This document shows, one piece after another, positions 1 through 64,000 of a stretch of 64,000 nt of DNA. Numbering within the stretch: the stretch's first letter is position 1; each line of letters opens with the position of its first letter. Below the pieces are notes generated by a model. It was given only the letters and a program-made list of their open reading frames with translations. It made no database searches and had not been told where the DNA came from. The stretch comes from Erysipelotrichaceae bacterium (GTDB lineage: Bacteria; Bacillota_I; Bacilli_A; Erysipelotrichales; Erysipelotrichaceae). The stretch lies in assembly GCA_017550145.1 (NCBI GenBank), contig JAFZQG010000004.1, positions 124,001-188,000 of the forward strand. Direction: 5' to 3'. A program made the translations under genes and the position numbers.

Positions 1-774
1 TATCGCAAACATCATGCTCTGGATCGCAAATGGAATACCGACTTTAAAGATTTCGATTACTTCTTCCTTATCAAATCTCAGCTCCTTTAAAGAGAACTGA
101 TAAATATCGCTGGTGTGATAGAAGATAAACAGGATGACCAGAGCACAGACCAGATGCGAAAGGAAAGTTGCCATTGAGGTTCCGAAGACCCCGAGTTTTA
201 AGATTCCTGCCAGAAGCAAATCAAATCCGATCTTGCAGACGGCGGTTACCATTATCAGCATCAGCGGTCTTTTTGAATCACCTAAAGCCCTTAAGATCGA
301 AACACCGGACTGATAGACAAAATAGAAGACCATCGATCCGAAATAGAAGCGCAGATACACAAGTGATGTTGAGATCGTTTCTTCAGGTGTTCCCATCAGT
401 CTGAGCAGGAAGGGGGATATGGTGATCATTAAGACGGTCAGAAAGGCGCCGAAAGAAATCGACACAAACATTCCGGTCTTGACGACGTTGGATGCCTTCT
501 CCATGTTTCCTTTACCGTAGCTCTGAGCAACTCTGACGGTTATGGCTGCCGTCAGACCCGATACACAGTTAAGGATAATATTGATGATCGAATTGGCGGA
601 ACCGCCGACGGAGGCCAGTGCCTCCTTACCGATGAAACGTCCTAAAACAACGCTGTCCGCAAAGCCATAGAACATCTGTAAAAGATAGCCCATGAACACC
701 GGGAAAAAGAACAGCATCATCTGTTCGAGAATGTTTCCGTTTAAAATATCTTTCTTACTCGAGCGGCGAAACAT
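1..774 (-). CDS. MATE family efflux transporter (N-terminal part, runs off the left edge)
   Basis: Multidrug and toxin extrusion family antiporter in the cytoplasmic membrane. About 258 residues are visible from MFRRSSKKDILNGN onward, with several long hydrophobic segments. The stretch 'MLFFFPVFMGYLLQMFYG' followed by 'FADSVVLGRFIG' is the usual first-helix region of MATE proteins, and 'NIILNCVSGLTAAITVRVAQSYG' continues the family pattern. The start is the ATG at 774, which overlaps the end of the upstream small gene by about 20 bases, so the two are probably co-transcribed. The C-terminal half lies outside the window. Substrate cannot be told from sequence. Confidence 0.88.
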   Translation of the reverse strand, partial: MFRRSSKKDILNGNILEQMMLFFFPVFMGYLLQMFYGFADSVVLGRFIGKEALASVGGSANSIINIILNCVSGLTAAITVRVAQSYGKGNMEKASNVVKTGMFVSISFGAFLTVLMITISPFLLRLMGTPEETISTSLVYLRFYFGSMVFYFVYQSGVSILRALGDSKRPLMLIMVTAVCKIGFDLLLAGILKLGVFGTSMATFLSHLVCALVILFIFYHTSDIYQFSLKELRFDKEEVIEIFKVGIPFAIQSMMFAI

Positions 775-1096
775 TTCTTCTGTACCTTCCGATCTTTTTC
801 TTCAGTTCTTTTTCTTCCTGTTTAAGAGCTCTGATCTGACGTTTATGATCTTCTCTTACTCTGAGTTTATTAAAAAGCAGGCCCAGGTCTGTTTTGCCGA
901 CCGGTCCGAGATAATCGTTCTTTATTTTCTGTCCGTCTCTGTAGGTGAGATAATAATAACCTTTGCCGTTGCGGTATAGGGTATTCACATGACCTTTAGG
1001 AAAACTCTTAAGTTCTTCCTTAAGTCTGTTCTGTGTTTCTCTGTTTTCATCCAGTCTGTTTATCAGGATGTTTCTGTCTTCATTCATCTGTTTCAT
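755..1096 (-). CDS. Small charged coiled-coil protein of unknown function
   Basis: I do not recognise this 113-residue protein with certainty. The N-terminal third and the C-terminal third are rich in Lys, Glu and Arg and look helical or coiled-coil (for example 'RQIRALKQEEKELKKKIG'). Between them is a compact aromatic motif, 'YRNGKGYYYLTYRDGQK' followed by 'YLGP', resembling a short beta-hairpin seen in several uncharacterised nucleic-acid-associated small proteins; that likeness is weak. It overlaps the MATE gene start and is separated from the upstream nicotinamidase-like gene by a terminator. The fourth codon is also ATG and could be the true start. Confidence 0.6.
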   Translation of the reverse strand: MKQMNEDRNILINRLDENRETQNRLKEELKSFPKGHVNTLYRNGKGYYYLTYRDGQKIKNDYLGPVGKTDLGLLFNKLRVREDHKRQIRALKQEEKELKKKIGRYRRNVSPLE

Positions 1097-1116
1097 TGTA
1101 TGTTTTTGCTATACAA

Positions 1117-1142
1117 AAAGCAATATCATCTGATATTGCTTT
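1117..1142 (-). terminator. Intrinsic terminator after the nicotinamidase-like gene
   Basis: A 12-bp perfect inverted repeat (AAAGCAATATCA / TGATATTGCTTT, two-base loop) with a T-rich run on the minus strand. It closes the dnaX-recR-nicotinamidase operon before the small coiled-coil gene. Confidence 0.75.
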
Positions 1143-1174
1143 GATTAAAAATTTATGAAGTTATGTCTTCTTTG

Positions 1175-1711
1175 CTATTCCATATCGATCTGGCACATCT
1201 TCATGGTCTGAAGAGCAGCTTCATGTGTCTCAGGAGTTACGCCGGCACAACAATCCGGTATAACTTTAACCGGGGTCTCAAAGAAAGCGGCTTTGACCAT
1301 CAGAGCATTTGATACTACACAGATATCGGTACATAAACCCACTAGGGTAATGCTTTCAATCGGTTCTTTCTTGTCTGCCTCTTTAAGGACTTCAACCAGT
1401 TTTTCACTGCCGAAGGTCGGCTTATTGATGATCATATACGAACCCTGATCACGGCTGCTTAATGCCTCTTCAATGGCCGGATTCAGTTTCCAGCCTTCGC
1501 TTCCTTCGATACAGTGAACGACCGGAAGATGCCTGCCTTCGTTGGTGTTCATGTAGTCGTCATAGTGTGTATCACGCGTACAGATGACAAAATCATAGTC
1601 TTTCTTAATTTCCCTGGCAACATTATCAACGATCTGAACAGCTTCTTTTGTTCCCAAAGATCCATCGATAAAATCTTTCTGCATATCTACTACTATCAGT
1701 ACTTTTTTCAT
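1175..1711 (-). CDS. Isochorismatase-family cysteine hydrolase, nicotinamidase-like
   Basis: Cytoplasmic hydrolase of the isochorismatase/nicotinamidase superfamily, 178 residues, a usual length. The expected triad is visible: Asp9 in 'VVDMQKDF', Lys97 in 'INKPTF' and Cys131 in 'GLCTDICVVSNAL'. Asp47 and His49 in 'TRDTHYDDY' with His66 in 'PVVHCIEG' fit the nicotinamidase metal site, which supports a role in turning nicotinamide into nicotinate for NAD salvage. Other amidases of the family are possible. It starts 11 bases after the EVE-like gene, with AAGGAAG as ribosome site, as last gene of the dnaX operon. Confidence 0.85.
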   Translation of the reverse strand: MKKVLIVVDMQKDFIDGSLGTKEAVQIVDNVAREIKKDYDFVICTRDTHYDDYMNTNEGRHLPVVHCIEGSEGWKLNPAIEEALSSRDQGSYMIINKPTFGSEKLVEVLKEADKKEPIESITLVGLCTDICVVSNALMVKAAFFETPVKVIPDCCAGVTPETHEAALQTMKMCQIDME

Positions 1712-1722
1712 TTTTCTCTTCC

Positions 1723-2592
1723 TTAATATTTATTCATTATGGCATTCAATTCGCTGTCATGGTTACTGCTTATGAAACGGGTATAGACCTTTCCGTCATA
1801 GTAATCTTCAAGATATCTCTTATATAATCCGACCTGACCGATCAGTAAACGGTCGTTTATTTCTTTATCATTATAGAATACAACGTCCAGATCATAACCT
1901 TTCAGTCTGTATAACTCGTTGTTAGAATTCTGCACGAATTCATATCCCTCGTGTTCTTCTTTGAATTGATTTAGAACCTTCCTGGCTTTTCTCAGTATCT
2001 TTTCCGTTTCTTCAATATCGCCGATCTTTTTATGAGACGCAAACAGCGCGAAGATGATCTCTTCTTTTTCGATCGCTTCACTGTTGTCGTTGAGATCGGA
2101 CCACAGATCTTTGGACTCTTTAGCCAGACGCAACAGCTTCGTTACGGTCTCTGCCGGTTTGAGATAGATATATGATTCGATATTGTTGGAGATTCTGATC
2201 CCGCACTCGCTCAGATAGATAGGCTGGAAGAAGGTGACGTTTTCCAGAAGGAAACCCGAGATCTTTTTCGGCAGCTTTTTATCTTTGGATACTCTTAATA
2301 TCGATTCCTTGAATTCGTCGATGTTCTGATAACCGTTAAGTAATCCGTATTTATCCCACATCGTTTTGATGGAGGCAACATTAATTTCTTTGACTCTGCC
2401 GAAGCCGACGATTCCTTTTTCGTTTCTCTTGCGGTGTTCCTTGTCTTTGGATAAAAAGAAGACCAGATCTCCGACACCAAAATCAGAAAAATTAACATTA
2501 GTTGAAAGACGCCAAAAGTTCACCGTCTTATGATTGTTGAGGCGGTGAAGCTCCAGCATTTTGGAATCGGTTATATAGGCAATCGCAGACAT
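1723..2592 (-). CDS. EVE/PUA-like domain protein of unknown function
   Basis: A 289-residue soluble protein. The first 120 or so residues read like an EVE (PUA-like) fold: 'TVNFWRLSTN' followed by 'GDLVFFLSKD' and 'KGIVGFGRVKEI', the pattern of small domains that bind modified bases in DNA or RNA. The remainder has a charged helical middle and a C-terminal part ('YDLDVVFYNDKEIND') that I do not recognise. It lies 20 bases after the Card1-like gene and 11 bases before the nicotinamidase-like gene, so it is part of the recR operon. The domain call is by eye only. Confidence 0.55.
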   Translation of the reverse strand: MSAIAYITDSKMLELHRLNNHKTVNFWRLSTNVNFSDFGVGDLVFFLSKDKEHRKRNEKGIVGFGRVKEINVASIKTMWDKYGLLNGYQNIDEFKESILRVSKDKKLPKKISGFLLENVTFFQPIYLSECGIRISNNIESYIYLKPAETVTKLLRLAKESKDLWSDLNDNSEAIEKEEIIFALFASHKKIGDIEETEKILRKARKVLNQFKEEHEGYEFVQNSNNELYRLKGYDLDVVFYNDKEINDRLLIGQVGLYKRYLEDYYDGKVYTRFISSNHDSELNAIMNKY

Positions 2593-2612
2593 ATCTTTAA
2601 TTCAATTATATT

Positions 2613-3752
2613 CTATCGGATATCATCGTAGATATAAGTGCCTTCGACGATCGACAGGAAGACCTTGCAGACATCGTCATCAACAAACGATGATCTGTCA
2701 ACAATATATATACCGAGTTCTTCGGCCTTGGCATAGGTGCTTGGATATTTGCGGTCCAGTTCTTCACAGATACATAAAACCGGCAAGGATAAGGCATTAC
2801 CGAAACGGCTGTTATGGACATAGATCTCGTTTAATGTATCGGCATCAGCTTTAGTCGATTTGCATGACACAAACAGCATCCTGTTGTTTCTGATCAGTAA
2901 ACAGTCTAATTCGCATCTGACCGGATAGATATACTTTTCGTCGGAGAAGTCGATGACCGCACTCATCTTCACATCATCGAAATATCCGGATTCGTTAAGT
3001 TTGATAAACAGATAGTTTTCTAAAAAGGCGCCAGATACGGATGTCAGTTCTTTAAGTTTTCTGGTTTTGAAGGTCAGACAGTTTTCTTCATCGATTTCAA
3101 AAAGATCTCCGATATTCTTGTATCCGCCATCCGTTATCAGGTTGCGGGCGTTGTCGTTGCTGAGCTGGTAAGTGTTGGCTCCCAGGTATTCACTGGAACT
3201 GATGATCGAATTGACTTTTGTTATGTAACGGATGAAGTTGCCATAGTTGCCGATGTTTTTGTCGACAACTTCCATAATGGTTTCGATCGTTCTTTTATCG
3301 GCGGCGTTACGGTGCATATATTCCTTGATCTCGCCGCCTCTTAAAGTCAGAACGTCATCGATCTGTAATTTGAAAACCTTGTCGGTAATGACCGTGTGGG
3401 TACGGTAATCTTTAATGTTGTTTTCTTCGTCGTCGTAATAGATGATCTGATAAGAGGTGTTCTTGGTTAATTCAAACAGCAGTAAAGAAAGATACTTGGC
3501 TCCGCCGACATCAATGATCAGGTCTTTGTTTTCATCGAGGATCTGCTGCAACTGCGGCACGTCATTACTTAACTGGATGAAATGGGTCTTGATGTCTTTG
3601 TAACGGGTCAGGACCTTATCGATGTTGACAAAATGGTTCAGATTGACATCATGATGATAAACATAAAAAATCTCATCAACCTGTAAGGTCAATGCGCTTA
3701 CAACGTTATTGAGAGGTTCGTCATTGTCGTAGACAGTAAGTATTTTATTCAC
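2613..3752 (-). CDS. Card1/Can2-like (DUF1887) protein: CARF-like domain plus PD-(D/E)XK-like nuclease domain
   Basis: 379 residues. The N-terminal domain has the Rossmann-like look of a CARF ligand-binding domain; 'IIDVGGAKYLSLLLFELT' (about 79-96) sits where the family has its N-x-T-G-G-T-K signature, here changed to D-V-G-G-A-K (81-86). The C-terminal domain resembles the nuclease half: Glu245 in 'GAFLENYLF', then 'ELDCLLIRNNRMLFVSCKS' giving Asp283 and Lys298, but the usual Glu of E-x-K is Ser296. Family knowledge: Card1/Can2 proteins are cyclic-oligoadenylate-activated nucleases of type III CRISPR immunity. No cas10 or array is in view. GTG start at 3752 with AGGA nine bases upstream; overlaps recR by 8 bases. 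Confidence 0.7.
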   Translation of the reverse strand: MNKILTVYDNDEPLNNVVSALTLQVDEIFYVYHHDVNLNHFVNIDKVLTRYKDIKTHFIQLSNDVPQLQQILDENKDLIIDVGGAKYLSLLLFELTKNTSYQIIYYDDEENNIKDYRTHTVITDKVFKLQIDDVLTLRGGEIKEYMHRNAADKRTIETIMEVVDKNIGNYGNFIRYITKVNSIISSSEYLGANTYQLSNDNARNLITDGGYKNIGDLFEIDEENCLTFKTRKLKELTSVSGAFLENYLFIKLNESGYFDDVKMSAVIDFSDEKYIYPVRCELDCLLIRNNRMLFVSCKSTKADADTLNEIYVHNSRFGNALSLPVLCICEELDRKYPSTYAKAEELGIYIVDRSSFVDDDVCKVFLSIVEGTYIYDDIR

Positions 3753-4341
3753 TTTCGATCTTCCTGCGGTTATCCAGCGCTTTGATCAGGGTCAGGTCAT
3801 CCGCATAATCAAGAGAGGCTCCCATCGGTAAACCGTGAGCCAGTCTGGTTACCAGTACCTGTTTATCCTTAAGGATCTTATCCAGATATAAGGCCGTCAT
3901 CTCACCATCCATGGTAGGGGAAGTGGCGACGATGATTTCTTTGGTGTTTTCGTTTATGCGGTTTAAAAGTTTTTCGATATTAAGATCTTCAGGGTAGATG
4001 CCTTTTGATGAAGAGATAAGACCGCCTAAAACATGATACAGTCCTTTGTATGAACCGGTCTTTTCGATAGCTACTACATCCTGCGGATTGGCTACGACCA
4101 TGATCACTGAAGGATTACGGCTGTGATCCTTACAGAAGGAGCACTCGTCTTCATCGCTCAGAAAACCGCAGATGCGACATCTTTTTATTTCCTTGATTCC
4201 CACTAAAGTGGATGCTATATCATTTATCTGTTCGCCGTCTTTTTCTAGAAGCGCAAACGCATAACGCTGGGCAGTCTTGTTTCCGACACCGGGTAGCTTT
4301 TCAAAAAGGGCGATCAGATCTTCAAATCTCTGCGGATACAT
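3745..4341 (-). CDS. recR: Recombination mediator protein RecR
   Basis: Ring-forming DNA-binding protein that works with RecF/RecO to load RecA on gapped DNA. 198 residues, the normal length. Visible in order: helix-hairpin-helix 'LFEKLPGVGNKTAQRYAF' (12-29), C4 zinc finger with CxxC at 55-58 and CxxC at 67-70, Toprim domain starting 'VIMVVANPQDVVAIEKTG', and the C-terminal 'TRLAHGLPMGASLDYADDLTL'. The ATG overlaps the ybaB stop by one base (TAATG), a translational coupling also typical of Bacillus dnaX-yaaK-recR. Confidence 0.97.
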   Translation of the reverse strand: MYPQRFEDLIALFEKLPGVGNKTAQRYAFALLEKDGEQINDIASTLVGIKEIKRCRICGFLSDEDECSFCKDHSRNPSVIMVVANPQDVVAIEKTGSYKGLYHVLGGLISSSKGIYPEDLNIEKLLNRINENTKEIIVATSPTMDGEMTALYLDKILKDKQVLVTRLAHGLPMGASLDYADDLTLIKALDNRRKIESE

Positions 4342-4649
4342 TATTTTCTGGTCGGAATTCCCATGGCTGAAGCCATTGAACCGAACTTGTCTTGTTTGAG
4401 TTCGTCGACTTTTTCTAACGCATCATTGACGGCGATCATCACCAGATCTTCGACCATCTCTTTATCGTCAGGATTTAAGATCTCGGGATCGATATTTACC
4501 GATAATATTTCATTTGCACCATTGACCGTTACTTTAACCAGGCCGTTGGAAGCAGATCCTTCAAACTCCATCGCATTGATCTGATCGGTGGCTTTTTCCA
4601 GTTCTTTCTGCATGGCCTGAGCCTGCTGCATTAATTTGTTGATATCCAT
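4341..4649 (-). CDS. YbaB/EbfC family nucleoid-associated protein
   Basis: Small dimeric DNA-binding protein, 102 residues from MDINKLMQQAQAM. The heptad-like N-terminal helix 'LMQQAQAMQKELEKA', then 'GLVKVTVNGANEILSVNIDPE' and 'DLVMIAVNDALEKV', are the standard YbaB pattern. An upstream in-frame ATG at 4661 exists, but the start at 4649 has a GAGG site five to six bases before it, made from the last codons of dnaX. It sits between dnaX and recR as in most Bacillota. Confidence 0.95.
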   Translation of the reverse strand: MDINKLMQQAQAMQKELEKATDQINAMEFEGSASNGLVKVTVNGANEILSVNIDPEILNPDDKEMVEDLVMIAVNDALEKVDELKQDKFGSMASAMGIPTRK

Positions 4650-4650
4650 A

Positions 4651-6282
4651 CTATTCCTCAACTTTCAGTGTATCACCGAAGAGATCTTTCAGTTTCTCTT
4701 CCGGTGTTTCTTCTTTTACTTCATCGAAATGATATTTTTCTACATAGACCGGTTTGTTTCTTTCTTCGACCGGTGTCTTCTTATAAAGTTCGATCAGTTC
4801 GTTCTTCTTATCCTGATCAATAGCATAGACCATCTTGTCGATACCGAATTCTTTATTGATGAAGCGGTAGAGTTCTTCGTTCAGAGCTTTGGTATTGATG
4901 TTGTTGGCCTGAGAGCGGTTACCGCAGATAATGATCGCGTCCTTATTGGAAGCGAAGAGTTCGGTTCCTATCAGCATCTGATAGAATTTGCGTTTTTCCG
5001 GTTCGTAGGCATAGAGATCAAGCTTGTTGTAGATGATCTGATCCGCAACCTTCAGATCTCTGTTGGCATCCAGCAAGATCGCCAGCAGGAATTCGGTTTC
5101 CGGTTCTACCACAAAGCTTTCAACTTTTTCTTCTTCGATCGTCTTAACCGGTTCTTCTTTTACGGTTTCTTCCTTTTTCTCAACAGTCTTTTTCGGGCTT
5201 GCTGATCTTCTGGTGTTGGCCATTCTGATCAGACAGAGCTCCAGATAGACCAGGAAGTTCTGATTCTGTTTTTCCCGGGAAATTACTTCTTCAAGATTTT
5301 CCGCATCCTGCAAGAGGGTGTCGATCGGAATGTTTCTCAAAATTTCCTGGGCTTCAATGGCGTTAATCCTGTTGAGCAGGTTTTCCTTACCCTGATCGGA
5401 ATAGATCAGTGCATCCTTAACGATTTCCAGCAGATCGACAGCCAGACGTTTGGTGTCCATACCCTGGACATACATATTTCTGAGTTTGGTGACGACTTCA
5501 CTGACTTCGTTCTGATGGATCTTGTTGAAGAGATCGACTTCTTCCGGAGTAGATGTTAAGCCGAAGATATGTTCGACATCTTCCAGCTTAAGTTCTTCGG
5601 GATTATATGAGAGACACTGTTCCAGAAGGGAAAGGGCATCTCGCATGCCGCCTTCAGCCAGTCTTGATAATTCTTCCACGGCTTTTTCTTCAAAAGGAAC
5701 GTTTTCTCTTTTGAGGATCTCCATAGTTCTTTTCTTGATCTCATAAGTACTGATCTTGGAGAAGTTGTATCTCTGACACCTTGATAAGACGGTCGGGATG
5801 ACTTTCTGCGGATCAGTCGTAGCCAGAATAAAGATCACATGAGCAGGAGGCTCTTCCAGGGTTTTCAGTAAAGCATTGAAAGCCTGGGCTGTCAGCATGT
5901 GTACTTCATCGATGATATAGACTTTATATTTACCCAGAAGAGGGGCATAAGGAACCTGTTCGATTATTTCTCTGACATCGTCAACGCCGTTGTTGCTGGC
6001 GGCATCGAGCTCAATGATGTCCGGATGATTTCCATCCAGGTAAGCTTTACAGTTTTCACACTGATCACAGGCTTCACCATCAAAAGATTCGCAGTTGATG
6101 GCCTTCGCAAAAAGCTTCGCTACCGAAGTCTTGCCGGTTCCACGAGGTCCCGCGAAGAGGTAGGCGTGAGCGATCTTGTTGTTTCTGATCGCATTAACCA
6201 AAGTCTTCACGATATAATCCTGACCGACTACTTCCGCGAACTTTGCGGGTCTGTATGTTCTGTAGAGTACCTGATATGCCAT
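4651..6282 (-). CDS. dnaX: DNA polymerase III subunits gamma/tau
   Basis: Clamp-loader ATPase of the replicative polymerase. Walker A 'GPRGTGKTSVAKLFA', the four-Cys zinc module 'CESFDGEACDQCENC', Walker B 'VYIIDEVHML' and sensor 1 'ILATTDPQKVIPTVLSRCQR' are all present, followed by a tau-like C-terminal extension with Lys/Glu-rich linker 'KKTVEKKEETVKEE'. 543 residues from the ATG at 6282 (MAYQVLYRTYRP). An in-frame TTG at 6300 has AAGAGG four bases upstream, whereas the ATG has GGAG twelve bases upstream; family alignment favours the ATG. No tadA-linked SRP RNA lies directly upstream; a terminator does. Confidence 0.96.
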   Translation of the reverse strand: MAYQVLYRTYRPAKFAEVVGQDYIVKTLVNAIRNNKIAHAYLFAGPRGTGKTSVAKLFAKAINCESFDGEACDQCENCKAYLDGNHPDIIELDAASNNGVDDVREIIEQVPYAPLLGKYKVYIIDEVHMLTAQAFNALLKTLEEPPAHVIFILATTDPQKVIPTVLSRCQRYNFSKISTYEIKKRTMEILKRENVPFEEKAVEELSRLAEGGMRDALSLLEQCLSYNPEELKLEDVEHIFGLTSTPEEVDLFNKIHQNEVSEVVTKLRNMYVQGMDTKRLAVDLLEIVKDALIYSDQGKENLLNRINAIEAQEILRNIPIDTLLQDAENLEEVISREKQNQNFLVYLELCLIRMANTRRSASPKKTVEKKEETVKEEPVKTIEEEKVESFVVEPETEFLLAILLDANRDLKVADQIIYNKLDLYAYEPEKRKFYQMLIGTELFASNKDAIIICGNRSQANNINTKALNEELYRFINKEFGIDKMVYAIDQDKKNELIELYKKTPVEERNKPVYVEKYHFDEVKEETPEEKLKDLFGDTLKVEE

Positions 6283-6332
6283 ACACTTATTATACTCCAA
6301 GGAACCTCTTATTTCTCAGCCGCTGAAAACAA

Positions 6333-6358
6333 AAAGATAAAACATCTGTCTTATCTTT
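6333..6358 (-). terminator. Intrinsic terminator between tadA and dnaX
   Basis: An 11-bp stem with one G-U pair (AAAGATAAGAC / GTTTTATCTTT on the minus strand, four-base loop) followed by TTTTT. It separates tadA from dnaX, although a promoter-like pair upstream of it could make it an attenuator of dnaX. Confidence 0.65.
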
Positions 6359-6398
6359 GGCCTTTGTTTATGCACTTTCTCTATTTCCGTGGCAATAT

Positions 6399-6842
6399 CT
6401 AGCGCTTATTTTTAAAGAAGTCTTTCAGGATTTTCGAACATTCTTCTTCCATCAGGCCGCCTTTGATTTCCGGATAATGGTTTAACCCCTTGATCCGTTT
6501 GAATCTGATGTTGGAAACCAGGGCTCCGCCCTTAGGATCCTTGCAGCCGTAGAAGATCCTGTCGATTCTGGAGTTGACGATAGCTCCCGTGCACATCATG
6601 CACGGTTCCAGTGTCACATACAGATCGCAGCCCTTAAGATTCCAGTTATCTAGTTTTTTACAGGCTTTATTAATACATTCGATCTCCGCATGAAAGAGGG
6701 CACAGTTTTTTCTGACCTTGCGGTTGTGAGCCCTGGCTATGATTTCGTTATCTTTGACGATAACACAGCCGATCGGTACTTCATCTTTTTTGAATGCTTT
6801 TAAGGCTTCTTTATAAGCCTGCATCATAAATTCGTTTTTCAT
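6399..6842 (-). CDS. tadA: tRNA adenosine(34) deaminase TadA
   Basis: Zinc deaminase that converts adenosine 34 of tRNA-Arg(ACG) to inosine. 147 residues from MKNEFMMQAYKEALKAF. The catalytic signatures are 'FHAEIECI' (zinc His and proton-shuttling Glu) and 'TLEPCMMCTGAI' (two zinc cysteines). The open frame continues far upstream, but the ATG at 6842 overlaps the stop of the upstream membrane gene by four bases (ATGA) and matches the family N-terminus. Confidence 0.96.
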   Translation of the reverse strand: MKNEFMMQAYKEALKAFKKDEVPIGCVIVKDNEIIARAHNRKVRKNCALFHAEIECINKACKKLDNWNLKGCDLYVTLEPCMMCTGAIVNSRIDRIFYGCKDPKGGALVSNIRFKRIKGLNHYPEIKGGLMEEECSKILKDFFKNKR

Positions 6843-7327
6843 TTCAGTATAAAACTTAATATTGCGGAGATAATTGCTGATATTATCGGAAAACCTATAA
6901 CTGTGCCAGCCCACTTTTTTATGAACGCCTGTTTGTCGATATAAGGCCTCAGGTCTTCCGTACCAGGGATTAACCAGGCTCTTGTGTGGTTGACCCAATA
7001 CCAGTCGATAAATATACGGTCAAACACTCCTTCAATCAGAAGTACGGCACTCATCTGATAGAATCCCTGCCAGAAACCGCGGGCTTTGTTGATAAAGAAA
7101 ACGGCGACGATCACAAAGATAAAATAGGGCAGTACACCCAGATACATAAACAGACCTTTGTTTCTTTTGATTTTCTTTTCAGTTATAAGTCTATTCTCAA
7201 TACATCTTTTCTGAACTTTCTCATCATAAAAGAAAACCATGTTTTCAGCACCATTAGCTATACCATAGACACAGCTGAGCAGAACGATAAAGCAGCAGAC
7301 GATTCCTTCAAATATCACTAAAGCCAT
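6839..7327 (-). CDS. Small integral membrane protein of unknown function
   Basis: 162 residues with about four hydrophobic segments: an N-terminal 'ALVIFEGIVCCFIVLLSCVYGIA', 'FMYLGVLPYFIFVIVAVFF', 'MSAVLLIEGVFDRIFIDWYWV' and a C-terminal 'TVIGFPIISAIISAIL'. The conserved-looking patch 'DWYWVNHTRAWLIPGTEDL' between the last two segments could face one membrane side. I do not recognise the family. The ATG at 7327 is chosen because AAGGA lies eight bases upstream; longer forms would run into the SRP RNA. It overlaps tadA by four bases, so the two are translated together. Confidence 0.75.
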   Translation of the reverse strand: MALVIFEGIVCCFIVLLSCVYGIANGAENMVFFYDEKVQKRCIENRLITEKKIKRNKGLFMYLGVLPYFIFVIVAVFFINKARGFWQGFYQMSAVLLIEGVFDRIFIDWYWVNHTRAWLIPGTEDLRPYIDKQAFIKKWAGTVIGFPIISAIISAILSFILK

Positions 7328-7356
7328 ATTCTTAATCCTTTTCCATCTAAATAAAA

Positions 7357-7436
7357 ATGGTACACACAGACAGAGGTTCGTATGGCTGCTTGCTTCCGCA
7401 CCTGACCAAGTTAGTAACATGTTTGTTGTACCATCT
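7357..7436 (-). ncRNA. ffs: Small signal recognition particle RNA (4.5S type)
   Basis: The minus strand at 7384-7407 reads GGTCAGGTGCGG followed by AAGCAAGCAGCC, the universally conserved SRP domain IV with the asymmetric loop and GGAA tetraloop that binds Ffh. The ends pair (ATGGTACA with TGTACCAT) and are followed by TTTTTATTT as terminator. At roughly 80 bases it lacks the Alu domain of the long Bacillus RNA. It lies two genes above dnaX, the neighbourhood where Bacillus keeps its SRP RNA. Confidence 0.93.
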
Positions 7437-7438
7437 AT

Positions 7439-7467
7439 ATTTTATAGTATGTCTTTCTTTGTTTCAA
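7439..7467 (-). promoter_or_regulatory. Promoter of the SRP RNA
   Basis: On the minus strand TTGAAA (7462-7467), 17 bases, then TAAAAT (7439-7444), placed just upstream of the RNA 5' end. Nearly consensus sigma-A spacing and sequence. It overlaps the last codon of the upstream gene. Confidence 0.7.
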
Positions 7468-7940
7468 TTGTGTTTCACGTGAAACCTGAACAGCAGGTAG
7501 ATCGCATCAAACACATTCAGGACAAACGCAAACGGCAGGATCAGATGTACAACGCCCAGGTTTTTCAGGCGGGCGTAGCCGAATCCGTAGAAAGCGTTGG
7601 ATAACAATACAAATCCACCGATCGTCGTACTGATTATGATTGCCATACTGGCGGCTTCCGGATCTTCTGATGCCGAACCTAAAAACATAAAGAATACAAA
7701 CAGCAGCAGATAGAAGGGGATTAGACCGAAAACGGTGATCTTGATCGCTCTCCAGAGATCATCCTCGTTTTTCTCCGTATATAAACGGAAGGCATTACCG
7801 ACATTGATGGCTGCGTTGGCTAGAAACAGGATTACCGGCAGCATTGCGCCGGTATCGATACCCAAGCCGAAAACCACTATGATTATTCCATATAATACGA
7901 GCCAGTTGAGATAAGGTGTGTATTTATTCAAAAATTTCAT
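7464..7940 (-). CDS. Four-helix membrane protein of unknown function with parS in its 3' end
   Basis: 158 residues, about four hydrophobic segments ('LNWLVLYGIIIVVFGLGI', 'MLPVILFLANAAINVGNAF', 'IKITVFGLIPFYLLLFVFFMF', 'AIIISTTIGGFVLLSNAFYG') and a fifth amphipathic one. I do not recognise a family. The last codons, encoding FHVKHN, are largely a parS site, so the protein C-terminus is dictated by a chromosome-segregation element. Its start overlaps the HAD gene end by 17 bases, indicating translational coupling. Confidence 0.7.
   Translation of the reverse strand: MKFLNKYTPYLNWLVLYGIIIVVFGLGIDTGAMLPVILFLANAAINVGNAFRLYTEKNEDDLWRAIKITVFGLIPFYLLLFVFFMFLGSASEDPEAASMAIIISTTIGGFVLLSNAFYGFGYARLKNLGVVHLILPFAFVLNVFDAIYLLFRFHVKHN
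7471..7486. other. parS: parS site 1 (ParB/Spo0J binding), one mismatch
   Basis: TGTTTCACGTGAAACC, 15 of 16 bases matching the consensus parS of Bacillota (TGTTTCACGTGAAACA). It lies inside the 3' end of a membrane-protein gene, about 12 kb from oriC, where parS sites are expected. Confidence 0.88.
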
Positions 7941-8589
7941 AATTCAGTTCCGTAAAATCATTTATTACCTGTTTTATCTGTGGAAGATCAGGTGTATCTT
8001 CTTTCTTTATTGCTACAAGGTATTCACATCCGGCTTCGATAGCCTGAACGATTGAATTAGGTGAATCTTCAAAGATCAGACATTTATTCACTTCGGTTCC
8101 GATTCTTTGAGCTGAAGCTTTATACATATCGGTTTTATCTTTAAATCCTTCATCATAAGCGACCTTGTTCCGATCAAACCATCTTTCCAGATTTAATAAA
8201 CGGAAATAGAAATCGACATTGGTTTCAAGTGAAGCAGTGCTCATATTGATGGGAATCTGTCTTTCCTTAAGATAATCAAGCAGTTCCTCGGCTCCCGGAG
8301 CCATCTTGTTTCTGCCTTGAGCCAGACAGTATTTCTGATAATATTCCGTTTCTTTTCTGTTGCACCAGTAAATGATCTTGTCTTCTTCTCTTGGCATATT
8401 CAGGATGTCGAAGATCTTTTCGACAAAAGCCTGATTCTTGGTGCCTTTATATTCTTTATATAATTCAGGGAAATTGATGGTTCCTCCTGAAATTTCATCA
8501 ATCGTCTGATGCCAGGCCCATTCATTGATATCCGCATCAAAGAAGAGGGTGCCGTTATAATCAAACAGGATGGCGTCAAAATGTTTCAC
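7924..8589 (-). CDS. HAD superfamily hydrolase with a start codon inside parS
   Basis: 221-residue HAD-type phosphatase of the beta-phosphoglucomutase-like (cap I) class. Motif I is 'LFDYNGTLFF', with Asn where the second Asp usually stands; motif II 'INMSTASLE'; motif III Lys in 'VAYDEGFKDK'; motif IV 'LIFEDSPNSIVQAIEAG'. Substrate unknown. The start is taken as GTG at 8589 because AAAGGAG lies eight bases upstream; this GTG is the centre of a perfect parS site. A longer in-frame form reaching 8649 would start inside a third parS and has no ribosome site. Confidence 0.8.
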   Translation of the reverse strand: MKHFDAILFDYNGTLFFDADINEWAWHQTIDEISGGTINFPELYKEYKGTKNQAFVEKIFDILNMPREEDKIIYWCNRKETEYYQKYCLAQGRNKMAPGAEELLDYLKERQIPINMSTASLETNVDFYFRLLNLERWFDRNKVAYDEGFKDKTDMYKASAQRIGTEVNKCLIFEDSPNSIVQAIEAGCEYLVAIKKEDTPDLPQIKQVINDFTELNYEIFE

Positions 8590-8597
8590 GTGAAACA
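8582..8597. other. parS: parS site 2 (perfect), overlapping the HAD gene start codon
   Basis: TGTTTCACGTGAAACA, a perfect 16-bp palindrome identical to the Bacillus parS consensus. It contains the GTG start codon of the HAD gene, and the ribosome site adjoins it, so ParB binding could touch transcription of that gene. Confidence 0.95.
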
Positions 8598-8632
8598 CTC
8601 CTTTCTGTCGTACCACCATTATATAAAAAGAT

Positions 8633-8648
8633 TGTTTCACGTGAAACA
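8633..8648. other. parS: parS site 3 (perfect), upstream of the HAD gene
   Basis: A second perfect TGTTTCACGTGAAACA, 51 bases from site 2, between serS and the HAD gene. Three parS sites within 1.2 kb make a strong ParB loading zone. Confidence 0.95.
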
Positions 8649-8660
8649 ATCTTAATTACT

Positions 8661-9944
8661 TTATTTCTTAACGATCTTTTTCTGACCGCCCAGATACGGC
8701 TGTAATGCTTCAGGGATATCAACCGATCCGTCTTCGTTGTAGTTGTTCTCCAGGAAAGCTATCAGCATTCTCGGTGGAGCGACTACTGTATTATTCAGAG
8801 TGTGAGGTAAGTAGTTGCCGTTTTCGCCTTTGACTCTGATCTTTAATCTTCTTGATTGTGCATCGCCGAGGTTAGAGCACGAACATACCTCGAAGTATTT
8901 CTGTTGTCTTGGTGACCACGCTTCAACATCACAGGATTTAACCTTCAGATCAGCCAGGTCGCCTGAGCAGCACTCAAGTGTTCTTACCGGAATGTTCAGT
9001 GACAGGAACAGATCAACGGACAGCTTCCACATCTTGTTGTACCAGTCCATGGATTCTTCCGGTTTGCAGATGACGATCATTTCCTGCTTTTCAAACTGGT
9101 GGATACGGTAGACGCCGCGTTCCTCAATGCCGTGTGCACCGACTTCCTTACGGAAACAAGGCGAGTAGGAGGTGAGGGTCATCGGCAGTTTTGCTTCGTC
9201 ATTGATCGTGTCGATGAAACGGCCGATCATGGAGTGCTCTGATGTACCGATCAGATAAAGGTCTTCACCTTCGATCTTGTACATCATATTTTCCATTTCC
9301 TTGAAGGACATAACGCCTGTAACAACTTCTGATCTAATCATGAATGGCGGTACGCAATAGGTGAATCCTTTGCTTACCATGTAGTCACGGGCATAAGCCA
9401 GGATCGCTGAATGAAGTCTGGCGATATCGCCGGTCAGATAATAGAAGCCGTTGCCTGAAGTCTTGCGGGCTGAATCAAGATCGATGCCATCAAAACTTTC
9501 CATGATGTCGGTGTGATAAGGGATCTCATAATCAAAAGTTCTCTTGGTACCGAACTGTTCGATCTCAACGTTTTCCGAATCGTCTTTACCGATCGGTACA
9601 GAGTCATCGATGATGTTTGGGATCACCAGCATCTTTTCTCTGATCTGTGCTTCGAGTTCCGGTTCTTTGAGTTCGCATGCTTCGATCTCATCACCGATCT
9701 TCTTGACGTCGGCTTTGACCTGTTCGGCTTCCTCTTTCTTTCCTTGAGACATCAGGGCACCGATCTGCTTGGATGCGCTGTTGCGCTGACTTCTTAATTC
9801 ATCGGCTTTGGTACGAAGGGCACGATACTCTTCATCGAGCGCTTTCACTTCATCCACGAGTACCAGTTTCTCGTCCTGGAATTTCTTACGGATGTTTTCT
9901 TTGACAAGTTCAGGGTTTTCTCTAATCAGTTTAATGTCAATCAT
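8661..9944 (-). CDS. serS: Seryl-tRNA synthetase
   Basis: Class II synthetase charging tRNA-Ser. 427 residues. The N-terminal long antiparallel coiled coil (about 30-105, 'VDEVKALDEEYRALRTKADEL' region) precedes the catalytic core with motif 2 'PCFRKEVGAHG' and its 'GVYRIHQFEKQEM' extension, and motif 3 near 'NGNYLPHTLNNT'. The ATG at 9944 has GGAGG five to six bases upstream; the in-frame GTG twelve bases earlier overlaps that site. Expression is governed by the T-box leader upstream. Confidence 0.97.
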   Translation of the reverse strand: MIDIKLIRENPELVKENIRKKFQDEKLVLVDEVKALDEEYRALRTKADELRSQRNSASKQIGALMSQGKKEEAEQVKADVKKIGDEIEACELKEPELEAQIREKMLVIPNIIDDSVPIGKDDSENVEIEQFGTKRTFDYEIPYHTDIMESFDGIDLDSARKTSGNGFYYLTGDIARLHSAILAYARDYMVSKGFTYCVPPFMIRSEVVTGVMSFKEMENMMYKIEGEDLYLIGTSEHSMIGRFIDTINDEAKLPMTLTSYSPCFRKEVGAHGIEERGVYRIHQFEKQEMIVICKPEESMDWYNKMWKLSVDLFLSLNIPVRTLECCSGDLADLKVKSCDVEAWSPRQQKYFEVCSCSNLGDAQSRRLKIRVKGENGNYLPHTLNNTVVAPPRMLIAFLENNYNEDGSVDIPEALQPYLGGQKKIVKK

Positions 9945-9956
9945 ATAGTCCTCCAC

Positions 9957-10146
9957 AAAAATAAAAAGGTGATAGACAAGGGCGCTTCTTGCGCGGTACC
10001 ACCTTTATTTCTAACTCTCTCCTTTAACGCAGGATTACGTGTCTGATTGGGACATCCTCAAAGGTAGATTCAACGGCACATCGCTGACAGGTTCCACCAA
10101 GCCCCGTCTCTCTTGAAGTTCTGTATCCGTCTACTGGTCCTTTGCT
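9957..10146 (-). promoter_or_regulatory. T-box leader of serS, apparent specifier UCU
   Basis: On the minus strand the T-box sequence AGGTGGTACCGCGC (about 9991-10004) is followed by a terminator stem whose 3' arm ends CACCTTTTT (about 9963-9970). Stem I shows AGTAGA (10130-10135) and, on the opposite side, GAA followed by TCT then A (10065-10071): the usual S-turn arrangement with a serine codon as specifier. Uncharged tRNA-Ser should stabilise the antiterminator and switch serS on. Confidence 0.92.
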
Positions 10147-10216
10147 TTATATAAAGAATAATATCACAAATAATAATTATTTAAAGTATAAACCTGATTA
10201 TTACCCAGGCAATTTA

Positions 10217-10753
10217 TTACTTTACTTCTTCAAATGCTTCGACTAATTTTCTCTTATATACTTTGTTACCGACTTTTACCAGATCCTCGCCACAGACGTT
10301 GTTGAAGGTAGCCAGTACTTCTTTGCCGTTGATGTTGTGAAGACGTGATTTAAAGATGTAGTCTTCCCAGCGCGCAAAACCATATACTTCGTTTTTTGTG
10401 AACGTGAGTCTGCCCCAAGGTTTGCCGTAAACGGTACGTCCGCTTTTTCTTCTTAAGGCCCAGTCACAGTCATCGACACCGATGCCCCAGTGATTGCTGC
10501 CGCGGACAACGCCTTTCTTCGAGTACCAGTACCTGCTGCCACTGTCTGATACAAACGACGGTTTGCCTTTCGGTAAAGTGGTCTCGTCATATATGACAAG
10601 CGTATTCACGAAGAAGTTGAATTCGTCCGCAACGCCGTCCTGCAGATCACCGTAAAATTCTTTAGCGGTTTTAAAATACTCTGCTGACTTCTCGTGATTT
10701 ATATCGTTGGGGTTTTTCTTTTTAAATAATTCAATTAGTTTTTTCTGATCCAT
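10217..10753 (-). CDS. Hypothetical cytoplasmic protein
   Basis: I do not recognise this 178-residue protein. It has no signal or membrane segment. The N-terminal 60 residues look helical and charged; the centre carries an aromatic, Gly/Asp-rich patch 'RGSNHWGIGVDDCDWALRR' followed by 'TVYGKPWGRLTF' and 'YGFARWEDYIFK', suggesting a beta-rich fold. GAGGAG lies before the ATG, supporting translation. It stands alone between the gyrA terminator and the serS leader. Confidence 0.65.
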   Translation of the reverse strand: MDQKKLIELFKKKNPNDINHEKSAEYFKTAKEFYGDLQDGVADEFNFFVNTLVIYDETTLPKGKPSFVSDSGSRYWYSKKGVVRGSNHWGIGVDDCDWALRRKSGRTVYGKPWGRLTFTKNEVYGFARWEDYIFKSRLHNINGKEVLATFNNVCGEDLVKVGNKVYKRKLVEAFEEVK

Positions 10754-10809
10754 AATATATCTCCTCTGATTGAAATTTAATTATATAGCTTTTAGAAAAA
10801 TTGTAAACG

Positions 10810-10833
10810 AAAAGGAGAAATTATTCTCCTTTT
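10810..10833 (-). terminator. Intrinsic terminator overlapping the gyrA stop codon
   Basis: AAAAGGAGAA / TTCTCCTTTT, a 10-bp perfect stem with a four-base loop. On the minus strand the 5' arm is formed by the last codons of gyrA (EKGE) and the stop lies in the loop. Confidence 0.65.
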
Positions 10834-13289
10834 TCTTCGTCTTCGTTGTCGTGAGCCATCAGGCTTACGGCTGATACGACAGTACCCTCTTGCGGCTTGA
10901 TCAGTCTGACACCCTGGGTAGCACGACCCATGGTCGAAACTTTCTCCAGGTGGATCCTGATGATGATTCCGTCGTTGGTCATGATCAGACAGTCCTCGTC
11001 ACCGTTGACAGCTTTGAGGGCTACCAGGTCGCCGTTCTTCTCGTTGATGTTGATGGTCTTGACGCCCTTCGCACCACGGGAAGTCAGACGATATTCTTCG
11101 ACCGGTGTCTGTTTGCCATAACCGTTCTTGGAGACGACCAGGATCTTGGAACCTTCCGCATCGGTACACATACCGATTACTTCCGAGTCATCGACATTCA
11201 TGCCTTTGACACCGGATGCGTTTCTGCCCATGGCTCTGACGCCTCTTTCATCGAAGCGTACAGCTTTACCGTTGGCGGCACCGATGATGATCTGGGAATC
11301 ACCCAAGGTCGGTCTGACCGCTACAAGCTCATCATCTTCTTTGAGGGAGATGGCGATCTTGCCGTTCTGTCTGATGGATTCAAATTCAGATGCCGGTACT
11401 CTCTTGCACAGACCGTTCTTCGTAACAAAGAACAGATAGCCTTTGATCTCCCATTCGCGGTTGATCGGAACGAGTGCCCTTACCTTTTCATCCTTATCAA
11501 TGTTGATGATGTTGATGACCGGAATGCCTTTGGCGTTCCTTGAAGCTTCCGGAATATTGAAGCCTCTGATTCTGTAGACCTTGCCCTTGTTGGTGAAGAT
11601 CAGCAGATAGTCGTGAGTGGACATCGTGATGTTCTGATCGACGACATCGTCTTCGTTAAGGCTCATACCTTTGACACCACGACCGCCACGGTTCTGTAAG
11701 CGGTAGGTATCGATCGGTAAGCGTTTCACATATCCGTTGTTACTTAAGGAGATAATGACGTCTTCTACCGGGATCAGATCTTCGTCTTCCATTGAGATAT
11801 CACCTTCGATAATTTCGGTTCTACGCTTATCGCCATACTTGTCTTTGATGGCAGTCAGTTCATCTTTGATGATCTGAATGACTCTTGAATGATTAGCCAA
11901 TATATCTTTGAGATCCTTGATCTCTTCATAAAGTTCCTTGAGTTCGGTGAGGATCTTTTCTCTGGACAGACCTGTCAGTCTTCTTAACTGCATATCCAGG
12001 ATCGCTTTACCCTGAATATCATCGATTCCGAATTCCGCATTCAGTTTATTTAATGCTTCGTCGTCATCGGCTGAGCTCTTGATGATCTCAACAACTCTAT
12101 CGATGTTATCTAAGGCGATCTTCAATCCTTCCAACAGATGAGCGCGTTTTTCGTCTTCGTTGAGGTCGAACTGCGTTCTTCTTCTGATGACCGAGATCTG
12201 ATGATCGATGTAGCAGTTGATGATTTCTTTTAACGATAGCAGCATCGGTTTGTTATCGACTAAGACGTTGTTGTTGATACCGAAGGAAGCCTGAACCGGT
12301 GTTAATTTATACAACTGATTCAAGACGACTTCCGGCTGAACATCTTTCTTGAGTTCGATTTCTATTCTGATGCCGTTACGGTCGTTGGATAAGTCTTTCA
12401 GTTCGGAGATACCGTCAATGATCTTTTCCTTGGCCAGCTGATGGATCTTTTCAAACATCACCAGTTTGTTTACCAGATAAGGGATCTCCTTGATGATGAT
12501 CTTATGCTTGCCCTGATGCATATCTTCCACATCGACCTTGGATCTGATGATGATAGATCCCCTGCCGGTTTCATAAGCCTGACGGATACCGGATCTGCCG
12601 ACGATGTAACCGCCGGTCGGAAAGTCCGGACCAGGGATCTTTTCCATCAGTTCAACCGTGGAGATATCCGGGTTGTCGATGACAGCGATGATACCATCGA
12701 TCGTTTCACCCAGGTTGTGGGTAGGCATGTTGGTAGCCATACCGACCGCAATACCCATCGATCCGTTGACCAGAAGGTTTGGGAATCTTGAAGGCAAGGC
12801 AACCGGCTCACGGTGTCTGGCATCGTAGTTATCACGCCAGTCGACCGTTTCCTTTTTAATATCCTGTAATAATTCCAGGGAAATTTTAGACATACGGGCT
12901 TCCGTATAACGCATAGCGGCTGCCCCATCACCATCGAGTGATCCGAAGTTTCCGTGACCGTCAACCAGCGGATAACGGTAAGAGAACGGCTGAGCCATAC
13001 GGACCATCGTATCATAGATCGCGGTATCGCCGTGCGGATGGTATTTACCCATGACTTCACCGACGATGTTGGCAGACTTGACGTGCGGTTTATCAGGCAG
13101 GAAGCCGGCATCATACATCGCCCAGAGCACCCTTCTGTGGACCGGTTTCATACCGTCTCTGACATCCGGTAAGGCTCTGTCGATAATTACGGACATTGAA
13201 TAGCTGAGGAAGTCTTCTCTCATTTCCGAGGAAATGTTGACTTCTTTCATGTTACCATGATTGAAAAATCTGTTATCTAATTCTTCCAT
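10821..13289 (-). CDS. gyrA: DNA gyrase subunit A
   Basis: Breakage-reunion subunit of gyrase, 822 residues. The catalytic Tyr128 is in '[12 protein letters not shown]'; the quinolone-determining region reads '[20 protein letters not shown]', with Thr89 where many species have Ser; the gyrase-specific GyrA-box is '[10 protein letters not shown]'. The C-terminal beta-pinwheel blades follow with repeated Ala-Lys-Gly patterns. GGAGG sits before the ATG, 12 bases after gyrB, so the two subunits are co-translated. Confidence 0.98.
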
Positions 13290-13300
13290 GATCGACCTCC

Positions 13301-15244
13301 TTATACATCAAGGTTCTTGACGAAGTGGGCATTTTCAACGATGAAGTTCTTACGCGGTTCAACTTCATCACCCATCAGCATCGAGAACACGGAATCCGCA
13401 TCAATCGCATCTTTGATCGTTACGCGTTTGAGTGTACGATGTTCCGGATCAAGGGTTGTTTCCCACAACTGGCTCGGATCCATTTCACCGAGACCTTTGT
13501 ATCGCTGAACATCATACTTCTCATCGCCGAAGTCACGTTTTGCCAGTTCCAGTTCTTCGTCAGAGTAACAGTATCTTAATGTCTTCTGACCTTTAAACAG
13601 TTTATAGAGAGGCGGCATTGCAATATAGACATATCCGCCTTCAATCAACGGTTTGAAATAACGGTAGAGGAATGTCAGCATCAATGTGGAAATGTGCTGA
13701 CCATCGACATCCGCATCGGTCATGATGACGATCTTGTGATATCTGAGTTTACTGATATCGATCTCATCACCGAAACCGCAGCCGAACGCCTGAATCATCA
13801 TTCTGATTTCGGCGTTATCAAATATTTTATGCATTCTCGCTTTTTCAACATTCAGGATCTTTCCTCTTAATGGCAAGACGGCCTGGAAGTTGGAGTCTCT
13901 GCCCTGCTGAGCCGAACCGCCGGCGGAATTACCCTCGACGATATAGATCTCACAGATGGAGGCGTCTCTTGAAGCACAGTCTTTTAATTTGGTCGGAAGG
14001 TTACCGGAACCGAAGTCATCTTTTCTTCTGACATTCTCTCTGGCCTTCTGGGCAGCCAGTCTGGCTTCGGAAGCTGACTTGGCTTTTTCGATAATGATCT
14101 TGGCGACATCCGGATTTTCCAACAGATATCTCTTTAAGAAATCACCGAAGATCTTATTAACTACCGGTTTGACTTCCGCATTACCCAGCTTACCTTTGGT
14201 CTGTCCTTCATACTGAGGGTCAGGATGCTTAACGGAAATGATAGCCGTCAGACCCTCCTTGAGGTCGTCGTTGGTTAAATTCGGTTCATCTTTCTTAATG
14301 AAGTTGTTATCTTTGGCGTAGGCATTTATGACTCTGGACAAAGTCTGTCTAAAACCATCCAGATGCATACCGCCATCAGGTGTAAAGATGTTGTTACAGA
14401 AAGAATAGACTTTCTCGGAATATGAGGTGTTGTACTGTAAGGATACTTCGACTGCGATCGAACTTTCCTTATCCATGCCATCGCAGTATAAGACATCTTC
14501 AAACAGACGGCTTTCATTCGCATCCAGGAATTCAACATATTCTCTGATACCACCTTCGTAACAGAATGTATGCGTACCTTTTAATTCATCATCCTTGTCC
14601 CAGTTGAAAGTCAGTCTGATTCCTTTATTTAAGAAGGCCATCTGTCTGATGCGGTCAAACAGGGTCTTATAGTCATAGATCGTTCCTTCTTTAAAGATTT
14701 CCGGGTCGGCTTTGAATCTGACGATCGAACCGGTGTCCTTTGGATCGCAGGTACCGATTTCCTTTAACGGTTCATCAACCTTGCCACCGTCTTTGAATCT
14801 GATAAAGAATACTTTTCCATCTTTGTGGATCGTAACTTCGAGCCATTCCGATAAGGCATTAACGACAGAGGCACCGACACCATGTAGACCGCCGGATACC
14901 TTATAGGCTCCACCACCGAACTTACCGCCCGCATGAAGCACGGTAAAAATCGTTTCAACCGTAGAGACACCTGTCTTCGGATGAATCTCGGTAGGCATAC
15001 CACGGCCGTCATCCGTAACGGTAACGATATCATTGTTATCAACACTCACATCGATCTTGGTCGCATAACCGGCCAGAGCTTCATCGACAGAGTTATCGAT
15101 TATTTCCCAAACCAAGTGATGTAAACCGGTAGAAGAAGTCGTACCGATATACATACCGGGTCTTTTTCTGACAGCTTCCAGTCCTTCCAGTACCTGTATA
15201 TCTTCAGAAGTATAATTGTCGTGTTTAATACTTGTGTTAGACAT
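13301..15244 (-). CDS. gyrB: DNA gyrase subunit B
   Basis: ATPase subunit of gyrase, 647 residues. GHKL ATP-site motifs '[13 protein letters not shown]', 'DDGRGMP' and '[14 protein letters not shown]' are followed by the transducer domain and the Toprim domain with '[15 protein letters not shown]' and '[11 protein letters not shown]'. The C-terminus '[17 protein letters not shown]' is canonical. The ATG overlaps recF by eight bases with its GGAGG inside the recF end. Confidence 0.98.
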
Positions 15245-16286
15245 TTAGTTCCTCCTTCAGGGTGATCAGTTTATACGGTTTCTTGATATCGATATCGTTA
15301 ATATCCGTATTGGTTATGATCACCTGTGTGTCACTAGGAATGATATTTAATAATCTTTCCTGATTTTCTTTGTCCAGTTCGGAGAGAATATCATCCAGTA
15401 ACACGATCGGTGTTCTGGATGTCTGACGCTGGACATATCTCATCAGCGCAAATTTGAAGGCGATGAGAATCATACGCTTCTGTCCCTGTGAGGCATAGGC
15501 ATTTATATCATGACCGTCAATCGTGAAACGGTAGTCATCATGATGCGGACCATAGGTGGTGTAGTGATAATAGATGTCTCTTTCCTTGGCCTTCAGTAAT
15601 TCTTCTTTGACATCACCGATTTCCGAACACTTCTTATAAGTAATGACGATATTGGCTTCTTTTCCCGAAATCATCTCATAGATCGGTGAGATATATTCAT
15701 TGATCGTATCAAAGAAATCTTCTCTTTCTTTAACAATGATCCTGATCAGAGGAGCCATGGATTCGTTTATTACATCCAGTAACACTTCATCCAGTTCCAG
15801 TTCTTTCAGTAATCTGTTTTTATCTTTTAAAAGAGAATTGTAGTTGAGTAATGACTGAATATAACTGTTGGAGATCTTACTTAATTCGATATCCAGCAGT
15901 TTTCTTCTTTCACTAGGTGATTGAGTAAATAATTCCAGATCGCTAGGTTTAAAGAGAATGGCATTTATTTTACCGATAAAGGAAGAAGTACGTTTGACGA
16001 GATTATTATTGATATAGAGAGATTTATTCTTTTTATTAATGACTACTTTATATTCGAAGTCATCTGATACAAGATTGATCGTCGCAAAATCAGCTCCGTT
16101 TCTGATCAGATCGGAATCTTCGTTTGTACGATAGGATTTGGTATTGGATACGACGACGATACTTTCCAGTATATTTGTCTTACCTGAACCGTTTTTTCCG
16201 ATAATAATATTAAGATGCGGATCAAATTCCACAAATTTTCGATAATAATTACGATAATCTCTTAATCTTAATGTTCTTATCAACAT
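15237..16286 (-). CDS. recF: DNA replication/repair protein RecF
   Basis: SMC-like ATPase that binds gapped DNA and cooperates with RecR/RecO to load RecA. 349 residues. Walker A 'IIGKNGSGKTNILE', 'FKPSDLELFTQSPSERRKLLD' and the C-terminal Walker B 'VLLDDILSELDKENQ' are clear. The start overlaps the end of the S4-domain gene (ATGTTGA). RecR, its partner, is 11 kb away in the same window. Confidence 0.97.
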   Translation of the reverse strand: MLIRTLRLRDYRNYYRKFVEFDPHLNIIIGKNGSGKTNILESIVVVSNTKSYRTNEDSDLIRNGADFATINLVSDDFEYKVVINKKNKSLYINNNLVKRTSSFIGKINAILFKPSDLELFTQSPSERRKLLDIELSKISNSYIQSLLNYNSLLKDKNRLLKELELDEVLLDVINESMAPLIRIIVKEREDFFDTINEYISPIYEMISGKEANIVITYKKCSEIGDVKEELLKAKERDIYYHYTTYGPHHDDYRFTIDGHDINAYASQGQKRMILIAFKFALMRYVQRQTSRTPIVLLDDILSELDKENQERLLNIIPSDTQVIITNTDINDIDIKKPYKLITLKEELNV

Positions 16287-16495
16287 ATCCTGTAAACCTC
16301 CGTTCCTATTTCAATCACATCATTCCTGTACAGTTTTCTGCCTCTTCTGTTATCTTCTTCCTTATTTATTAATATCTTATTAACTGCCAGAAAAGCCTTG
16401 GCTTCTCCTCCGGAAGAAACTAAATCAGCCAGTTTCAAAAACTTTCCCAGGGTAACATATTCATCTTTTATTTTTATCTCTTTAATAATGGCCAT
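16280..16495 (-). CDS. yaaA: S4-domain RNA-binding protein YaaA
   Basis: 71 residues, almost entirely one S4 domain: 'VTLGKFLKLADLVSSGGEAKAF' with 'KILINKEEDNRRGRKLY', the YaaA signature found between dnaN and recF in Bacillota. Its function there is thought to be RNA or ribosome related. It leads the recF-gyrB-gyrA operon from its own promoter. Confidence 0.92.
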   Translation of the reverse strand: MAIIKEIKIKDEYVTLGKFLKLADLVSSGGEAKAFLAVNKILINKEEDNRRGRKLYRNDVIEIGTEVYRIC

Positions 16496-16505
16496 ATTCT
16501 CTTAG

Positions 16506-16534
16506 ATTATAACATTTTTCGCCTTTATTTTCCA
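16506..16534 (-). promoter_or_regulatory. Promoter of yaaA-recF-gyrB-gyrA
   Basis: Minus strand: TGGAAA (16529-16534), 17 bases, TATAAT (16506-16511), 10 bases upstream of the yaaA start. The -10 is perfect. It lies after the dnaN terminator, so the gyrase operon is independently transcribed. Confidence 0.65.
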
Positions 16535-16578
16535 TTTCAAGCCTGTATCAAAAAGCACGTAATACACCTAATAAAATT

Positions 16579-16605
16579 AAAAATCCGTCTTAAAACGGAT
16601 TTTTT
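16579..16605 (-). terminator. Intrinsic terminator after dnaN
   Basis: AAAAATCCGT / ACGGATTTTT, 10-bp stem with a six-base loop and T runs on both strands. It divides dnaA-dnaN from the yaaA operon. Confidence 0.8.
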
Positions 16606-16631
16606 TGGCTTTATTTTTAATTCAGTCTGTT

Positions 16632-17753
16632 TTAACGGTAGGTTCTGACAGGAGAAATCAGCTGGATCAGGGAATCATCTCCTTCTCTCTTAACTACCAT
16701 CGGCTTTAATTCTCCGGAGAAATTAATAGTTATTTCGTCGGAACCGATCGCTTTGATCGCATCCTGCAGATATTTACCTGAGCAGCTTATTTCTAACGGA
16801 TTTCCTTCATAACTGATGACCTTGATCTCTTCAAATGAAGAAATCATCGACTGATTTGAAGAAGTAAGTTCGATCTTATCGGCATCGATATTCATTTTTA
16901 TCGTATTCTTGCCATCAGATTTAATAAATAATGTACGATCGATAGCTCTGATCATCTCTCTGGAAGAAACTGTCAGTTTCTGGGTAAAACTTGTCGGAAC
17001 AAGTCTTGATGTATCAGGAAATTCATCATCAAGTAATCTGGTATCGATGATCGTATTACCGAAAATAAAGGAAATTTTCTGACTGTCGATAGCGATCGTT
17101 ACTTCTTTTTCTCCGGCAATAGAATGATAGACTTCATTCAGATATTTAGCCGGAACAGTGATATTGAAGTTCAGATCTCTGTCGATATCGATCGTTTTGG
17201 AAGCCAGACGGTATGAGTCAGTCGCATTCGCAAACAGTTTCTTATTCTTGGCGGAAAAATTAACACCGGTCAAGACAGGTCTGGTCTCCTTATCAGAACA
17301 CGCAAAAGCTGTTTCATCGATGATCTGATTGAATAAAGTGGTTTCCAGTTTGAATGGAGCACTATCTCTGACATCAAAACTGATATTAGGATATTCATTG
17401 GCTTCCATACCGTTTACTTTAAATTCGGAATTGCCGCCATAGATCTTAACTAAAGTTCCATCGATCGTTTCGACATTGATAAAATCACTGTCGATCTTTC
17501 TGACGATTTCCAGAATATATCTTGAATCCAATACTATTTCACCCGGTTCATTAATAATTAAGGCATTACTGTCATTATTATTGATTGAAGTTCTGATAGA
17601 AATATTTGAATCGGAAGAAACCAGTACTAAAGAATTCTCGCTTGCGCTGATCTTGATACCTGAAAGTGAAGGCAACGGTGTTGTGGTAGAGATAGCTCTG
17701 GATGAAAGTGATAAGGCATCCAGGAATTCTTTTTTGGAAATTTTGAAATTCAT
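16632..17753 (-). CDS. dnaN: DNA polymerase III sliding clamp (beta subunit)
   Basis: Ring-shaped processivity factor, 373 residues, three clamp domains. 'MNFKISKKEFLDALSLSSRAIS' and 'PLPSLSGIKISA' form the start of domain 1; 'FACSDKETRPVLTGVNFSA' marks domain 2; the C-terminus 'QLISPVRTYR' ends the protein-binding pocket region. AAAGGAG lies eight bases before the ATG. It follows dnaA by 133 bases. Confidence 0.98.
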   Translation of the reverse strand: MNFKISKKEFLDALSLSSRAISTTTPLPSLSGIKISASENSLVLVSSDSNISIRTSINNNDSNALIINEPGEIVLDSRYILEIVRKIDSDFINVETIDGTLVKIYGGNSEFKVNGMEANEYPNISFDVRDSAPFKLETTLFNQIIDETAFACSDKETRPVLTGVNFSAKNKKLFANATDSYRLASKTIDIDRDLNFNITVPAKYLNEVYHSIAGEKEVTIAIDSQKISFIFGNTIIDTRLLDDEFPDTSRLVPTSFTQKLTVSSREMIRAIDRTLFIKSDGKNTIKMNIDADKIELTSSNQSMISSFEEIKVISYEGNPLEISCSGKYLQDAIKAIGSDEITINFSGELKPMVVKREGDDSLIQLISPVRTYR

Positions 17754-17886
17754 AGCGAGCTCCTTTTATTATTATGATTTTTAAAGTTACTACTATTAGA
17801 TTGTTTAAAAATGTGGAAAACCTTTAAAAACCCTTTATTTATAAGATAATTTTAACATTTTTACTACCGATAAGATAGTTGAAAGA
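17754..17886 (-). other. dnaA-dnaN spacer, AT-rich with a DnaA box: possible second half of a bipartite oriC
   Basis: 133 bases, strongly AT-rich, with one exact DnaA box TGTGGAAAA (17812-17820; TTTTCCACA on the minus strand). In Bacillus the unwinding element lies in this spacer. That role here is inferred. Confidence 0.45.
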
Positions 17887-19236
17887 TCATCTGATACGGC
17901 TTTCTATTTCGTTGATAGCTTTAAGATAAAGCGGATCGGTTTTGATCTTCTTCTCCACGTTCTCGCAGGCACTCATAACCGTGGAATGATCTCTTCCGCC
18001 GAATTCCTGTCCGATGTCATCGTAAGTCGCATCAAGCAGTTTCCGGCACAGATACATCGCGATCTGACGGGCAGTCGAGATGTTCTTGGTACGGTTGGCG
18101 GATGTGATTTGCTGTTTGGTGAGGTTGTAGTAATCACATACCGCCCTTCGTACCGTTGAGATAGCTAATTCGTTTTTCCCGTCTTTGATCTGATCTTTGA
18201 AGGCTTCAACTGCCAGTCTCAAAGAGATATGATCGCGTTCATCGCCGATCGGGAAATTTATAGAATAAAACAGAAGCCTGTTTACTGCACCTTCGAGACT
18301 TCTGACATCCTGAGAAAAATTAGTGGCCAGGTAGTTTAGGACCTCATCATCTACCGTAACCTGGCTTGGTCCCGAACTGTTGGCAATCTTCATTTTTAGG
18401 ATATTTATCGAAGTTTCATACTCCGGTGCTTCAATATTCACATTCAGACCCTGATTGAAGCGGGAAATGATCCTGTCTTCCAGACCTTTGATCTCACTCG
18501 GTGTGCGGTCAGAGGTAATGCAGATCTGTTTCCTGTTATTTACCATCTCATTGAAGACGGTAAAGAAAAGTTCATGGGTCTTCGGCTTGTTGGCGATAAA
18601 CTGGACATCGTCTACCAGCAGGACATCCAGATCCTGGAAAACCCTCTTGAAGTCATCAAAACGGTTTTCAAGGGAAGCCTTATGAACGCTTTCGACGAAT
18701 TCCAGACCGCTGGTAAAGCCGATCTTCTTATCCGGATATAGTGCTTTGATGTGATTTCCGATCGCATTAAGCAGATGTGTCTTACCTAATCCGGAATTAC
18801 CGTATATAAATAAAGGATTGAAAACAATACCTAAATTTGATGCACAAGTCATGGCAGCTACCTGAGCCTGGGCATTGGAACGCCCTACCACGAAGTTGGC
18901 AAAAGTCTGGTTAGGATCGATCTGGCGGGAAAGAAAATCATTAGTGAAGGATTCTTTTGGCAAAGAAACAGTGTTGTAATCATCCTGTTGAACGATCCTA
19001 ACCTTTAAGCTTTTTCCTATTGCTTCTTCAAGACAACCTTCAATCAGTTTGACATTCTGATTCATAATGGCAAAATTGATAAAAGCCGGAACCGTTACCA
19101 CAGCTTCGTCATCATCCAAAGAAACCAGCTTTGAATCAAAGTATGGCAGCACGCTTTCGGCTATTTGTCCTGAATTTGCTATATTTTTAAGGGTCGCAGA
19201 CCACTTATCATTCAAATAAAAATCAATCGTTGTCAT
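17887..19236 (-). CDS. dnaA: Chromosomal replication initiator DnaA
   Basis: AAA+ initiator that binds DnaA boxes and melts oriC. 449 residues from MTTIDFYLNDKW. Walker A 'GNSGLGKT' (146-153), Walker B 'VLLVDDVQFIA', sensor 'ITSDRTPSEI', arginine-finger box 'LEDRIISRFNQGL', and the DNA-binding signature 'GGRDHSTVMSACENV' near the C-terminus. The ATG at 19236 has AAGGTG six bases upstream; the in-frame GTG nine bases earlier is part of that ribosome site. DnaA boxes begin about 40 bases upstream. Confidence 0.98.
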   Translation of the reverse strand: MTTIDFYLNDKWSATLKNIANSGQIAESVLPYFDSKLVSLDDDEAVVTVPAFINFAIMNQNVKLIEGCLEEAIGKSLKVRIVQQDDYNTVSLPKESFTNDFLSRQIDPNQTFANFVVGRSNAQAQVAAMTCASNLGIVFNPLFIYGNSGLGKTHLLNAIGNHIKALYPDKKIGFTSGLEFVESVHKASLENRFDDFKRVFQDLDVLLVDDVQFIANKPKTHELFFTVFNEMVNNRKQICITSDRTPSEIKGLEDRIISRFNQGLNVNIEAPEYETSINILKMKIANSSGPSQVTVDDEVLNYLATNFSQDVRSLEGAVNRLLFYSINFPIGDERDHISLRLAVEAFKDQIKDGKNELAISTVRRAVCDYYNLTKQQITSANRTKNISTARQIAMYLCRKLLDATYDDIGQEFGGRDHSTVMSACENVEKKIKTDPLYLKAINEIESRIR

Positions 19237-19620
19237 TACTGTCACCTTGAAGAGGTAAGATAATCATAACACCATTTTTCCACAATTTTTTATGAAAATT
19301 TTGAAAGTTTTCCACATTCCACAGAAGGCACCCGTGAATAGGCCTTATTTACTGCTGTTTCAGTGAGTTTTCCACATTTTTCCACAAAATTATTTTGTGG
19401 AAACTTTGTTGATTCTTTTTCCACATTAATGAAAGATACCGAAAGATGTTGAATAAATGTAGTATTCCACAACATAATATTGAAAAAACACCTTATAATA
19501 AGCCTTATTTTAAGAGCTTTTAAAGACTTTTCCACATCTCAACACGGCGTGGAAAATCAAAAAAAGTGGATGTGGAAAATTGTTGATAACTTCAAAATTT
19601 TTAAACCAAAAAAGATAATA
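19237..19620. other. oriC: Chromosomal replication origin (oriC) with DnaA box cluster
   Basis: No gene in this stretch. Exact TTTTCCACA boxes are at 19276-19284, 19308-19316, 19368-19376, 19378-19386, 19417-19425 and 19528-19536 on the plus strand and 19571-19579 on the minus strand. One-base variants are at 19396-19404 (minus), 19463-19471, 19548-19556 (minus) and a TTATCAACA-type site at 19581-19589 (minus). AT-rich tracts at about 19480-19525 and 19590-19690 could unwind. Gene orientation flips here, as expected at an origin. Confidence 0.93.
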
Positions 19621-19679
19621 ACCCCACAAAACCGTTACAAAAACATTCAACAGTCAAAAACACTTATAAACAATGAAAA

Positions 19680-19708
19680 TTATACGAAAAACGCCTATTT
19701 AATATACA
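19680..19708 (+). promoter_or_regulatory. Promoter of the NUDIX gene
   Basis: TTATAC (19680-19685), 17 bases, TATACA (19703-19708). The -10 ends only eight bases before the ATG at 19717, so the transcript may be leaderless or nearly so; no good ribosome site is present. Confidence 0.45.
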
Positions 19709-19716
19709 ATTTAGGT

Positions 19717-20169
19717 ATGGAAAAGACAGAAAAATGCATTTTGACCAATATATGCCTTGTTTATGACAAAGACAGGATACTGGTAATAGATCGCAAGAAG
19801 AAAGACTGGCCCGGCCTGACCTTTCCCGGCGGACATGTGGAAAAGAATGAAGACTTCAATAAATCCGTTATCAGAGAGGTAAAAGAAGAGACCGGTCTGA
19901 CCATCAGAAAGCCGATCTTATGTGGAATCGAAGAATTTAAAACCAAGGACGAAGACCGTTATCTGATGCTGTACTACAAGACAGACAAGTTTTCCGGAAA
20001 GATCAGATCTTCCAAAGAAGGAGAGGTATTCTGGATCAATAAAAACGACCTGGACAAATATAAACTGTCCCTCGATCTCAAACGCATCTATAAAGTCATG
20101 ACCTCTGATGAGTTAAGTGAAATCATCTACTACGAAAAAGACGGACGCTGGCTTTCTAAAACGGTATAA
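19717..20169 (+). CDS. NUDIX hydrolase, MutT-like (8-oxo-dGTP diphosphatase type)
   Basis: 150-residue nucleoside-diphosphate-X hydrolase. The NUDIX box fits completely: G-x5-E-x7-R-E-x2-E-E-x-G-L in 'GGHVEKNEDFNK' followed by 'SVIREVKEETGL'. The upstream 'WPGLTFPGGHVE' and downstream 'EVFWINKNDLDKYKL' resemble 8-oxo-dGTPases of Bacillota, so nucleotide-pool cleaning is likely though not certain. The reading frame is open back to 19480, but that part is oriC; the ATG at 19717 matches the family N-terminus. It is the first gene on the rightward replichore. Confidence 0.85.
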   Translation: MEKTEKCILTNICLVYDKDRILVIDRKKKDWPGLTFPGGHVEKNEDFNKSVIREVKEETGLTIRKPILCGIEEFKTKDEDRYLMLYYKTDKFSGKIRSSKEGEVFWINKNDLDKYKLSLDLKRIYKVMTSDELSEIIYYEKDGRWLSKTV

Positions 20170-20233
20170 AAATCAATCGTAATCTGATTTGAAATGTATA
20201 ATTAATCTATATTTATAGCAGACAAGGATAAAC

Positions 20234-21073
20234 ATGATGAAAAGAGCAATTAACATATCACTGATTTTACTGCTCGGTTTGTGTATGTTCGGCTGTTCAA
20301 ACAAGACCGCTGATAAGCAACCGGCAAACAACGACGCCCCAAGCGAAGACACAGTCAAAGAAGACAAGTGGGTATGCACAAAGGAAATATATTATAAAGA
20401 CGATGGCGGCGTTGAATGTTACTACGTCAACGAATACGACGATGAAGGCAGATTCCTAAGATTTGAACAGTACGATGGTGACAACAATCTCATGTATACC
20501 GGCGAGTCATCTTATGATGAAAAAGGTAATGAGATCCTCTATCTGGGATACGATAAGGATCATCAGCAGATCGATAAAACCGAATATGAATATGACAGTA
20601 AAAATCAGCTGATAAAGGAAACAAATTATTACGACGGAGAGACCGTCGGTGATATTTATACTTATGAATATGACGAAAACGGCAATACAACCCGTATCGT
20701 AAATTCTTCAACTGACGGCGAATTATATATGGAAACCTCGAACGAATATAATGCGGATGGCAAGATCATAAAGAGCCACCAGCACGTTGAAGGATATGTC
20801 AGCTGGACATATGAATATGAATACAGTGGCGAGTTCCTGGAAAAGGTCAACAGGTTTGATTATAACGGTACGCTTGATGGTATCTATTTATACTCATACA
20901 AGGACCAGAATCCCGATCTGGTAGAAACAGTGAAATACTGCGATCCGGATAACAGCCTTGTTATGACGATTGAATATAGCTATGATGAAAACGGCAACGA
21001 GATCTCATATACTCAGATCGATGCATCAGGAACTATGATGCAGAAGATAGAATACGAATTTTCCAAGAAGTAA
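20234..21073 (+). CDS. Lipoprotein with YD/RHS-like beta repeats
   Basis: 279 residues with a lipoprotein signal peptide (MMKRAINISL..., lipobox MFGC, Cys21) and a Lys/Asp/Asn-rich linker. The rest is made of short repeats around Y-D/E-x-x-G-N/K and E-Y-E-Y, such as 'YDEKGNEILYLGYDKD', 'YDENGNTTRIVN' and 'YDENGNEISYTQID', typical of surface proteins with YD-type beta hairpins. It probably sits on the outer face of the membrane; the ligand is unknown. A strong terminator follows. Confidence 0.8.
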   Translation: MMKRAINISLILLLGLCMFGCSNKTADKQPANNDAPSEDTVKEDKWVCTKEIYYKDDGGVECYYVNEYDDEGRFLRFEQYDGDNNLMYTGESSYDEKGNEILYLGYDKDHQQIDKTEYEYDSKNQLIKETNYYDGETVGDIYTYEYDENGNTTRIVNSSTDGELYMETSNEYNADGKIIKSHQHVEGYVSWTYEYEYSGEFLEKVNRFDYNGTLDGIYLYSYKDQNPDLVETVKYCDPDNSLVMTIEYSYDENGNEISYTQIDASGTMMQKIEYEFSKK

Positions 21074-21101
21074 TTAAAAGATAAAACAGATTATTGAATA
21101 A

Positions 21102-21129
21102 GGGACCGTGTTATTTCACGGTCCCTTTT
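21102..21129 (+). terminator. Terminator between convergent lipoprotein and transporter genes
   Basis: GGGACCGTG / CACGGTCCC, nine perfect pairs, six-base loop, then TTTT on the plus strand. Serves the lipoprotein gene and may also stop the opposing transporter transcript. Confidence 0.8.
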
Positions 21130-21137
21130 AGCTGAAA

Positions 21138-22496
21138 TTATTCTTTAATATCGCCGCGATCTTTCAGATCCTGAACGATCTGGGCGTATCTTTCTTCGTC
21201 CAGTTCAAACTTTTTCACATAGACGAAGTAGCCGACCACGATCAGGATCAGCGGAATTATCAGCATTGAATTCTTGAAGATCAGTTTACCTAACGAATCG
21301 ATCGAAGCCGAAGCAACATCACCCTGCTTGATGCCGGTGATCATTAAGGTAATAGATACGATACCGGTAGCCAGAGCGCCGCCGATCTTGTTGATCAGAG
21401 GCTGAATCGAGAAAGTGATGGAATCGTTACGCTTGCCAAGTTTCCACTGACCGTACTCGATGGTGTCAGCCAAAAACATCAGCATCAGTAACTGTATGAA
21501 AGCTTCACCGATAAAGATGACGACGGCCGCCGCAGCCAGTAAAGCCAGTGACTTATCTGCGAAGAAGAACATCACATAACCGATCACGACCGTCAGCGTA
21601 GCCAGACCGTATAACTGTTTACGCTTAAAGTGTTTGGATACCAGCGGGAAGATGACCAAGGCAATCAACTGTGCCACACCACAGGCAGCTGCCAGGATCG
21701 CATACTTGTCGACATCACCGAAGATATACTGCATGTAGTAGAGCGCAAAAGAAGTCGTAGCGCAATAGCCGACCATGAATAAAGCCATGGACAGCGTTAC
21801 CCACATCAGCTGATCGTTCTTGAACAGGACACCGAAGAGATCTTTTAAGGAGGTGTTGTCTTCTTCCTTGAACTGTTCTTTGTTTTCTTTGACTCCGATG
21901 ATCGTAAACAGCTGGAAGAGGATCATCATTGCAGAACAGATGACCGCCAGCAAGAAGTAGCCTCTCTTGCCTCCACCCAGCATCGCCGTAAAGGACGGGT
22001 AGCCTACCATTACGATAAACATGCCGACGTTGGCACAGATACGCGCAAAGGCACCGATGTTTTCTCTTTCCTTCTGATCAAGCGAAAGCGAAGTCATCAT
22101 TGACCAGTAGGCAATATCGTTGATGCCATAGCTGATATCCCACAAGAGATAAGCCACACCGAAGATAATGACAAAACGGATATCGGTAAAACCGAAGTCC
22201 GCAAACATGATCAGATAGAACACTACCGCCAGAAGACATCCTGCCAGCATCGGCGGTTTGTATTTGCCCCATGGGGATTTGACGTTATCGATGATCAGAC
22301 CGGTGATCGGGTCGTTGAGCGCATCAAAGATACGCAGGATCGTCAATACCAGCGAGACCATCGCAAAAGTCGTTAACGGAAGTTCCAGGATGTTGGAAAG
22401 GAAGTAGATTATGGCGTTTGCTTCAAACGCATAAAACATGTCCCTGCCTACAGTACCCAGACCGAAGAAATACTTATTTTTCTTTTCTTGACTCAT
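21138..22496 (-). CDS. GPH-family (MelB-like) sugar:cation symporter
   Basis: 452 residues, about twelve membrane segments, of the glycoside-pentoside-hexuronide:cation symporter family. The signature 'FDALNDPITGLIIDNVKSPWGKYKPP' contains the family's conserved D-x-x-x-D and G-K/R-x-R/K-P-like loop. It starts inside the end of the alpha-galactosidase gene (23-base overlap, AAGGAG seven bases upstream), so it most likely brings in alpha-galactosides such as melibiose or raffinose for that enzyme. Confidence 0.9.
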   Translation of the reverse strand: MSQEKKNKYFFGLGTVGRDMFYAFEANAIIYFLSNILELPLTTFAMVSLVLTILRIFDALNDPITGLIIDNVKSPWGKYKPPMLAGCLLAVVFYLIMFADFGFTDIRFVIIFGVAYLLWDISYGINDIAYWSMMTSLSLDQKERENIGAFARICANVGMFIVMVGYPSFTAMLGGGKRGYFLLAVICSAMMILFQLFTIIGVKENKEQFKEEDNTSLKDLFGVLFKNDQLMWVTLSMALFMVGYCATTSFALYYMQYIFGDVDKYAILAAACGVAQLIALVIFPLVSKHFKRKQLYGLATLTVVIGYVMFFFADKSLALLAAAAVVIFIGEAFIQLLMLMFLADTIEYGQWKLGKRNDSITFSIQPLINKIGGALATGIVSITLMITGIKQGDVASASIDSLGKLIFKNSMLIIPLILIVVGYFVYVKKFELDEERYAQIVQDLKDRGDIKE

Positions 22497-24792
22497 TATT
22501 CATCTCCTTGATTTCGTACATATCAGAACCGTAATCCAACGGTAGTCTTATATCTTCATTATGCCCCGTACCGATAAACAAAGTATTAAGTACTATTCCA
22601 TCATCCAGAGCGGCACCCGATGCCTGGTAAGTCTGAGCTGAGGCACCAAGACCCTTGACCCAGGCGATGGAACGGAAGATCTTGCCGTCGCTTTTGAGCT
22701 TGACCGGTGATACAAAGTTGACCAGATGACCGAACTGTTTGAGGTTGTGCTGGTAAGGTTTGGATATGATGCCGTAGATACCTTTTTCTTTTAAACCCTT
22801 CGCATATAAGCGGTCATAGATCGGTACCGCATGAACAAGTCTTCTGAATTTGGTGACAAGTGCCTCTTCATCGACTACCTCAAACTGTTCATAATCGTTT
22901 TCTTCGTCGATCCGGTAAAACTTACCGAACTGGAAAGTCTTTCGGTGTTTCTTGTACCATTCAGTCTGTTTTTTTATTTCAGCCAGATCAAGATTTGAAA
23001 GCAGAGACAGATCCAGTTCATAACCCAGGCACCCGTAAGCTGAAATATTGAAACGGGTCTCTAACGGTGTAACGCGCAGAGTCTGGTTGTGCGGTGCAGC
23101 CGAAACATGAGCACCGATCGTCGAAAGCGGATAGAGATAAGACAGGCCTTTCTGAATATCCAGTCTTTCGATCGGATCCGTATCATCGGATGCCCAGATC
23201 TGCGGCGAGTAGCACAACATACCCAGATCGAAACGGTTACCACCGGAGCTGCATGATTCCAGAAGAATATGCGGACGCGGGGTGAAGATCCGATCGAGTA
23301 CCTCATATAAACCTTTGATGTATTCGTGGTTATAGGCACCGCTGACCGCATCCATCATTCTGTTCATATCCCATTTGACGTAGTCGACATCATTCTCGTC
23401 GATCAATTTGGAAACATTCTCAACAATATAGTCTCTGACATCCTTGTTGGTAAGATCCATCAGAAACTGGTGACGGCCGAAGAACGGACCGCGACCTTTT
23501 TCACAGATCGCATATTCCGGATGTGTTTCATACAGTTTTGAATCAACGTTGATGGCTTCCGGTTCCACCCAGATACCGAACATCATTCCCAGATTGTGGA
23601 TATCCTTGCTTAGAGCTTTAATACCACCCGGTATCTTTTTGAGGTTGCAGTCATAATCGCCCAGACCTCTTAAGTCGCTGTCTCTTCTGCCGAACCATCC
23701 GTCATCCAGCACAAACAGTTCGATGCCCAGTTTCTGAGCGTTCCTGGCCAGCCTCTTGACCAGGATGTCTTTTTTGAAATCAAAACCGAAGCCTTCCCAG
23801 GAATTGATCAGGATCGGTCTTTCTTTGTTTTTCCAGTCCGATCTGACAATGTGTTCGTTAATGAAGGAGTGGAAATTTTGTGACAGTTTATTTAATCCTT
23901 CATCACTGTAGGTCATAACGGCTTCCGGTGTTTCAAAAGAAGCTGAGGCCTTTAATTCATAAACAAATCTTTCCGGTGAGATACCGCTCTGAATACGACA
24001 GATACCGTATTCATCTCTGGAGACACTGGAATAATGGTTACCGGAATAGACCAGGTTGAAGCCCCAGGCTTTACCCTGATTCTCTGAAGTTCTGCGCTTC
24101 TTGATGATGAAGCCCGGATTGTTTTTGGCACTGGAGAAACCTACACGGGAACCGCTGGTATAGGTTCCTCTGCTGATGTCTCTTAAGTTGATGTGTGTTT
24201 CCTTGTTCCAGGCGCCGCAGAAGTCCATCATCGTCAGGTCATCTTCAAACAGATCCAGACAGAACGACATCATTTTATGAAGCCGGTAGTCTTTCTTGCC
24301 GTCGTTGACCAGTACCGCTCTGCGGCTGATGACGTTTTCGTTCGGATAGATCGTATAGTAGAGATCTAGTTTCAAAGAATTGACCTTGTCTTTAAGATGA
24401 ACGATCAGGGTGTTTGCTGCACCATAGGAAGAAGGAAGGTCTTTGATTTCGACATTACCCTTGATGATCTCGTGAGACTCATAAGTAAAGTCACAGGTAT
24501 AGGATTCTCCGTTTTCGATCTCGATCGAAGCTTCCTTGAAATCGCCCTGTCCGTAGGAACCGAATTCCTGCGGTATCGTATCAAGCGCATAGACATCATC
24601 CTTCTTGTTATACATGATCGTATCGCCGTAAAGAATATTGCGCTTTAAAGACAGTGCTTCGCTGTCCTCGATCTGCATCTTTCTTCCGTAATAGACATGT
24701 TCAAGATGTTTATACTTATCGATCCTGAACATGTAGGAAGTATCGGCAGTATCAAGCAAAAAAACATTATTGATAAACTTAACGGTATTCAT
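22474..24792 (-). CDS. Alpha-galactosidase, GH36
   Basis: 772-residue cytoplasmic retaining alpha-galactosidase with an N-terminal beta-sandwich and a central TIM barrel. The nucleophile is Asp475 in 'YVKWDMNRMMD', and the acid/base is Asp536 in 'IWASDDTDPIERL'. 'ELFVLDDGWFGRRD' and 'FGIWVEPEAIN' are further family signatures. No signal peptide, in keeping with import of intact oligosaccharide by the overlapping GPH symporter. Both are on the lagging strand of this arm. Confidence 0.95.
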   Translation of the reverse strand: MNTVKFINNVFLLDTADTSYMFRIDKYKHLEHVYYGRKMQIEDSEALSLKRNILYGDTIMYNKKDDVYALDTIPQEFGSYGQGDFKEASIEIENGESYTCDFTYESHEIIKGNVEIKDLPSSYGAANTLIVHLKDKVNSLKLDLYYTIYPNENVISRRAVLVNDGKKDYRLHKMMSFCLDLFEDDLTMMDFCGAWNKETHINLRDISRGTYTSGSRVGFSSAKNNPGFIIKKRRTSENQGKAWGFNLVYSGNHYSSVSRDEYGICRIQSGISPERFVYELKASASFETPEAVMTYSDEGLNKLSQNFHSFINEHIVRSDWKNKERPILINSWEGFGFDFKKDILVKRLARNAQKLGIELFVLDDGWFGRRDSDLRGLGDYDCNLKKIPGGIKALSKDIHNLGMMFGIWVEPEAINVDSKLYETHPEYAICEKGRGPFFGRHQFLMDLTNKDVRDYIVENVSKLIDENDVDYVKWDMNRMMDAVSGAYNHEYIKGLYEVLDRIFTPRPHILLESCSSGGNRFDLGMLCYSPQIWASDDTDPIERLDIQKGLSYLYPLSTIGAHVSAAPHNQTLRVTPLETRFNISAYGCLGYELDLSLLSNLDLAEIKKQTEWYKKHRKTFQFGKFYRIDEENDYEQFEVVDEEALVTKFRRLVHAVPIYDRLYAKGLKEKGIYGIISKPYQHNLKQFGHLVNFVSPVKLKSDGKIFRSIAWVKGLGASAQTYQASGAALDDGIVLNTLFIGTGHNEDIRLPLDYGSDMYEIKEMNNESRKEK

Positions 24793-24842
24793 TTGTATAC
24801 CTCACGTTTCTATTCTAATTTTATCAATTTTTCCCAAAAGAA

Positions 24843-24885
24843 AAGAGCCTGTCTGTAAAACAATTATTCAAGAGATCGGGCTCTT
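24843..24885 (-). terminator. Terminator after the GNAT gene
   Basis: Minus strand: AAGAGCC, long loop of about 29 bases, GGCTCTT, then TTCTTTT. Separates the GNAT gene from the alpha-galactosidase operon. Confidence 0.6.
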
Positions 24886-24899
24886 CTATCAGTTATTCA

Positions 24900-25403
24900 T
24901 TAAACTATTTTTTCAAAACAGGTACGTCTGCTGTTGAAGTTATCTTTAATGACGATCGTACCTGCTTCATTAAATCCGTTGAGTTCAAGATCTTTTTTGA
25001 TCGGATCGCCATCAGCCGTATCGCAACGCAAAGAACTTATGCAGTAGAACTGTGCATAATCTTCAAGACACGTCATCATGAAGTTGAAGATGTCGCTGTC
25101 GACATATTCGTTTCTGATCACAAAGAAACGCAGCACACTATAAGGCTTTTCTGTTTCCCAGGAAATATTAGAATTCTCATATAAAGGCTTTTCTTCGTTA
25201 TCCAGAACGAAATAAGCTGCTATCTTTTTTCTTTCGTTTATAACGAAGACCTTGTTGTTTCTGATGTATTCGGCAATCGTTTCTTTCTGCAGATCACTGC
25301 CCAAAAGATCCGAAAACGATCTGCCCCGGTCTTCAAGTACGTTCATTATTTCCTCCAGATCTTCTGCCTGTGCAGGTCTGTAGGAGAACCAGTAGTTACT
25401 CAT
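24900..25403 (-). CDS. GNAT-like acetyltransferase
   Basis: 167 residues resembling the GCN5-related N-acetyltransferase fold: 'YRPAQAEDLEEIMNVLEDRG' at the start, a beta-strand core 'NKVFVINERKKIAAYFVLDN', 'YSVLRFFVIRNEYVDSDIFNFMMTCLEDYA' as the acetyl-CoA-loop and helix region, and a C-terminal 'DLELNGFNEAGTIVIKDN'. The P-loop R/Q-x-x-G-x-G/A is not evident, so catalytic competence is uncertain. AGGA eight bases upstream supports the ATG. Confidence 0.65.
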   Translation of the reverse strand: MSNYWFSYRPAQAEDLEEIMNVLEDRGRSFSDLLGSDLQKETIAEYIRNNKVFVINERKKIAAYFVLDNEEKPLYENSNISWETEKPYSVLRFFVIRNEYVDSDIFNFMMTCLEDYAQFYCISSLRCDTADGDPIKKDLELNGFNEAGTIVIKDNFNSRRTCFEKIV

Positions 25404-25529
25404 GTTTTGTTTCCTGCCTTTTGTTTCATCGGTAGTCGGATCTTCATACTACCAACAATACTATTTTACTCTTTTGCTTAATGTAGGCCAAATCAGACAA
25501 TTATGATAAAAAACAGAATTCAGGTTAGG

Positions 25530-25535
25530 TATTAA
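25530..25535 (+). promoter_or_regulatory. Possible -10 of toxin mRNA A
   Basis: TATTAA inside the conserved block CAGGTTAGGTATTAAA, 38 bases before the leader ATG; the same block and nearly the same spacing (26003-26008) precede unit B. No convincing -35 in unit A. Confidence 0.3.
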
Positions 25536-25573
25536 ACGATTTTTCTCAAATAATGTAATGGAGGTCAACTGTT

Positions 25574-25705
25574 ATGCTTGACTTTCTGAGGGCTGCACCA
25601 ATAAAGGTAGGAGGCTTTTTAAGTGGATATCAATGTCTGCTTAAAAATAACGATCTTCGTATTGCAGATCGCTATAGCTATCATCAATTTTCTGATATAG
25701 CTTAG
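25574..25705 (+). CDS. Leader reading frame A of the toxin-like mRNA
   Basis: Begins MLDFLRAAPIKVGG after a TGGAGG site and runs 43 residues across the toxin frame before stopping five bases after it. Only its first eight codons are shared with unit B (MFGFLRAA), so what is conserved may be the RNA element GGGCTGCA at codons 6-8 rather than the peptide. Translation could control access to the downstream ribosome site. Confidence 0.4.
   Translation: MLDFLRAAPIKVGGFLSGYQCLLKNNDLRIADRYSYHQFSDIA
25623..25700 (+). CDS. Small hydrophobic membrane peptide A (putative type I toxin)
   Basis: 25 residues, start GTG with AGGAGG eight bases upstream. The sequence is one membrane helix, with 'LKITIFVLQIAIAIINFLI' from residue 7. 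It aligns with peptide B (shared K-I, F-x-LQI, IAI and F). Size, hydrophobicity and the opposing antisense RNA match membrane-acting type I toxins such as Fst or TxpA, but the sequence is not one I recognise from those families. Confidence 0.65.
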   Translation: MDINVCLKITIFVLQIAIAIINFLI

Positions 25706-25711
25706 ATTACT

Positions 25712-25727
25712 ACATTATGTTTTTGCA
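25712..25727 (+). repeat. Direct repeat A, copy 1
   Basis: ACATTATGTTTTTGCA, repeated exactly at 25774-25789 on the far side of the hairpin. Antisense RNA A begins with the complement of copy 2 and so can pair with copy 1 in the toxin mRNA, as DRa/DRb do in the par locus. Confidence 0.75.
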
Positions 25728-25732
25728 GCCCG

Positions 25733-25788
25733 AAAAAAGGGAAAGGGTCGTGTTACAGCACGGCCCTTTCTTTACATTATGTTTTTGC
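25733..25788 (-). ncRNA. Putative antisense RNA A (antitoxin)
   Basis: Driven by the minus-strand promoter TTGAAT (25818-25823), 17 bases, GATAAT (25795-25800). The hairpin GAAAGGGTCGTG / CACGGCCCTTTC (25741-25752 / 25759-25770) followed by six T on the minus strand would end it after about 56 bases. Fully complementary to the 3' end of toxin mRNA A. Confidence 0.6.
25741..25773. terminator. Bidirectional terminator of unit A
   Basis: Twelve-pair stem (one G-U) with loop TTACAG. Stops the toxin mRNA rightward and the antisense RNA leftward. Confidence 0.75.
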
Positions 25789-25789
25789 A
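25774..25789 (+). repeat. Direct repeat A, copy 2
   Basis: Exact copy of 25712-25727, forming the 5' end of antisense RNA A. Confidence 0.75.
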
Positions 25790-25794
25790 TCATT

Positions 25795-25823
25795 ATTATC
25801 TCATCTTAACGTTTTATATTCAA
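25795..25823 (-). promoter_or_regulatory. Antisense promoter A
   Basis: Minus strand TTGAAT, N17, GATAAT. The same element, with 17-base spacing, is at 25931-25959 and 26258-26286. Confidence 0.7.
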
Positions 25824-25864
25824 TGAAGTCTGTTTGGAAAACTTATAAAAAAACGCATTTCTTT

Positions 25865-25924
25865 CCTTATAAAGCGAAAGGGTCGTGTTCATAGCGCGGC
25901 CCTTTCTTTACTATCGTACTTAGC
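25865..25924 (-). ncRNA. Orphan antisense RNA (middle unit without a toxin)
   Basis: Promoter TTGATT, N17, GATAAT (25954-25959 / 25931-25936) reads leftward through hairpin GAAAGGGTCGTG / CGCGGCCCTTTC (25876-25887 / 25895-25906). The stem is kept by wobble pairs. No peptide frame or leader block is left in this unit. The T run after the hairpin on the minus strand is weak. Confidence 0.5.
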
Positions 25925-25930
25925 ATAATT

Positions 25931-25959
25931 ATTATCTCATCTTAACGATCTATAATCAA
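25931..25959 (-). promoter_or_regulatory. Antisense promoter, middle unit
   Basis: Minus strand TTGATT, 17 bases, GATAAT, embedded in ATTATCTCATCTTAACG shared with unit A. Confidence 0.65.
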
Positions 25960-26045
25960 CGAAACATGCGTATAGTTCGTTTGTTTTTTGTTTCAGGTTA
26001 GGTATTAAATGGTTTTTTGCAAATAATGTATTGGAGGTCATTCAT

Positions 26046-26096
26046 ATGTTTGGCTTTCTTAGGGCCGCACAAAAAAAGAAGGAGGCCTGTAGTTGA
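26046..26096 (+). CDS. Leader reading frame B of the toxin-like mRNA
   Basis: 16 residues, MFGFLRAAQKKKEACS, after TTGGAGG. It contains the ribosome site of peptide B, and its TGA overlaps the peptide's TTG start, which would allow translational coupling. Confidence 0.4.
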   Translation: MFGFLRAAQKKKEACS

Positions 26097-26164
26097 ATAT
26101 GTACTACAAGATTATTGTCTTCATATTGCAGATAATAATCGCTATTGTCACGTTTGTGATGTAG
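26093..26164 (+). CDS. Small hydrophobic membrane peptide B (putative type I toxin)
   Basis: 23 residues from TTG at 26093, with AAGGAGG seven bases upstream; an ATG at 26099 would give 21 residues but is 13 bases from that site. 'YYKIIVFILQIIIAIVTFVM' is a single membrane helix and a clear relative of peptide A. Codon-level differences between A and B with the hydrophobic pattern kept suggest selection on the peptide. Confidence 0.65.
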   Translation: MNMYYKIIVFILQIIIAIVTFVM

Positions 26165-26194
26165 TTTAAAGGTTTAATTCATTGCTGCGGCCCG

Positions 26195-26251
26195 AAAAAA
26201 GGGAAAGGATCGTGTTGAGACCACGATCCTTTCTTTTTAATTCATTACTGC
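26195..26251 (-). ncRNA. Putative antisense RNA B (antitoxin)
   Basis: Promoter TTGAGT (26281-26286), 17 bases, GATAAT (26258-26263) on the minus strand; ended by GAAAGGATCGTG / CACGATCCTTTC (26203-26214 / 26222-26233) plus six T. About 57 bases. Confidence 0.6.
26203..26238. terminator. Bidirectional terminator of unit B
   Basis: Twelve perfect pairs, seven-base loop, TTTTT on the plus side and TTTTTT on the minus side. Compared with unit A, two stem positions differ but stay paired. Confidence 0.8.
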
Positions 26252-26257
26252 AATAAT

Positions 26258-26286
26258 ATTATCTCATTTATTATCCATGGACTCAA
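26258..26286 (-). promoter_or_regulatory. Antisense promoter B
   Basis: Minus strand TTGAGT, 17 bases, GATAAT. Lies between the toxin unit and the end of the neighbouring lipoprotein gene. Confidence 0.65.
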
Positions 26287-26307
26287 CAACATTCGTGCGT
26301 CTTTTTA

Positions 26308-27795
26308 TCAGTTTTTATTCAGTTGTGTCCATCCTTGCGGAGCCGATGAATCAGGACCCATATAGATATAATCACCATCCTGATAAACGGTATCATAGGC
26401 AGTCGGAACCTTGATGGAATTGCCATCTACAGTTGTATACTCGTCTCTCTCGGTTATGACATCGCACCATTCATTGATAAATTTGTCCGAACCGTTATCG
26501 GTATACTCGCTGTCCCAGGAATTTATATCACCGGAACTTGGAGTGTAGACCTGTTCCATCAGATACTGGTGCATCATCTCGTTGAGGTACTGAGCATTGC
26601 GCTGTACGACATAGATGAACTCGTTGGAGAAGTTGGTGTTGGCTACGACGTTATCAAAGATCTGATAGTAATTGCTGTAGGCTTCCTCGGTATAGGCCGT
26701 GAAAGCTGCGGAATACGGAACAGTCCAGAGGTACTGGTCAAACATACCGCTTTCAATTTCGGCCATGATTACCGCCGAAGAAATCTCCACCTCATAGGCG
26801 TTGCCCTGAGTGATAAAGTAGGATGTTTTTTCAAAAGAACCCTCACACTGTTTGCCGTTGACGCCCTGCGTTGCGCTTAAGGCAGCCAGATAGGTATTGG
26901 CTTCGCCGTTTAAGGCAAGCTGATGTTCATAAGAGGCTTTCTGCTGATTGATGATCGTTCCTTTATAACCCATCGTACCTAAAATGTAATCGTTGTACTC
27001 ATGAGCGTTACGGTAATTGAGGAAGATGTTATAGAAGTCAAGATACGTTCCTTCAGCTACCCACGATCCGTTTCTGGCCATCTGCATATAGGCCATCGTC
27101 GAAGTAACTTCGATCCGGGCGTTGCCGTCAGGCGAAGTCATCGTCACCGTCGCAAAAGCCGGATACATGGTCGAACAGACACCCCACAGGACACTGACCG
27201 AAGCATTCCAGCCGTAAGGCACCAGTGCCAGTGCGGTCTTGATGCCATACTTAGGTTCTCTTAAAGTCTGTAAGGTATAGTAGACCGAGGTACTCGCGGC
27301 GTTCTCGGTGGTCATGTTTCCGTTTGATGCGTTGCCGGCATCTTCAGTTAATGTTGAAACATCCTGAGTCAGAGAAAGATAGAGATCATAATCTGATACA
27401 AACATGAAGTAGTAATCATAATAATATGTTCCGCCGATCATGCCGTTGTAGTAGGTGCCGTTGAACTGATCGCCGCCTTCATCGGTAAAAAAGAAGGCCT
27501 TATCTTCATATTTCCATTCGAGACTATAGAATTCACCGTCAACTTCATATGTACCGGTACCATCGGGATTGAGATGCAGACAATCATTATTAAGTTCCAG
27601 TTCGGTCCCGTCGGTATCACGGCATGAGATCGCATAATAATCGCCGGAGATATCCTCATCGACCATCACGCCCTGAGCTTCGGGGTTGATGTCGATCGCC
27701 GTGCCGTTTGTGTTTTCGTTATTATTTTTCTTGCCGCATCCGCTCAGAACCAGACACAGCAACAGAAGCAGGTTTATTATCTTCCTCATCTTCAA
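26308..27795 (-). CDS. Secreted lipoprotein of unknown function
   Basis: 495 residues with a lipoprotein signal (MKMRKIINLLLLL..., lipobox LSGC, Cys20) and an Asn/Lys-rich linker. Residues about 50-145 read as a small beta-barrel or lipocalin-like module ('LHLNPDGTGTYEVDGEFYSLEWKY', 'FNGTYYNGMIGGTYYYDYYFMF'). The second half, aromatic and Tyr-rich with 'VPYGWNASVSVLWG' and 'YNIFLNYRNAHEYND', is unrecognised. A role at the cell surface is all that can be inferred. Divergent from the GH13 gene. Confidence 0.75.
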   Translation of the reverse strand: MKMRKIINLLLLLCLVLSGCGKKNNNENTNGTAIDINPEAQGVMVDEDISGDYYAISCRDTDGTELELNNDCLHLNPDGTGTYEVDGEFYSLEWKYEDKAFFFTDEGGDQFNGTYYNGMIGGTYYYDYYFMFVSDYDLYLSLTQDVSTLTEDAGNASNGNMTTENAASTSVYYTLQTLREPKYGIKTALALVPYGWNASVSVLWGVCSTMYPAFATVTMTSPDGNARIEVTSTMAYMQMARNGSWVAEGTYLDFYNIFLNYRNAHEYNDYILGTMGYKGTIINQQKASYEHQLALNGEANTYLAALSATQGVNGKQCEGSFEKTSYFITQGNAYEVEISSAVIMAEIESGMFDQYLWTVPYSAAFTAYTEEAYSNYYQIFDNVVANTNFSNEFIYVVQRNAQYLNEMMHQYLMEQVYTPSSGDINSWDSEYTDNGSDKFINEWCDVITERDEYTTVDGNSIKVPTAYDTVYQDGDYIYMGPDSSAPQGWTQLNKN

Positions 27796-27889
27796 TCTCC
27801 TTTACTTCTTTCCATATATATTATAGAACAGTAAAAACAGCCCCAAAGAACGCCTTCCCTGAATTAAAATATAAGTAGAGGATCTATCC

Positions 27890-29761
27890 ATGGAAATCAA
27901 TAAAAACACAAAACTGAAAGATGTAATGCGCTCGGCTTCGGGGCATGATATCATCGCAAGACTTCTTTATGCGATCGGCCTTGATGAAGACCTGGTTGAG
28001 AAGACTCCTTTGGGAAACATTCAGATCAAAGCCTTAACGAAACTTTCTTTAGGTAAACTCAACGACAGTTCAATTGACGCCTTATTAAGGTTATTGAATT
28101 CCTTGAAGGACGAAGTAGAAGAAGATAAAGATGTTCCGATCAGGGAAGAATGGTGGAAGGAAGCAATTTTCTATCAGATCTATCCGCGTTCCTATTATGA
28201 TTCCAACGGTGACGGGATCGGCGACATCAAGGGTATTACGATGAAACTCGATCACATCAAATCACTCGGTGTCGATGCGATCTGGTGCTCACCTTTCTTT
28301 GATTCACCTAATGCGGACAACGGTTATGATATCCGTGACTATAAGAAAATCATGAAAGAGTTCGGCACGATGGAAGATGTGGAAGAACTGATCAGTGAAT
28401 GCCACAAACGCAATTTAAAGATCATCATCGACCTGGTTATGAACCACACCTCGGATGAACACGAGTGGTTCAGAAAAGCTCTTGAAGGCGATGAGAAGTA
28501 TTCGAATTATTATGTCTGGAAAGATGAACCGAATAACTGGACCTCTTTCTTCTCAGGCAGTGCCTGGCGTTACTTTGATGAAAAGAAGAAATATGCCTTA
28601 CACCTCTTTGCCGAGAAACAGATAGACCTCAACTGGGACAACCCCGAGGTCAGAGAAGAGATGTATGACATCGCCAACTGGTGGCTGGACAAAGGAGTCG
28701 ATGGCTTCAGACTGGATGTCGTAAGCTTCATCTCCAAGACACCGGGCTTGCCGGATGGGGATCCGACCATCGGTTCACTGATTTCCTTTGTGGGTGTCGA
28801 GCACTACTTCCATGGACCGAAGCTCGATGAATATCTTAACGAATTCAGTGAAAAGTGTCTGAAACCGCACAACGCCTATACTGTCGGTGAGTGCCCGGGC
28901 AACGGTCTTAAGATGTCAAGAATGATTACGGGTGATGACCGCAACGAATTAAGTCAGCTCTTCTCTTTCGATCATCTGGAGAATCCGGGCAAGATCAGAA
29001 TGGATGTCTATGATTTTGATTTAAGAAAGATGATGCCGGAAATCGTCAGATGGCAGACCCGCTACTCCAATCACTGCTGGCCAAGTGTTTTCTTTGATAA
29101 CCATGACAACCCGAAGATGTGTTCCAAGATCGACAAGAGCGGCAGATATGCGGAGAGATTAAATAAGTTGTTGGTAACTCTGCAGATGACTTTAAAGGGA
29201 ACGCCTTATATCTATCAGGGCAATGAGATCGGCATGATCGATTATCCGTTTACTTCAATCGATGAATACCGCGACATCGAAAGCATCAATCTCTATAATG
29301 ACCTCAAAGCCAAAGGCGTAAAGGAAAAGAAGATCCTGAAGAAATTATTATACGGATCACGAGACCATGCGCGTACCCCGATGCAATGGAACAGCGAAGC
29401 CAACGCCGGCTTCACTAAAGGAACACCTTGGATCGCCGTCAATCCGAACTACAGGGCATGCAACGTCGAAGTCGAAGAAAAAGACGAAAGATCGGTCTTG
29501 AGTTTCTACCGTAAAATCATTTCTTTGCGTAAAGAAAACAAGGCCTTGGTCTATGGCGATTTCAGACAGCTGACTACCGATCGAAACGTCTTTGCGTATA
29601 TCAGAGAAAAAGACGATCATAAATTCATGGTCATCATGAACCTGACAAACAGAGAACGTTCCTATCCGTTCAAGGTCGAAGGAAAGCTCTTAAGTTCCAA
29701 CTATGACAGCTATTCCAATCGCCTCAGAGCATACGAAGCGAACGTCTTTGCGATAAAATAG
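27890..29761 (+). CDS. GH13 alpha-glucosidase (oligo-1,6-glucosidase type) with N-terminal helical extension
   Basis: 623 residues. From about residue 85 it is a standard cytoplasmic GH13 enzyme acting on isomalto- or malto-oligosaccharides: 'FYQIYPRSYYDSNGDGIGDIKG', nucleophile Asp276 in 'GFRLDVVSF', acid/base Glu334 in 'TVGECPG', transition-state Asp406 in 'FFDNHDNPK'. The first 85 residues are an added helical domain ('LKDVMRSASGHDIIARLLY' and 'LTKLSLGKLNDSSIDALLRLL') like those attached to other Bacillota glycosidases. GAGG lies eight bases before the ATG. A sugar-nucleotide-type beta-helix gene follows 18 bases later. Confidence 0.93.
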   Translation: MEINKNTKLKDVMRSASGHDIIARLLYAIGLDEDLVEKTPLGNIQIKALTKLSLGKLNDSSIDALLRLLNSLKDEVEEDKDVPIREEWWKEAIFYQIYPRSYYDSNGDGIGDIKGITMKLDHIKSLGVDAIWCSPFFDSPNADNGYDIRDYKKIMKEFGTMEDVEELISECHKRNLKIIIDLVMNHTSDEHEWFRKALEGDEKYSNYYVWKDEPNNWTSFFSGSAWRYFDEKKKYALHLFAEKQIDLNWDNPEVREEMYDIANWWLDKGVDGFRLDVVSFISKTPGLPDGDPTIGSLISFVGVEHYFHGPKLDEYLNEFSEKCLKPHNAYTVGECPGNGLKMSRMITGDDRNELSQLFSFDHLENPGKIRMDVYDFDLRKMMPEIVRWQTRYSNHCWPSVFFDNHDNPKMCSKIDKSGRYAERLNKLLVTLQMTLKGTPYIYQGNEIGMIDYPFTSIDEYRDIESINLYNDLKAKGVKEKKILKKLLYGSRDHARTPMQWNSEANAGFTKGTPWIAVNPNYRACNVEVEEKDERSVLSFYRKIISLRKENKALVYGDFRQLTTDRNVFAYIREKDDHKFMVIMNLTNRERSYPFKVEGKLLSSNYDSYSNRLRAYEANVFAIK

Positions 29762-29779
29762 AAACCGGAGGTATTTATT

Positions 29780-30439
29780 ATGTATAAAACCAAAAGCCTT
29801 TTTGATCTGAACAACTCCATCGCCGGAGAATACCTGGAGAAGTATGAATATCCATGGGAAGCTTTGCCGGAGATCAAAAACATCATCAGAGAACTGATTG
29901 AAAAACTAGATAAAAACGAATACGAAGAAGTAAAGAAGGATGTCTGGGTCCATAAGACCGCTAAGATCCATCCGACTGCCGACTTGAACGGCCCGGCTAT
30001 TATCGGTCCGGAGAGCGAAGTCAGACCATCGGCCTATATCAGAGGCAACGCCATTATCGGCAAGGGCTGTGTTATCGGCAATTCCTGCGAGGTCAAGAAT
30101 GCCATTATATTTGATAAATCACAGGTCCCGCATTTCAACTATGTCGGTGACGCGATCCTTGGTTATCATGCCCATATGGGTGCAGGATCCATCATTTCCA
30201 ACCTCAAATCCGACGGCAAGGACGTTACGATCAGAGACGGTGAAGTCAAGATCGAAACGCATCTGCGTAAATTCGGCGCCATCATCGGCGATAATGCCGA
30301 GATCGGATGCAACAGCGTCTTAAATCCGGGCACAGTCATCGGAAAGAATTCCAACGTTTATCCTCTGGCCAGAGTAAGAGGTCTGGTTCCGGAGAATTCT
30401 ATCTATAAAGACGAAGATAACGTAGTGGAGAAGAAATAG
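29780..30439 (+). CDS. Left-handed beta-helix acyl/nucleotidyl-transferase-like protein (GlmU C-terminal type)
   Basis: 219 residues with hexapeptide repeats forming a left-handed beta helix: 'AKIHPTADLNGPAIIGPESE', 'AYIRGNAIIGKGCVIGNSCE', 'AIIFDKSQVPHFNYVGDAILG' and 'NAEIGCNSVLNPGTVIG'. The stretch 'VPHFNYVGDAILGYHAHMGAGSIISNLK' closely follows the acetyl-CoA-binding part of GlmU-like proteins. There is no nucleotidyltransferase domain. Likely an acyltransferase or a UDP-sugar pyrophosphorylase-related protein; substrate unknown. Directly abuts the HAD gene. Confidence 0.8.
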   Translation: MYKTKSLFDLNNSIAGEYLEKYEYPWEALPEIKNIIRELIEKLDKNEYEEVKKDVWVHKTAKIHPTADLNGPAIIGPESEVRPSAYIRGNAIIGKGCVIGNSCEVKNAIIFDKSQVPHFNYVGDAILGYHAHMGAGSIISNLKSDGKDVTIRDGEVKIETHLRKFGAIIGDNAEIGCNSVLNPGTVIGKNSNVYPLARVRGLVPENSIYKDEDNVVEKK

Positions 30440-31093
30440 ATGATTAAAGGCGTGATCTTTGATCTGGATGGCACTACAGTCTATACCTTACAGGATCTCT
30501 GCGATGCGCTGAATGTTGCCTTGAAGAGTTTTTCTTTTCCCGAAGTAGACCTCGAAACCGTCAGAAAAGGATTAGGCAACGGTGCGATGAGGCTGATTCG
30601 TGCCGTCGCTCCAAAAGACATCGATGACGAAACAGCCGAAAGACTCTGTCGTAAATATCTGGATACCTATATTAATATATGTACCGATAAATCAATACCT
30701 TATCCCGGTGTCAGCGAACTGTTAAGGGAGCTTCAGAACAGAGGAGTTAAGATCGCCATCAATTCCAACAAAGGTGACAACCTGTCAAAGAAGATAATTG
30801 CCTATGATTTCCCGGACATAAATTTCGTAGATGTCTATGGGGACAGAGAAGGCGTGATCAAAAAGCCCGATCCAAAGGGAGCCAACGATCTGGTGGAAAT
30901 GATGAAGCTGGATAAAAGCGAAGTCCTTTATGTCGGCGACAGCGAAGTCGATGTCAAGACCGCCAGAAACGCAAACCTTAAATCTGTCGGTTGTCTCTGG
31001 GGTTATCGGGATTATGAAACCCTGAAAGAAGCCGGAGCCGATTATATTATCGAAAAACCTCAAGAGATTCTCTCTTTACTGGAGGAGTTATGA
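30440..31093 (+). CDS. HAD hydrolase, phosphoglycolate phosphatase-like
   Basis: 217 residues. Motif I 'GVIFDLDGTTVYT', motif II 'IAINSNKGDN', motif III Lys in 'VIKKPDPKG' and motif IV 'VLYVGDSEVDVKTARNA' are complete, with a helical cap between I and II as in Gph/PGMase relatives. It begins with the base after the beta-helix gene ends and overlaps the next lipoprotein by four bases (ATGA), so the three form one unit. Substrate cannot be told. Confidence 0.88.
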   Translation: MIKGVIFDLDGTTVYTLQDLCDALNVALKSFSFPEVDLETVRKGLGNGAMRLIRAVAPKDIDDETAERLCRKYLDTYINICTDKSIPYPGVSELLRELQNRGVKIAINSNKGDNLSKKIIAYDFPDINFVDVYGDREGVIKKPDPKGANDLVEMMKLDKSEVLYVGDSEVDVKTARNANLKSVGCLWGYRDYETLKEAGADYIIEKPQEILSLLEEL

Positions 31094-31998
31094 AAAAACT
31101 GTTAATAATCATTTTATGTGTATTGTGCCTGTGCGGCTGCAGTGAAGCAGGAAACGCGGCAGCAGTCGATAATATCGACACCAACGGCGGCAAGACAACA
31201 CCGGATAACACCGAAACAAAACCGCAGAACGATGAAGCCACATTGATCGATAAGTATCTTGAAGCGATGGAAGAAGATACGGTCTTAGAGATCTATTATC
31301 TTGGCACCCTCAGTTTCGATAATTCTTTTGACAACATCATGAAAAGAGCTGAAGAAGAATTCGGTCTTGAACTGGTCAAGGAATTAAACGAAAGAGTTTT
31401 CTATGGAACCGACGATGATGCGGTCGAAAATGTCTATCTGATCATTCCAAACAAAGGGGTCGACATTGCGCTTGATCCTTCAAATCTGGAACACACCGAT
31501 ATGTTTAATCTGAATTTCAAAGAAGAAAACGCCGCACCGTTTATCTACGTTGAAGAAGATACCTTTATGAATCCTGCCGCCGTGATGAGCGTAACATATA
31601 AAAACAAAGACGGAGAAACAGAGACCGAAAAGGTATATACCGGCCTGGACACAGTCTTCAGAAGAGTCAGGACCGGCGAATATGAAAACATCGTCGATAT
31701 GACCAATTATGATTTCTTTACTTCTGCCGAAAGAGGCATGTATAACCAGGGCATCTTTGACAAACTCTACAACGATGCGCCGGCTGTCAACCAGGACTTA
31801 CAGAGCGAATACTATAAAGCCTATTCCGACAGAGAGCTTGTCTATAACGACAATATGTATATGGTCTATGAGATCAGAGGTGTCAACGAAGGAACCAAGG
31901 GTTACTTCTATGCGATCCACTACGACCACGTGACCGGAGAATACAAATATATGATTTCCCGCGACGGAATCAAATGGAACGATTCCTTCGGTGAATAA
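31090..31998 (+). CDS. Lipoprotein of unknown function
   Basis: 302 residues, signal peptide with lipobox CGC (Cys17) and an Asn/Thr/Lys linker. The mature part is acidic and has no motif I know; 'VENVYLIIPNKGVDIALDP' and 'MSVTYKNKDGETETEKVYTGLD' look like beta-rich extracellular domains. GGAGG precedes the ATG. Ten bases later the PRD regulator begins. Confidence 0.75.
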   Translation: MKKLLIIILCVLCLCGCSEAGNAAAVDNIDTNGGKTTPDNTETKPQNDEATLIDKYLEAMEEDTVLEIYYLGTLSFDNSFDNIMKRAEEEFGLELVKELNERVFYGTDDDAVENVYLIIPNKGVDIALDPSNLEHTDMFNLNFKEENAAPFIYVEEDTFMNPAAVMSVTYKNKDGETETEKVYTGLDTVFRRVRTGEYENIVDMTNYDFFTSAERGMYNQGIFDKLYNDAPAVNQDLQSEYYKAYSDRELVYNDNMYMVYEIRGVNEGTKGYFYAIHYDHVTGEYKYMISRDGIKWNDSFGE

Positions 31999-32007
31999 CG
32001 GATAGCG

Positions 32008-34023
32008 ATGCAGATATCCAAGAACCGTCACATCATGATTCTTTATTATCTGGCGAGAAACGCCGAATTTGCGACAGCCGAAACGCTGGCGCATTTTTCG
32101 CAATCATCGACCAGAACCGTCAAAGACGATATTCCATATCTCAACAAACAATTAAAGGAAGAGAATATCGGTGAGATCGAGGCGATCAAAGGCAAGGGCT
32201 ACAGACTTCATTCTTTTGGCGGCACAGAATATGACGAGTTCTATACCAGGATAAATGTCCTGTATTCGATGTTTCATAACCGATCCATCGAATCGATAAA
32301 CAGATCCTTATATATATTAAAGAGATTACTGATGGATGAATATGTGTTGATCGATGATTTAGCCGAAGAGCTTTATCTGTCGCGATCCGCCATCAGAAAC
32401 GATATGACCTGGGCGATCCGTTTCCTGGAGTCATATCACATTGAAGCCAAAATCGTTGCCAACAAGGGCTATCACACTGAGGGCAAGGAACAGGATATCA
32501 GAAGCGCTCTGGTGGAACTTCGCTGTTCGCAATACCATGAATTCCAGCCGTTATTCCCTTATCAGAAATTCGATGATGAATTCAGAATAAATAATAAAAA
32601 CTATTACAGCGATCTGCGTAAAGCCTTTCTTGATGTGCTTCGTTCCACAAGGATCACAATCTTTGATATTGCCACCAAGAAAGTCACCAGCCACATCTGT
32701 CTGATGGCCAACCGTATTAAGGAAGGAAAACTGGTACAGATCGATGAGAAGATGGCTGATGAGATCAGGGCGACCTACGACTACGAAGTAGCCAAACTGG
32801 TCTTTGCGGACAAGACTATTAAGAGCTATGTCGAACCGCCGGAGATCGAGATCGTCAACTTCGCAAGGCTTTTACTGATAAACAGAGATATCGATATGCG
32901 GGTCAACGGCATCGATGATCTGCCTCTTGATCTGGTCAAAGAAAACCTCAAACTGTTTAATGAAATACTCGATGATATGAGCAACTCTTTCGCTGCCAAG
33001 ATCCACAAGACCGATCTGTTTAAAGTATACGAAAGAGATTTTGAATCACTGATGTTGCAGATGTATCTGAAATATCATTTTGACTATACCGGCAAGATCC
33101 GTCTGGTCACTTATACCGAAGAAGATGATACACTGTTTTCACCGATCCCGTTTGAGCTGACAAGAGCTTTGATCTCCAGGTTGCAGCTGAGACTTAAAAC
33201 TCCGATCAGAGATCAGCTGGTTTCTTCTTTTGCGGCTCTTTATGAAAGAATGCTTAAGAAGGTCACCTATCCGTACCGCAAACAGCGTCTGGCTGTCACT
33301 TCGACCGAAGGTCTGGTTTATTCCAAACACCTGGCTGAAAGCATGAAGGAACTCTATGGCCAGTATATCCAGTCGATCGATGTGTTCAATCTCTATGAAA
33401 TGAGAAAGATCAGATTTGAAGACTATGATGCTCTGGCACATTCGGGCTTTATCCTTTACTATAACTATCCGTTACCGTTAATAAACTTAAGAGAACTGGA
33501 CTACGAAAAAGGCAATAACGACTTCTTCGAAAACATCTTCCGTAAAGGGTACGACCTCAGCGAGATTGAAAGCATCAAGAAAACGATGACGATCCATACC
33601 GATACCAACATCAAGGATATCGATTCGTTTGTTGAAGCACTGTCATACAGATACGGCAAAGACGACAAGTCTCAGAAGATCCTTTATGATCAGTACAAGG
33701 ATAACGAGCAGATCATCAACCACTACTATGCCAGAAACGGCATAATGCTGCTGTTCATGCCTTATGTGCTTACCGGAAGAGATGTTTTTGATATCTATAT
33801 TCCGGCGCATACCGTCTATTACGGTCAGGATATGGAAATGAAGGCCATGATTGCGGTAACGATCGATAATAAGATTTCCTTACCGGATATGAAGATCCTC
33901 GATCATGTTTTAAGATATATCGCTCAGGTCGACGGAACGATCGAAGATCTTTTGGAAGATAAAGACGGTACTCTGGAGAGGATTTTCGTCGGCATTATCA
34001 GAAGAAGCTTCTATAACAGATAA
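32008..34023 (+). CDS. PRD-containing transcriptional regulator (BglG/MtlR type)
   Basis: 671 residues. Two N-terminal helix-turn-helix regions ('FATAETLAHFSQSSTRTVKDD' at 20-40 and 'LIDDLAEELYLSRSAIRNDM' at 112-131) are followed by PRD-like helical domains and a C-terminal part reminiscent of PTS EIIA/EIIB regulatory domains ('VLTGRDVFDIYIPAHTVYYG'). Such proteins are activated or silenced by PTS phosphorylation. It lies directly before the mannose-type PTS operon, whose promoter carries palindromes, so that operon is its likely target. Confidence 0.85.
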   Translation: MQISKNRHIMILYYLARNAEFATAETLAHFSQSSTRTVKDDIPYLNKQLKEENIGEIEAIKGKGYRLHSFGGTEYDEFYTRINVLYSMFHNRSIESINRSLYILKRLLMDEYVLIDDLAEELYLSRSAIRNDMTWAIRFLESYHIEAKIVANKGYHTEGKEQDIRSALVELRCSQYHEFQPLFPYQKFDDEFRINNKNYYSDLRKAFLDVLRSTRITIFDIATKKVTSHICLMANRIKEGKLVQIDEKMADEIRATYDYEVAKLVFADKTIKSYVEPPEIEIVNFARLLLINRDIDMRVNGIDDLPLDLVKENLKLFNEILDDMSNSFAAKIHKTDLFKVYERDFESLMLQMYLKYHFDYTGKIRLVTYTEEDDTLFSPIPFELTRALISRLQLRLKTPIRDQLVSSFAALYERMLKKVTYPYRKQRLAVTSTEGLVYSKHLAESMKELYGQYIQSIDVFNLYEMRKIRFEDYDALAHSGFILYYNYPLPLINLRELDYEKGNNDFFENIFRKGYDLSEIESIKKTMTIHTDTNIKDIDSFVEALSYRYGKDDKSQKILYDQYKDNEQIINHYYARNGIMLLFMPYVLTGRDVFDIYIPAHTVYYGQDMEMKAMIAVTIDNKISLPDMKILDHVLRYIAQVDGTIEDLLEDKDGTLERIFVGIIRRSFYNR

Positions 34024-34025
34024 TT

Positions 34026-34057
34026 CACTTAATTAAGTGCAATATAATGCATTGCAC
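34026..34057 (+). promoter_or_regulatory. Promoter/operator region of the mannose-type PTS operon
   Basis: TATAAT (34043-34048) without a good -35. A perfect 14-bp palindrome CACTTAATTAAGTG (34026-34039) covers the -35 area and a second inverted repeat GTGCAAT / ATTGCAC (34037-34043 / 34051-34057) encloses the -10. This points to activator- or repressor-dependent transcription, presumably by the adjacent PRD regulator. Confidence 0.6.
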
Positions 34058-34074
34058 CTGATTTAGTAAAAATC

Positions 34075-34110
34075 ATAGCATTAACAAGCATGGCTGTTAA
34101 TGCTATTTTT
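34075..34110 (+). terminator. Terminator/attenuator before the mannose-type PTS operon
   Basis: ATAGCATTAACA / TGTTAATGCTAT, 12 perfect pairs, eight-base loop, then TTTTT. As it lies between the TATAAT and the EIIA gene, it either ends the regulator transcript or attenuates the PTS transcript. Confidence 0.75.
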
Positions 34111-34129
34111 AAATCAGGAGAAATACACT

Positions 34130-34543
34130 ATGTTAAAAATTTTTATTTCGTCACATGGTCATTTTGCCAGCGGTATCAAAAGCTCGGTAGAAATACTGAT
34201 GGGACCAAACCCGAGGATCACAGTATTTGATGCCTATGTCACTCAGGAAAGCGTTCAGGAACATCTGGATAAATTCTATGAGACAGTTAATGAAAATGAT
34301 ACCGTACTGCTTCTCTCCGACCTTTACGGAGGAAGCGTCAACCAGGTCATGTACACATACCTGGAGAAACCTAACACCACTTTAATTGCCGGTGTCAACC
34401 TGGCACTGGTGCTGGAACTGGCTGTCCGTGAAGAGATCACGGTTGAAGAAGTTAAACAGCTGGTTGAACAGAGCAGAGAAATGCTCAGAGTAGTAGAGTT
34501 TGAAAAGAACGAAGAAGTAAAAGAAGACGAGGACTTCTTTTAG
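34130..34543 (+). CDS. PTS EIIA component, mannose family
   Basis: 137-residue cytoplasmic phosphocarrier. His9 in 'FISSHGHFASGI' is the phosphorylation site; 'VLLLSDLYGGSVNQ' is the family's second signature. The start is the ATG at 34130, with GGAG nine bases upstream. First gene of an EIIA-EIIB-EIIC-EIID operon. Confidence 0.93.
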   Translation: MLKIFISSHGHFASGIKSSVEILMGPNPRITVFDAYVTQESVQEHLDKFYETVNENDTVLLLSDLYGGSVNQVMYTYLEKPNTTLIAGVNLALVLELAVREEITVEEVKQLVEQSREMLRVVEFEKNEEVKEDEDFF

Positions 34544-34557
34544 GAAAGGAAAATCAA

Positions 34558-35052
34558 ATGTTAAAACTGATTCGTTTAGACGAGCGTCTGATCCACGGTC
34601 AGATCGCAATCAAATGGTCGAGAGTGACCGGTGTTGACAGAATCATTGTTGCCAACGACGCCGCAGCTGAAAATTCCGTCATTCAGAAATCCCTGATGAT
34701 GGCTGCTCCGCCTACCTGCAAGACAGCAATCATCTCCGTCGATAAGGCTATCGAAATGATGAAGAATCCGAAAGCTGCCGATCACAAGATCCTGCTGCTG
34801 GTAAACAATCCGGATGATCTGCTCAAAGTGCTCACAAGCATCGAAGAGAAACCGGAAACCGTCAATATCGGCAACTACGGACGTATCGCTCCAAAAGTAA
34901 ACGGCGAAGCACGTCCGGAATACAAAGCTCATCTGTATCTGTATGATGATGAGAAAGACACGTTGAAGAAGGTTCTGGACCTTGGTCTGAGAACAGTATA
35001 TCAAGTCACACCTGATGATGCGGCAGAACCTTTGGATAAAATATTAAATTAG
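34558..35052 (+). CDS. PTS EIIB component, mannose/fructose/sorbose family
   Basis: 164 residues. 'LIRLDERLIHGQIAIKW' carries the phosphorylated His13. 'RIIVANDAAAENSVIQKSLMMAAPP' and the rest follow family architecture. It passes phosphate from EIIA to the incoming sugar at the EIIC/EIID channel. Confidence 0.95.
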   Translation: MLKLIRLDERLIHGQIAIKWSRVTGVDRIIVANDAAAENSVIQKSLMMAAPPTCKTAIISVDKAIEMMKNPKAADHKILLLVNNPDDLLKVLTSIEEKPETVNIGNYGRIAPKVNGEARPEYKAHLYLYDDEKDTLKKVLDLGLRTVYQVTPDDAAEPLDKILN

Positions 35053-35088
35053 TTTGATTAAGGGAAAAGAGAGGAGGAAAACTAATTT

Positions 35089-35895
35089 ATGGCTGGTGCT
35101 GCTTTAAAAATATGCATCGTTTACTTCCTGCTTTGCTACATCGACGAGATCTGCCTGTCTTGGCAGTGTCTGACTCGTCCGATCGTAATCGCTCCGCTGG
35201 CAGGACTTGTACTGGGTGATTTCCGTACAGGAATTATTATGGGAGCTGAACTTGAGGCCATCTTTATGGGTATCTCCGCAATCGGTGGTGTTATCGCTGC
35301 TGATGCTACACTGTCAAGTGTCATTGCGGTTGCCTATACGATCTTAACCGGCGCAAGCATCACTGATGGTGTTGCCCTGGCGTTCCCAATCGGTACTGTC
35401 TTAACATCTGTAAACAACTTAAGCATGTCACTGATTTCCAACCCGATGGCTGCTTACTGGGAGAAACTGGCTCAGAAGGATCTGAAACAGTTCAAAATCC
35501 AGAACTTCTTATTTGCTGCTCTGATGAAGCTCATTCCTTCTGTTGTTCTGTTCATCTCTGTTGCTTACGGTGTTGACGGTCTCAACAAACTGTTAGGAAC
35601 TTTACCACCATTCGTTATGACCGGCTTAGGCGCTGCTTCCGGCATGATGATCGGTGTCGGTTTCGCGATCCTGACTGCCATGATCTGGGATCAGGAAGTC
35701 GGTATCTTCTTCTTCGTCGGTTACGTCATGGTTGCTTACTTACACATGGATACATTAGCAATCGCCATCTTAGGTGCTGCTTGTGCTATCACCATGTTCT
35801 TCAGCAACAAACGTCTTATTGACATGAAGAATGAACTTTTGAACGCTGGCGTCAAGACAGCTGAAAACAAAAACAGTGAGGAGGATTTCTTCTAA
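35089..35895 (+). CDS. PTS EIIC component, mannose/fructose/sorbose family
   Basis: 268-residue membrane permease subunit. 'RPIVIAPLAGLVLGDFRTGIIMGAELEAIFMGI' is the typical EIIC-man segment; several further helices follow. Sugar specificity cannot be read directly. The stop overlaps the next ATG. Confidence 0.95.
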   Translation: MAGAALKICIVYFLLCYIDEICLSWQCLTRPIVIAPLAGLVLGDFRTGIIMGAELEAIFMGISAIGGVIAADATLSSVIAVAYTILTGASITDGVALAFPIGTVLTSVNNLSMSLISNPMAAYWEKLAQKDLKQFKIQNFLFAALMKLIPSVVLFISVAYGVDGLNKLLGTLPPFVMTGLGAASGMMIGVGFAILTAMIWDQEVGIFFFVGYVMVAYLHMDTLAIAILGAACAITMFFSNKRLIDMKNELLNAGVKTAENKNSEEDFF

Positions 35896-36719
35896 TGGCT
35901 AAAAACAATTTAACTGCTCAGGAACAAGCTACTCTTAAGAAGATGTTCTTGCTTTCTCACCTTGTATTCATCAGCTTCTCGATGGTCAAGATGGAAGCTA
36001 ACGGCTTCATGATGACAATGGAACCGGCTCTGGAAGAACTCTATGCCGATAATCCAGAAGAGAAGAAAGAAGCTGTCGCAAGACACATGTCATTCTTCAA
36101 CACTCACGCTGTACCGTTCTCCTTCGTAGCCGGTCTGGCTTACGCAATGGAAAGACAGCACAGTGAAGGTAAGGTTGATGGAACGACCATCGAAAATATC
36201 AAGGCTGCCCTGATGGGACCTACTGCCGGTATGTTCGACTCTCTGTTCTTCAACTGTATCCGTGTCATCGCTGCCGGTATTTCTATCGGTCTGTGCAGAC
36301 AGGGCAACTTCTTAGGTACGATCATTTTCATCCTGCTCTATGGTGTAACTCAGTCTGTTGTTAAGTGGTTGCTGATCAACACAGGCTACACTCTCGGTAC
36401 TTCCTTCATCGATCAGGTCTTCAATTCAGGTCTGATTCAGGTTTTAACGAAGTGTGCTTCTGTCTTAGGTCTGATGATGGTTGGTGCTATGACTGCTCAG
36501 ATGGTATCCGTACCTCTGAACCTGGTCATCAATACAACCGGTGCTGAAGGCGGCGAAGTTGTTATCGCTGATATCCTTAACAGCGTCTTCCCGGGCTTAC
36601 TGGGTGTCGTTGCTCTGTTCCTGATGGTATGGCTCATCAAGAAGGGCTGGACTCCTACCAAGCTTATCGGTCTGATCTTCGCATTTGCCCTTATCGGTGC
36701 TGCAATCGGAATATTCTAA
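35895..36719 (+). CDS. PTS EIID component, mannose/fructose/sorbose family
   Basis: 274 residues; EIID subunits are unique to the mannose class. 'MANNLT'-like start, 'MEANGFMMTMEPALEELY', 'HMSFFNTHAVPFSFVAGLAYAME' and 'GPTAGMFDSLFFNCIRVIAAGI' are strong family hallmarks. A terminator follows, before the sugar-processing genes. Confidence 0.95.
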   Translation: MAKNNLTAQEQATLKKMFLLSHLVFISFSMVKMEANGFMMTMEPALEELYADNPEEKKEAVARHMSFFNTHAVPFSFVAGLAYAMERQHSEGKVDGTTIENIKAALMGPTAGMFDSLFFNCIRVIAAGISIGLCRQGNFLGTIIFILLYGVTQSVVKWLLINTGYTLGTSFIDQVFNSGLIQVLTKCASVLGLMMVGAMTAQMVSVPLNLVINTTGAEGGEVVIADILNSVFPGLLGVVALFLMVWLIKKGWTPTKLIGLIFAFALIGAAIGIF

Positions 36720-36724
36720 AAACC

Positions 36725-36759
36725 AATAAGGGGAAAGAAAATCTTTCCCCTTATTTTTC
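36725..36759 (+). terminator. Terminator after the mannose-type PTS genes
   Basis: AATAAGGGGAAAG / CTTTCCCCTTATT, 13 perfect pairs with five-base loop, then TTT. Lowers or stops transcription into the deacetylase genes. Confidence 0.85.
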
Positions 36760-36761
36760 AG

Positions 36762-36793
36762 CCATATATCGATAATGATTTGTCGACATATGG
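36762..36793. promoter_or_regulatory. Inverted repeat before the ChbG-like gene (possible operator)
   Basis: CCATATATCGA (36762-36772) and TCGACATATGG (36783-36793), one mismatch, centres two helical turns apart. It lies in the 96-base gap after the terminator, so it may control a separate promoter for the deacetylase genes. Confidence 0.45.
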
Positions 36794-36815
36794 GTGAAAG
36801 CGAGGAATAAACAAT

Positions 36816-37625
36816 ATGACAAGAATACTGTTTCAGGGTGATGATTTCGGATTTACCAGGGGTGTAACCTTAGGTATCGTAGATTCAATTGACCGCGGTG
36901 TCTTACGCAATACGGGACTGTTCGCAAATATGCCTTCGGCAGAATTTGCGGTCTCTTTCATGAAAGACCGTCCGCAGGTCTGTTTCGGTATCGACTTCAA
37001 TCTGGTGAGCGGACCGAGCTGTGCCGATCCGAAGGAAATCCCGCATCTGGTCGATGAGAACGGACAGTTCATCAGATCAGGCGTGAGAACCAGAGATGAA
37101 AGATGGAAGAGCGAAGAAGGCAGAGCCGAACTTTTCCCTTACGATGAAGTAAGAAAAGAGATCATGGCTCAGTATAACCGTTTCATTGAACTGACCGGAA
37201 CCAAACCCGGTTATCTCCACGAACATTCCATCTCATCAGAGAACTACCGCAAGGTCATCCATGAATTATCGGTTCAGGAAGATATACCTTATTCATCTGA
37301 GATCTGGCATGAACTGGGTTTAGATAAGCCGTTATATAAGCTGCTTCAAATGTCGATGGCATCGCAAAAGAAAGTCTTCGATCCTAACGATCAGTTAAAC
37401 AAGGATACCGTTGAACAGTTCTTCTCGGTAGCGGATGAACTCAAAGAAAACGGCACAAGCGTTTTCGGCTGCCATCCGGGATATGTGGATGCGGAATTAC
37501 TTACCTTGACGACTCTTTCTCTTGAAAGATGCAAGGATGCGGAGATGATGATGTCAGACAGAGTTAAACAGTGGATCAAAGACAATAATGTTGAACTGAT
37601 CACCTACAGAGATTTGAGAGGTTAA
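36816..37625 (+). CDS. ChbG/HpnK (YdjC-like) family carbohydrate deacetylase
   Basis: 269 residues. 'LFQGDDFGFTRGV' contains the metal Asp pair (9-10), 'GYLHEHSISSENY' and 'FGCHPGYVDAELL' match later family motifs. Enzymes of this family remove an acetyl group from phosphorylated N-acetylated disaccharides such as chitobiose-6-phosphate. With NagA next to it and a PTS before it, the likely substrate is an acetylated amino-sugar oligosaccharide taken up by that PTS. Some usual His ligands are replaced (for example FDFNLVSG instead of LHLNLTSG), so specificity may differ. Confidence 0.85.
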   Translation: MTRILFQGDDFGFTRGVTLGIVDSIDRGVLRNTGLFANMPSAEFAVSFMKDRPQVCFGIDFNLVSGPSCADPKEIPHLVDENGQFIRSGVRTRDERWKSEEGRAELFPYDEVRKEIMAQYNRFIELTGTKPGYLHEHSISSENYRKVIHELSVQEDIPYSSEIWHELGLDKPLYKLLQMSMASQKKVFDPNDQLNKDTVEQFFSVADELKENGTSVFGCHPGYVDAELLTLTTLSLERCKDAEMMMSDRVKQWIKDNNVELITYRDLRG

Positions 37626-37628
37626 ACC

Positions 37629-38825
37629 ATGATAATATATTGCGATCGCATAATAAGTGAACAGGGCATAATCGACGGCTATCTTAAAGTCGAAGGTTCA
37701 AAAATAACTGATCTTGTAAGAAAAGATGTCGAAGAACTTCAAGCCGATCGGGATTACAGCGGCTATACGATCATTCCGGGTATTTTCGATACCCATAACC
37801 ACGGCTTCATGGGCTGGGATCCTTCAAGAAGTGAGGGTGGCACAGCCGAGATCGAAGGCTATTGTAAGGCCTTAGGCAGTGCAGCCGTAACTTCGATCTT
37901 CCCGACCGTTGTCGATGAAGATGATTCCTTTGCCCTGATCGCGGAAGTTGCGAAAGAGAATAAAGACGGCGCCGCCATCATGGGCATCCACTCCGAAGGG
38001 CCATATCTCAACAGAGTCGGTGAAAAAGGCGTTGATACCGGACATCCGGATATCGATTTAGACAGGATCGAAAGAGCGATAAAGAATTCTAACGGTTTAC
38101 TAAAACTGATGGCCTTAGCTCCTGAGCTGCCATTAAGTAAGCAAGCCATCAGACTCTTGAATAAGAACGGCGTCAGAGCGGCTTTCGCCCACAGTAACCA
38201 AACATATGAAGAAGCACTGGAATCATTCAAAGACGGAATCTCCGTTATTACGCATACAGCAAACGTTATGAGCGGCCTGCATCACCGCAATATGGGCGGC
38301 TTAGGTGCAGCGATCCTCAATGATGATGTCTACAACGAACTGATCTGCGACGGTCTTCATGTGCGCAACGAAATGATCGAAATAATCATGAGAGTAAAAC
38401 GCGATGCTTTCAATAAGATCATGATGATCTCGGATAATGTTCATTTAGGCGGATTACCGGCCGGACAGTATATGGGGCCTTTCGGCGGTGAAGTAACGAT
38501 CACCGATGAAGGTTTCTGTCTGACCGATACCGGAAGACTGGCCGGCAGTGCCAAACCGGTATTATATGGTATGCGCAATCTCGTAAAGAATATGAATATC
38601 CCTATCGAGACTGTTTCAAAGATGGCTTCTTTAAATCCGAGCCTGGTCTATGGTTTTGCGGATCGTAAAGGTTCGATCAGAAACGGCAAGGATGCGGATT
38701 TTGCGGTGATCGATGATGACTTCATGTGTCTCTATACCTACAGAGAAGGCAAGAAGATCTATGATCACAACACCGATACGAATCTGTACAATCCGTATGC
38801 GGATAATTATAAGGTCAAAGAATAA
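37629..38825 (+). CDS. nagA: N-acetylglucosamine-6-phosphate deacetylase
   Basis: 398-residue amidohydrolase that turns GlcNAc-6-P into GlcN-6-P. 'PGIFDTHNHGFMGWD' holds the first metal His pair, 'GIHSEGPYLN' the Glu ligand, 'RAAFAHSNQTYEEA' and 'TANVMSGLHHRNMGG' further His residues and 'ISDNVHLGGLPAG' the catalytic Asp. It starts three bases after the ChbG-like gene with GAGG upstream. nagB is not in the window. Confidence 0.92.
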   Translation: MIIYCDRIISEQGIIDGYLKVEGSKITDLVRKDVEELQADRDYSGYTIIPGIFDTHNHGFMGWDPSRSEGGTAEIEGYCKALGSAAVTSIFPTVVDEDDSFALIAEVAKENKDGAAIMGIHSEGPYLNRVGEKGVDTGHPDIDLDRIERAIKNSNGLLKLMALAPELPLSKQAIRLLNKNGVRAAFAHSNQTYEEALESFKDGISVITHTANVMSGLHHRNMGGLGAAILNDDVYNELICDGLHVRNEMIEIIMRVKRDAFNKIMMISDNVHLGGLPAGQYMGPFGGEVTITDEGFCLTDTGRLAGSAKPVLYGMRNLVKNMNIPIETVSKMASLNPSLVYGFADRKGSIRNGKDADFAVIDDDFMCLYTYREGKKIYDHNTDTNLYNPYADNYKVKE

Positions 38826-39424
38826 TGGATAGTAAATTTCTGATATATTTTGGATTAGCTTTATTAATAACCGCAATTCTGCAGGGACTTCAGGCTTACG
38901 GTCGAAGCAGGATCTTCAGATCATTGAGTGAATATCTTCAGAAAGGTGAATTCGATAAATTCGATGAACTCATAAACAAACCGTTAACGGGAATGCTGTA
39001 TGACAGATACAATGTGCAGTTCATGAAACTAAATGCAGCTTTCATGAAAGGCGACAAGGATCAGATCGAAGAGACCTTAAAAGGTTTCAATGATCTGCAA
39101 ATGAACCTTAAGCAGCAGAAAGCCTTATATGAAAAAGCCTTCTATTACTATGTGAGTACAGAAAATCAAGAGATGGCTACCAAGTGTTATGAAAAACTCA
39201 AAGAGATCGATCCTGATGAAAACGAGATGATTGAGACTTTCTATGACACCTACGTCTTAAAAGGAAATAAGTATCTGGAAAAGACACTGGAGAAAGTTGA
39301 AAAGGCCAATGATCTTCAGAAACAGGGAGTATATACACTGCTGGCTGATATGTATAAGAATGCCGGTGACAAAGAAAACGAAAAGAAATATCGAAAACTG
39401 CTGAAAGATCTGAATAAGCAGTAA
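38825..39424 (+). CDS. Membrane-anchored TPR-like protein of unknown function
   Basis: 199 residues: one N-terminal membrane segment ('LIYFGLALLITAILQGLQAYG') and then helical repeats resembling tetratricopeptides ('QQKALYEKAFYYYVSTENQEMATKCYEKLKEIDPDENEM', read in pieces). Its ATG overlaps the nagA stop by one base, so it is translated with the amino-sugar genes. The last two codons and stop lie in a repeat shared with 46482-46517. Function unknown. Confidence 0.75.
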   Translation: MDSKFLIYFGLALLITAILQGLQAYGRSRIFRSLSEYLQKGEFDKFDELINKPLTGMLYDRYNVQFMKLNAAFMKGDKDQIEETLKGFNDLQMNLKQQKALYEKAFYYYVSTENQEMATKCYEKLKEIDPDENEMIETFYDTYVLKGNKYLEKTLEKVEKANDLQKQGVYTLLADMYKNAGDKENEKKYRKLLKDLNKQ

Positions 39425-39425
39425 A

Positions 39426-39451
39426 CCTCCTTGAGCCCGAAAGGGCTCTTT
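39426..39451 (+). terminator. Terminator with adjoining CCTCCTT, copy 1
   Basis: GAGCCC, GAAA loop, GGGCTC, TTTAAT, preceded directly by CCTCCTT (39426-39432). The whole 36-base block from TAAGCAG onward recurs at 46482 with one difference. Confidence 0.75.
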
Positions 39452-39488
39452 AATATTGTTTGTATAAAAAAACAGCGAATTCATAAAC

Positions 39489-40502
39489 TCACTGTTTTGT
39501 TGAATCTCTTTCGATCAGTGAACAGTCAAAGATCAATGTCTCGGGAATGTTCTCCTGCTTTTTAATAAGTTTCAGCAGCGTTTCGGCTGCGGCATTACCC
39601 ATTGCTGAAGGATTTCTCTCGATGGTTGAAAGAGACGGTGTGCAGATCCTTGACTGCAGCTGATTATCAAAACCGAAAACCTTAACATCTTCCGGAACCC
39701 TTAATCCTTTTCTTTTGAGTCCCATCATGGCACTGATCGCCTGGTTGTCGCTGGTACAGATGATACCGTCGATTTTGTTTCCGGCATCAAGATATTCGAT
39801 AACGGCTGTTTCGGTATTAATTAATGACGAACCCTTAGGAAGCTGAATAACTGTGCTCTGATCGGCTTTCAGATTGTGTTTATGCATGGCTTCAAGATAG
39901 CCGTCTTTACGGTTGGTCTTTACATATGTAGCCAAATATGAAGAAACAAAGATTATATTCCTGCAGCCTTTTTCAATCAGTTTTTCCGTTGCTTTAAACA
40001 TTCCGGTTTTGACGTCCGATGCAACAATATGCAGATTCATGGAATTGATCGGAGTCCTGTCTATTAGAAGGATAGGTATATCCCTTGATACAAGATCCGA
40101 TTCCAGAAGATTCTGACAGGATATGACCATAATTCCGTCTACCTGCATACTGTCAAGTTTATGGAAATAGCGTCTCTCTTTCTGAGGATCGTTATCGGTG
40201 TTGCAGATAAACAGAGAATAATTGTTATAATCAAAAAACTGTTCAATACTTACGGCAATAGTGGAGAAAAAATCGTTGTTGATATTCGGCATAATAAGGC
40301 CGACCGTACGGGAAGAAGATGATTTAAGACTTCTGGCTGCATTATTAGATACATAACCGTACTTATCAATTACTGATTTAACTTTCTCTTCGGTCTCTTT
40401 GGAATAGCGGCCGGATTTGTTCAGTACATGAGAAACGGTGGCGGTAGAAACGCCCGCAAGTCTGGCAATATCAATAATGGAAACCGTTTTTTTACTGTTC
40501 AT
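39489..40502 (-). CDS. LacI family transcriptional repressor
   Basis: 337 residues. The N-terminal helix-turn-helix 'SIIDIARLAGVSTATVSHVLNKSGRYS' is complete and is followed by the hinge 'AARSLKSSSSRTVGLIMPNI' and a periplasmic-binding-protein-like sensor domain ending 'LIERDST'. Divergent from the EIIBC operon, whose promoter is flanked by two AAACG-type palindromes, so it very likely represses that operon. No clear ribosome site, consistent with low expression. Confidence 0.92.
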   Translation of the reverse strand: MNSKKTVSIIDIARLAGVSTATVSHVLNKSGRYSKETEEKVKSVIDKYGYVSNNAARSLKSSSSRTVGLIMPNINNDFFSTIAVSIEQFFDYNNYSLFICNTDNDPQKERRYFHKLDSMQVDGIMVISCQNLLESDLVSRDIPILLIDRTPINSMNLHIVASDVKTGMFKATEKLIEKGCRNIIFVSSYLATYVKTNRKDGYLEAMHKHNLKADQSTVIQLPKGSSLINTETAVIEYLDAGNKIDGIICTSDNQAISAMMGLKRKGLRVPEDVKVFGFDNQLQSRICTPSLSTIERNPSAMGNAAAETLLKLIKKQENIPETLIFDCSLIERDSTKQ

Positions 40503-40569
40503 TAAGTAAATTCTATGTCAGAAATATCCGAAAATTCAATAGAAAAATGGTTAAAAGTTGGTTAAATGA

Positions 40570-40581
40570 TTAAACGTTTAA
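40570..40581. promoter_or_regulatory. LacI-type operator O1
   Basis: TTAAACGTTTAA, a perfect palindrome with the central CG typical of LacI-family sites; about 20 bases upstream of the -35. Confidence 0.7.
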
Positions 40582-40599
40582 CTTTTTTAACAAAAAGTA

Positions 40600-40628
40600 T
40601 TGCATTTAGCGTTTTATGATGATAATTT
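40600..40628 (+). promoter_or_regulatory. Promoter of the EIIBC / rare-sugar operon
   Basis: TTGCAT (40600-40605), 17 bases, TAATTT (40623-40628), lying between two LacI-type operators. Confidence 0.55.
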
Positions 40629-40632
40629 GTAG

Positions 40633-42042
<1,410 letters not shown>

Positions 42043-42057
42043 TTAGTTGCAGATCAC

Positions 42058-42092
42058 AACCGGCAAAGGAAACAAATCTTTTGCCGGTTTAT
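42058..42092 (+). terminator. Intra-operon terminator after EIIBC
   Basis: AACCGGCAAA / TTTGCCGGTT, ten pairs, 12-base loop, then TATTATTT. Would make the transporter more abundant than the enzymes downstream. Confidence 0.7.
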
Positions 42093-42123
42093 TATTTATA
42101 CTTAAATTAAGGAGAATATCATC

Positions 42124-44519
<2,396 letters not shown>

Positions 44520-44520
44520 G

Positions 44521-44988
44521 ATGAAACTAGCCATTGGAAATGATCATGTCGCAGTCGACATGAAGAAAGAAATAAAGGAATACTTAGAGTCCAAAGGACA
44601 TGAAGTCATTGACGTAGGTACAAACAGCACTGAAAGATTCAATTATCCTGTATCAGGATACAAAGTAGCCAGGATGGTCGCAGACCATGAAGTTGATGGA
44701 GGAGTTCTCATCTGTGGTACGGGAGTAGGAATATCGTTAAGTGCCAATAAGGTGCACGGCATCAGAGCCTGTGTCTGTTCCGATCCTTATACAGCCAAAT
44801 TATCCAAGCAGCACAACAACACCAACATCATCGCTTTCGGTGCCAGAGTAATAGGTATTGAAACAGCCAAGATGATCGTAGATGAGTGGCTGAACGCTTC
44901 TTATGAAGGCGGCAGACATCAGATCAGAGTAGATATGATCAAAGAGATCGAAGAGACTCAGGATCTGAAGGCTGCTCACGAGGAATAA
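44521..44988 (+). CDS. RpiB/LacAB-family sugar-phosphate isomerase (allose-6-phosphate isomerase candidate)
   Basis: 155 residues. 'MKLAIGNDHVAVDMKKEI' is the RpiB N-terminus; catalytic Cys65 lies in 'VLICGTGVGISLSANKV' and 'QHNNTNIIAFGARV' completes the signature. Members isomerise ribose-5-P, allose-6-P or galactose-6-P. Because the next gene is AlsE-like, conversion of allose-6-phosphate to allulose-6-phosphate is the best guess, by analogy with E. coli rpiB/alsB and alsE. A single gene argues against the two-subunit LacAB. Confidence 0.85.
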   Translation: MKLAIGNDHVAVDMKKEIKEYLESKGHEVIDVGTNSTERFNYPVSGYKVARMVADHEVDGGVLICGTGVGISLSANKVHGIRACVCSDPYTAKLSKQHNNTNIIAFGARVIGIETAKMIVDEWLNASYEGGRHQIRVDMIKEIEETQDLKAAHEE

Positions 44989-44992
44989 AGGT

Positions 44993-45640
44993 ATGTCAGA
45001 AAGATTATTATGTCCTTCCATGATGTGTGCCAACTATGGCCACTTGGCTGATGAAGTAAGAGCTTTAGACGATGCGGGAGTCGATATCTTTCACTGCGAC
45101 ATCATGGACGGGACCTTCGTTCCTAATTTCACCATGGGCGTCATGGATATAGAGACCATCAGAAGATATACAGATAAATTAGTAGACGCTCACCTTATGA
45201 TTGAAAACCCGGCCTCCAAGGTAGACTGGTTCATTAAAGCGGGAGCCGATATCATCTATATCCATCCGGAGTCTGAACGATATGTGGTAAAGACTTTAGC
45301 TCATATTAAAGAAATGGGTGCCTATGCAGGCATAGCCGTAAACCCAGATACATCAGTATCATCTATAAGTGAAATACTCAACTTATGTGACTATGTTCTG
45401 GTCATGACGGTCAATCCCGGATTCGCGGGACAGGGCTTCATCGACTTCACCAGAAAGAAAGTGGAACAGCTGGTTAAGTTAAAAGAAGAATACGGCTTCA
45501 AGGTCATGATCGACGGTCACTGTTCGCCTGAGGTCATAGAAGACTTATCCAGCTTAGGTGCAGACGGATTTATACTCGGATCCTCTGCCTTATTCCGCAA
45601 AGGCAAGACTTATAAAGAGCTGATAGAAGGATTGAGGTAA
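44993..45640 (+). CDS. Ribulose-phosphate 3-epimerase family, D-allulose-6-phosphate 3-epimerase-like
   Basis: 215-residue TIM barrel. 'LLCPSMMCANYGHLADEV', 'IFHCDIMDGTFVPNFTMG', 'VDAHLMIENP', 'VMTVNPGFAGQGFI' and 'MIDGHCSPEVI' follow the Rpe/AlsE pattern. The start 'CPSMMC' is nearer to AlsE (PSLMC) than to Rpe (PSILSAD), supporting allulose-6-phosphate to fructose-6-phosphate. Starts five bases after the isomerase. Confidence 0.82.
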   Translation: MSERLLCPSMMCANYGHLADEVRALDDAGVDIFHCDIMDGTFVPNFTMGVMDIETIRRYTDKLVDAHLMIENPASKVDWFIKAGADIIYIHPESERYVVKTLAHIKEMGAYAGIAVNPDTSVSSISEILNLCDYVLVMTVNPGFAGQGFIDFTRKKVEQLVKLKEEYGFKVMIDGHCSPEVIEDLSSLGADGFILGSSALFRKGKTYKELIEGLR

Positions 45641-45645
45641 TAAAA

Positions 45646-46470
45646 ATGAATAACAAAACTATAGGAATGATCATTCCGACCACAGACAATTCTTTCTTCT
45701 CGTCCTTGGCTCATAATACAGAAGTATTCTTAAATGAAAAAAGATACAGACTTCTTTTGTGTGACGCGCACAATGATGTATCAAGAGAAAAGGAATATCT
45801 TAAGGCATTATCTGAGTTATGTGCAGGTATTCTTGACGTATCAGGATTAAGCGAACTCGAAGATGATTTCATCGATAACGATTATCCTTTGGTATTCGTA
45901 GACCGCAGACCAAACAGCAATAAGTATGTCCCCTGGGCAGGAAACGATGATGAACAAGCAATGTATGAAGCCACATCCTATCTGCTTGAACAGGGCTGCG
46001 CCAATATCCTTCTGCTTCCGGGATATATCGCCGAATACCACGAATCGCCAAGAGTCAACGGCTATAGGAAAGCTCTGGAAGAAAAAGGCATTACTTTTGA
46101 TGAATCATATGTAATACTTCGAAAAGGATTAAAATCATCGCAGGAAGAAACCAGAGATATTATCATGAATGTGTTATCTGAAGGAAGAAGGATCGATGCG
46201 ATCATCACATCTTCGGATCGATCTGCTTTCTCGGTCATGAAGGCGATCGGCGAACTCGGTTACTATGCCCCCGAAGATATAAGACTTATATCTTTTGACA
46301 ACACACCTTATTCAACACTGTCTTCTCCTTCCATTACTGCCATTGACAGAAACGCAAAGGATATAGCTTACAAAGCTTCGGATACTTTATTGAAGCTTAT
46401 AGGCAAAGAAAAAACAGAAGAAACAAACATTATTCCTGTTTCGCTGGTAAAAAGAGATTCAACAAGATAA
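45646..46470 (+). CDS. LacI-type sensor protein lacking the DNA-binding domain
   Basis: 274 residues. It begins 'MNNKTIGMIIPTTDNSFFSSL', precisely where the sensor domain of LacI repressors begins after the hinge, and continues through 'DAIITSSDRSAFSVMKAIGELG', 'IRLISFDNTPYSTLSSPSITAIDRN' to 'VSLVKRDSTR'. No helix-turn-helix is encoded upstream: GAGG precedes the ATG and the epimerase gene ends five bases before. It resembles the sensor half of the operon's own LacI repressor. It may bind the inducer or pair with the full repressor; function is inference. Confidence 0.82.
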   Translation: MNNKTIGMIIPTTDNSFFSSLAHNTEVFLNEKRYRLLLCDAHNDVSREKEYLKALSELCAGILDVSGLSELEDDFIDNDYPLVFVDRRPNSNKYVPWAGNDDEQAMYEATSYLLEQGCANILLLPGYIAEYHESPRVNGYRKALEEKGITFDESYVILRKGLKSSQEETRDIIMNVLSEGRRIDAIITSSDRSAFSVMKAIGELGYYAPEDIRLISFDNTPYSTLSSPSITAIDRNAKDIAYKASDTLLKLIGKEKTEETNIIPVSLVKRDSTR

Positions 46471-46492
46471 CAGGAATCAATTAAGCAGTAAA

Positions 46493-46519
46493 CCTCCTTG
46501 AGCCCAAAAGGGCTCTTTT
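46493..46519 (+). terminator. Terminator with adjoining CCTCCTT, copy 2
   Basis: GAGCCC, AAAA loop, GGGCTC, TTTT, preceded by CCTCCTT (46493-46499); near-identical to 39415-39450. Confidence 0.78.
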
Positions 46520-46555
46520 AAATAGGTGATAAAATAAATTCAAAGAGGATCTTCT

Positions 46556-48256
46556 ATGAAAACAGAATGGTACAAAAACGCAATCGTATATCAGATCTAT
46601 CCTTTCAGTTTCCTCGACAGCAATAATGACGGCTGGGGCGACATCGAAGGCATTATCTCCAAACTCGACTATATTAAAGAACTCGGTGTAACGGCCATCT
46701 GGTTCTCACCGTTATATAAGTCTCCGGATTATGACTATGGATATGACATCAGCGATTACAGAGATATCGATGAGAAATTCGGATCGATGAAAGATTTTGA
46801 CAGACTTTTAAAGGAATGTCATAAGCGCGATCTGAAGGTGATCATGGATATGGTCATCAATCATACCTCCATTGAACACCCTTGGTTTAAGAAGGCTTTA
46901 GAGTCTGCAGATTCTCCTTACAGAGATTACTACATCATCCGTAAGGGAAAATACGAAAACGGCAAGCTTCTCCCTCCAAGCAACTGGGCTTCCACCTTTA
47001 CCGGCAGCGCCTGGGAAAGAATAAATGACACCGATGAATTCTATCTCCACCTTTTCTGTAAGGAACAGGCCGATCTCAACTGGGAAAACGAAAAAGTCCG
47101 CAAAGAGATCATCGATATCCTGAACTTCTGGCTGGATAAGGGAGTAGACGGTTTCCGTTTCGATGTCTTCAATATGTTTTCCAAGGTCTATCCGATCCAA
47201 GATGACGACGATAAACACACCTATCAGAAAGGTGCGAAATACTTTGTGGATGGACCGTGTATCCACGAATTCCTCAAAGAGCTTAATGAGAAATCATTAT
47301 CTTTATATGACAGCTATACAGTAGGCGAATCCTATCATCCATCAAGAGAAAATGCTCTGGCTTATGCGACAAAGGACAACCATGAACTTGATACGATCTT
47401 TGATTTCGCCCATCTTGATTCCGATAATATCGGCGGTAAGAAATTCTTCTGGAAGCCTTTTGATTTAAGACAGTTCAAGAAAGGGTTGTTTGATCCGCAG
47501 AAGAAATTATATGGAATCGGCTGGAATACCCTGGTCCTGGAAAACCACGACAACGTCCGCAGTGTCAGCCGTTTCTCGATCGATACGAAACATTACCGTT
47601 ATGAAGCCGCAACGATGCTGGCGACAGTCACATATATGGGCTTCGGTATTCCGTTTATATATATGGGACAGGAATTCGGATCAGTTAACTGTGATTTCAA
47701 GAATATGGATGAAATGAAAGATCCTGTAAGCCATTTTGTCTATGACCTGATGTGCAGTTACGGTATGCCTAAGAAGCTGGTTTTCAGTTTTATAAAATAT
47801 GGAGCCAGAGATCACTCCCGAGTTCCGATGGTCTGGGATGATTCCGTTAACGGCGGATTCAATAAAGGAACTAAGCCTTGGCAATGTATCAACCCGATCT
47901 ATAAGCAGATCAACGCCCAGAAAGATTTAAACAGCGAAAGATCGATCTACCGTTATTACCAGAAACTGCTTAAGATCAAGAAAGAAGATGATACAGCTAT
48001 CTATGGCAAAACCGAAGAATACGATCATGAAAACAAAAAGATCATTGCTTACAGCAGAGAATACAATGATCAGAAACTGTTCGTTGTCGGTAACTTCTCA
48101 AAAAAGAACGTTACTTACAGACTTCCTGAATGGTTAATCAACAGAGTAAAAATTCTGGATAACTATGACGAAACAGACGATGGTTCAATGACCCTGAAGT
48201 TAAAACCTTATCAGGCCGCAATATATAAAGCAGAACAAACAAAAGAGCAGACCTGA
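46556..48256 (+). CDS. GH13 oligo-1,6-glucosidase / alpha-glucosidase
   Basis: 566 residues, the usual length, without the N-terminal extension of the other GH13 enzyme in the window. 'YQIYPFSFLDSNNDGWGDIEG' start, nucleophile Asp203 in 'GFRFDVFNM', acid/base Glu258 in 'TVGESYHPS', and 'VLENHDNVRSVSRF' for the third acid. Cytoplasmic; hydrolyses alpha-1,6 (or other alpha) glucosidic bonds of short oligosaccharides. It stands alone between two terminator-bounded regions. Confidence 0.93.
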   Translation: MKTEWYKNAIVYQIYPFSFLDSNNDGWGDIEGIISKLDYIKELGVTAIWFSPLYKSPDYDYGYDISDYRDIDEKFGSMKDFDRLLKECHKRDLKVIMDMVINHTSIEHPWFKKALESADSPYRDYYIIRKGKYENGKLLPPSNWASTFTGSAWERINDTDEFYLHLFCKEQADLNWENEKVRKEIIDILNFWLDKGVDGFRFDVFNMFSKVYPIQDDDDKHTYQKGAKYFVDGPCIHEFLKELNEKSLSLYDSYTVGESYHPSRENALAYATKDNHELDTIFDFAHLDSDNIGGKKFFWKPFDLRQFKKGLFDPQKKLYGIGWNTLVLENHDNVRSVSRFSIDTKHYRYEAATMLATVTYMGFGIPFIYMGQEFGSVNCDFKNMDEMKDPVSHFVYDLMCSYGMPKKLVFSFIKYGARDHSRVPMVWDDSVNGGFNKGTKPWQCINPIYKQINAQKDLNSERSIYRYYQKLLKIKKEDDTAIYGKTEEYDHENKKIIAYSREYNDQKLFVVGNFSKKNVTYRLPEWLINRVKILDNYDETDDGSMTLKLKPYQAAIYKAEQTKEQT

Positions 48257-48350
48257 TTAAAAACTTTCTGAATCAGCAGGAACAGAAATAATTACCACAA
48301 CATCCATATCATTCGTATAAATTAATGAGCAGTTATCGGAGGAATCAATC

Positions 48351-48605
48351 ATGCCGAATAGTAAGAATATGTTAAATGATGAAACCCTGGAAAAAGTAAC
48401 AGGAGGCCAGCTTGTAGACAACTGGAAAGAAATCCTTGATATTATTGCTAAAGCCATCAGAGATCGCAAAATCAACTATAAAACTTTTAAAAAATCTGTG
48501 CTCAATGGCGAGTATAATGATCGTATTACGGTCGTAAACGACAAAGGTTTTTCTAGCTATGAAGCAGATATGATCAAAAAGTATCTCGAAAGCATCAAAT
48601 GGTAA
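48351..48605 (+). CDS. Small peptide with double-glycine leader, number 1
   Basis: 84 residues. The N-terminus 'MLNDETLEKVTGGQ' is a bacteriocin/RiPP-type leader ending in Gly-Gly (L-x-x-V-x-G-G), which C39-peptidase exporters cut. The predicted core of about 65 residues is charged and helical ('NWKEILDIIAKAIRDRKINY') with no Cys. GGAGG eight bases upstream. Two similar-leader genes follow. No exporter or modification enzyme is in view, so export is inferred. Confidence 0.65.
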   Translation: MPNSKNMLNDETLEKVTGGQLVDNWKEILDIIAKAIRDRKINYKTFKKSVLNGEYNDRITVVNDKGFSSYEADMIKKYLESIKW

Positions 48606-48664
48606 AAAATCCTCTGATCGATCTTATGGTTTTATACATATAAGCAAAGAAGAGAAAACAGCAC

Positions 48665-48892
48665 ATGAATAAGAAAACAGAATTCAAAATAGAAGACAAT
48701 GATCTCGATAAGGTATCGGGAGGGAGTATTATCGCTTATTCTCAAGATGAAATAAGGCATTTTTTAAATCCCTATCATTGCGAACGTTGCAGTTATCCGT
48801 TAGGTGAAGTTGAAGATGTAAAAGCAGGTGATGAATGTCCTTTATGCCATACCATACAGACTCTTAATCCCACAGATAACGGAGGATTATAG
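48665..48892 (+). CDS. Small peptide with double-glycine leader and a zinc-ribbon-like core, number 2
   Basis: 75 residues. Leader 'FKIEDNDLDKVSGGS' then a core with two CxxC pairs: 'HCERCSYPLGEV' and 'ECPLCHTIQTL', spaced like a zinc ribbon or a disulfide knot. The pairing of a secretion-type leader with a metal-finger-like core is unusual. Ribosome site weak (AAGAGA). Confidence 0.6.
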   Translation: MNKKTEFKIEDNDLDKVSGGSIIAYSQDEIRHFLNPYHCERCSYPLGEVEDVKAGDECPLCHTIQTLNPTDNGGL

Positions 48893-48933
48893 AATATCTG
48901 AAAGATTCTGATAAAACGGGGGAGCCGATATTA

Positions 48934-49221
48934 ATGAAAAACGAAATCAATAATGAAGAATTAGAAAATGTTAATGGCGGAACATCATATGGTAAGGATC
49001 CTTACGGCTATCTTTGTGAAGGAACAGTTACATCAATGATCTCTAGACAAAATACGATCAATGGTTTTTCTGTTGATTTATATAAAGTAATAGCGGACAA
49101 CGGCAAAGAATATGAATGTATCTGGAATAAACCATATATTATTGAGCCAGTTACGAAGGTAAGAATAATACATAATGCATCCGGACCGTTTATGAATCAC
49201 TACACAATCGAACTTATTTAA
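48934..49221 (+). CDS. Small peptide with double-glycine leader, number 3
   Basis: 95 residues. Leader 'INNEELENVNGGT' and a core rich in beta-type residues ('VTSMISRQNTINGFSVDLYKVIADNGKEYECIW', in parts) that I do not recognise. GGGGGAG lies 11 bases before the ATG. Its terminator at 49231 closes the group. Confidence 0.6.
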   Translation: MKNEINNEELENVNGGTSYGKDPYGYLCEGTVTSMISRQNTINGFSVDLYKVIADNGKEYECIWNKPYIIEPVTKVRIIHNASGPFMNHYTIELI

Positions 49222-49230
49222 GCGTTTTTG

Positions 49231-49277
49231 AAGGCTCTGTCACAAATCGTAATTGATTTCTAACAGAGCCTTTTCTT
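49231..49277 (+). terminator. Terminator after the double-glycine peptide genes
   Basis: AAGGCTCTGT / ACAGAGCCTT, ten pairs with a long 22-base loop, then TTCTTTTT. Confidence 0.75.
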
Positions 49278-49366
49278 TTTATATTAAGCTGTCGAGATTA
49301 TTGACGGTTTTTTATTACATACGAATTCGAGGAAGATAACAGAAAACAGAACAAGCTGCCTTCTGA

Positions 49367-50536
49367 TTATTTTCTTTTTCTTAATAGTTCTTCGTAACTT
49401 ACCCTGGCTGTTAAGACCGCATCTTTCCAGGAAACATAGATCTGATTCATGGCGTTGGCTCCGGCCTTACGCATCTCAGGAATCTGTGATGATAGTTCTT
49501 CAAGAACATTTGTAAAGGATTCGATATTTTCATCGATCAGATAGCCGTTGACTTTGGAACTGATTCCTTCGGCGGCACAGCTGCCTTTGATCAGAACCGA
49601 AGCAAGTCCGCAGGCGGCCGCTTCTCTTACAACGATGCCGTTGGTGTCATAGACTGATGGGAAGAGGAAGAGATCGCCTCTGGTATACCAGGCTCTTAAG
49701 ATCTGACGATCCATTATTTTTCCTAAGATAAGTACTTTATGTTCAAGATCGTATTCGGCGGTCTTATCTTTGAGATACTGTAAGTCTGTACCATCACCGA
49801 TAAACACCATTCTGAAATCAATGCCTTTTTCATGAAGATTCTTTAAAGTATCCATGATCAGAGGAAGACCTTTATATCTGAACATCCTTCCGACAAAGAT
49901 AAATACCGGTACATTCTGCGGCAGGTCGTAACCTTTCGTTACTTCTTTAACCAGTTCGTCGTTAACCGGTCCTTTAGGGAAGTCGACACCGTTATTCATG
50001 ATCTTGTATTCACCTTTATAGCCAAGTTCTTTCAGGCTTTCTCCGGCACCTTCCGATACGGTCCAGATCTCATCAGCAATTCCGATAAAGCCGATCAGTC
50101 CTTTAACGACGGTTTTCTGAATCAGTTTATATTTGATCGCTCTGGCGATATCGTAATCAAATTTGGTGTGATAGGTAAAGATCAAAGGAGCCTTGGTTAA
50201 AGAACGCGCATGTTTACCCAGCAATAAAGAACTGAACGGGCAGTGCGCATGAATGATGTCAGGACGGAATTCTCTGATTTTGAATAAGGCTTCCGGCGAA
50301 TAGGAATTTCCCATACGGTAACCGGCTGTTACTCTGGCAGTATTGAGACTTTGATAAGCAACGACCGGATAAGGATAACCGGAATAATCGCCACCGGGAT
50401 AACGCGGTGTGGCAACCAGTACTTCATCACCGCAGACCTCAGTTAAAATATCGGCGTAATTTTTTACCGTATTGGCTACGCCGTCGATTAATGGTGGAAA
50501 CGAGTCATTTAAGAGACATATTTTTAGCTTTCCCAT
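49367..50536 (-). CDS. Glycosyltransferase family 4
   Basis: 389 residues from MGKLKICLLNDSFPPLIDG. GT-B fold signatures: 'NDSFPPLIDGVANTVKNYADIL', 'IIHAHCPFSSLLLGKHARSL', 'FIFVGRMFRYKGLPLIMDTLK' and the donor-site 'PSVYDTNGIVVREAAACGLASV'. The first acidic residue of the E-x7-E motif is Asp here. Relatives include diacylglycerol glucosyltransferases and mannosyltransferases, so glycolipid synthesis at the membrane is plausible. No good ribosome site. Divergent from the HAD gene. Confidence 0.87.
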   Translation of the reverse strand: MGKLKICLLNDSFPPLIDGVANTVKNYADILTEVCGDEVLVATPRYPGGDYSGYPYPVVAYQSLNTARVTAGYRMGNSYSPEALFKIREFRPDIIHAHCPFSSLLLGKHARSLTKAPLIFTYHTKFDYDIARAIKYKLIQKTVVKGLIGFIGIADEIWTVSEGAGESLKELGYKGEYKIMNNGVDFPKGPVNDELVKEVTKGYDLPQNVPVFIFVGRMFRYKGLPLIMDTLKNLHEKGIDFRMVFIGDGTDLQYLKDKTAEYDLEHKVLILGKIMDRQILRAWYTRGDLFLFPSVYDTNGIVVREAAACGLASVLIKGSCAAEGISSKVNGYLIDENIESFTNVLEELSSQIPEMRKAGANAMNQIYVSWKDAVLTARVSYEELLRKRK

Positions 50537-50606
50537 GATTAATAATATTCTATAGAATTGGGATAAAATTTGCCACGGCACCTGTATAAAGTGTAAGATT
50601 TAAAGA

Positions 50607-51440
50607 ATGAATCAAAACGTCAGACTCCTGATCTGTGATATTGACGGAACGCTGGTGCTGAAGGGAGGCAAACCTATGCCCAAAACCAGAAAAGCACTGG
50701 AGCTTTTTCATGAACAAGGAACATTGCTGGGTCTGGCAACAGGCAGACCGGTCGACAAAAGAACGATCGACAAGTTCAAAGAATGGGATTTTGATTTTGA
50801 AGCAGATGTGGTTATCGGAGTCAACGGCTGCGAAGCCTGGACCAGATTTAAACGCGAAAGAGAAAGATTCAATCTGCTGCCTAAAGAGGAAGTAAGAAAG
50901 ATTCTGGATTTCATGTGGGATCTGGATGTGAATGTCTGTGTCTTTGAGAACGGCTATGATAAGGTCTTAGCCAGAAGAAGGGACTGGATGATCGAGGAGT
51001 CGATGAACCGTAATAAATCCAATGTCGAATTTGTGGATAAGGAAAGATTCTGTAAGCATGATGTCGTGAAACTGGAGTTTCACTATGACGAAGAGAAATA
51101 TGAAGAACTGATTATGGATCTGATCAGAAAACATCCTTCCGATAATTATACATATACCAAATCCTTTACCGGCACACTGGAGTTTATGAAACCGGGAATC
51201 GACAAGGGCGTTACACTTCTGAAAGTCTGTGAAGAACTAGATATCGATCCGAAAGATGTTGTGGCATGCGGCGATATGGATAACGATATTTCGATGCTTG
51301 AAAAAGCGGGGACAGGAATCTGTCTGCTTAACGGTTCTGAAAGTACCAAAAAAGCCGCTGACTTCATCACGGATTTTGATGTCGAACACGACGGCTTAGG
51401 TGATTTCCTTTTAAAACATTATTTCAATACATCAGTATGA
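50607..51440 (+). CDS. Cof-type HAD-IIB phosphatase
   Basis: 277 residues. Motif I 'LLICDIDGTLVLKGG', motif II 'GLATGRPVDKR', then the large C2 cap, and the C-terminal 'PGIDKGVTLLKVCEELDI' with 'VACGDMDNDISMLEKAGTGICLLNGSE', exactly the Cof/YidA pattern. Such enzymes dephosphorylate sugar phosphates and FMN-type compounds; substrate unknown. Its end overlaps the convergent regulator by nine bases. Confidence 0.9.
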   Translation: MNQNVRLLICDIDGTLVLKGGKPMPKTRKALELFHEQGTLLGLATGRPVDKRTIDKFKEWDFDFEADVVIGVNGCEAWTRFKRERERFNLLPKEEVRKILDFMWDLDVNVCVFENGYDKVLARRRDWMIEESMNRNKSNVEFVDKERFCKHDVVKLEFHYDEEKYEELIMDLIRKHPSDNYTYTKSFTGTLEFMKPGIDKGVTLLKVCEELDIDPKDVVACGDMDNDISMLEKAGTGICLLNGSESTKKAADFITDFDVEHDGLGDFLLKHYFNTSV

Positions 51441-53339
51441 GAGTCCGGAGAGGATGGAAATGAATTCTTCAGCCGATCCGGCTTTTAATACTTTATAAAG
51501 ATTATCGGGATCGACCAGGATCATACTGATCGGTTCAAAAAGTTCGTTAAACAGCTGTCTTTCGTTGCGGTTGAAGCACAGCATCATTACCAGTTCGACT
51601 TCACTCTCATCCCATTCGACAGGCTTCTTGCATATAGAGATACAGATGCCTGTTTTCTTTTCGTTCATTTTCATGGCGTGAGGGATCGCAAAGGCTCCGA
51701 ATGCTACGGAGGAAATCGCGTCTCTGTCTAAGACATCGGATTCAAATCTTTCCGAAGCATAACCATTTTCCCTTAGTTTCTCGGCCATGAAATGGATCAC
51801 TTCTTCCTTGGTATATTCTTTATCTAATACAAAGAAAAGTTCTTCTTTGATCAGGTGAGAAAGATTCTCTCTGAAGGCTTTCTGTTTCTTTATTTCAGAG
51901 ATTTCACTGATTTTATTCTGAATATTATCCAGATCGTTCTGATTTACTAATGGCGAAATAATGACCAGTGGAACACCGATCTTATGGTCACTTTCAATCG
52001 TAGAAATCAGGAAGTCGGAATTGATGCGGTCGAGCTCTTCTTCATGCGTAAGTATCGAAGAGATAACCAGCGAATCGGAAAAACGTCTGGAGATCGTATC
52101 GGATAGACGGTTATTCAGATTGTAATAACTCGGGCAGAAGATCGAACAGGTTACTTTATTGGAAAGATTGCTTTGAAGTTCCAGAGCACCGCCGATATGG
52201 AAGGCGATATAGGCAATCTCGTCGTCGTTGAGGTTAATGCCTGTTTTTTCTCTGACGATACTCGCGGCACTGACGGCTGCATTATAGATCAGCGGACAGT
52301 TCTGTTTGATGGAGGTGGTAAGCGGATTCTTGGAAAAATAGCCGCTGTGGCCTCTGATCAGCAGGTTCTTGATATGTAAGGCAAAACGCACAAAGAATTC
52401 TGGCTGAGAGAGATCGATATAGAAGTAATAAGCTGCAAAGTCTTTGATGATGGTATTGGCCAGATCATAGATTTCTTCACCAACATACTGTCTTACGTTT
52501 TCGAAGGTTACGGTTTCGTAGTCCAGGTTAGAGGCTCTGGATAAAATAAGCATGGCGAATTCTCCGACTTCGGAATTGTTGAAACTGATATTGAACTTTT
52601 CTTCGAGTTTTCTGATGATGTCGTTGGCAAGTTCATATTCGTGTGATTTTAGAACCGAAGGCACATTTCCTGTATCATCGGAAACATAGCCGTTACAGAT
52701 TCTGTCAATCGTAATGGCAGAATGAAGGATCAGATTTTCCAAAGAATAATCATTGATGAAAAAACGATGTTCTTCGAACTTTTCCAGAATCGTGTTTTTG
52801 ATGAATAAGACGTCGATATTTTCAAAACTGCTGGACATCTTTTCGTAGTTAACAAGATTATTGCGCGACTCAGAGTAAAGCAAAGAGCTCAAAAGTTTAC
52901 GCTTATTCTTTTCTAAACCGTTAACGATCAGATTGTCGTTCTGATTGACCAGATCGAGACCTTCGGCTGCAAGTGTTTTACGTACAGAAACCAGATCGGT
53001 TTTTAAGGTCGAATAGGAAATAAACATTTCATCACACAGATCATAGGCATTGACCATGCCTCTTTTGATCAGGTTGTTGATGATGTAGTTGACCCTTTCT
53101 TCGGAAGTCTGCGGAATTGAGGACTTGGATTCGGATAATATTTCATCAGCCTTATCTTTATCGATCACATATCCTTTGCGCGAAGACAAAACGGTCTCCG
53201 GTACGATGAGATTGATTTCCTGGATATAAGATTTGACCGAGCGTGGAGACACATTCAGTTTGTTCGCAAGAGATGCGGAAGTAACCGGCGTGTCGGCATC
53301 TTTTAAGGTCCTGATAAGCTGGATTAACTGGTTCTTCAT
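51432..53339 (-). CDS. PRD/EIIA-domain transcriptional regulator of the lactose/cellobiose-type PTS
   Basis: 635 residues. Helix-turn-helix 'VTSASLANKLNVSPRSVKSYI' (about 19-39) and a second 'VNAYDLCDEMFISYSTLKTDL'; PRD1 with 'LILHSAITIDRI', PRD2 with 'IAYIAFHIGGALELQ'; a degenerate EIIB-like segment 'VTCSIFCPSYYNLNNRLS'; and a C-terminal fructose-type EIIA with phospho-His in 'FGAFAIPHAMKM'. Its activity should follow PTS phosphorylation. Divergent from the EIIB gene at 53448, the presumed target. Confidence 0.92.
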   Translation of the reverse strand: MKNQLIQLIRTLKDADTPVTSASLANKLNVSPRSVKSYIQEINLIVPETVLSSRKGYVIDKDKADEILSESKSSIPQTSEERVNYIINNLIKRGMVNAYDLCDEMFISYSTLKTDLVSVRKTLAAEGLDLVNQNDNLIVNGLEKNKRKLLSSLLYSESRNNLVNYEKMSSSFENIDVLFIKNTILEKFEEHRFFINDYSLENLILHSAITIDRICNGYVSDDTGNVPSVLKSHEYELANDIIRKLEEKFNISFNNSEVGEFAMLILSRASNLDYETVTFENVRQYVGEEIYDLANTIIKDFAAYYFYIDLSQPEFFVRFALHIKNLLIRGHSGYFSKNPLTTSIKQNCPLIYNAAVSAASIVREKTGINLNDDEIAYIAFHIGGALELQSNLSNKVTCSIFCPSYYNLNNRLSDTISRRFSDSLVISSILTHEEELDRINSDFLISTIESDHKIGVPLVIISPLVNQNDLDNIQNKISEISEIKKQKAFRENLSHLIKEELFFVLDKEYTKEEVIHFMAEKLRENGYASERFESDVLDRDAISSVAFGAFAIPHAMKMNEKKTGICISICKKPVEWDESEVELVMMLCFNRNERQLFNELFEPISMILVDPDNLYKVLKAGSAEEFISILSGLSY

Positions 53340-53447
53340 TTACTTATATTATAAGCAGTAATTATAAACCAAGCTCACAGAGAGTTTCACCATAACAAGG
53401 CAAATCTCTGGTCGATAAGTGTAGACCATGTTTCATAAAATAAAAAC

Positions 53448-53771
53448 GTGGAAAAGAAACTGAAAGTATTGCTGGTGTGCGGTACAGGAGCTTCAACAAG
53501 TTTCATGGCCGCAAAAATGCGTTATGCAGCCAAACAAAGAGGAATCGATATTTCGATTACAGCCAGATCCGAGAGCGAGATCAGTAATTATCTGGGAGAT
53601 GTGGATGTCGTAATGGTGGGTCCACATTTGGGAGTATATTACGACGAACTTAAGGAAAGGTTCTCCGAAGAAACCAAAATTATCCTGATGGATAACGATT
53701 ACTTCGGAAAACTGGATGGCAACAAAGCAATCGATCATTTGCTTTCAGAACTTAACAAACTGCACGATTAG
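53448..53771 (+). CDS. PTS EIIB component, lactose/cellobiose family, copy 1
   Basis: 107 residues, phospho-Cys11 in 'VLLVCGTGASTSFMA'. The start must be GTG at 53448, since a TAA lies 12 bases upstream in frame; no ribosome site precedes it, so it is perhaps weakly translated. An inverted repeat TGGTC / GACCA in the 108-base divergent spacer may be regulatory. Confidence 0.9.
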   Translation: MEKKLKVLLVCGTGASTSFMAAKMRYAAKQRGIDISITARSESEISNYLGDVDVVMVGPHLGVYYDELKERFSEETKIILMDNDYFGKLDGNKAIDHLLSELNKLHD

Positions 53772-53840
53772 GGTGCAAATCAAAGGACGACAAACATTTG
53801 CATAAATGAAATGATATAAATGTCAAAGGAGATTAAAACT

Positions 53841-54155
53841 ATGACCAAACACAATGTATTACTGATTTGCGGTACCGGTGCTTCTTCCGGTTTCATGGCT
53901 GCCAACATCCGTAAGGCTGCTGCTGCCAGAGGAATCGAGATGACCGTTAACGCCAGAAGCGAATCAACGGTTGAAGATTACGTTGATGAAATCGACTGCC
54001 TGCTGATCGGACCGCACCTCGCTCACATTCTTGATGAGATGGAAGAAAGATGCGAAGGCTATCCGGTAAAGTGTGCCGTTATCGAAAAAGACGCTTATGC
54101 GCATCTTAACGGCGAAAAAGCTTTAGATCAGATCTTAGCTTTATTCGAAGAGTAA
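53841..54155 (+). CDS. PTS EIIB component, lactose/cellobiose family, copy 2
   Basis: 104 residues, phospho-Cys10 in 'VLLICGTGASSGFMA', a paralogue of the preceding EIIB ('SESTVEDYVDEIDCLLIGPHL' aligns with its 'SESEISNYLGDVDVVMVGPHL'). Start at 53841 with AAAGGAG nine bases upstream, a far better ribosome site than copy 1. Two EIIB genes face one EIIC and one EIIA in this operon. Confidence 0.9.
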   Translation: MTKHNVLLICGTGASSGFMAANIRKAAAARGIEMTVNARSESTVEDYVDEIDCLLIGPHLAHILDEMEERCEGYPVKCAVIEKDAYAHLNGEKALDQILALFEE

Positions 54156-54202
54156 TTCTTCTGCAATAAAGAAGCATGTAAAAAGAAAGGGGAAATTCTT
54201 AC

Positions 54203-55432
54203 ATGAAATCATTTATGAACTGGTTAGAGAATTCTTTTGCGCCAAAACTGCAGAAGATTACTAACGCTACCTGGATCGTAGTCATCAAGGATTCCATTTT
54301 ACAGATACTGCCGTTCATTCTGGCTGGTTCTCTGTTCTGCTGTTTAGCAATCTTAAACGGCAGTTTCTGGACTCCGTTTGGCTGGACGATGTCAAAGATC
54401 TCTCTGATGATCGCCTTCCTGATCCCATTCAACTACTGTGAAAAGAAGAGATACAGAAAACAGCGTCTCTTAGCTGGTATTACCGGCTTACTGCTGTTCA
54501 TGATCTTCGTTAACCCTGAAGTAGATCCTGCATCAGGCCAGGGCCAGAGCCTTTATGGAGCTGCCGGTCTGTTCGTAGCGATGTTCGCCGGTGTTGTTTC
54601 CGGTCTGGTCTTCGGCGCTTTCGCGAAGTTCTCGTTCTTTAAAGAAGATTCCGTTATTCCTGACTTCGTGCGTCAGTGGTTCGATGCTCTGTTACCGATC
54701 ATGCTGGTAATCGCCGGTGGTTGGTGCTTAGTCGACATCCTCGGACTGGATATTGCCGGAACAATTCAGACAATCTTCTCGCCGCTGGCTTTAATTGCCA
54801 ACACGTTGCCTGGTATGATGCTTGTTACCTTCTTCCAGTGCTTCATTTACTCGATGGGTATTTCCGGTTGGGTATTAACTCCGGTTACCGACCCTGTAAA
54901 GCGTCAGGCACAGGAAATGAACCTGGCTCTGGTTGCGGCTGGAACAGCTACTGCTCAGAACCTCTCCTTATTCACTGAAACCACAATGTATACCTGCTAT
55001 CTGTGGATCGGCGGTATCGGTGCTACACTGTCTCTGGTGCTGATGATGTGCTTCTCCAAGTCTCAGGAATTGAAAGCTCTCGGCAGAGCCTGCTTAGGCC
55101 CTGGCATCCTGAACATCAACGAACCGGTTATCTTCGGTGCCGTTGCCTGGAACCCTTATCTGATGATCCCGATGTGGATTCAGGGTCCGTTAAATACCTT
55201 AATGGTATGGGCCTTCACAAAGTGGCTCCCAATCGCAAAGATTCCTCGTATTCAGTTTGAATTATGGTACTGCCCATATCCAATCTCAACTTGGATCTCA
55301 ACCGAAGGCCACCTGATGAGTATCTTATTCGTCATCGCTGAATTTGCCGTACAGGCTCTGATCTGGTATCCGTTCTTCAAGGCTTATGAAAAGAAGAAGG
55401 TTGCTGAAGAAGCAGAAGCAGCACAGGCATAA
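54203..55432 (+). CDS. PTS EIIC component, lactose/cellobiose family
   Basis: 409-residue membrane permease. 'WIVVIKDSILQILPFILAGSLF' is the usual first helix region and 'LGPGILNINEPVIFGAVAWNPYLMIP' contains the N-E-P sugar-binding motif. It is followed by a terminator before the EIIA gene. Confidence 0.93.
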   Translation: MKSFMNWLENSFAPKLQKITNATWIVVIKDSILQILPFILAGSLFCCLAILNGSFWTPFGWTMSKISLMIAFLIPFNYCEKKRYRKQRLLAGITGLLLFMIFVNPEVDPASGQGQSLYGAAGLFVAMFAGVVSGLVFGAFAKFSFFKEDSVIPDFVRQWFDALLPIMLVIAGGWCLVDILGLDIAGTIQTIFSPLALIANTLPGMMLVTFFQCFIYSMGISGWVLTPVTDPVKRQAQEMNLALVAAGTATAQNLSLFTETTMYTCYLWIGGIGATLSLVLMMCFSKSQELKALGRACLGPGILNINEPVIFGAVAWNPYLMIPMWIQGPLNTLMVWAFTKWLPIAKIPRIQFELWYCPYPISTWISTEGHLMSILFVIAEFAVQALIWYPFFKAYEKKKVAEEAEAAQA

Positions 55433-55455
55433 TAGATTAAACTTAAGAGTGTAAT

Positions 55456-55496
55456 AACGCTGTCGTATGGCTATAAGTCAGCGACAGCGTTTCTTT
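55456..55496 (+). terminator. Intra-operon terminator between EIIC and EIIA
   Basis: AACGCTGTCG / CGACAGCGTT, ten perfect pairs, 16-base loop, then TCTTTAAT. Suggests stepwise expression down the operon. Confidence 0.72.
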
Positions 55497-55515
55497 AATC
55501 AGAAGGAGTTAAAAA

Positions 55516-57337
<1,822 letters not shown>

Positions 57338-57352
57338 ATTTACACCTTAACC

Positions 57353-58860
<1,508 letters not shown>

Positions 58861-58865
58861 TTCAA

Positions 58866-58896
58866 AACCATTCATGGCAACATGAGTGGTTTTTCT
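58866..58896 (+). terminator. Terminator after the second GH1 gene
   Basis: AACCATTCATG / CATGAGTGGTT (one G-T pair), GCAA loop, then TTTCTTTT. Confidence 0.75.
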
Positions 58897-58977
58897 TTTC
58901 ACCGTGAAGGTGCAAATATCGGCTTTTATTTTGATGTATGATTTCAGTTAAAATGAAGATGTAAAGAGGATAGAAAT

Positions 58978-59403
58978 ATGAGCATTACCATTCCAAAGGG
59001 AGACTACAAGCAAACCGATACCTATAAAAACGCCGATCAGAAAACAAAAGCTAGGATCGAAAGATTCAGAAAAGAGAATCAGATCGAAAACGGGCACATG
59101 TATCTTCTGCTGCTGAGAGAAGATATCCGCAATCTTCCCAAGGAAGAGAAACAGAGAGGTAATCGTATGGCAGAGATGCTGGTGGTATGCGGTATCATTA
59201 CTTTTATGATCATGACCAGTCTTAACCGCAGAGATATTTTGCCTTATGCCGGACTGTATATGTTTGTGGTAACCGGCATCTATTTCTCCGGCATTCTTAA
59301 TCCTGTATCTCGAAAGCTTTCCAATATAAACAGACTGCTGAAAAAGCATTTCCCTGAGAAGCCTTCATTAAGTGAATATCTTAAGGAAAACGAAGAAGAA
59401 TAA
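58978..59403 (+). CDS. Small membrane protein of unknown function
   Basis: 141 residues: a charged cytoplasmic-looking N-terminal half, two membrane segments ('MLVVCGIITFMIMTSL' and 'LPYAGLYMFVVTGIYFSGIL') and a basic tail. I do not recognise the family. AGAGGA about nine bases before the ATG supports translation. Bounded by terminators on both sides. Confidence 0.65.
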   Translation: MSITIPKGDYKQTDTYKNADQKTKARIERFRKENQIENGHMYLLLLREDIRNLPKEEKQRGNRMAEMLVVCGIITFMIMTSLNRRDILPYAGLYMFVVTGIYFSGILNPVSRKLSNINRLLKKHFPEKPSLSEYLKENEEE

Positions 59404-59442
59404 ACCGGAATTAAAGAAATAGCGAACATTATAGATTAATAA

Positions 59443-59474
59443 CCTCCTTTTGGCTCTCATATGAGAGCCGTTTT
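59443..59474 (+). terminator. Terminator with adjoining CCTCCTTT, copy 3
   Basis: GGCTCTCAT / ATGAGAGCC, a perfect 18-base palindrome, then GTTTTT; CCTCCTTT sits directly before the stem. Confidence 0.78.
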
Positions 59475-59567
59475 TATACAAGGAACAGTTAGTACCTTAT
59501 AGTACTACTTGTTTTTTTTTTTTTGCAGGGAAGTAGTAAAATAAAAGCAGAAAAAGAAGATAAGAAA

Positions 59568-61790
59568 ATGGAAGAACAGGTCAAAAACAATGAGTTAAAA
59601 CCTTTTATGTCCCCGCTGGCAGTCTGGTCGCTGTCGATCGGTACAAGTATAGGCTGGGGCTCTTTTGTCGTAACCAGTAACAGCTATCTCAAGAGTGCCG
59701 GACCTTTAGGCAGCATTTTGGGTATGATCGTCGGTGCGGTAGTAATGCTTATAATCAGTAACAGCTATCACTACCTCATGAACATCTATCCGGATGCCGG
59801 TGGTGTCTATACCTATGCGAAGAAATCTTTGGGTTATGACTTCGGATTCCTGTCAGCCTGGTTTACCGCTTTAACTTATCTGGCCATCTTCTGGGCTAAC
59901 GTTACTTCCTTACCTTTATTTGCGAAATACTTCTTAGGCGACATCTTCCGTTTCGGATTCTCATATTCGATCTTTAACTATAAAGTCTATTTCGGTGAAG
60001 CTTTACTGGCGATCGTAGCTATCGTATTAACGACCTTGTTATGTACGAACAGCCGCAAGGCTCCGACGACGATCCTGGTGATATCGGCTATAACCTTTAC
60101 GGCTGGTATCAGTGTCTGTTTTTTACTGGCCATGATAAATATGGGCAAGACTTCATTTGTGTTTGATCCGCTATTTATTCCTGATCGCAGTTCGGTTGAA
60201 CAGGTCATGAAGATCGCGTTTATTTCACCATGGGCCTTTATCGGTTTCGAGAATATTTCGCACATGAGCGAAGAGTTTAATTTCTCTTTAAAGAAGTCCT
60301 ATACCATCCTCAAGATTTCGGTAATCATGACAACTTTGCTTTATGTCATGGTTATTGCCTTATCTGTTACCGCTTATCCTGAAGGCTATGGCAGCTGGCT
60401 CGAATATATTAATGATCTGTCCAATATCGAAGGCATACAGGGATTGCCTGCTTTCTATTGTGCTTATTATTACCTTGGCAATGCCGGTGTAACGATCCTG
60501 ATGCTTTCTCTGCTGGCTCTGATCCTTACTTCACTGATCGGCAATACCACCGCTTTAAGCAGACTGTTCTATGCTTTAGGAAAAGACAGAGTAATGCCGG
60601 AAAAGATCGGTGAATTAAATGAGAAGGGAATTCCGGATAAGGCTTTCTGGCTGGTCGGTGCCATTTCGATCCTGATCCCGTTTATCGGCAGAACCGCCAT
60701 CGGCTGGATCGTCGATGTCACAACGATCGGTGCAGTCATTATTTACGGTCTGGTTTCGGCCAGCGCCTATAAGACTGCTGTGCAGAGAAAAGATAAAGAA
60801 GAAGCCAGAGATGGAAAACTTGGTGTGATCATAATGATGATATTCGCAGCCTTCATTCTGCTGCCGAGTATCTTCACCACTAATGTCATGGCCGGTGAAT
60901 CCTGCTTCCTGTTTGCGATATGGGCAACCTTAGGTTTCTTCTTCTTCAGGCAGATCATCGCCAAAGACGAGGAACGCCGTTTCGGTAATTCGGTCGTTGT
61001 CTGGATCGCGATGCTGGCACTGATCATGTTTACATTAACGATCTGGATGTCGGACTACATCGTATCTTCAGCCGACACCATGATTATCGAAACCCAGAAT
61101 CATTACGTTCAGAACGCTACAGCTGACGATTTCCAGTTTATCAATAACGCCTTATCACAGTTACAGGTCGCTAAACGCAATTCCGGTTTCGTCTTACTCG
61201 GCATGTTCGGTATAACCTTAAGCATTCTTTTAAACAACTACCGTATCTTAGAGAAACGGGCCAGGGATTCCGAAAAGCAGCTTGATGCGGCAAAGACCCA
61301 GGCCAACACCGATCCGTTGACCGGTGTCAAGAGCAAGCGTGCCTACGTCGAAAGAGAAAAGGAACTCAACAGGCAGATCAAAGACGGTGAGCTCGATGAA
61401 CTGGCCATCGTTATCTGCGATATCAACAATATGAAACAGATCAATGATACACTGGGTCACAAGGCGGGTGATGAATGTATCCGTAAGACTTCACGTATCA
61501 TCTGCCGTCTGTTTAAACATTCTCCTGTCTTCCGTTTCGGCGGTGATGAATTCGTAGTTATAATGACCGACGAAGACTACAAGAACAGAAAGAGTCTGAT
61601 GAAGAAGATCTCTGATCAGGCTGTGGAAAATCTGGATAAGGACGATATCGTAATTGCTGCCGGTATGGCCGAATACGATCGGGTAAAAGATGAAAATGTT
61701 CATGCGGTCTTCCAGAGAGCCGACGATCGGATGTATAAGAATAAGGAAGATCTCAAGAAGAAGGAAACAAAATCTTCGAAGAAAAAATAA
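59568..61790 (+). CDS. Amino-acid permease (APC family) fused to a GGDEF diguanylate cyclase domain
   Basis: 740 residues from MEEQVKNNELKPF. Residues up to about 500 form an APC-family transporter: 'LSIGTSIGWGSFVVTSNSYL' is the helix 1 substrate/Na site and about 12 helices follow. Two more membrane segments enclose a roughly 80-residue outside loop. The C-terminal domain is a GGDEF cyclase: 'NTDPLTGVKSKRAYV', 'ICDINNMKQINDTLGHKAGDE' and the catalytic 'FRFGGDEFVVIM' (658-662). No RxxD inhibitory site is seen. It may report amino-acid binding or transport as cyclic di-GMP. An in-frame TTG start at 59523 is possible. Confidence 0.88.
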   Translation: MEEQVKNNELKPFMSPLAVWSLSIGTSIGWGSFVVTSNSYLKSAGPLGSILGMIVGAVVMLIISNSYHYLMNIYPDAGGVYTYAKKSLGYDFGFLSAWFTALTYLAIFWANVTSLPLFAKYFLGDIFRFGFSYSIFNYKVYFGEALLAIVAIVLTTLLCTNSRKAPTTILVISAITFTAGISVCFLLAMINMGKTSFVFDPLFIPDRSSVEQVMKIAFISPWAFIGFENISHMSEEFNFSLKKSYTILKISVIMTTLLYVMVIALSVTAYPEGYGSWLEYINDLSNIEGIQGLPAFYCAYYYLGNAGVTILMLSLLALILTSLIGNTTALSRLFYALGKDRVMPEKIGELNEKGIPDKAFWLVGAISILIPFIGRTAIGWIVDVTTIGAVIIYGLVSASAYKTAVQRKDKEEARDGKLGVIIMMIFAAFILLPSIFTTNVMAGESCFLFAIWATLGFFFFRQIIAKDEERRFGNSVVVWIAMLALIMFTLTIWMSDYIVSSADTMIIETQNHYVQNATADDFQFINNALSQLQVAKRNSGFVLLGMFGITLSILLNNYRILEKRARDSEKQLDAAKTQANTDPLTGVKSKRAYVEREKELNRQIKDGELDELAIVICDINNMKQINDTLGHKAGDECIRKTSRIICRLFKHSPVFRFGGDEFVVIMTDEDYKNRKSLMKKISDQAVENLDKDDIVIAAGMAEYDRVKDENVHAVFQRADDRMYKNKEDLKKKETKSSKKK

Positions 61791-61798
61791 ACAGCAAT

Positions 61799-61823
61799 GC
61801 GGAATGATACAGTTCCGCTTTTT
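61799..61823 (+). terminator. Terminator after the permease-GGDEF gene
   Basis: GCGGAA / TTCCGC with an eight-base loop, then TTTTTATTT. Confidence 0.65.
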
Positions 61824-61909
61824 ATTTCTTGTTTAAAATAGTTTTATTACGTATCATAAAATCATAGAAAGATAATTTAGTTAATCTATCTAAAAAGGAG
61901 AAATTCAAC

Positions 61910-63283
61910 TTGGATTTTCAGACTCTGACAGATACGTTTGCGATACCGTGCTGTGTCATGTCGGTGGAAAAAACACCGGAAGGCAACTGCGGTGACATCC
62001 GTATCGTATGTGCAAATAAACAATACAAGCAAGCCATGGGACCGAATTATTATGACGGCATGCTTTACTATGAGCTGGTCCCGAAAGAAATCAAATTCGA
62101 GGACTTCTGTTTCAAGTGTGTTTTCAACAGAAAGCGTATGCATGCCTATGTGGATGTCAAGGCTATGGACTGCTGGGTCGATCAGCAGATGCTGCCTTTG
62201 AATGAAGGCGACGAGAATAAAGGTTACTGTCTATATTTCTTTGAAATGACTAAAGAAGCAGATGTGAGCAGGCTGTCCAGCGTTAAACTCGATACAGCTG
62301 AGATCATCATCCGCAGCATTCTTACACTGATGAGCACCGAAGACTTCAAGGGCAATGTCTGGATCGTGCTGGAAGACTTCAGAAGGATTGCCGAAGCACT
62401 GGCCTGCCGTATCATCCTGGTCGATGACGATGAAGAAACGACCAGTTTCTTCTGCGGAGCTCTTGACCCCGATAGAGAAGGTGTCAACCCGCCTAACAAC
62501 GTTCCGTCATATGATGTCGTTAAGACCTGGAAGGCAGCAATCGGCGAAAGCGACTGCCTGATCTTACAGAACGAATATGACTTCCAGCTGCTTAATGATA
62601 TAGATCCGATCTGGCATGATTCACTGATCGAAAACGGAATCGACAGTCTGATCATCGTGCCGTTAGTCAGATTGAACAGCGTCATCGGCTATCTCTATGT
62701 CACCAACTACAATACCGAAAAGACAGCCGATATGAGAGAACTGATCGAGATCCTTTCATATATCCTGGGATCGGAGATCGCGAACAATCAGCTTATGGGC
62801 AAACTGGCCAAGATCGGCGGTACGGATGGCCTGACCGGATTAAATAACCGTTATGCGGTAAAGCAGAGATTAGAGAAAATCGTTTCCGAAAAGATTTATC
62901 CGTTTGGTGTCGTCAACATGGACCTTAATGGTCTGAAGAGCGTCAATGATAACGAAGGACATGATGAGGGCGATGCCTTTATCATGGATTGCGTGGATGC
63001 CATGAAGAAGGTCTTCGGTACCAAAGATTTATACCGTGTCGGCGGTGATGAGTTCCTGGCTCTTCTGACTGAAGGTACAAAAGAAGAGTTTGAAGAAAAG
63101 CTGAATAAGATGAAAGAGATCGCCGCAGCCGGAGGCAAGGTCTCACTGGCTATCGGTTCTTTCTGGAGCGAAGGCGATACCAGCACCAGAGACGCCATGC
63201 GCAAAGCGGATGAAGAGATGTATGAGAACAAGAAAGAATACTACGCTCATCATCCGGAAAAGGACAGAAGAAAAGTAAGTTAG
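61910..63283 (+). CDS. GAF-GGDEF diguanylate cyclase
   Basis: 457 residues. An N-terminal PAS-like region ('MSVEKTPEGNCGDIRIVCANKQYKQAMG'), a central GAF-like sensor domain ('IAEALACRIILVDDD' through 'IIVPLVRLNSVIGYLYVTNY') and a C-terminal GGDEF domain with 'GTDGLTGLNNRYAVKQRL', 'VVNMDLNGLKSVNDNEGHDEGD' and catalytic 'YRVGGDEFLALL'. Predicted cytoplasmic and ligand-controlled. Starts with TTG at 61910, supported by AAAAGGAG nine bases upstream. No inhibitory RxxD site. It follows another GGDEF protein, so cyclic di-GMP control is locally clustered. Confidence 0.9.
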   Translation: MDFQTLTDTFAIPCCVMSVEKTPEGNCGDIRIVCANKQYKQAMGPNYYDGMLYYELVPKEIKFEDFCFKCVFNRKRMHAYVDVKAMDCWVDQQMLPLNEGDENKGYCLYFFEMTKEADVSRLSSVKLDTAEIIIRSILTLMSTEDFKGNVWIVLEDFRRIAEALACRIILVDDDEETTSFFCGALDPDREGVNPPNNVPSYDVVKTWKAAIGESDCLILQNEYDFQLLNDIDPIWHDSLIENGIDSLIIVPLVRLNSVIGYLYVTNYNTEKTADMRELIEILSYILGSEIANNQLMGKLAKIGGTDGLTGLNNRYAVKQRLEKIVSEKIYPFGVVNMDLNGLKSVNDNEGHDEGDAFIMDCVDAMKKVFGTKDLYRVGGDEFLALLTEGTKEEFEEKLNKMKEIAAAGGKVSLAIGSFWSEGDTSTRDAMRKADEEMYENKKEYYAHHPEKDRRKVS

Positions 63284-63285
63284 AG

Positions 63286-63308
63286 ACAGGACTGAGGTCC
63301 TGTTTTTA
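63286..63308 (+). terminator. Terminator after the GAF-GGDEF gene
   Basis: ACAGGAC, TGAG loop, GTCCTGT, then TTTT. Confidence 0.78.
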
Positions 63309-63368
63309 ATTTCGAAAAGATTGGAAATGTTAAAATGAATAGCGTATATAGTCTTTAGGGAGGTTTAT

Positions 63369-64000
63369 ATGGATCTTGATATTAAATATCTATTATGGCT
63401 TCAGGAACTGCGTTTCCTGACAGGAGGTGTATTCGATGAGATATTCAATGCACTGTCAAAGTTTGCGGTCGATCTGCTGCCTTTTCTGCCTTTTATAATT
63501 TTCTGGGGTTCGGATAAGAAGTGGGGTTACCGTTTCATGATCACCCACGATTTCGGCGATCTGCTTAACGGTATCATCAAACTGACTGTCTGTGCCTATA
63601 GACCTTGGATCAGATCAGATCTGATCGAACCGGCCGGAGATTCCAAGGTGGCTGCGACAGGCTATTCTTTTCCAAGCGGACATTCGTTTGCGGCAACATC
63701 GATGTATGGAACAACCATCGTCTGGCAGAAGGCCAAAAGAAGATGGCTGGCCATCACCTGCAGTGTGCTGATCCTGCTCACCTGTTTCTCCAGAAACTTC
63801 CTCGGTGTACATACTCCACAGGATGTTGTGGTTGCCTTTATAGAATCGTGGATAGTCATCTATCTTGTCGGTTATTTTCAGAAAAAGATCGGTTCCGACT
63901 GCAAGAAGCTCGATCTGCTTGGGATCCTGGGGATCGTCTTTGTCATAGCAACGATCTGCTACATAAGTTTCAAATCCTATCCTATGGATTATGTTGACGG
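63369..64000 (+). CDS. PAP2-family membrane phosphatase (partial, runs off the right edge)
   Basis: At least 210 residues visible from MDLDIKYLLWLQELRFLTGG, GGGAGG six bases upstream. The three PAP2 motifs are present: K-x6-R-P in 'KLTVCAYRPW', 'SFPSGHS', and S-R-x5-H-x3-D in 'SRNFLGVHTPQDV'. Several membrane helices surround them. Such enzymes dephosphorylate lipid phosphates, including undecaprenyl pyrophosphate; which lipid is used here is unknown. Confidence 0.9.
   Translation, partial: MDLDIKYLLWLQELRFLTGGVFDEIFNALSKFAVDLLPFLPFIIFWGSDKKWGYRFMITHDFGDLLNGIIKLTVCAYRPWIRSDLIEPAGDSKVAATGYSFPSGHSFAATSMYGTTIVWQKAKRRWLAITCSVLILLTCFSRNFLGVHTPQDVVVAFIESWIVIYLVGYFQKKIGSDCKKLDLLGILGIVFVIATICYISFKSYPMDYVD

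What the first reader, a model, noticed from the sequence alone, without database searches (positions are those of the whole stretch)
25500..26290. Unrecognised type I toxin-antitoxin-like array with par/Fst-style convergent RNAs
Two tandem units each encode a 23-25 residue membrane peptide (sharing K-I, F-x-LQI, IAI) behind an AGGAGG site. Each is followed by a 12-pair bidirectional hairpin flanked by a unit-specific direct repeat and faced by a minus-strand promoter TTGANT-N17-GATAAT. The convergent RNAs, shared terminator and flanking repeats are the known design of the par (Fst) type I system, but the peptides, the leader frame M-x-x-FLRAA and the sequences are not ones I recognise. This is the best candidate for an undescribed system in the window.
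Basis: partly seen in the sequence, partly recalled or inferred. Interest (0 to 1): 0.88.

Follow-up and report, generated by a model that had tools for sequence, protein, structure and literature searches.

The report
Competence-switched toxin-peptide genes with antisense RNAs
Small genes in a gut bacterium appear to encode membrane toxin-like peptides, each paired with its own tiny antisense RNA and placed behind a switch normally used for DNA-uptake genes; what they do is still untested.

Summary
A second two-unit array lies elsewhere in the genome; 13 units were found in 7 of 36 genomes of the genus (ruminant-gut Erysipelotrichaceae, inferred). Searches of the family, a sample of the class, and 84,980 species (with a pattern that fits only 7 of the 13) confirmed none elsewhere.

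The 'FLRAA leader' is not a conserved peptide but one arm of a 5'-3' RNA helix that re-forms with other sequences in relatives (0 of 100,000 permutations). The antisense RNA pairs specifically only with its own 3' UTR, beside or overlapping that helix, not with start sites as in par/Fst. The peptides lack Fst signatures and match no family.

The toxin promoter is of SigH/ComX type, shared with comGA, comFA-like, dprA, recA and several toxin-antitoxin genes; 8 of 13 units match it strictly, 5 are variants by eye. Best reading: a new type I toxin-antitoxin family, par-like in layout but not a member, with competence-driven toxin mRNA and probably constitutive antisense. Toxicity, transcripts and unlocking are untested; removing the 3' arm in silico barely freed the starts.

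The parts
25527..25555 (+). Unit 1 SigH/ComX-type promoter (AGGTATT-N-CAAATAATG)
   Evidence: 16 strict sites in the genome, gap always 15 although 12-22 was allowed, reversed control 0
25560..25773 (+). Unit 1 predicted toxin mRNA (from leader SD to terminator end; true 5' end unknown)
   Evidence: fold z -8.0 / -7.9
25574..25705 (+). Unit 1 leader ORF (43 aa, out of frame with toxin), SD GGAGG 25560-25564 inside the 5' stem-loop
   Evidence: not conserved as protein across the units
25590..25597 (+). Closing helix 5' arm GGGCTGCA
25623..25700 (+). Unit 1 putative toxin peptide, 25 aa
25711..25727 (+). DRa: antisense target in mRNA 3' UTR
25724..25731 (+). Closing helix 3' arm TGCAGCCC, overlapping DRa by 4 nt
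25738..25773 (.). Shared hairpin terminator, unit 1
25773..25789 (-). DRb = first 17 nt of the antisense RNA (predicted start ~25789)
25795..25823 (-). Unit 1 antisense promoter TTGAAT-N17-GATAAT with extended -10 TG
25871..25963 (-). Orphan antisense gene + terminator without toxin gene or DRa
   Evidence: best fit to any of the 13 units -14.0 kcal/mol
26000..26028 (+). Unit 2 SigH/ComX-type promoter
26033..26238 (+). Unit 2 predicted toxin mRNA
   Evidence: fold z -8.5 / -8.3
26046..26096 (+). Unit 2 leader ORF MFGFLRAAQKKKEACS
26062..26069 (+). Closing helix 5' arm GGGCCGCA (compensatory change against unit 1)
26093..26164 (+). Unit 2 putative toxin peptide, 23 aa
26173..26188 (+). DRa of unit 2
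26186..26193 (+). Closing helix 3' arm TGCGGCCC, overlapping DRa by 3 nt
26198..26238 (.). Shared hairpin terminator, unit 2
26236..26251 (-). DRb / 5' end of unit 2 antisense RNA (predicted start ~26252)
26258..26286 (-). Unit 2 antisense promoter TTGAGT-N17-GATAAT with extended -10 TG

Best explanation
Each unit is a type I toxin-antitoxin-like module of a new family placed in the competence (SigH/ComX) regulon. A SigH-type promoter drives a ~180-225 nt mRNA for a small membrane peptide, mostly 23-28 aa (promoter class and peptide frame shown by conservation; transcription inferred). The mRNA folds into a locked form: a 5' stem-loop hides the leader Shine-Dalgarno, a local hairpin hides the toxin start in most units, and a closing helix ties the leader to the 3' UTR (shown computationally). 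A housekeeping-type extended -10 promoter on the other strand makes a ~50-60 nt antisense RNA. Its first ~17-26 nt match only the unit's own 3' UTR, next to or overlapping the closing helix, and the rest is the complementary terminator hairpin (complementarity shown). I infer that it invades the closing helix and triggers decay of the duplexed 3' end, probably by RNase III as in 3'-overlapping Bacillus type I systems (recalled). Toxin would then be made only when competence-driven mRNA outruns constitutive antisense, giving a growth or membrane effect confined to competent cells. Translation probably starts through the SD-equipped leader (inferred). How the lock opens is unknown.
For: 13 units with the same order of parts in 7 of 36 genus genomes. 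Fold z-scores of 12 units -6.3 to -11.8 (mean -8.4), against mean -0.7 for 44 other stretches behind the same promoter pattern; one of those 44 (L102, z -5.9) proved to be the 13th unit. Closing helix: cognate -27.2 vs swapped -17.9 kcal/mol, best of its row in 10 of 13, 0 of 100,000 permutations. Antisense 5' end vs own 3' UTR -23.6 vs -10.2, row-best in 12 of 13, 0 of 100,000; no signal against leader start, toxin start or coding region. 5' stem-loop unit-specific, 0 of 20,000. Extended -10 on the antisense strand in 13 of 13 vs 9% of shuffled flanks (pattern derived from these same units). Toxin frame mismatches by codon position 0.40/0.20/0.60. Promoter: 16 strict sites in this genome, all with the same gap, reversed control 0; in front of recA, dprA, recN and comFA-like genes. 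A weight matrix from those 16 sites finds the promoter before this genome's comGA-like gene (0 of 300 shuffles) and, at 8 or fewer of 300, before 6 of 11 comGA-like genes in all, but before none of 4 pilT-like genes. A sigma-70 family gene lies next to rlmB- and nusG-like genes, the classical sigH place (place and gene names recalled).
Against: No transcript, toxicity or antitoxin data. Only 8 of 13 units match the promoter pattern; 5 (G031a, G031c, G031d, G014, G035b) carry variants seen by eye, the last of them poor. Five of 11 comGA-like genes have no significant matrix match. Removing or blocking the 3' arm in silico barely frees the starts (mean leader-SD accessibility 0.07 to 0.14, toxin start 0.07 to 0.10), so a simple 'release of the 3' end unlocks translation' model is not supported; in unit 2 the toxin start is 65% open anyway. 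G031b lacks a usual toxin start (frame shift against its paralogs) and its antisense fits G031c better (-18.3) than itself (-14.6); G031a is weak too (-16.6). The minus-strand tail has at least 4 T of 8 in 6 of 12 scored units (B1 mis-scored), the plus-strand tail in 7 of 12, so RNA ends are uncertain. -10 boxes and antisense starts were located by eye. Permutations treat related units as exchangeable. 29 of 36 genus genomes, many incomplete, have no unit found.
Confidence: 0.67

Rival explanations
1. It is a true, divergent member of the par/Fst family.
For: Convergent promoters, shared hairpin, unit-specific direct repeats, SD-hiding 5' stem-loop, the par layout described in PMC7472228.
Against: No PXXXG-type motif, no conserved Trp and, in the 23-25 aa forms, no charged C-terminus; no Pfam or NCBIfam family match; direct repeat lies in the 3' UTR and antisense does not match the start sites; extra leader ORF and closing helix.
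Confidence: 0.08
2. The peptides are competence-induced secreted or fratricidal peptides or signals, and the antisense RNA only tunes dosage.
For: Competence-type promoter; tandem arrays with paralogous peptides; competent streptococci make bacteriocins (recalled).
Against: By eye no double-glycine or signal-peptidase type leader; peptides look like bare transmembrane segments (no predictor was run); the mRNA locking and per-unit antisense design is typical of internally acting type I toxins.
Confidence: 0.1
3. The conserved thing is a structured RNA (riboregulator or mobile repeat) and the peptide is incidental.
For: Very strong RNA folding; orphan antisense/terminator copies without a toxin gene.
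Against: Codon-position pattern 0.40/0.20/0.60 over 12 toxin frames and retention of a hydrophobic KIxxFVLQIxIAI-like core despite different nucleotide sequence.
Confidence: 0.08

Closest known systems
par (Fst/RNA I-RNA II) of plasmid pAD1 and chromosomal par homologs (PMC7472228)
   Same: Convergent toxin mRNA (~180-230 nt) and small antisense RNA, shared hairpin terminator, direct repeats giving a second, unit-specific pairing region, SD-sequestering 5' stem-loop.
   Different: Peptide without PXXXG/Trp/charged-tail signature; direct repeat in the 3' UTR instead of the initiation site; leader ORF; closing helix; SigH-type promoter.
hok/sok (long-range 5'-3' folding of toxin mRNA; leader mok, recalled)
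   Same: 5'-3' long-range pairing of the toxin mRNA; SD-equipped leader ORF upstream of or overlapping the toxin.
   Different: Antisense is convergent at the 3' end and does not target the leader; peptides of another kind; leader not conserved as protein; removing the 3' arm in silico does not free the starts.
TxpA/RatA and BsrG/SR4 (Bacillus subtilis, 3'-overlapping antisense; recalled)
   Same: Antisense overlaps only the 3' end of the toxin mRNA.
   Different: Here the antisense is ~50-60 nt, pairs through a direct repeat, and the closing helix lies at the same place; Rfam RatA scored 22.5 bits against a gathering score of 49; no family match for the peptides.
toxTA of Haemophilus influenzae (PMC6957337, abstract and outline seen)
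   Same: A toxin-antitoxin operon under competence control.
   Different: Type II protein toxin-antitoxin, CRP/Sxy regulon, Gram-negative.

Membership tests
par/Fst | Convergent promoters for toxin mRNA and antisense RNA | tested here: met
   SigH-type promoter on one side (strict pattern in 8 of 13 units), extended -10 on the other in 13 of 13; sequence only
par/Fst | Shared bidirectional terminator | tested here: inconclusive
   GC-rich hairpin in every unit, but T tails of at least 4 of 8 on the + side in 7 of 12 and on the - side in 6 of 12 scored units
par/Fst | Unit-specific direct repeats give RNA-RNA complementarity | tested here: met
   Cognate -23.6 vs -10.2 kcal/mol, 12 of 13 row-best; G031a and G031b weak
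par/Fst | Direct-repeat pairing sequesters the toxin initiation site | tested here: not met
   No unit-specific antisense complementarity to leader start, toxin start or coding region
par/Fst | 5' stem-loop sequesters an SD | tested here: met
   Leader SD accessibility mean 0.07 in 12 units vs 0.42 in 44 controls; unit-specific pairing 0 of 20,000
par/Fst | Toxin signature: PXXXG-type motif, Trp, charged C-terminus | tested here: not met
   Alignment of 13 peptides (12 units and the G035 remnant) against the signature in PMC7472228 section 2
hok/sok | 5'-3' long-range pairing in full-length mRNA | tested here: met
   Closing helix, 0 of 100,000 permutations
hok/sok | Antisense targets the leader ribosome-binding region | tested here: not met
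hok/sok | 3' processing converts inactive to translatable mRNA | tested here: inconclusive
   In-silico 3' removal changes start accessibility little
SigH/ComX competence regulon | Shares promoter with late competence genes | tested here: met
   Strict pattern before dprA, recA, recN and comFA-like genes (comFA name recalled); matrix match before the own genome's comGA-like gene (0 of 300) and 6 of 11 in all, 0 of 4 pilT-like
SigH/ComX competence regulon | Transcription depends on SigH | not testable with these tools
   needs RNA-seq after sigH expression
Any type I toxin-antitoxin system | Peptide toxic, antisense RNA protects | not testable with these tools
   bench test needed

The most novel reading that the evidence does not exclude
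A type I toxin-antitoxin family wired into the competence sigma factor regulon, in which a constitutive antisense RNA controls a 5'-3' locked mRNA by invading its closing helix from the 3' UTR. It would be one of a set of toxin-antitoxin and nuclease genes that this genus switches on together with DNA uptake (7 of 16 strict promoter sites in this genome precede toxin-antitoxin-like genes or these units), i.e. a competence-state arrest or gatekeeping programme.
Probability: 0.4. Interest if true: 0.85.

Novelty: new variant of a known kind. Interest (0 to 1): 0.72.

Why it matters
For the chromosomal par relatives the functions remain obscure (PMC7472228). Here the promoter gives a concrete hypothesis: induction during competence. 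The 13 units, with closing helices that differ in sequence between species, also show an RNA design (5'-3' closing helix beside a 3'-UTR antisense site) that differs from par and from hok/sok and can be tested with short synthetic RNAs. The link between a competence promoter and several toxin-antitoxin and nuclease genes would bear on how DNA uptake is tied to growth control.

Tried and rejected
Fst membership: rejected on peptide signature and position of the repeat. FLRAA as a conserved leader peptide: rejected; seen only in this genome's 4 units, where GGGCYGCA (part of the codons for RAA) is the helix arm. Rfam: no gathering hit in the region; sub-threshold rli40 (25.6 bits vs 100), symR, RatA and MicC treated as chance hairpin similarity. 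Plasmid records: no match. IMG/VR patterns: 4 + 2 contigs, none seen to hold the promoter or a unit. Genome-contig scan: 15 hits, 3 real (two with the relaxed promoter pattern, one with a C before AATAATG), the rest lack promoter and terminator; the pattern itself fits only 7 of the 13 known units, so this scan could miss about half. Toxin profile outside the genus: 2 hits in the other 236 family genomes, inside frames of 842 and 555 aa (not inspected further), and 3 in 395 class genomes; L223 and L224 were read and rejected, L225 (135-aa frame) only listed. Order-wide hits L045 and L050 rejected as units by eye. Orphan antisense targets: best fits -14.0 (window), -16.7 (G029) and -16.1 (G003) kcal/mol among the 13 units, below the cognate mean of -23.6 but within the range of the two weakest cognates. 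ComEC profile in the own genome: no match. Calling L090 a ComEC fragment: dropped, no Pfam hit.
Full report
OBSERVATION. Each has an upstream block shared at 90% (25519-25567 / 25992-26040), an SD-ATG leader, a 23-25 aa hydrophobic peptide behind AGGAGG, a direct repeat on each side of a GC-rich hairpin, and a minus-strand promoter TTGANT-N17-GATAAT. A third copy of the hairpin plus antisense promoter without toxin gene lies at 25871-25963.

COPIES. The same genome has a second two-unit array (C25:358624-359291) and, beside it, a decayed orphan. Full units were then found in same-genus genomes: G003 and G006, G031a, G031b-d, G014 and G035b by a peptide profile, and G018 because its SD was hidden and its fold unusual among the promoter-class controls. 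Total 13 units in 7 of 36 genus genomes. A profile of 13 peptides (12 of the units plus a G035 remnant; G031b left out) finds 14 places in these 7 genomes, i.e. the 13 units and the remnant, and 2 hits inside long frames in the other 236 genomes of the family. The remnant without terminator is in G035, and toxin-less antisense/terminator copies lie in G029 and G003.

RNA DESIGN. The mRNA start is taken at the leader SD for all calculations. Twelve mRNAs fold with z -6.3 to -11.8 (mean -8.4); 44 other 220-nt stretches behind the same promoter pattern average -0.7, the lowest (-5.9) being the later 13th unit. The leader SD is on average 7% accessible (up to 29% in G031b), against 42% in controls. 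A closing helix joins leader and 3' UTR: GGGCTGCA/TGCAGCCC in unit 1, GGGCCGCA/TGCGGCCC in unit 2, TTGTGTGCAGGG/CCCTGCACACAA in G003, and others. Swapping leader and 3' regions between units weakens it: -27.2 vs -17.9 kcal/mol, 0 of 100,000 permutations, own partner best in 10 of 13; also 0 when two near copies are dropped, 11 of 13 kept. This explains FLRAA: the motif is seen only in the four units of this genome, and GGGCYGCA is the helix arm. The leader is in frame with the toxin in 4 units (B1, G006, G031c, G031d) and out of frame in 8; G031b has no usual toxin start.

ANTISENSE. The minus strand carries an extended -10 (TG-N-TATAAT-like) in 13 of 13 units against 9% of shuffled flanks; I located the boxes by eye and the pattern was drawn from these units. 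The TTGANT -35 box is a feature of this genome's units. The first 26 nt of the predicted antisense pair with the own 3' UTR at -23.6 vs -10.2 kcal/mol for other units (0 of 100,000). They show no unit-specific match to the leader start (10,941 of 20,000 permutations as good), toxin start (3,384) or coding region (13,438). The antisense 5' end also shares 7-9 nt with the leader in G006, G031a, G031b, G031c and G031d and 4 nt (TGCA) in U1 and B2; in the other six the longest shared stretch is 3-6 nt and may be chance. Hence the proposal that antisense binding invades the closing helix; this step is inference. Against a simple unlocking model, blocking or deleting the 3' arm changes start accessibility little.

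PEPTIDE. The 13 aligned peptides share a KIxxFVLQIxIAI-like core. Pfam, NCBIfam and PHROGs give no family match for any of them; the best chance-level hits are SecE E 0.068 and TIGR04561 E 0.088; the longer forms of two peptides gave only sub-cut-off hits too. No PDB sequence matches the profile. Mismatch rates by codon position 0.40/0.20/0.60 over 1,056 codon pairs (16 core codons of 12 toxins, G031b left out; related pairs counted) indicate protein-level constraint.

PROMOTER. AGGTA-N12..22-CAAATAATG has 16 matches in the genome, all with a 15-nt gap, and none for the reversed control. Downstream: dprA, recA, a CpaB-like gene, ORF6N, a RelB antitoxin (no toxin seen after it), a Phd-like antitoxin with a 140-aa frame, a Gp49(HigB)-like/HTH pair, another HTH antitoxin-like pair (its first gene not scanned), three of the units, a metallophosphatase and unclassified genes; 7 of 16 are toxin-antitoxin-like genes or units. 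A relaxed pattern has 249 sites against 76 for its control over the 36 genus genomes, more than the control in 28 of 36 (summed; G000 26 vs 7). Of 40 regions taken from the listed sites (G000, G003, G006, G010, G018), several lie before dprA, recA, recN and comFA-like genes (family scans only for the own copies; the others named by eye); HicB antitoxins and PD-(D/E)XK or YhgA-like nuclease genes are also found there. Of the 13 units, 8 match this pattern; G031a, G031c, G031d, G014 and G035b have variants. A weight matrix from the 16 own sites finds the promoter before the own comGA-like gene (AGGTATTTCTGATTTTTCTGCGAATTATG, 0 of 300 shuffles), and at 8 or fewer of 300 before 6 of 11 comGA-like genes, none of 4 pilT-like ones (an earlier strict regex matched none of them). 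A sigma-70 gene sits between rlmB-like and nusG-like genes; NCBIfam puts it above the cut-off only for the sigma-70 superfamily among the 25 rows shown, SigH models scoring below theirs. SigH activates comEA and comGA in Lactobacillus sakei (PMC3364868, passages).

COMPARISON. par features were taken from PMC7472228 (abstract and its sections 1, 2 and 4 read). Convergence, shared hairpin, repeats and SD-hiding stem-loop are shared; peptide signature and repeat position are not. A competence-regulated type II system is known in Haemophilus (PMC6957337, abstract and outline). Searches aimed at a competence-controlled type I system showed none by title or abstract in the held open-access library; the papers listed, including an S. 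pneumoniae D39 annotation that holds all terms, were not opened, so this is no proof of absence.

VERDICT. A real, conserved family, found so far in one genus, that is built like a type I toxin-antitoxin system, with par-like layout but not par membership, under a competence-type promoter. Toxicity and RNA production are untested.

Noticed in passing
25871-25963; L009 ~300-440 (minus); L031 ~1505-1575; L035 ~1505-1580: Orphan antisense-plus-terminator copies without toxin gene; possible remnants or standing protection against incoming units. The three tested fit none of the 13 units better than -16.7 kcal/mol; the L009 copy was not tested.
   Followed up: partly
L033 and L047: In G006 and G031a the toxin frame runs on through the terminator hairpin, adding a basic tail (MRKGR.ATRPFL) encoded by the hairpin itself.
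   Followed up: no
L020, L021, L024, L026, L093, L114, L120; L094, L096, L110, L116: Protein toxin-antitoxin genes and PD-(D/E)XK or YhgA-like nuclease genes lie directly behind, or a few hundred bases downstream of, the competence-type promoter in several species.
   Followed up: partly
L027, L106, L119, L090, L050: Another group behind this promoter type: the SD sits in a short inverted repeat (such as AGTAGGAGAACTACTCATTTTTT-ATG) before a ~200 aa membrane-like protein or unclassified frame; looks like a translation or attenuation switch.
   Followed up: no
L181 ~170-130 (minus): A second promoter of the same class directly downstream of the G014 unit, without a recognisable gene after it.
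   Followed up: no
25615-25692: Sub-threshold similarity to Listeria sRNA rli40 (25.6 bits, gathering 100, E 3e-4 in a 791-base search).
   Followed up: partly
own genome G000: No ComEC match (PF03772) in the 94%-complete assembly, although comGA-like, comFA-like and dprA genes are present.
   Followed up: no
7349-7439 (minus): Bacterial small SRP RNA (RF00169, 55.3 bits).
   Followed up: no
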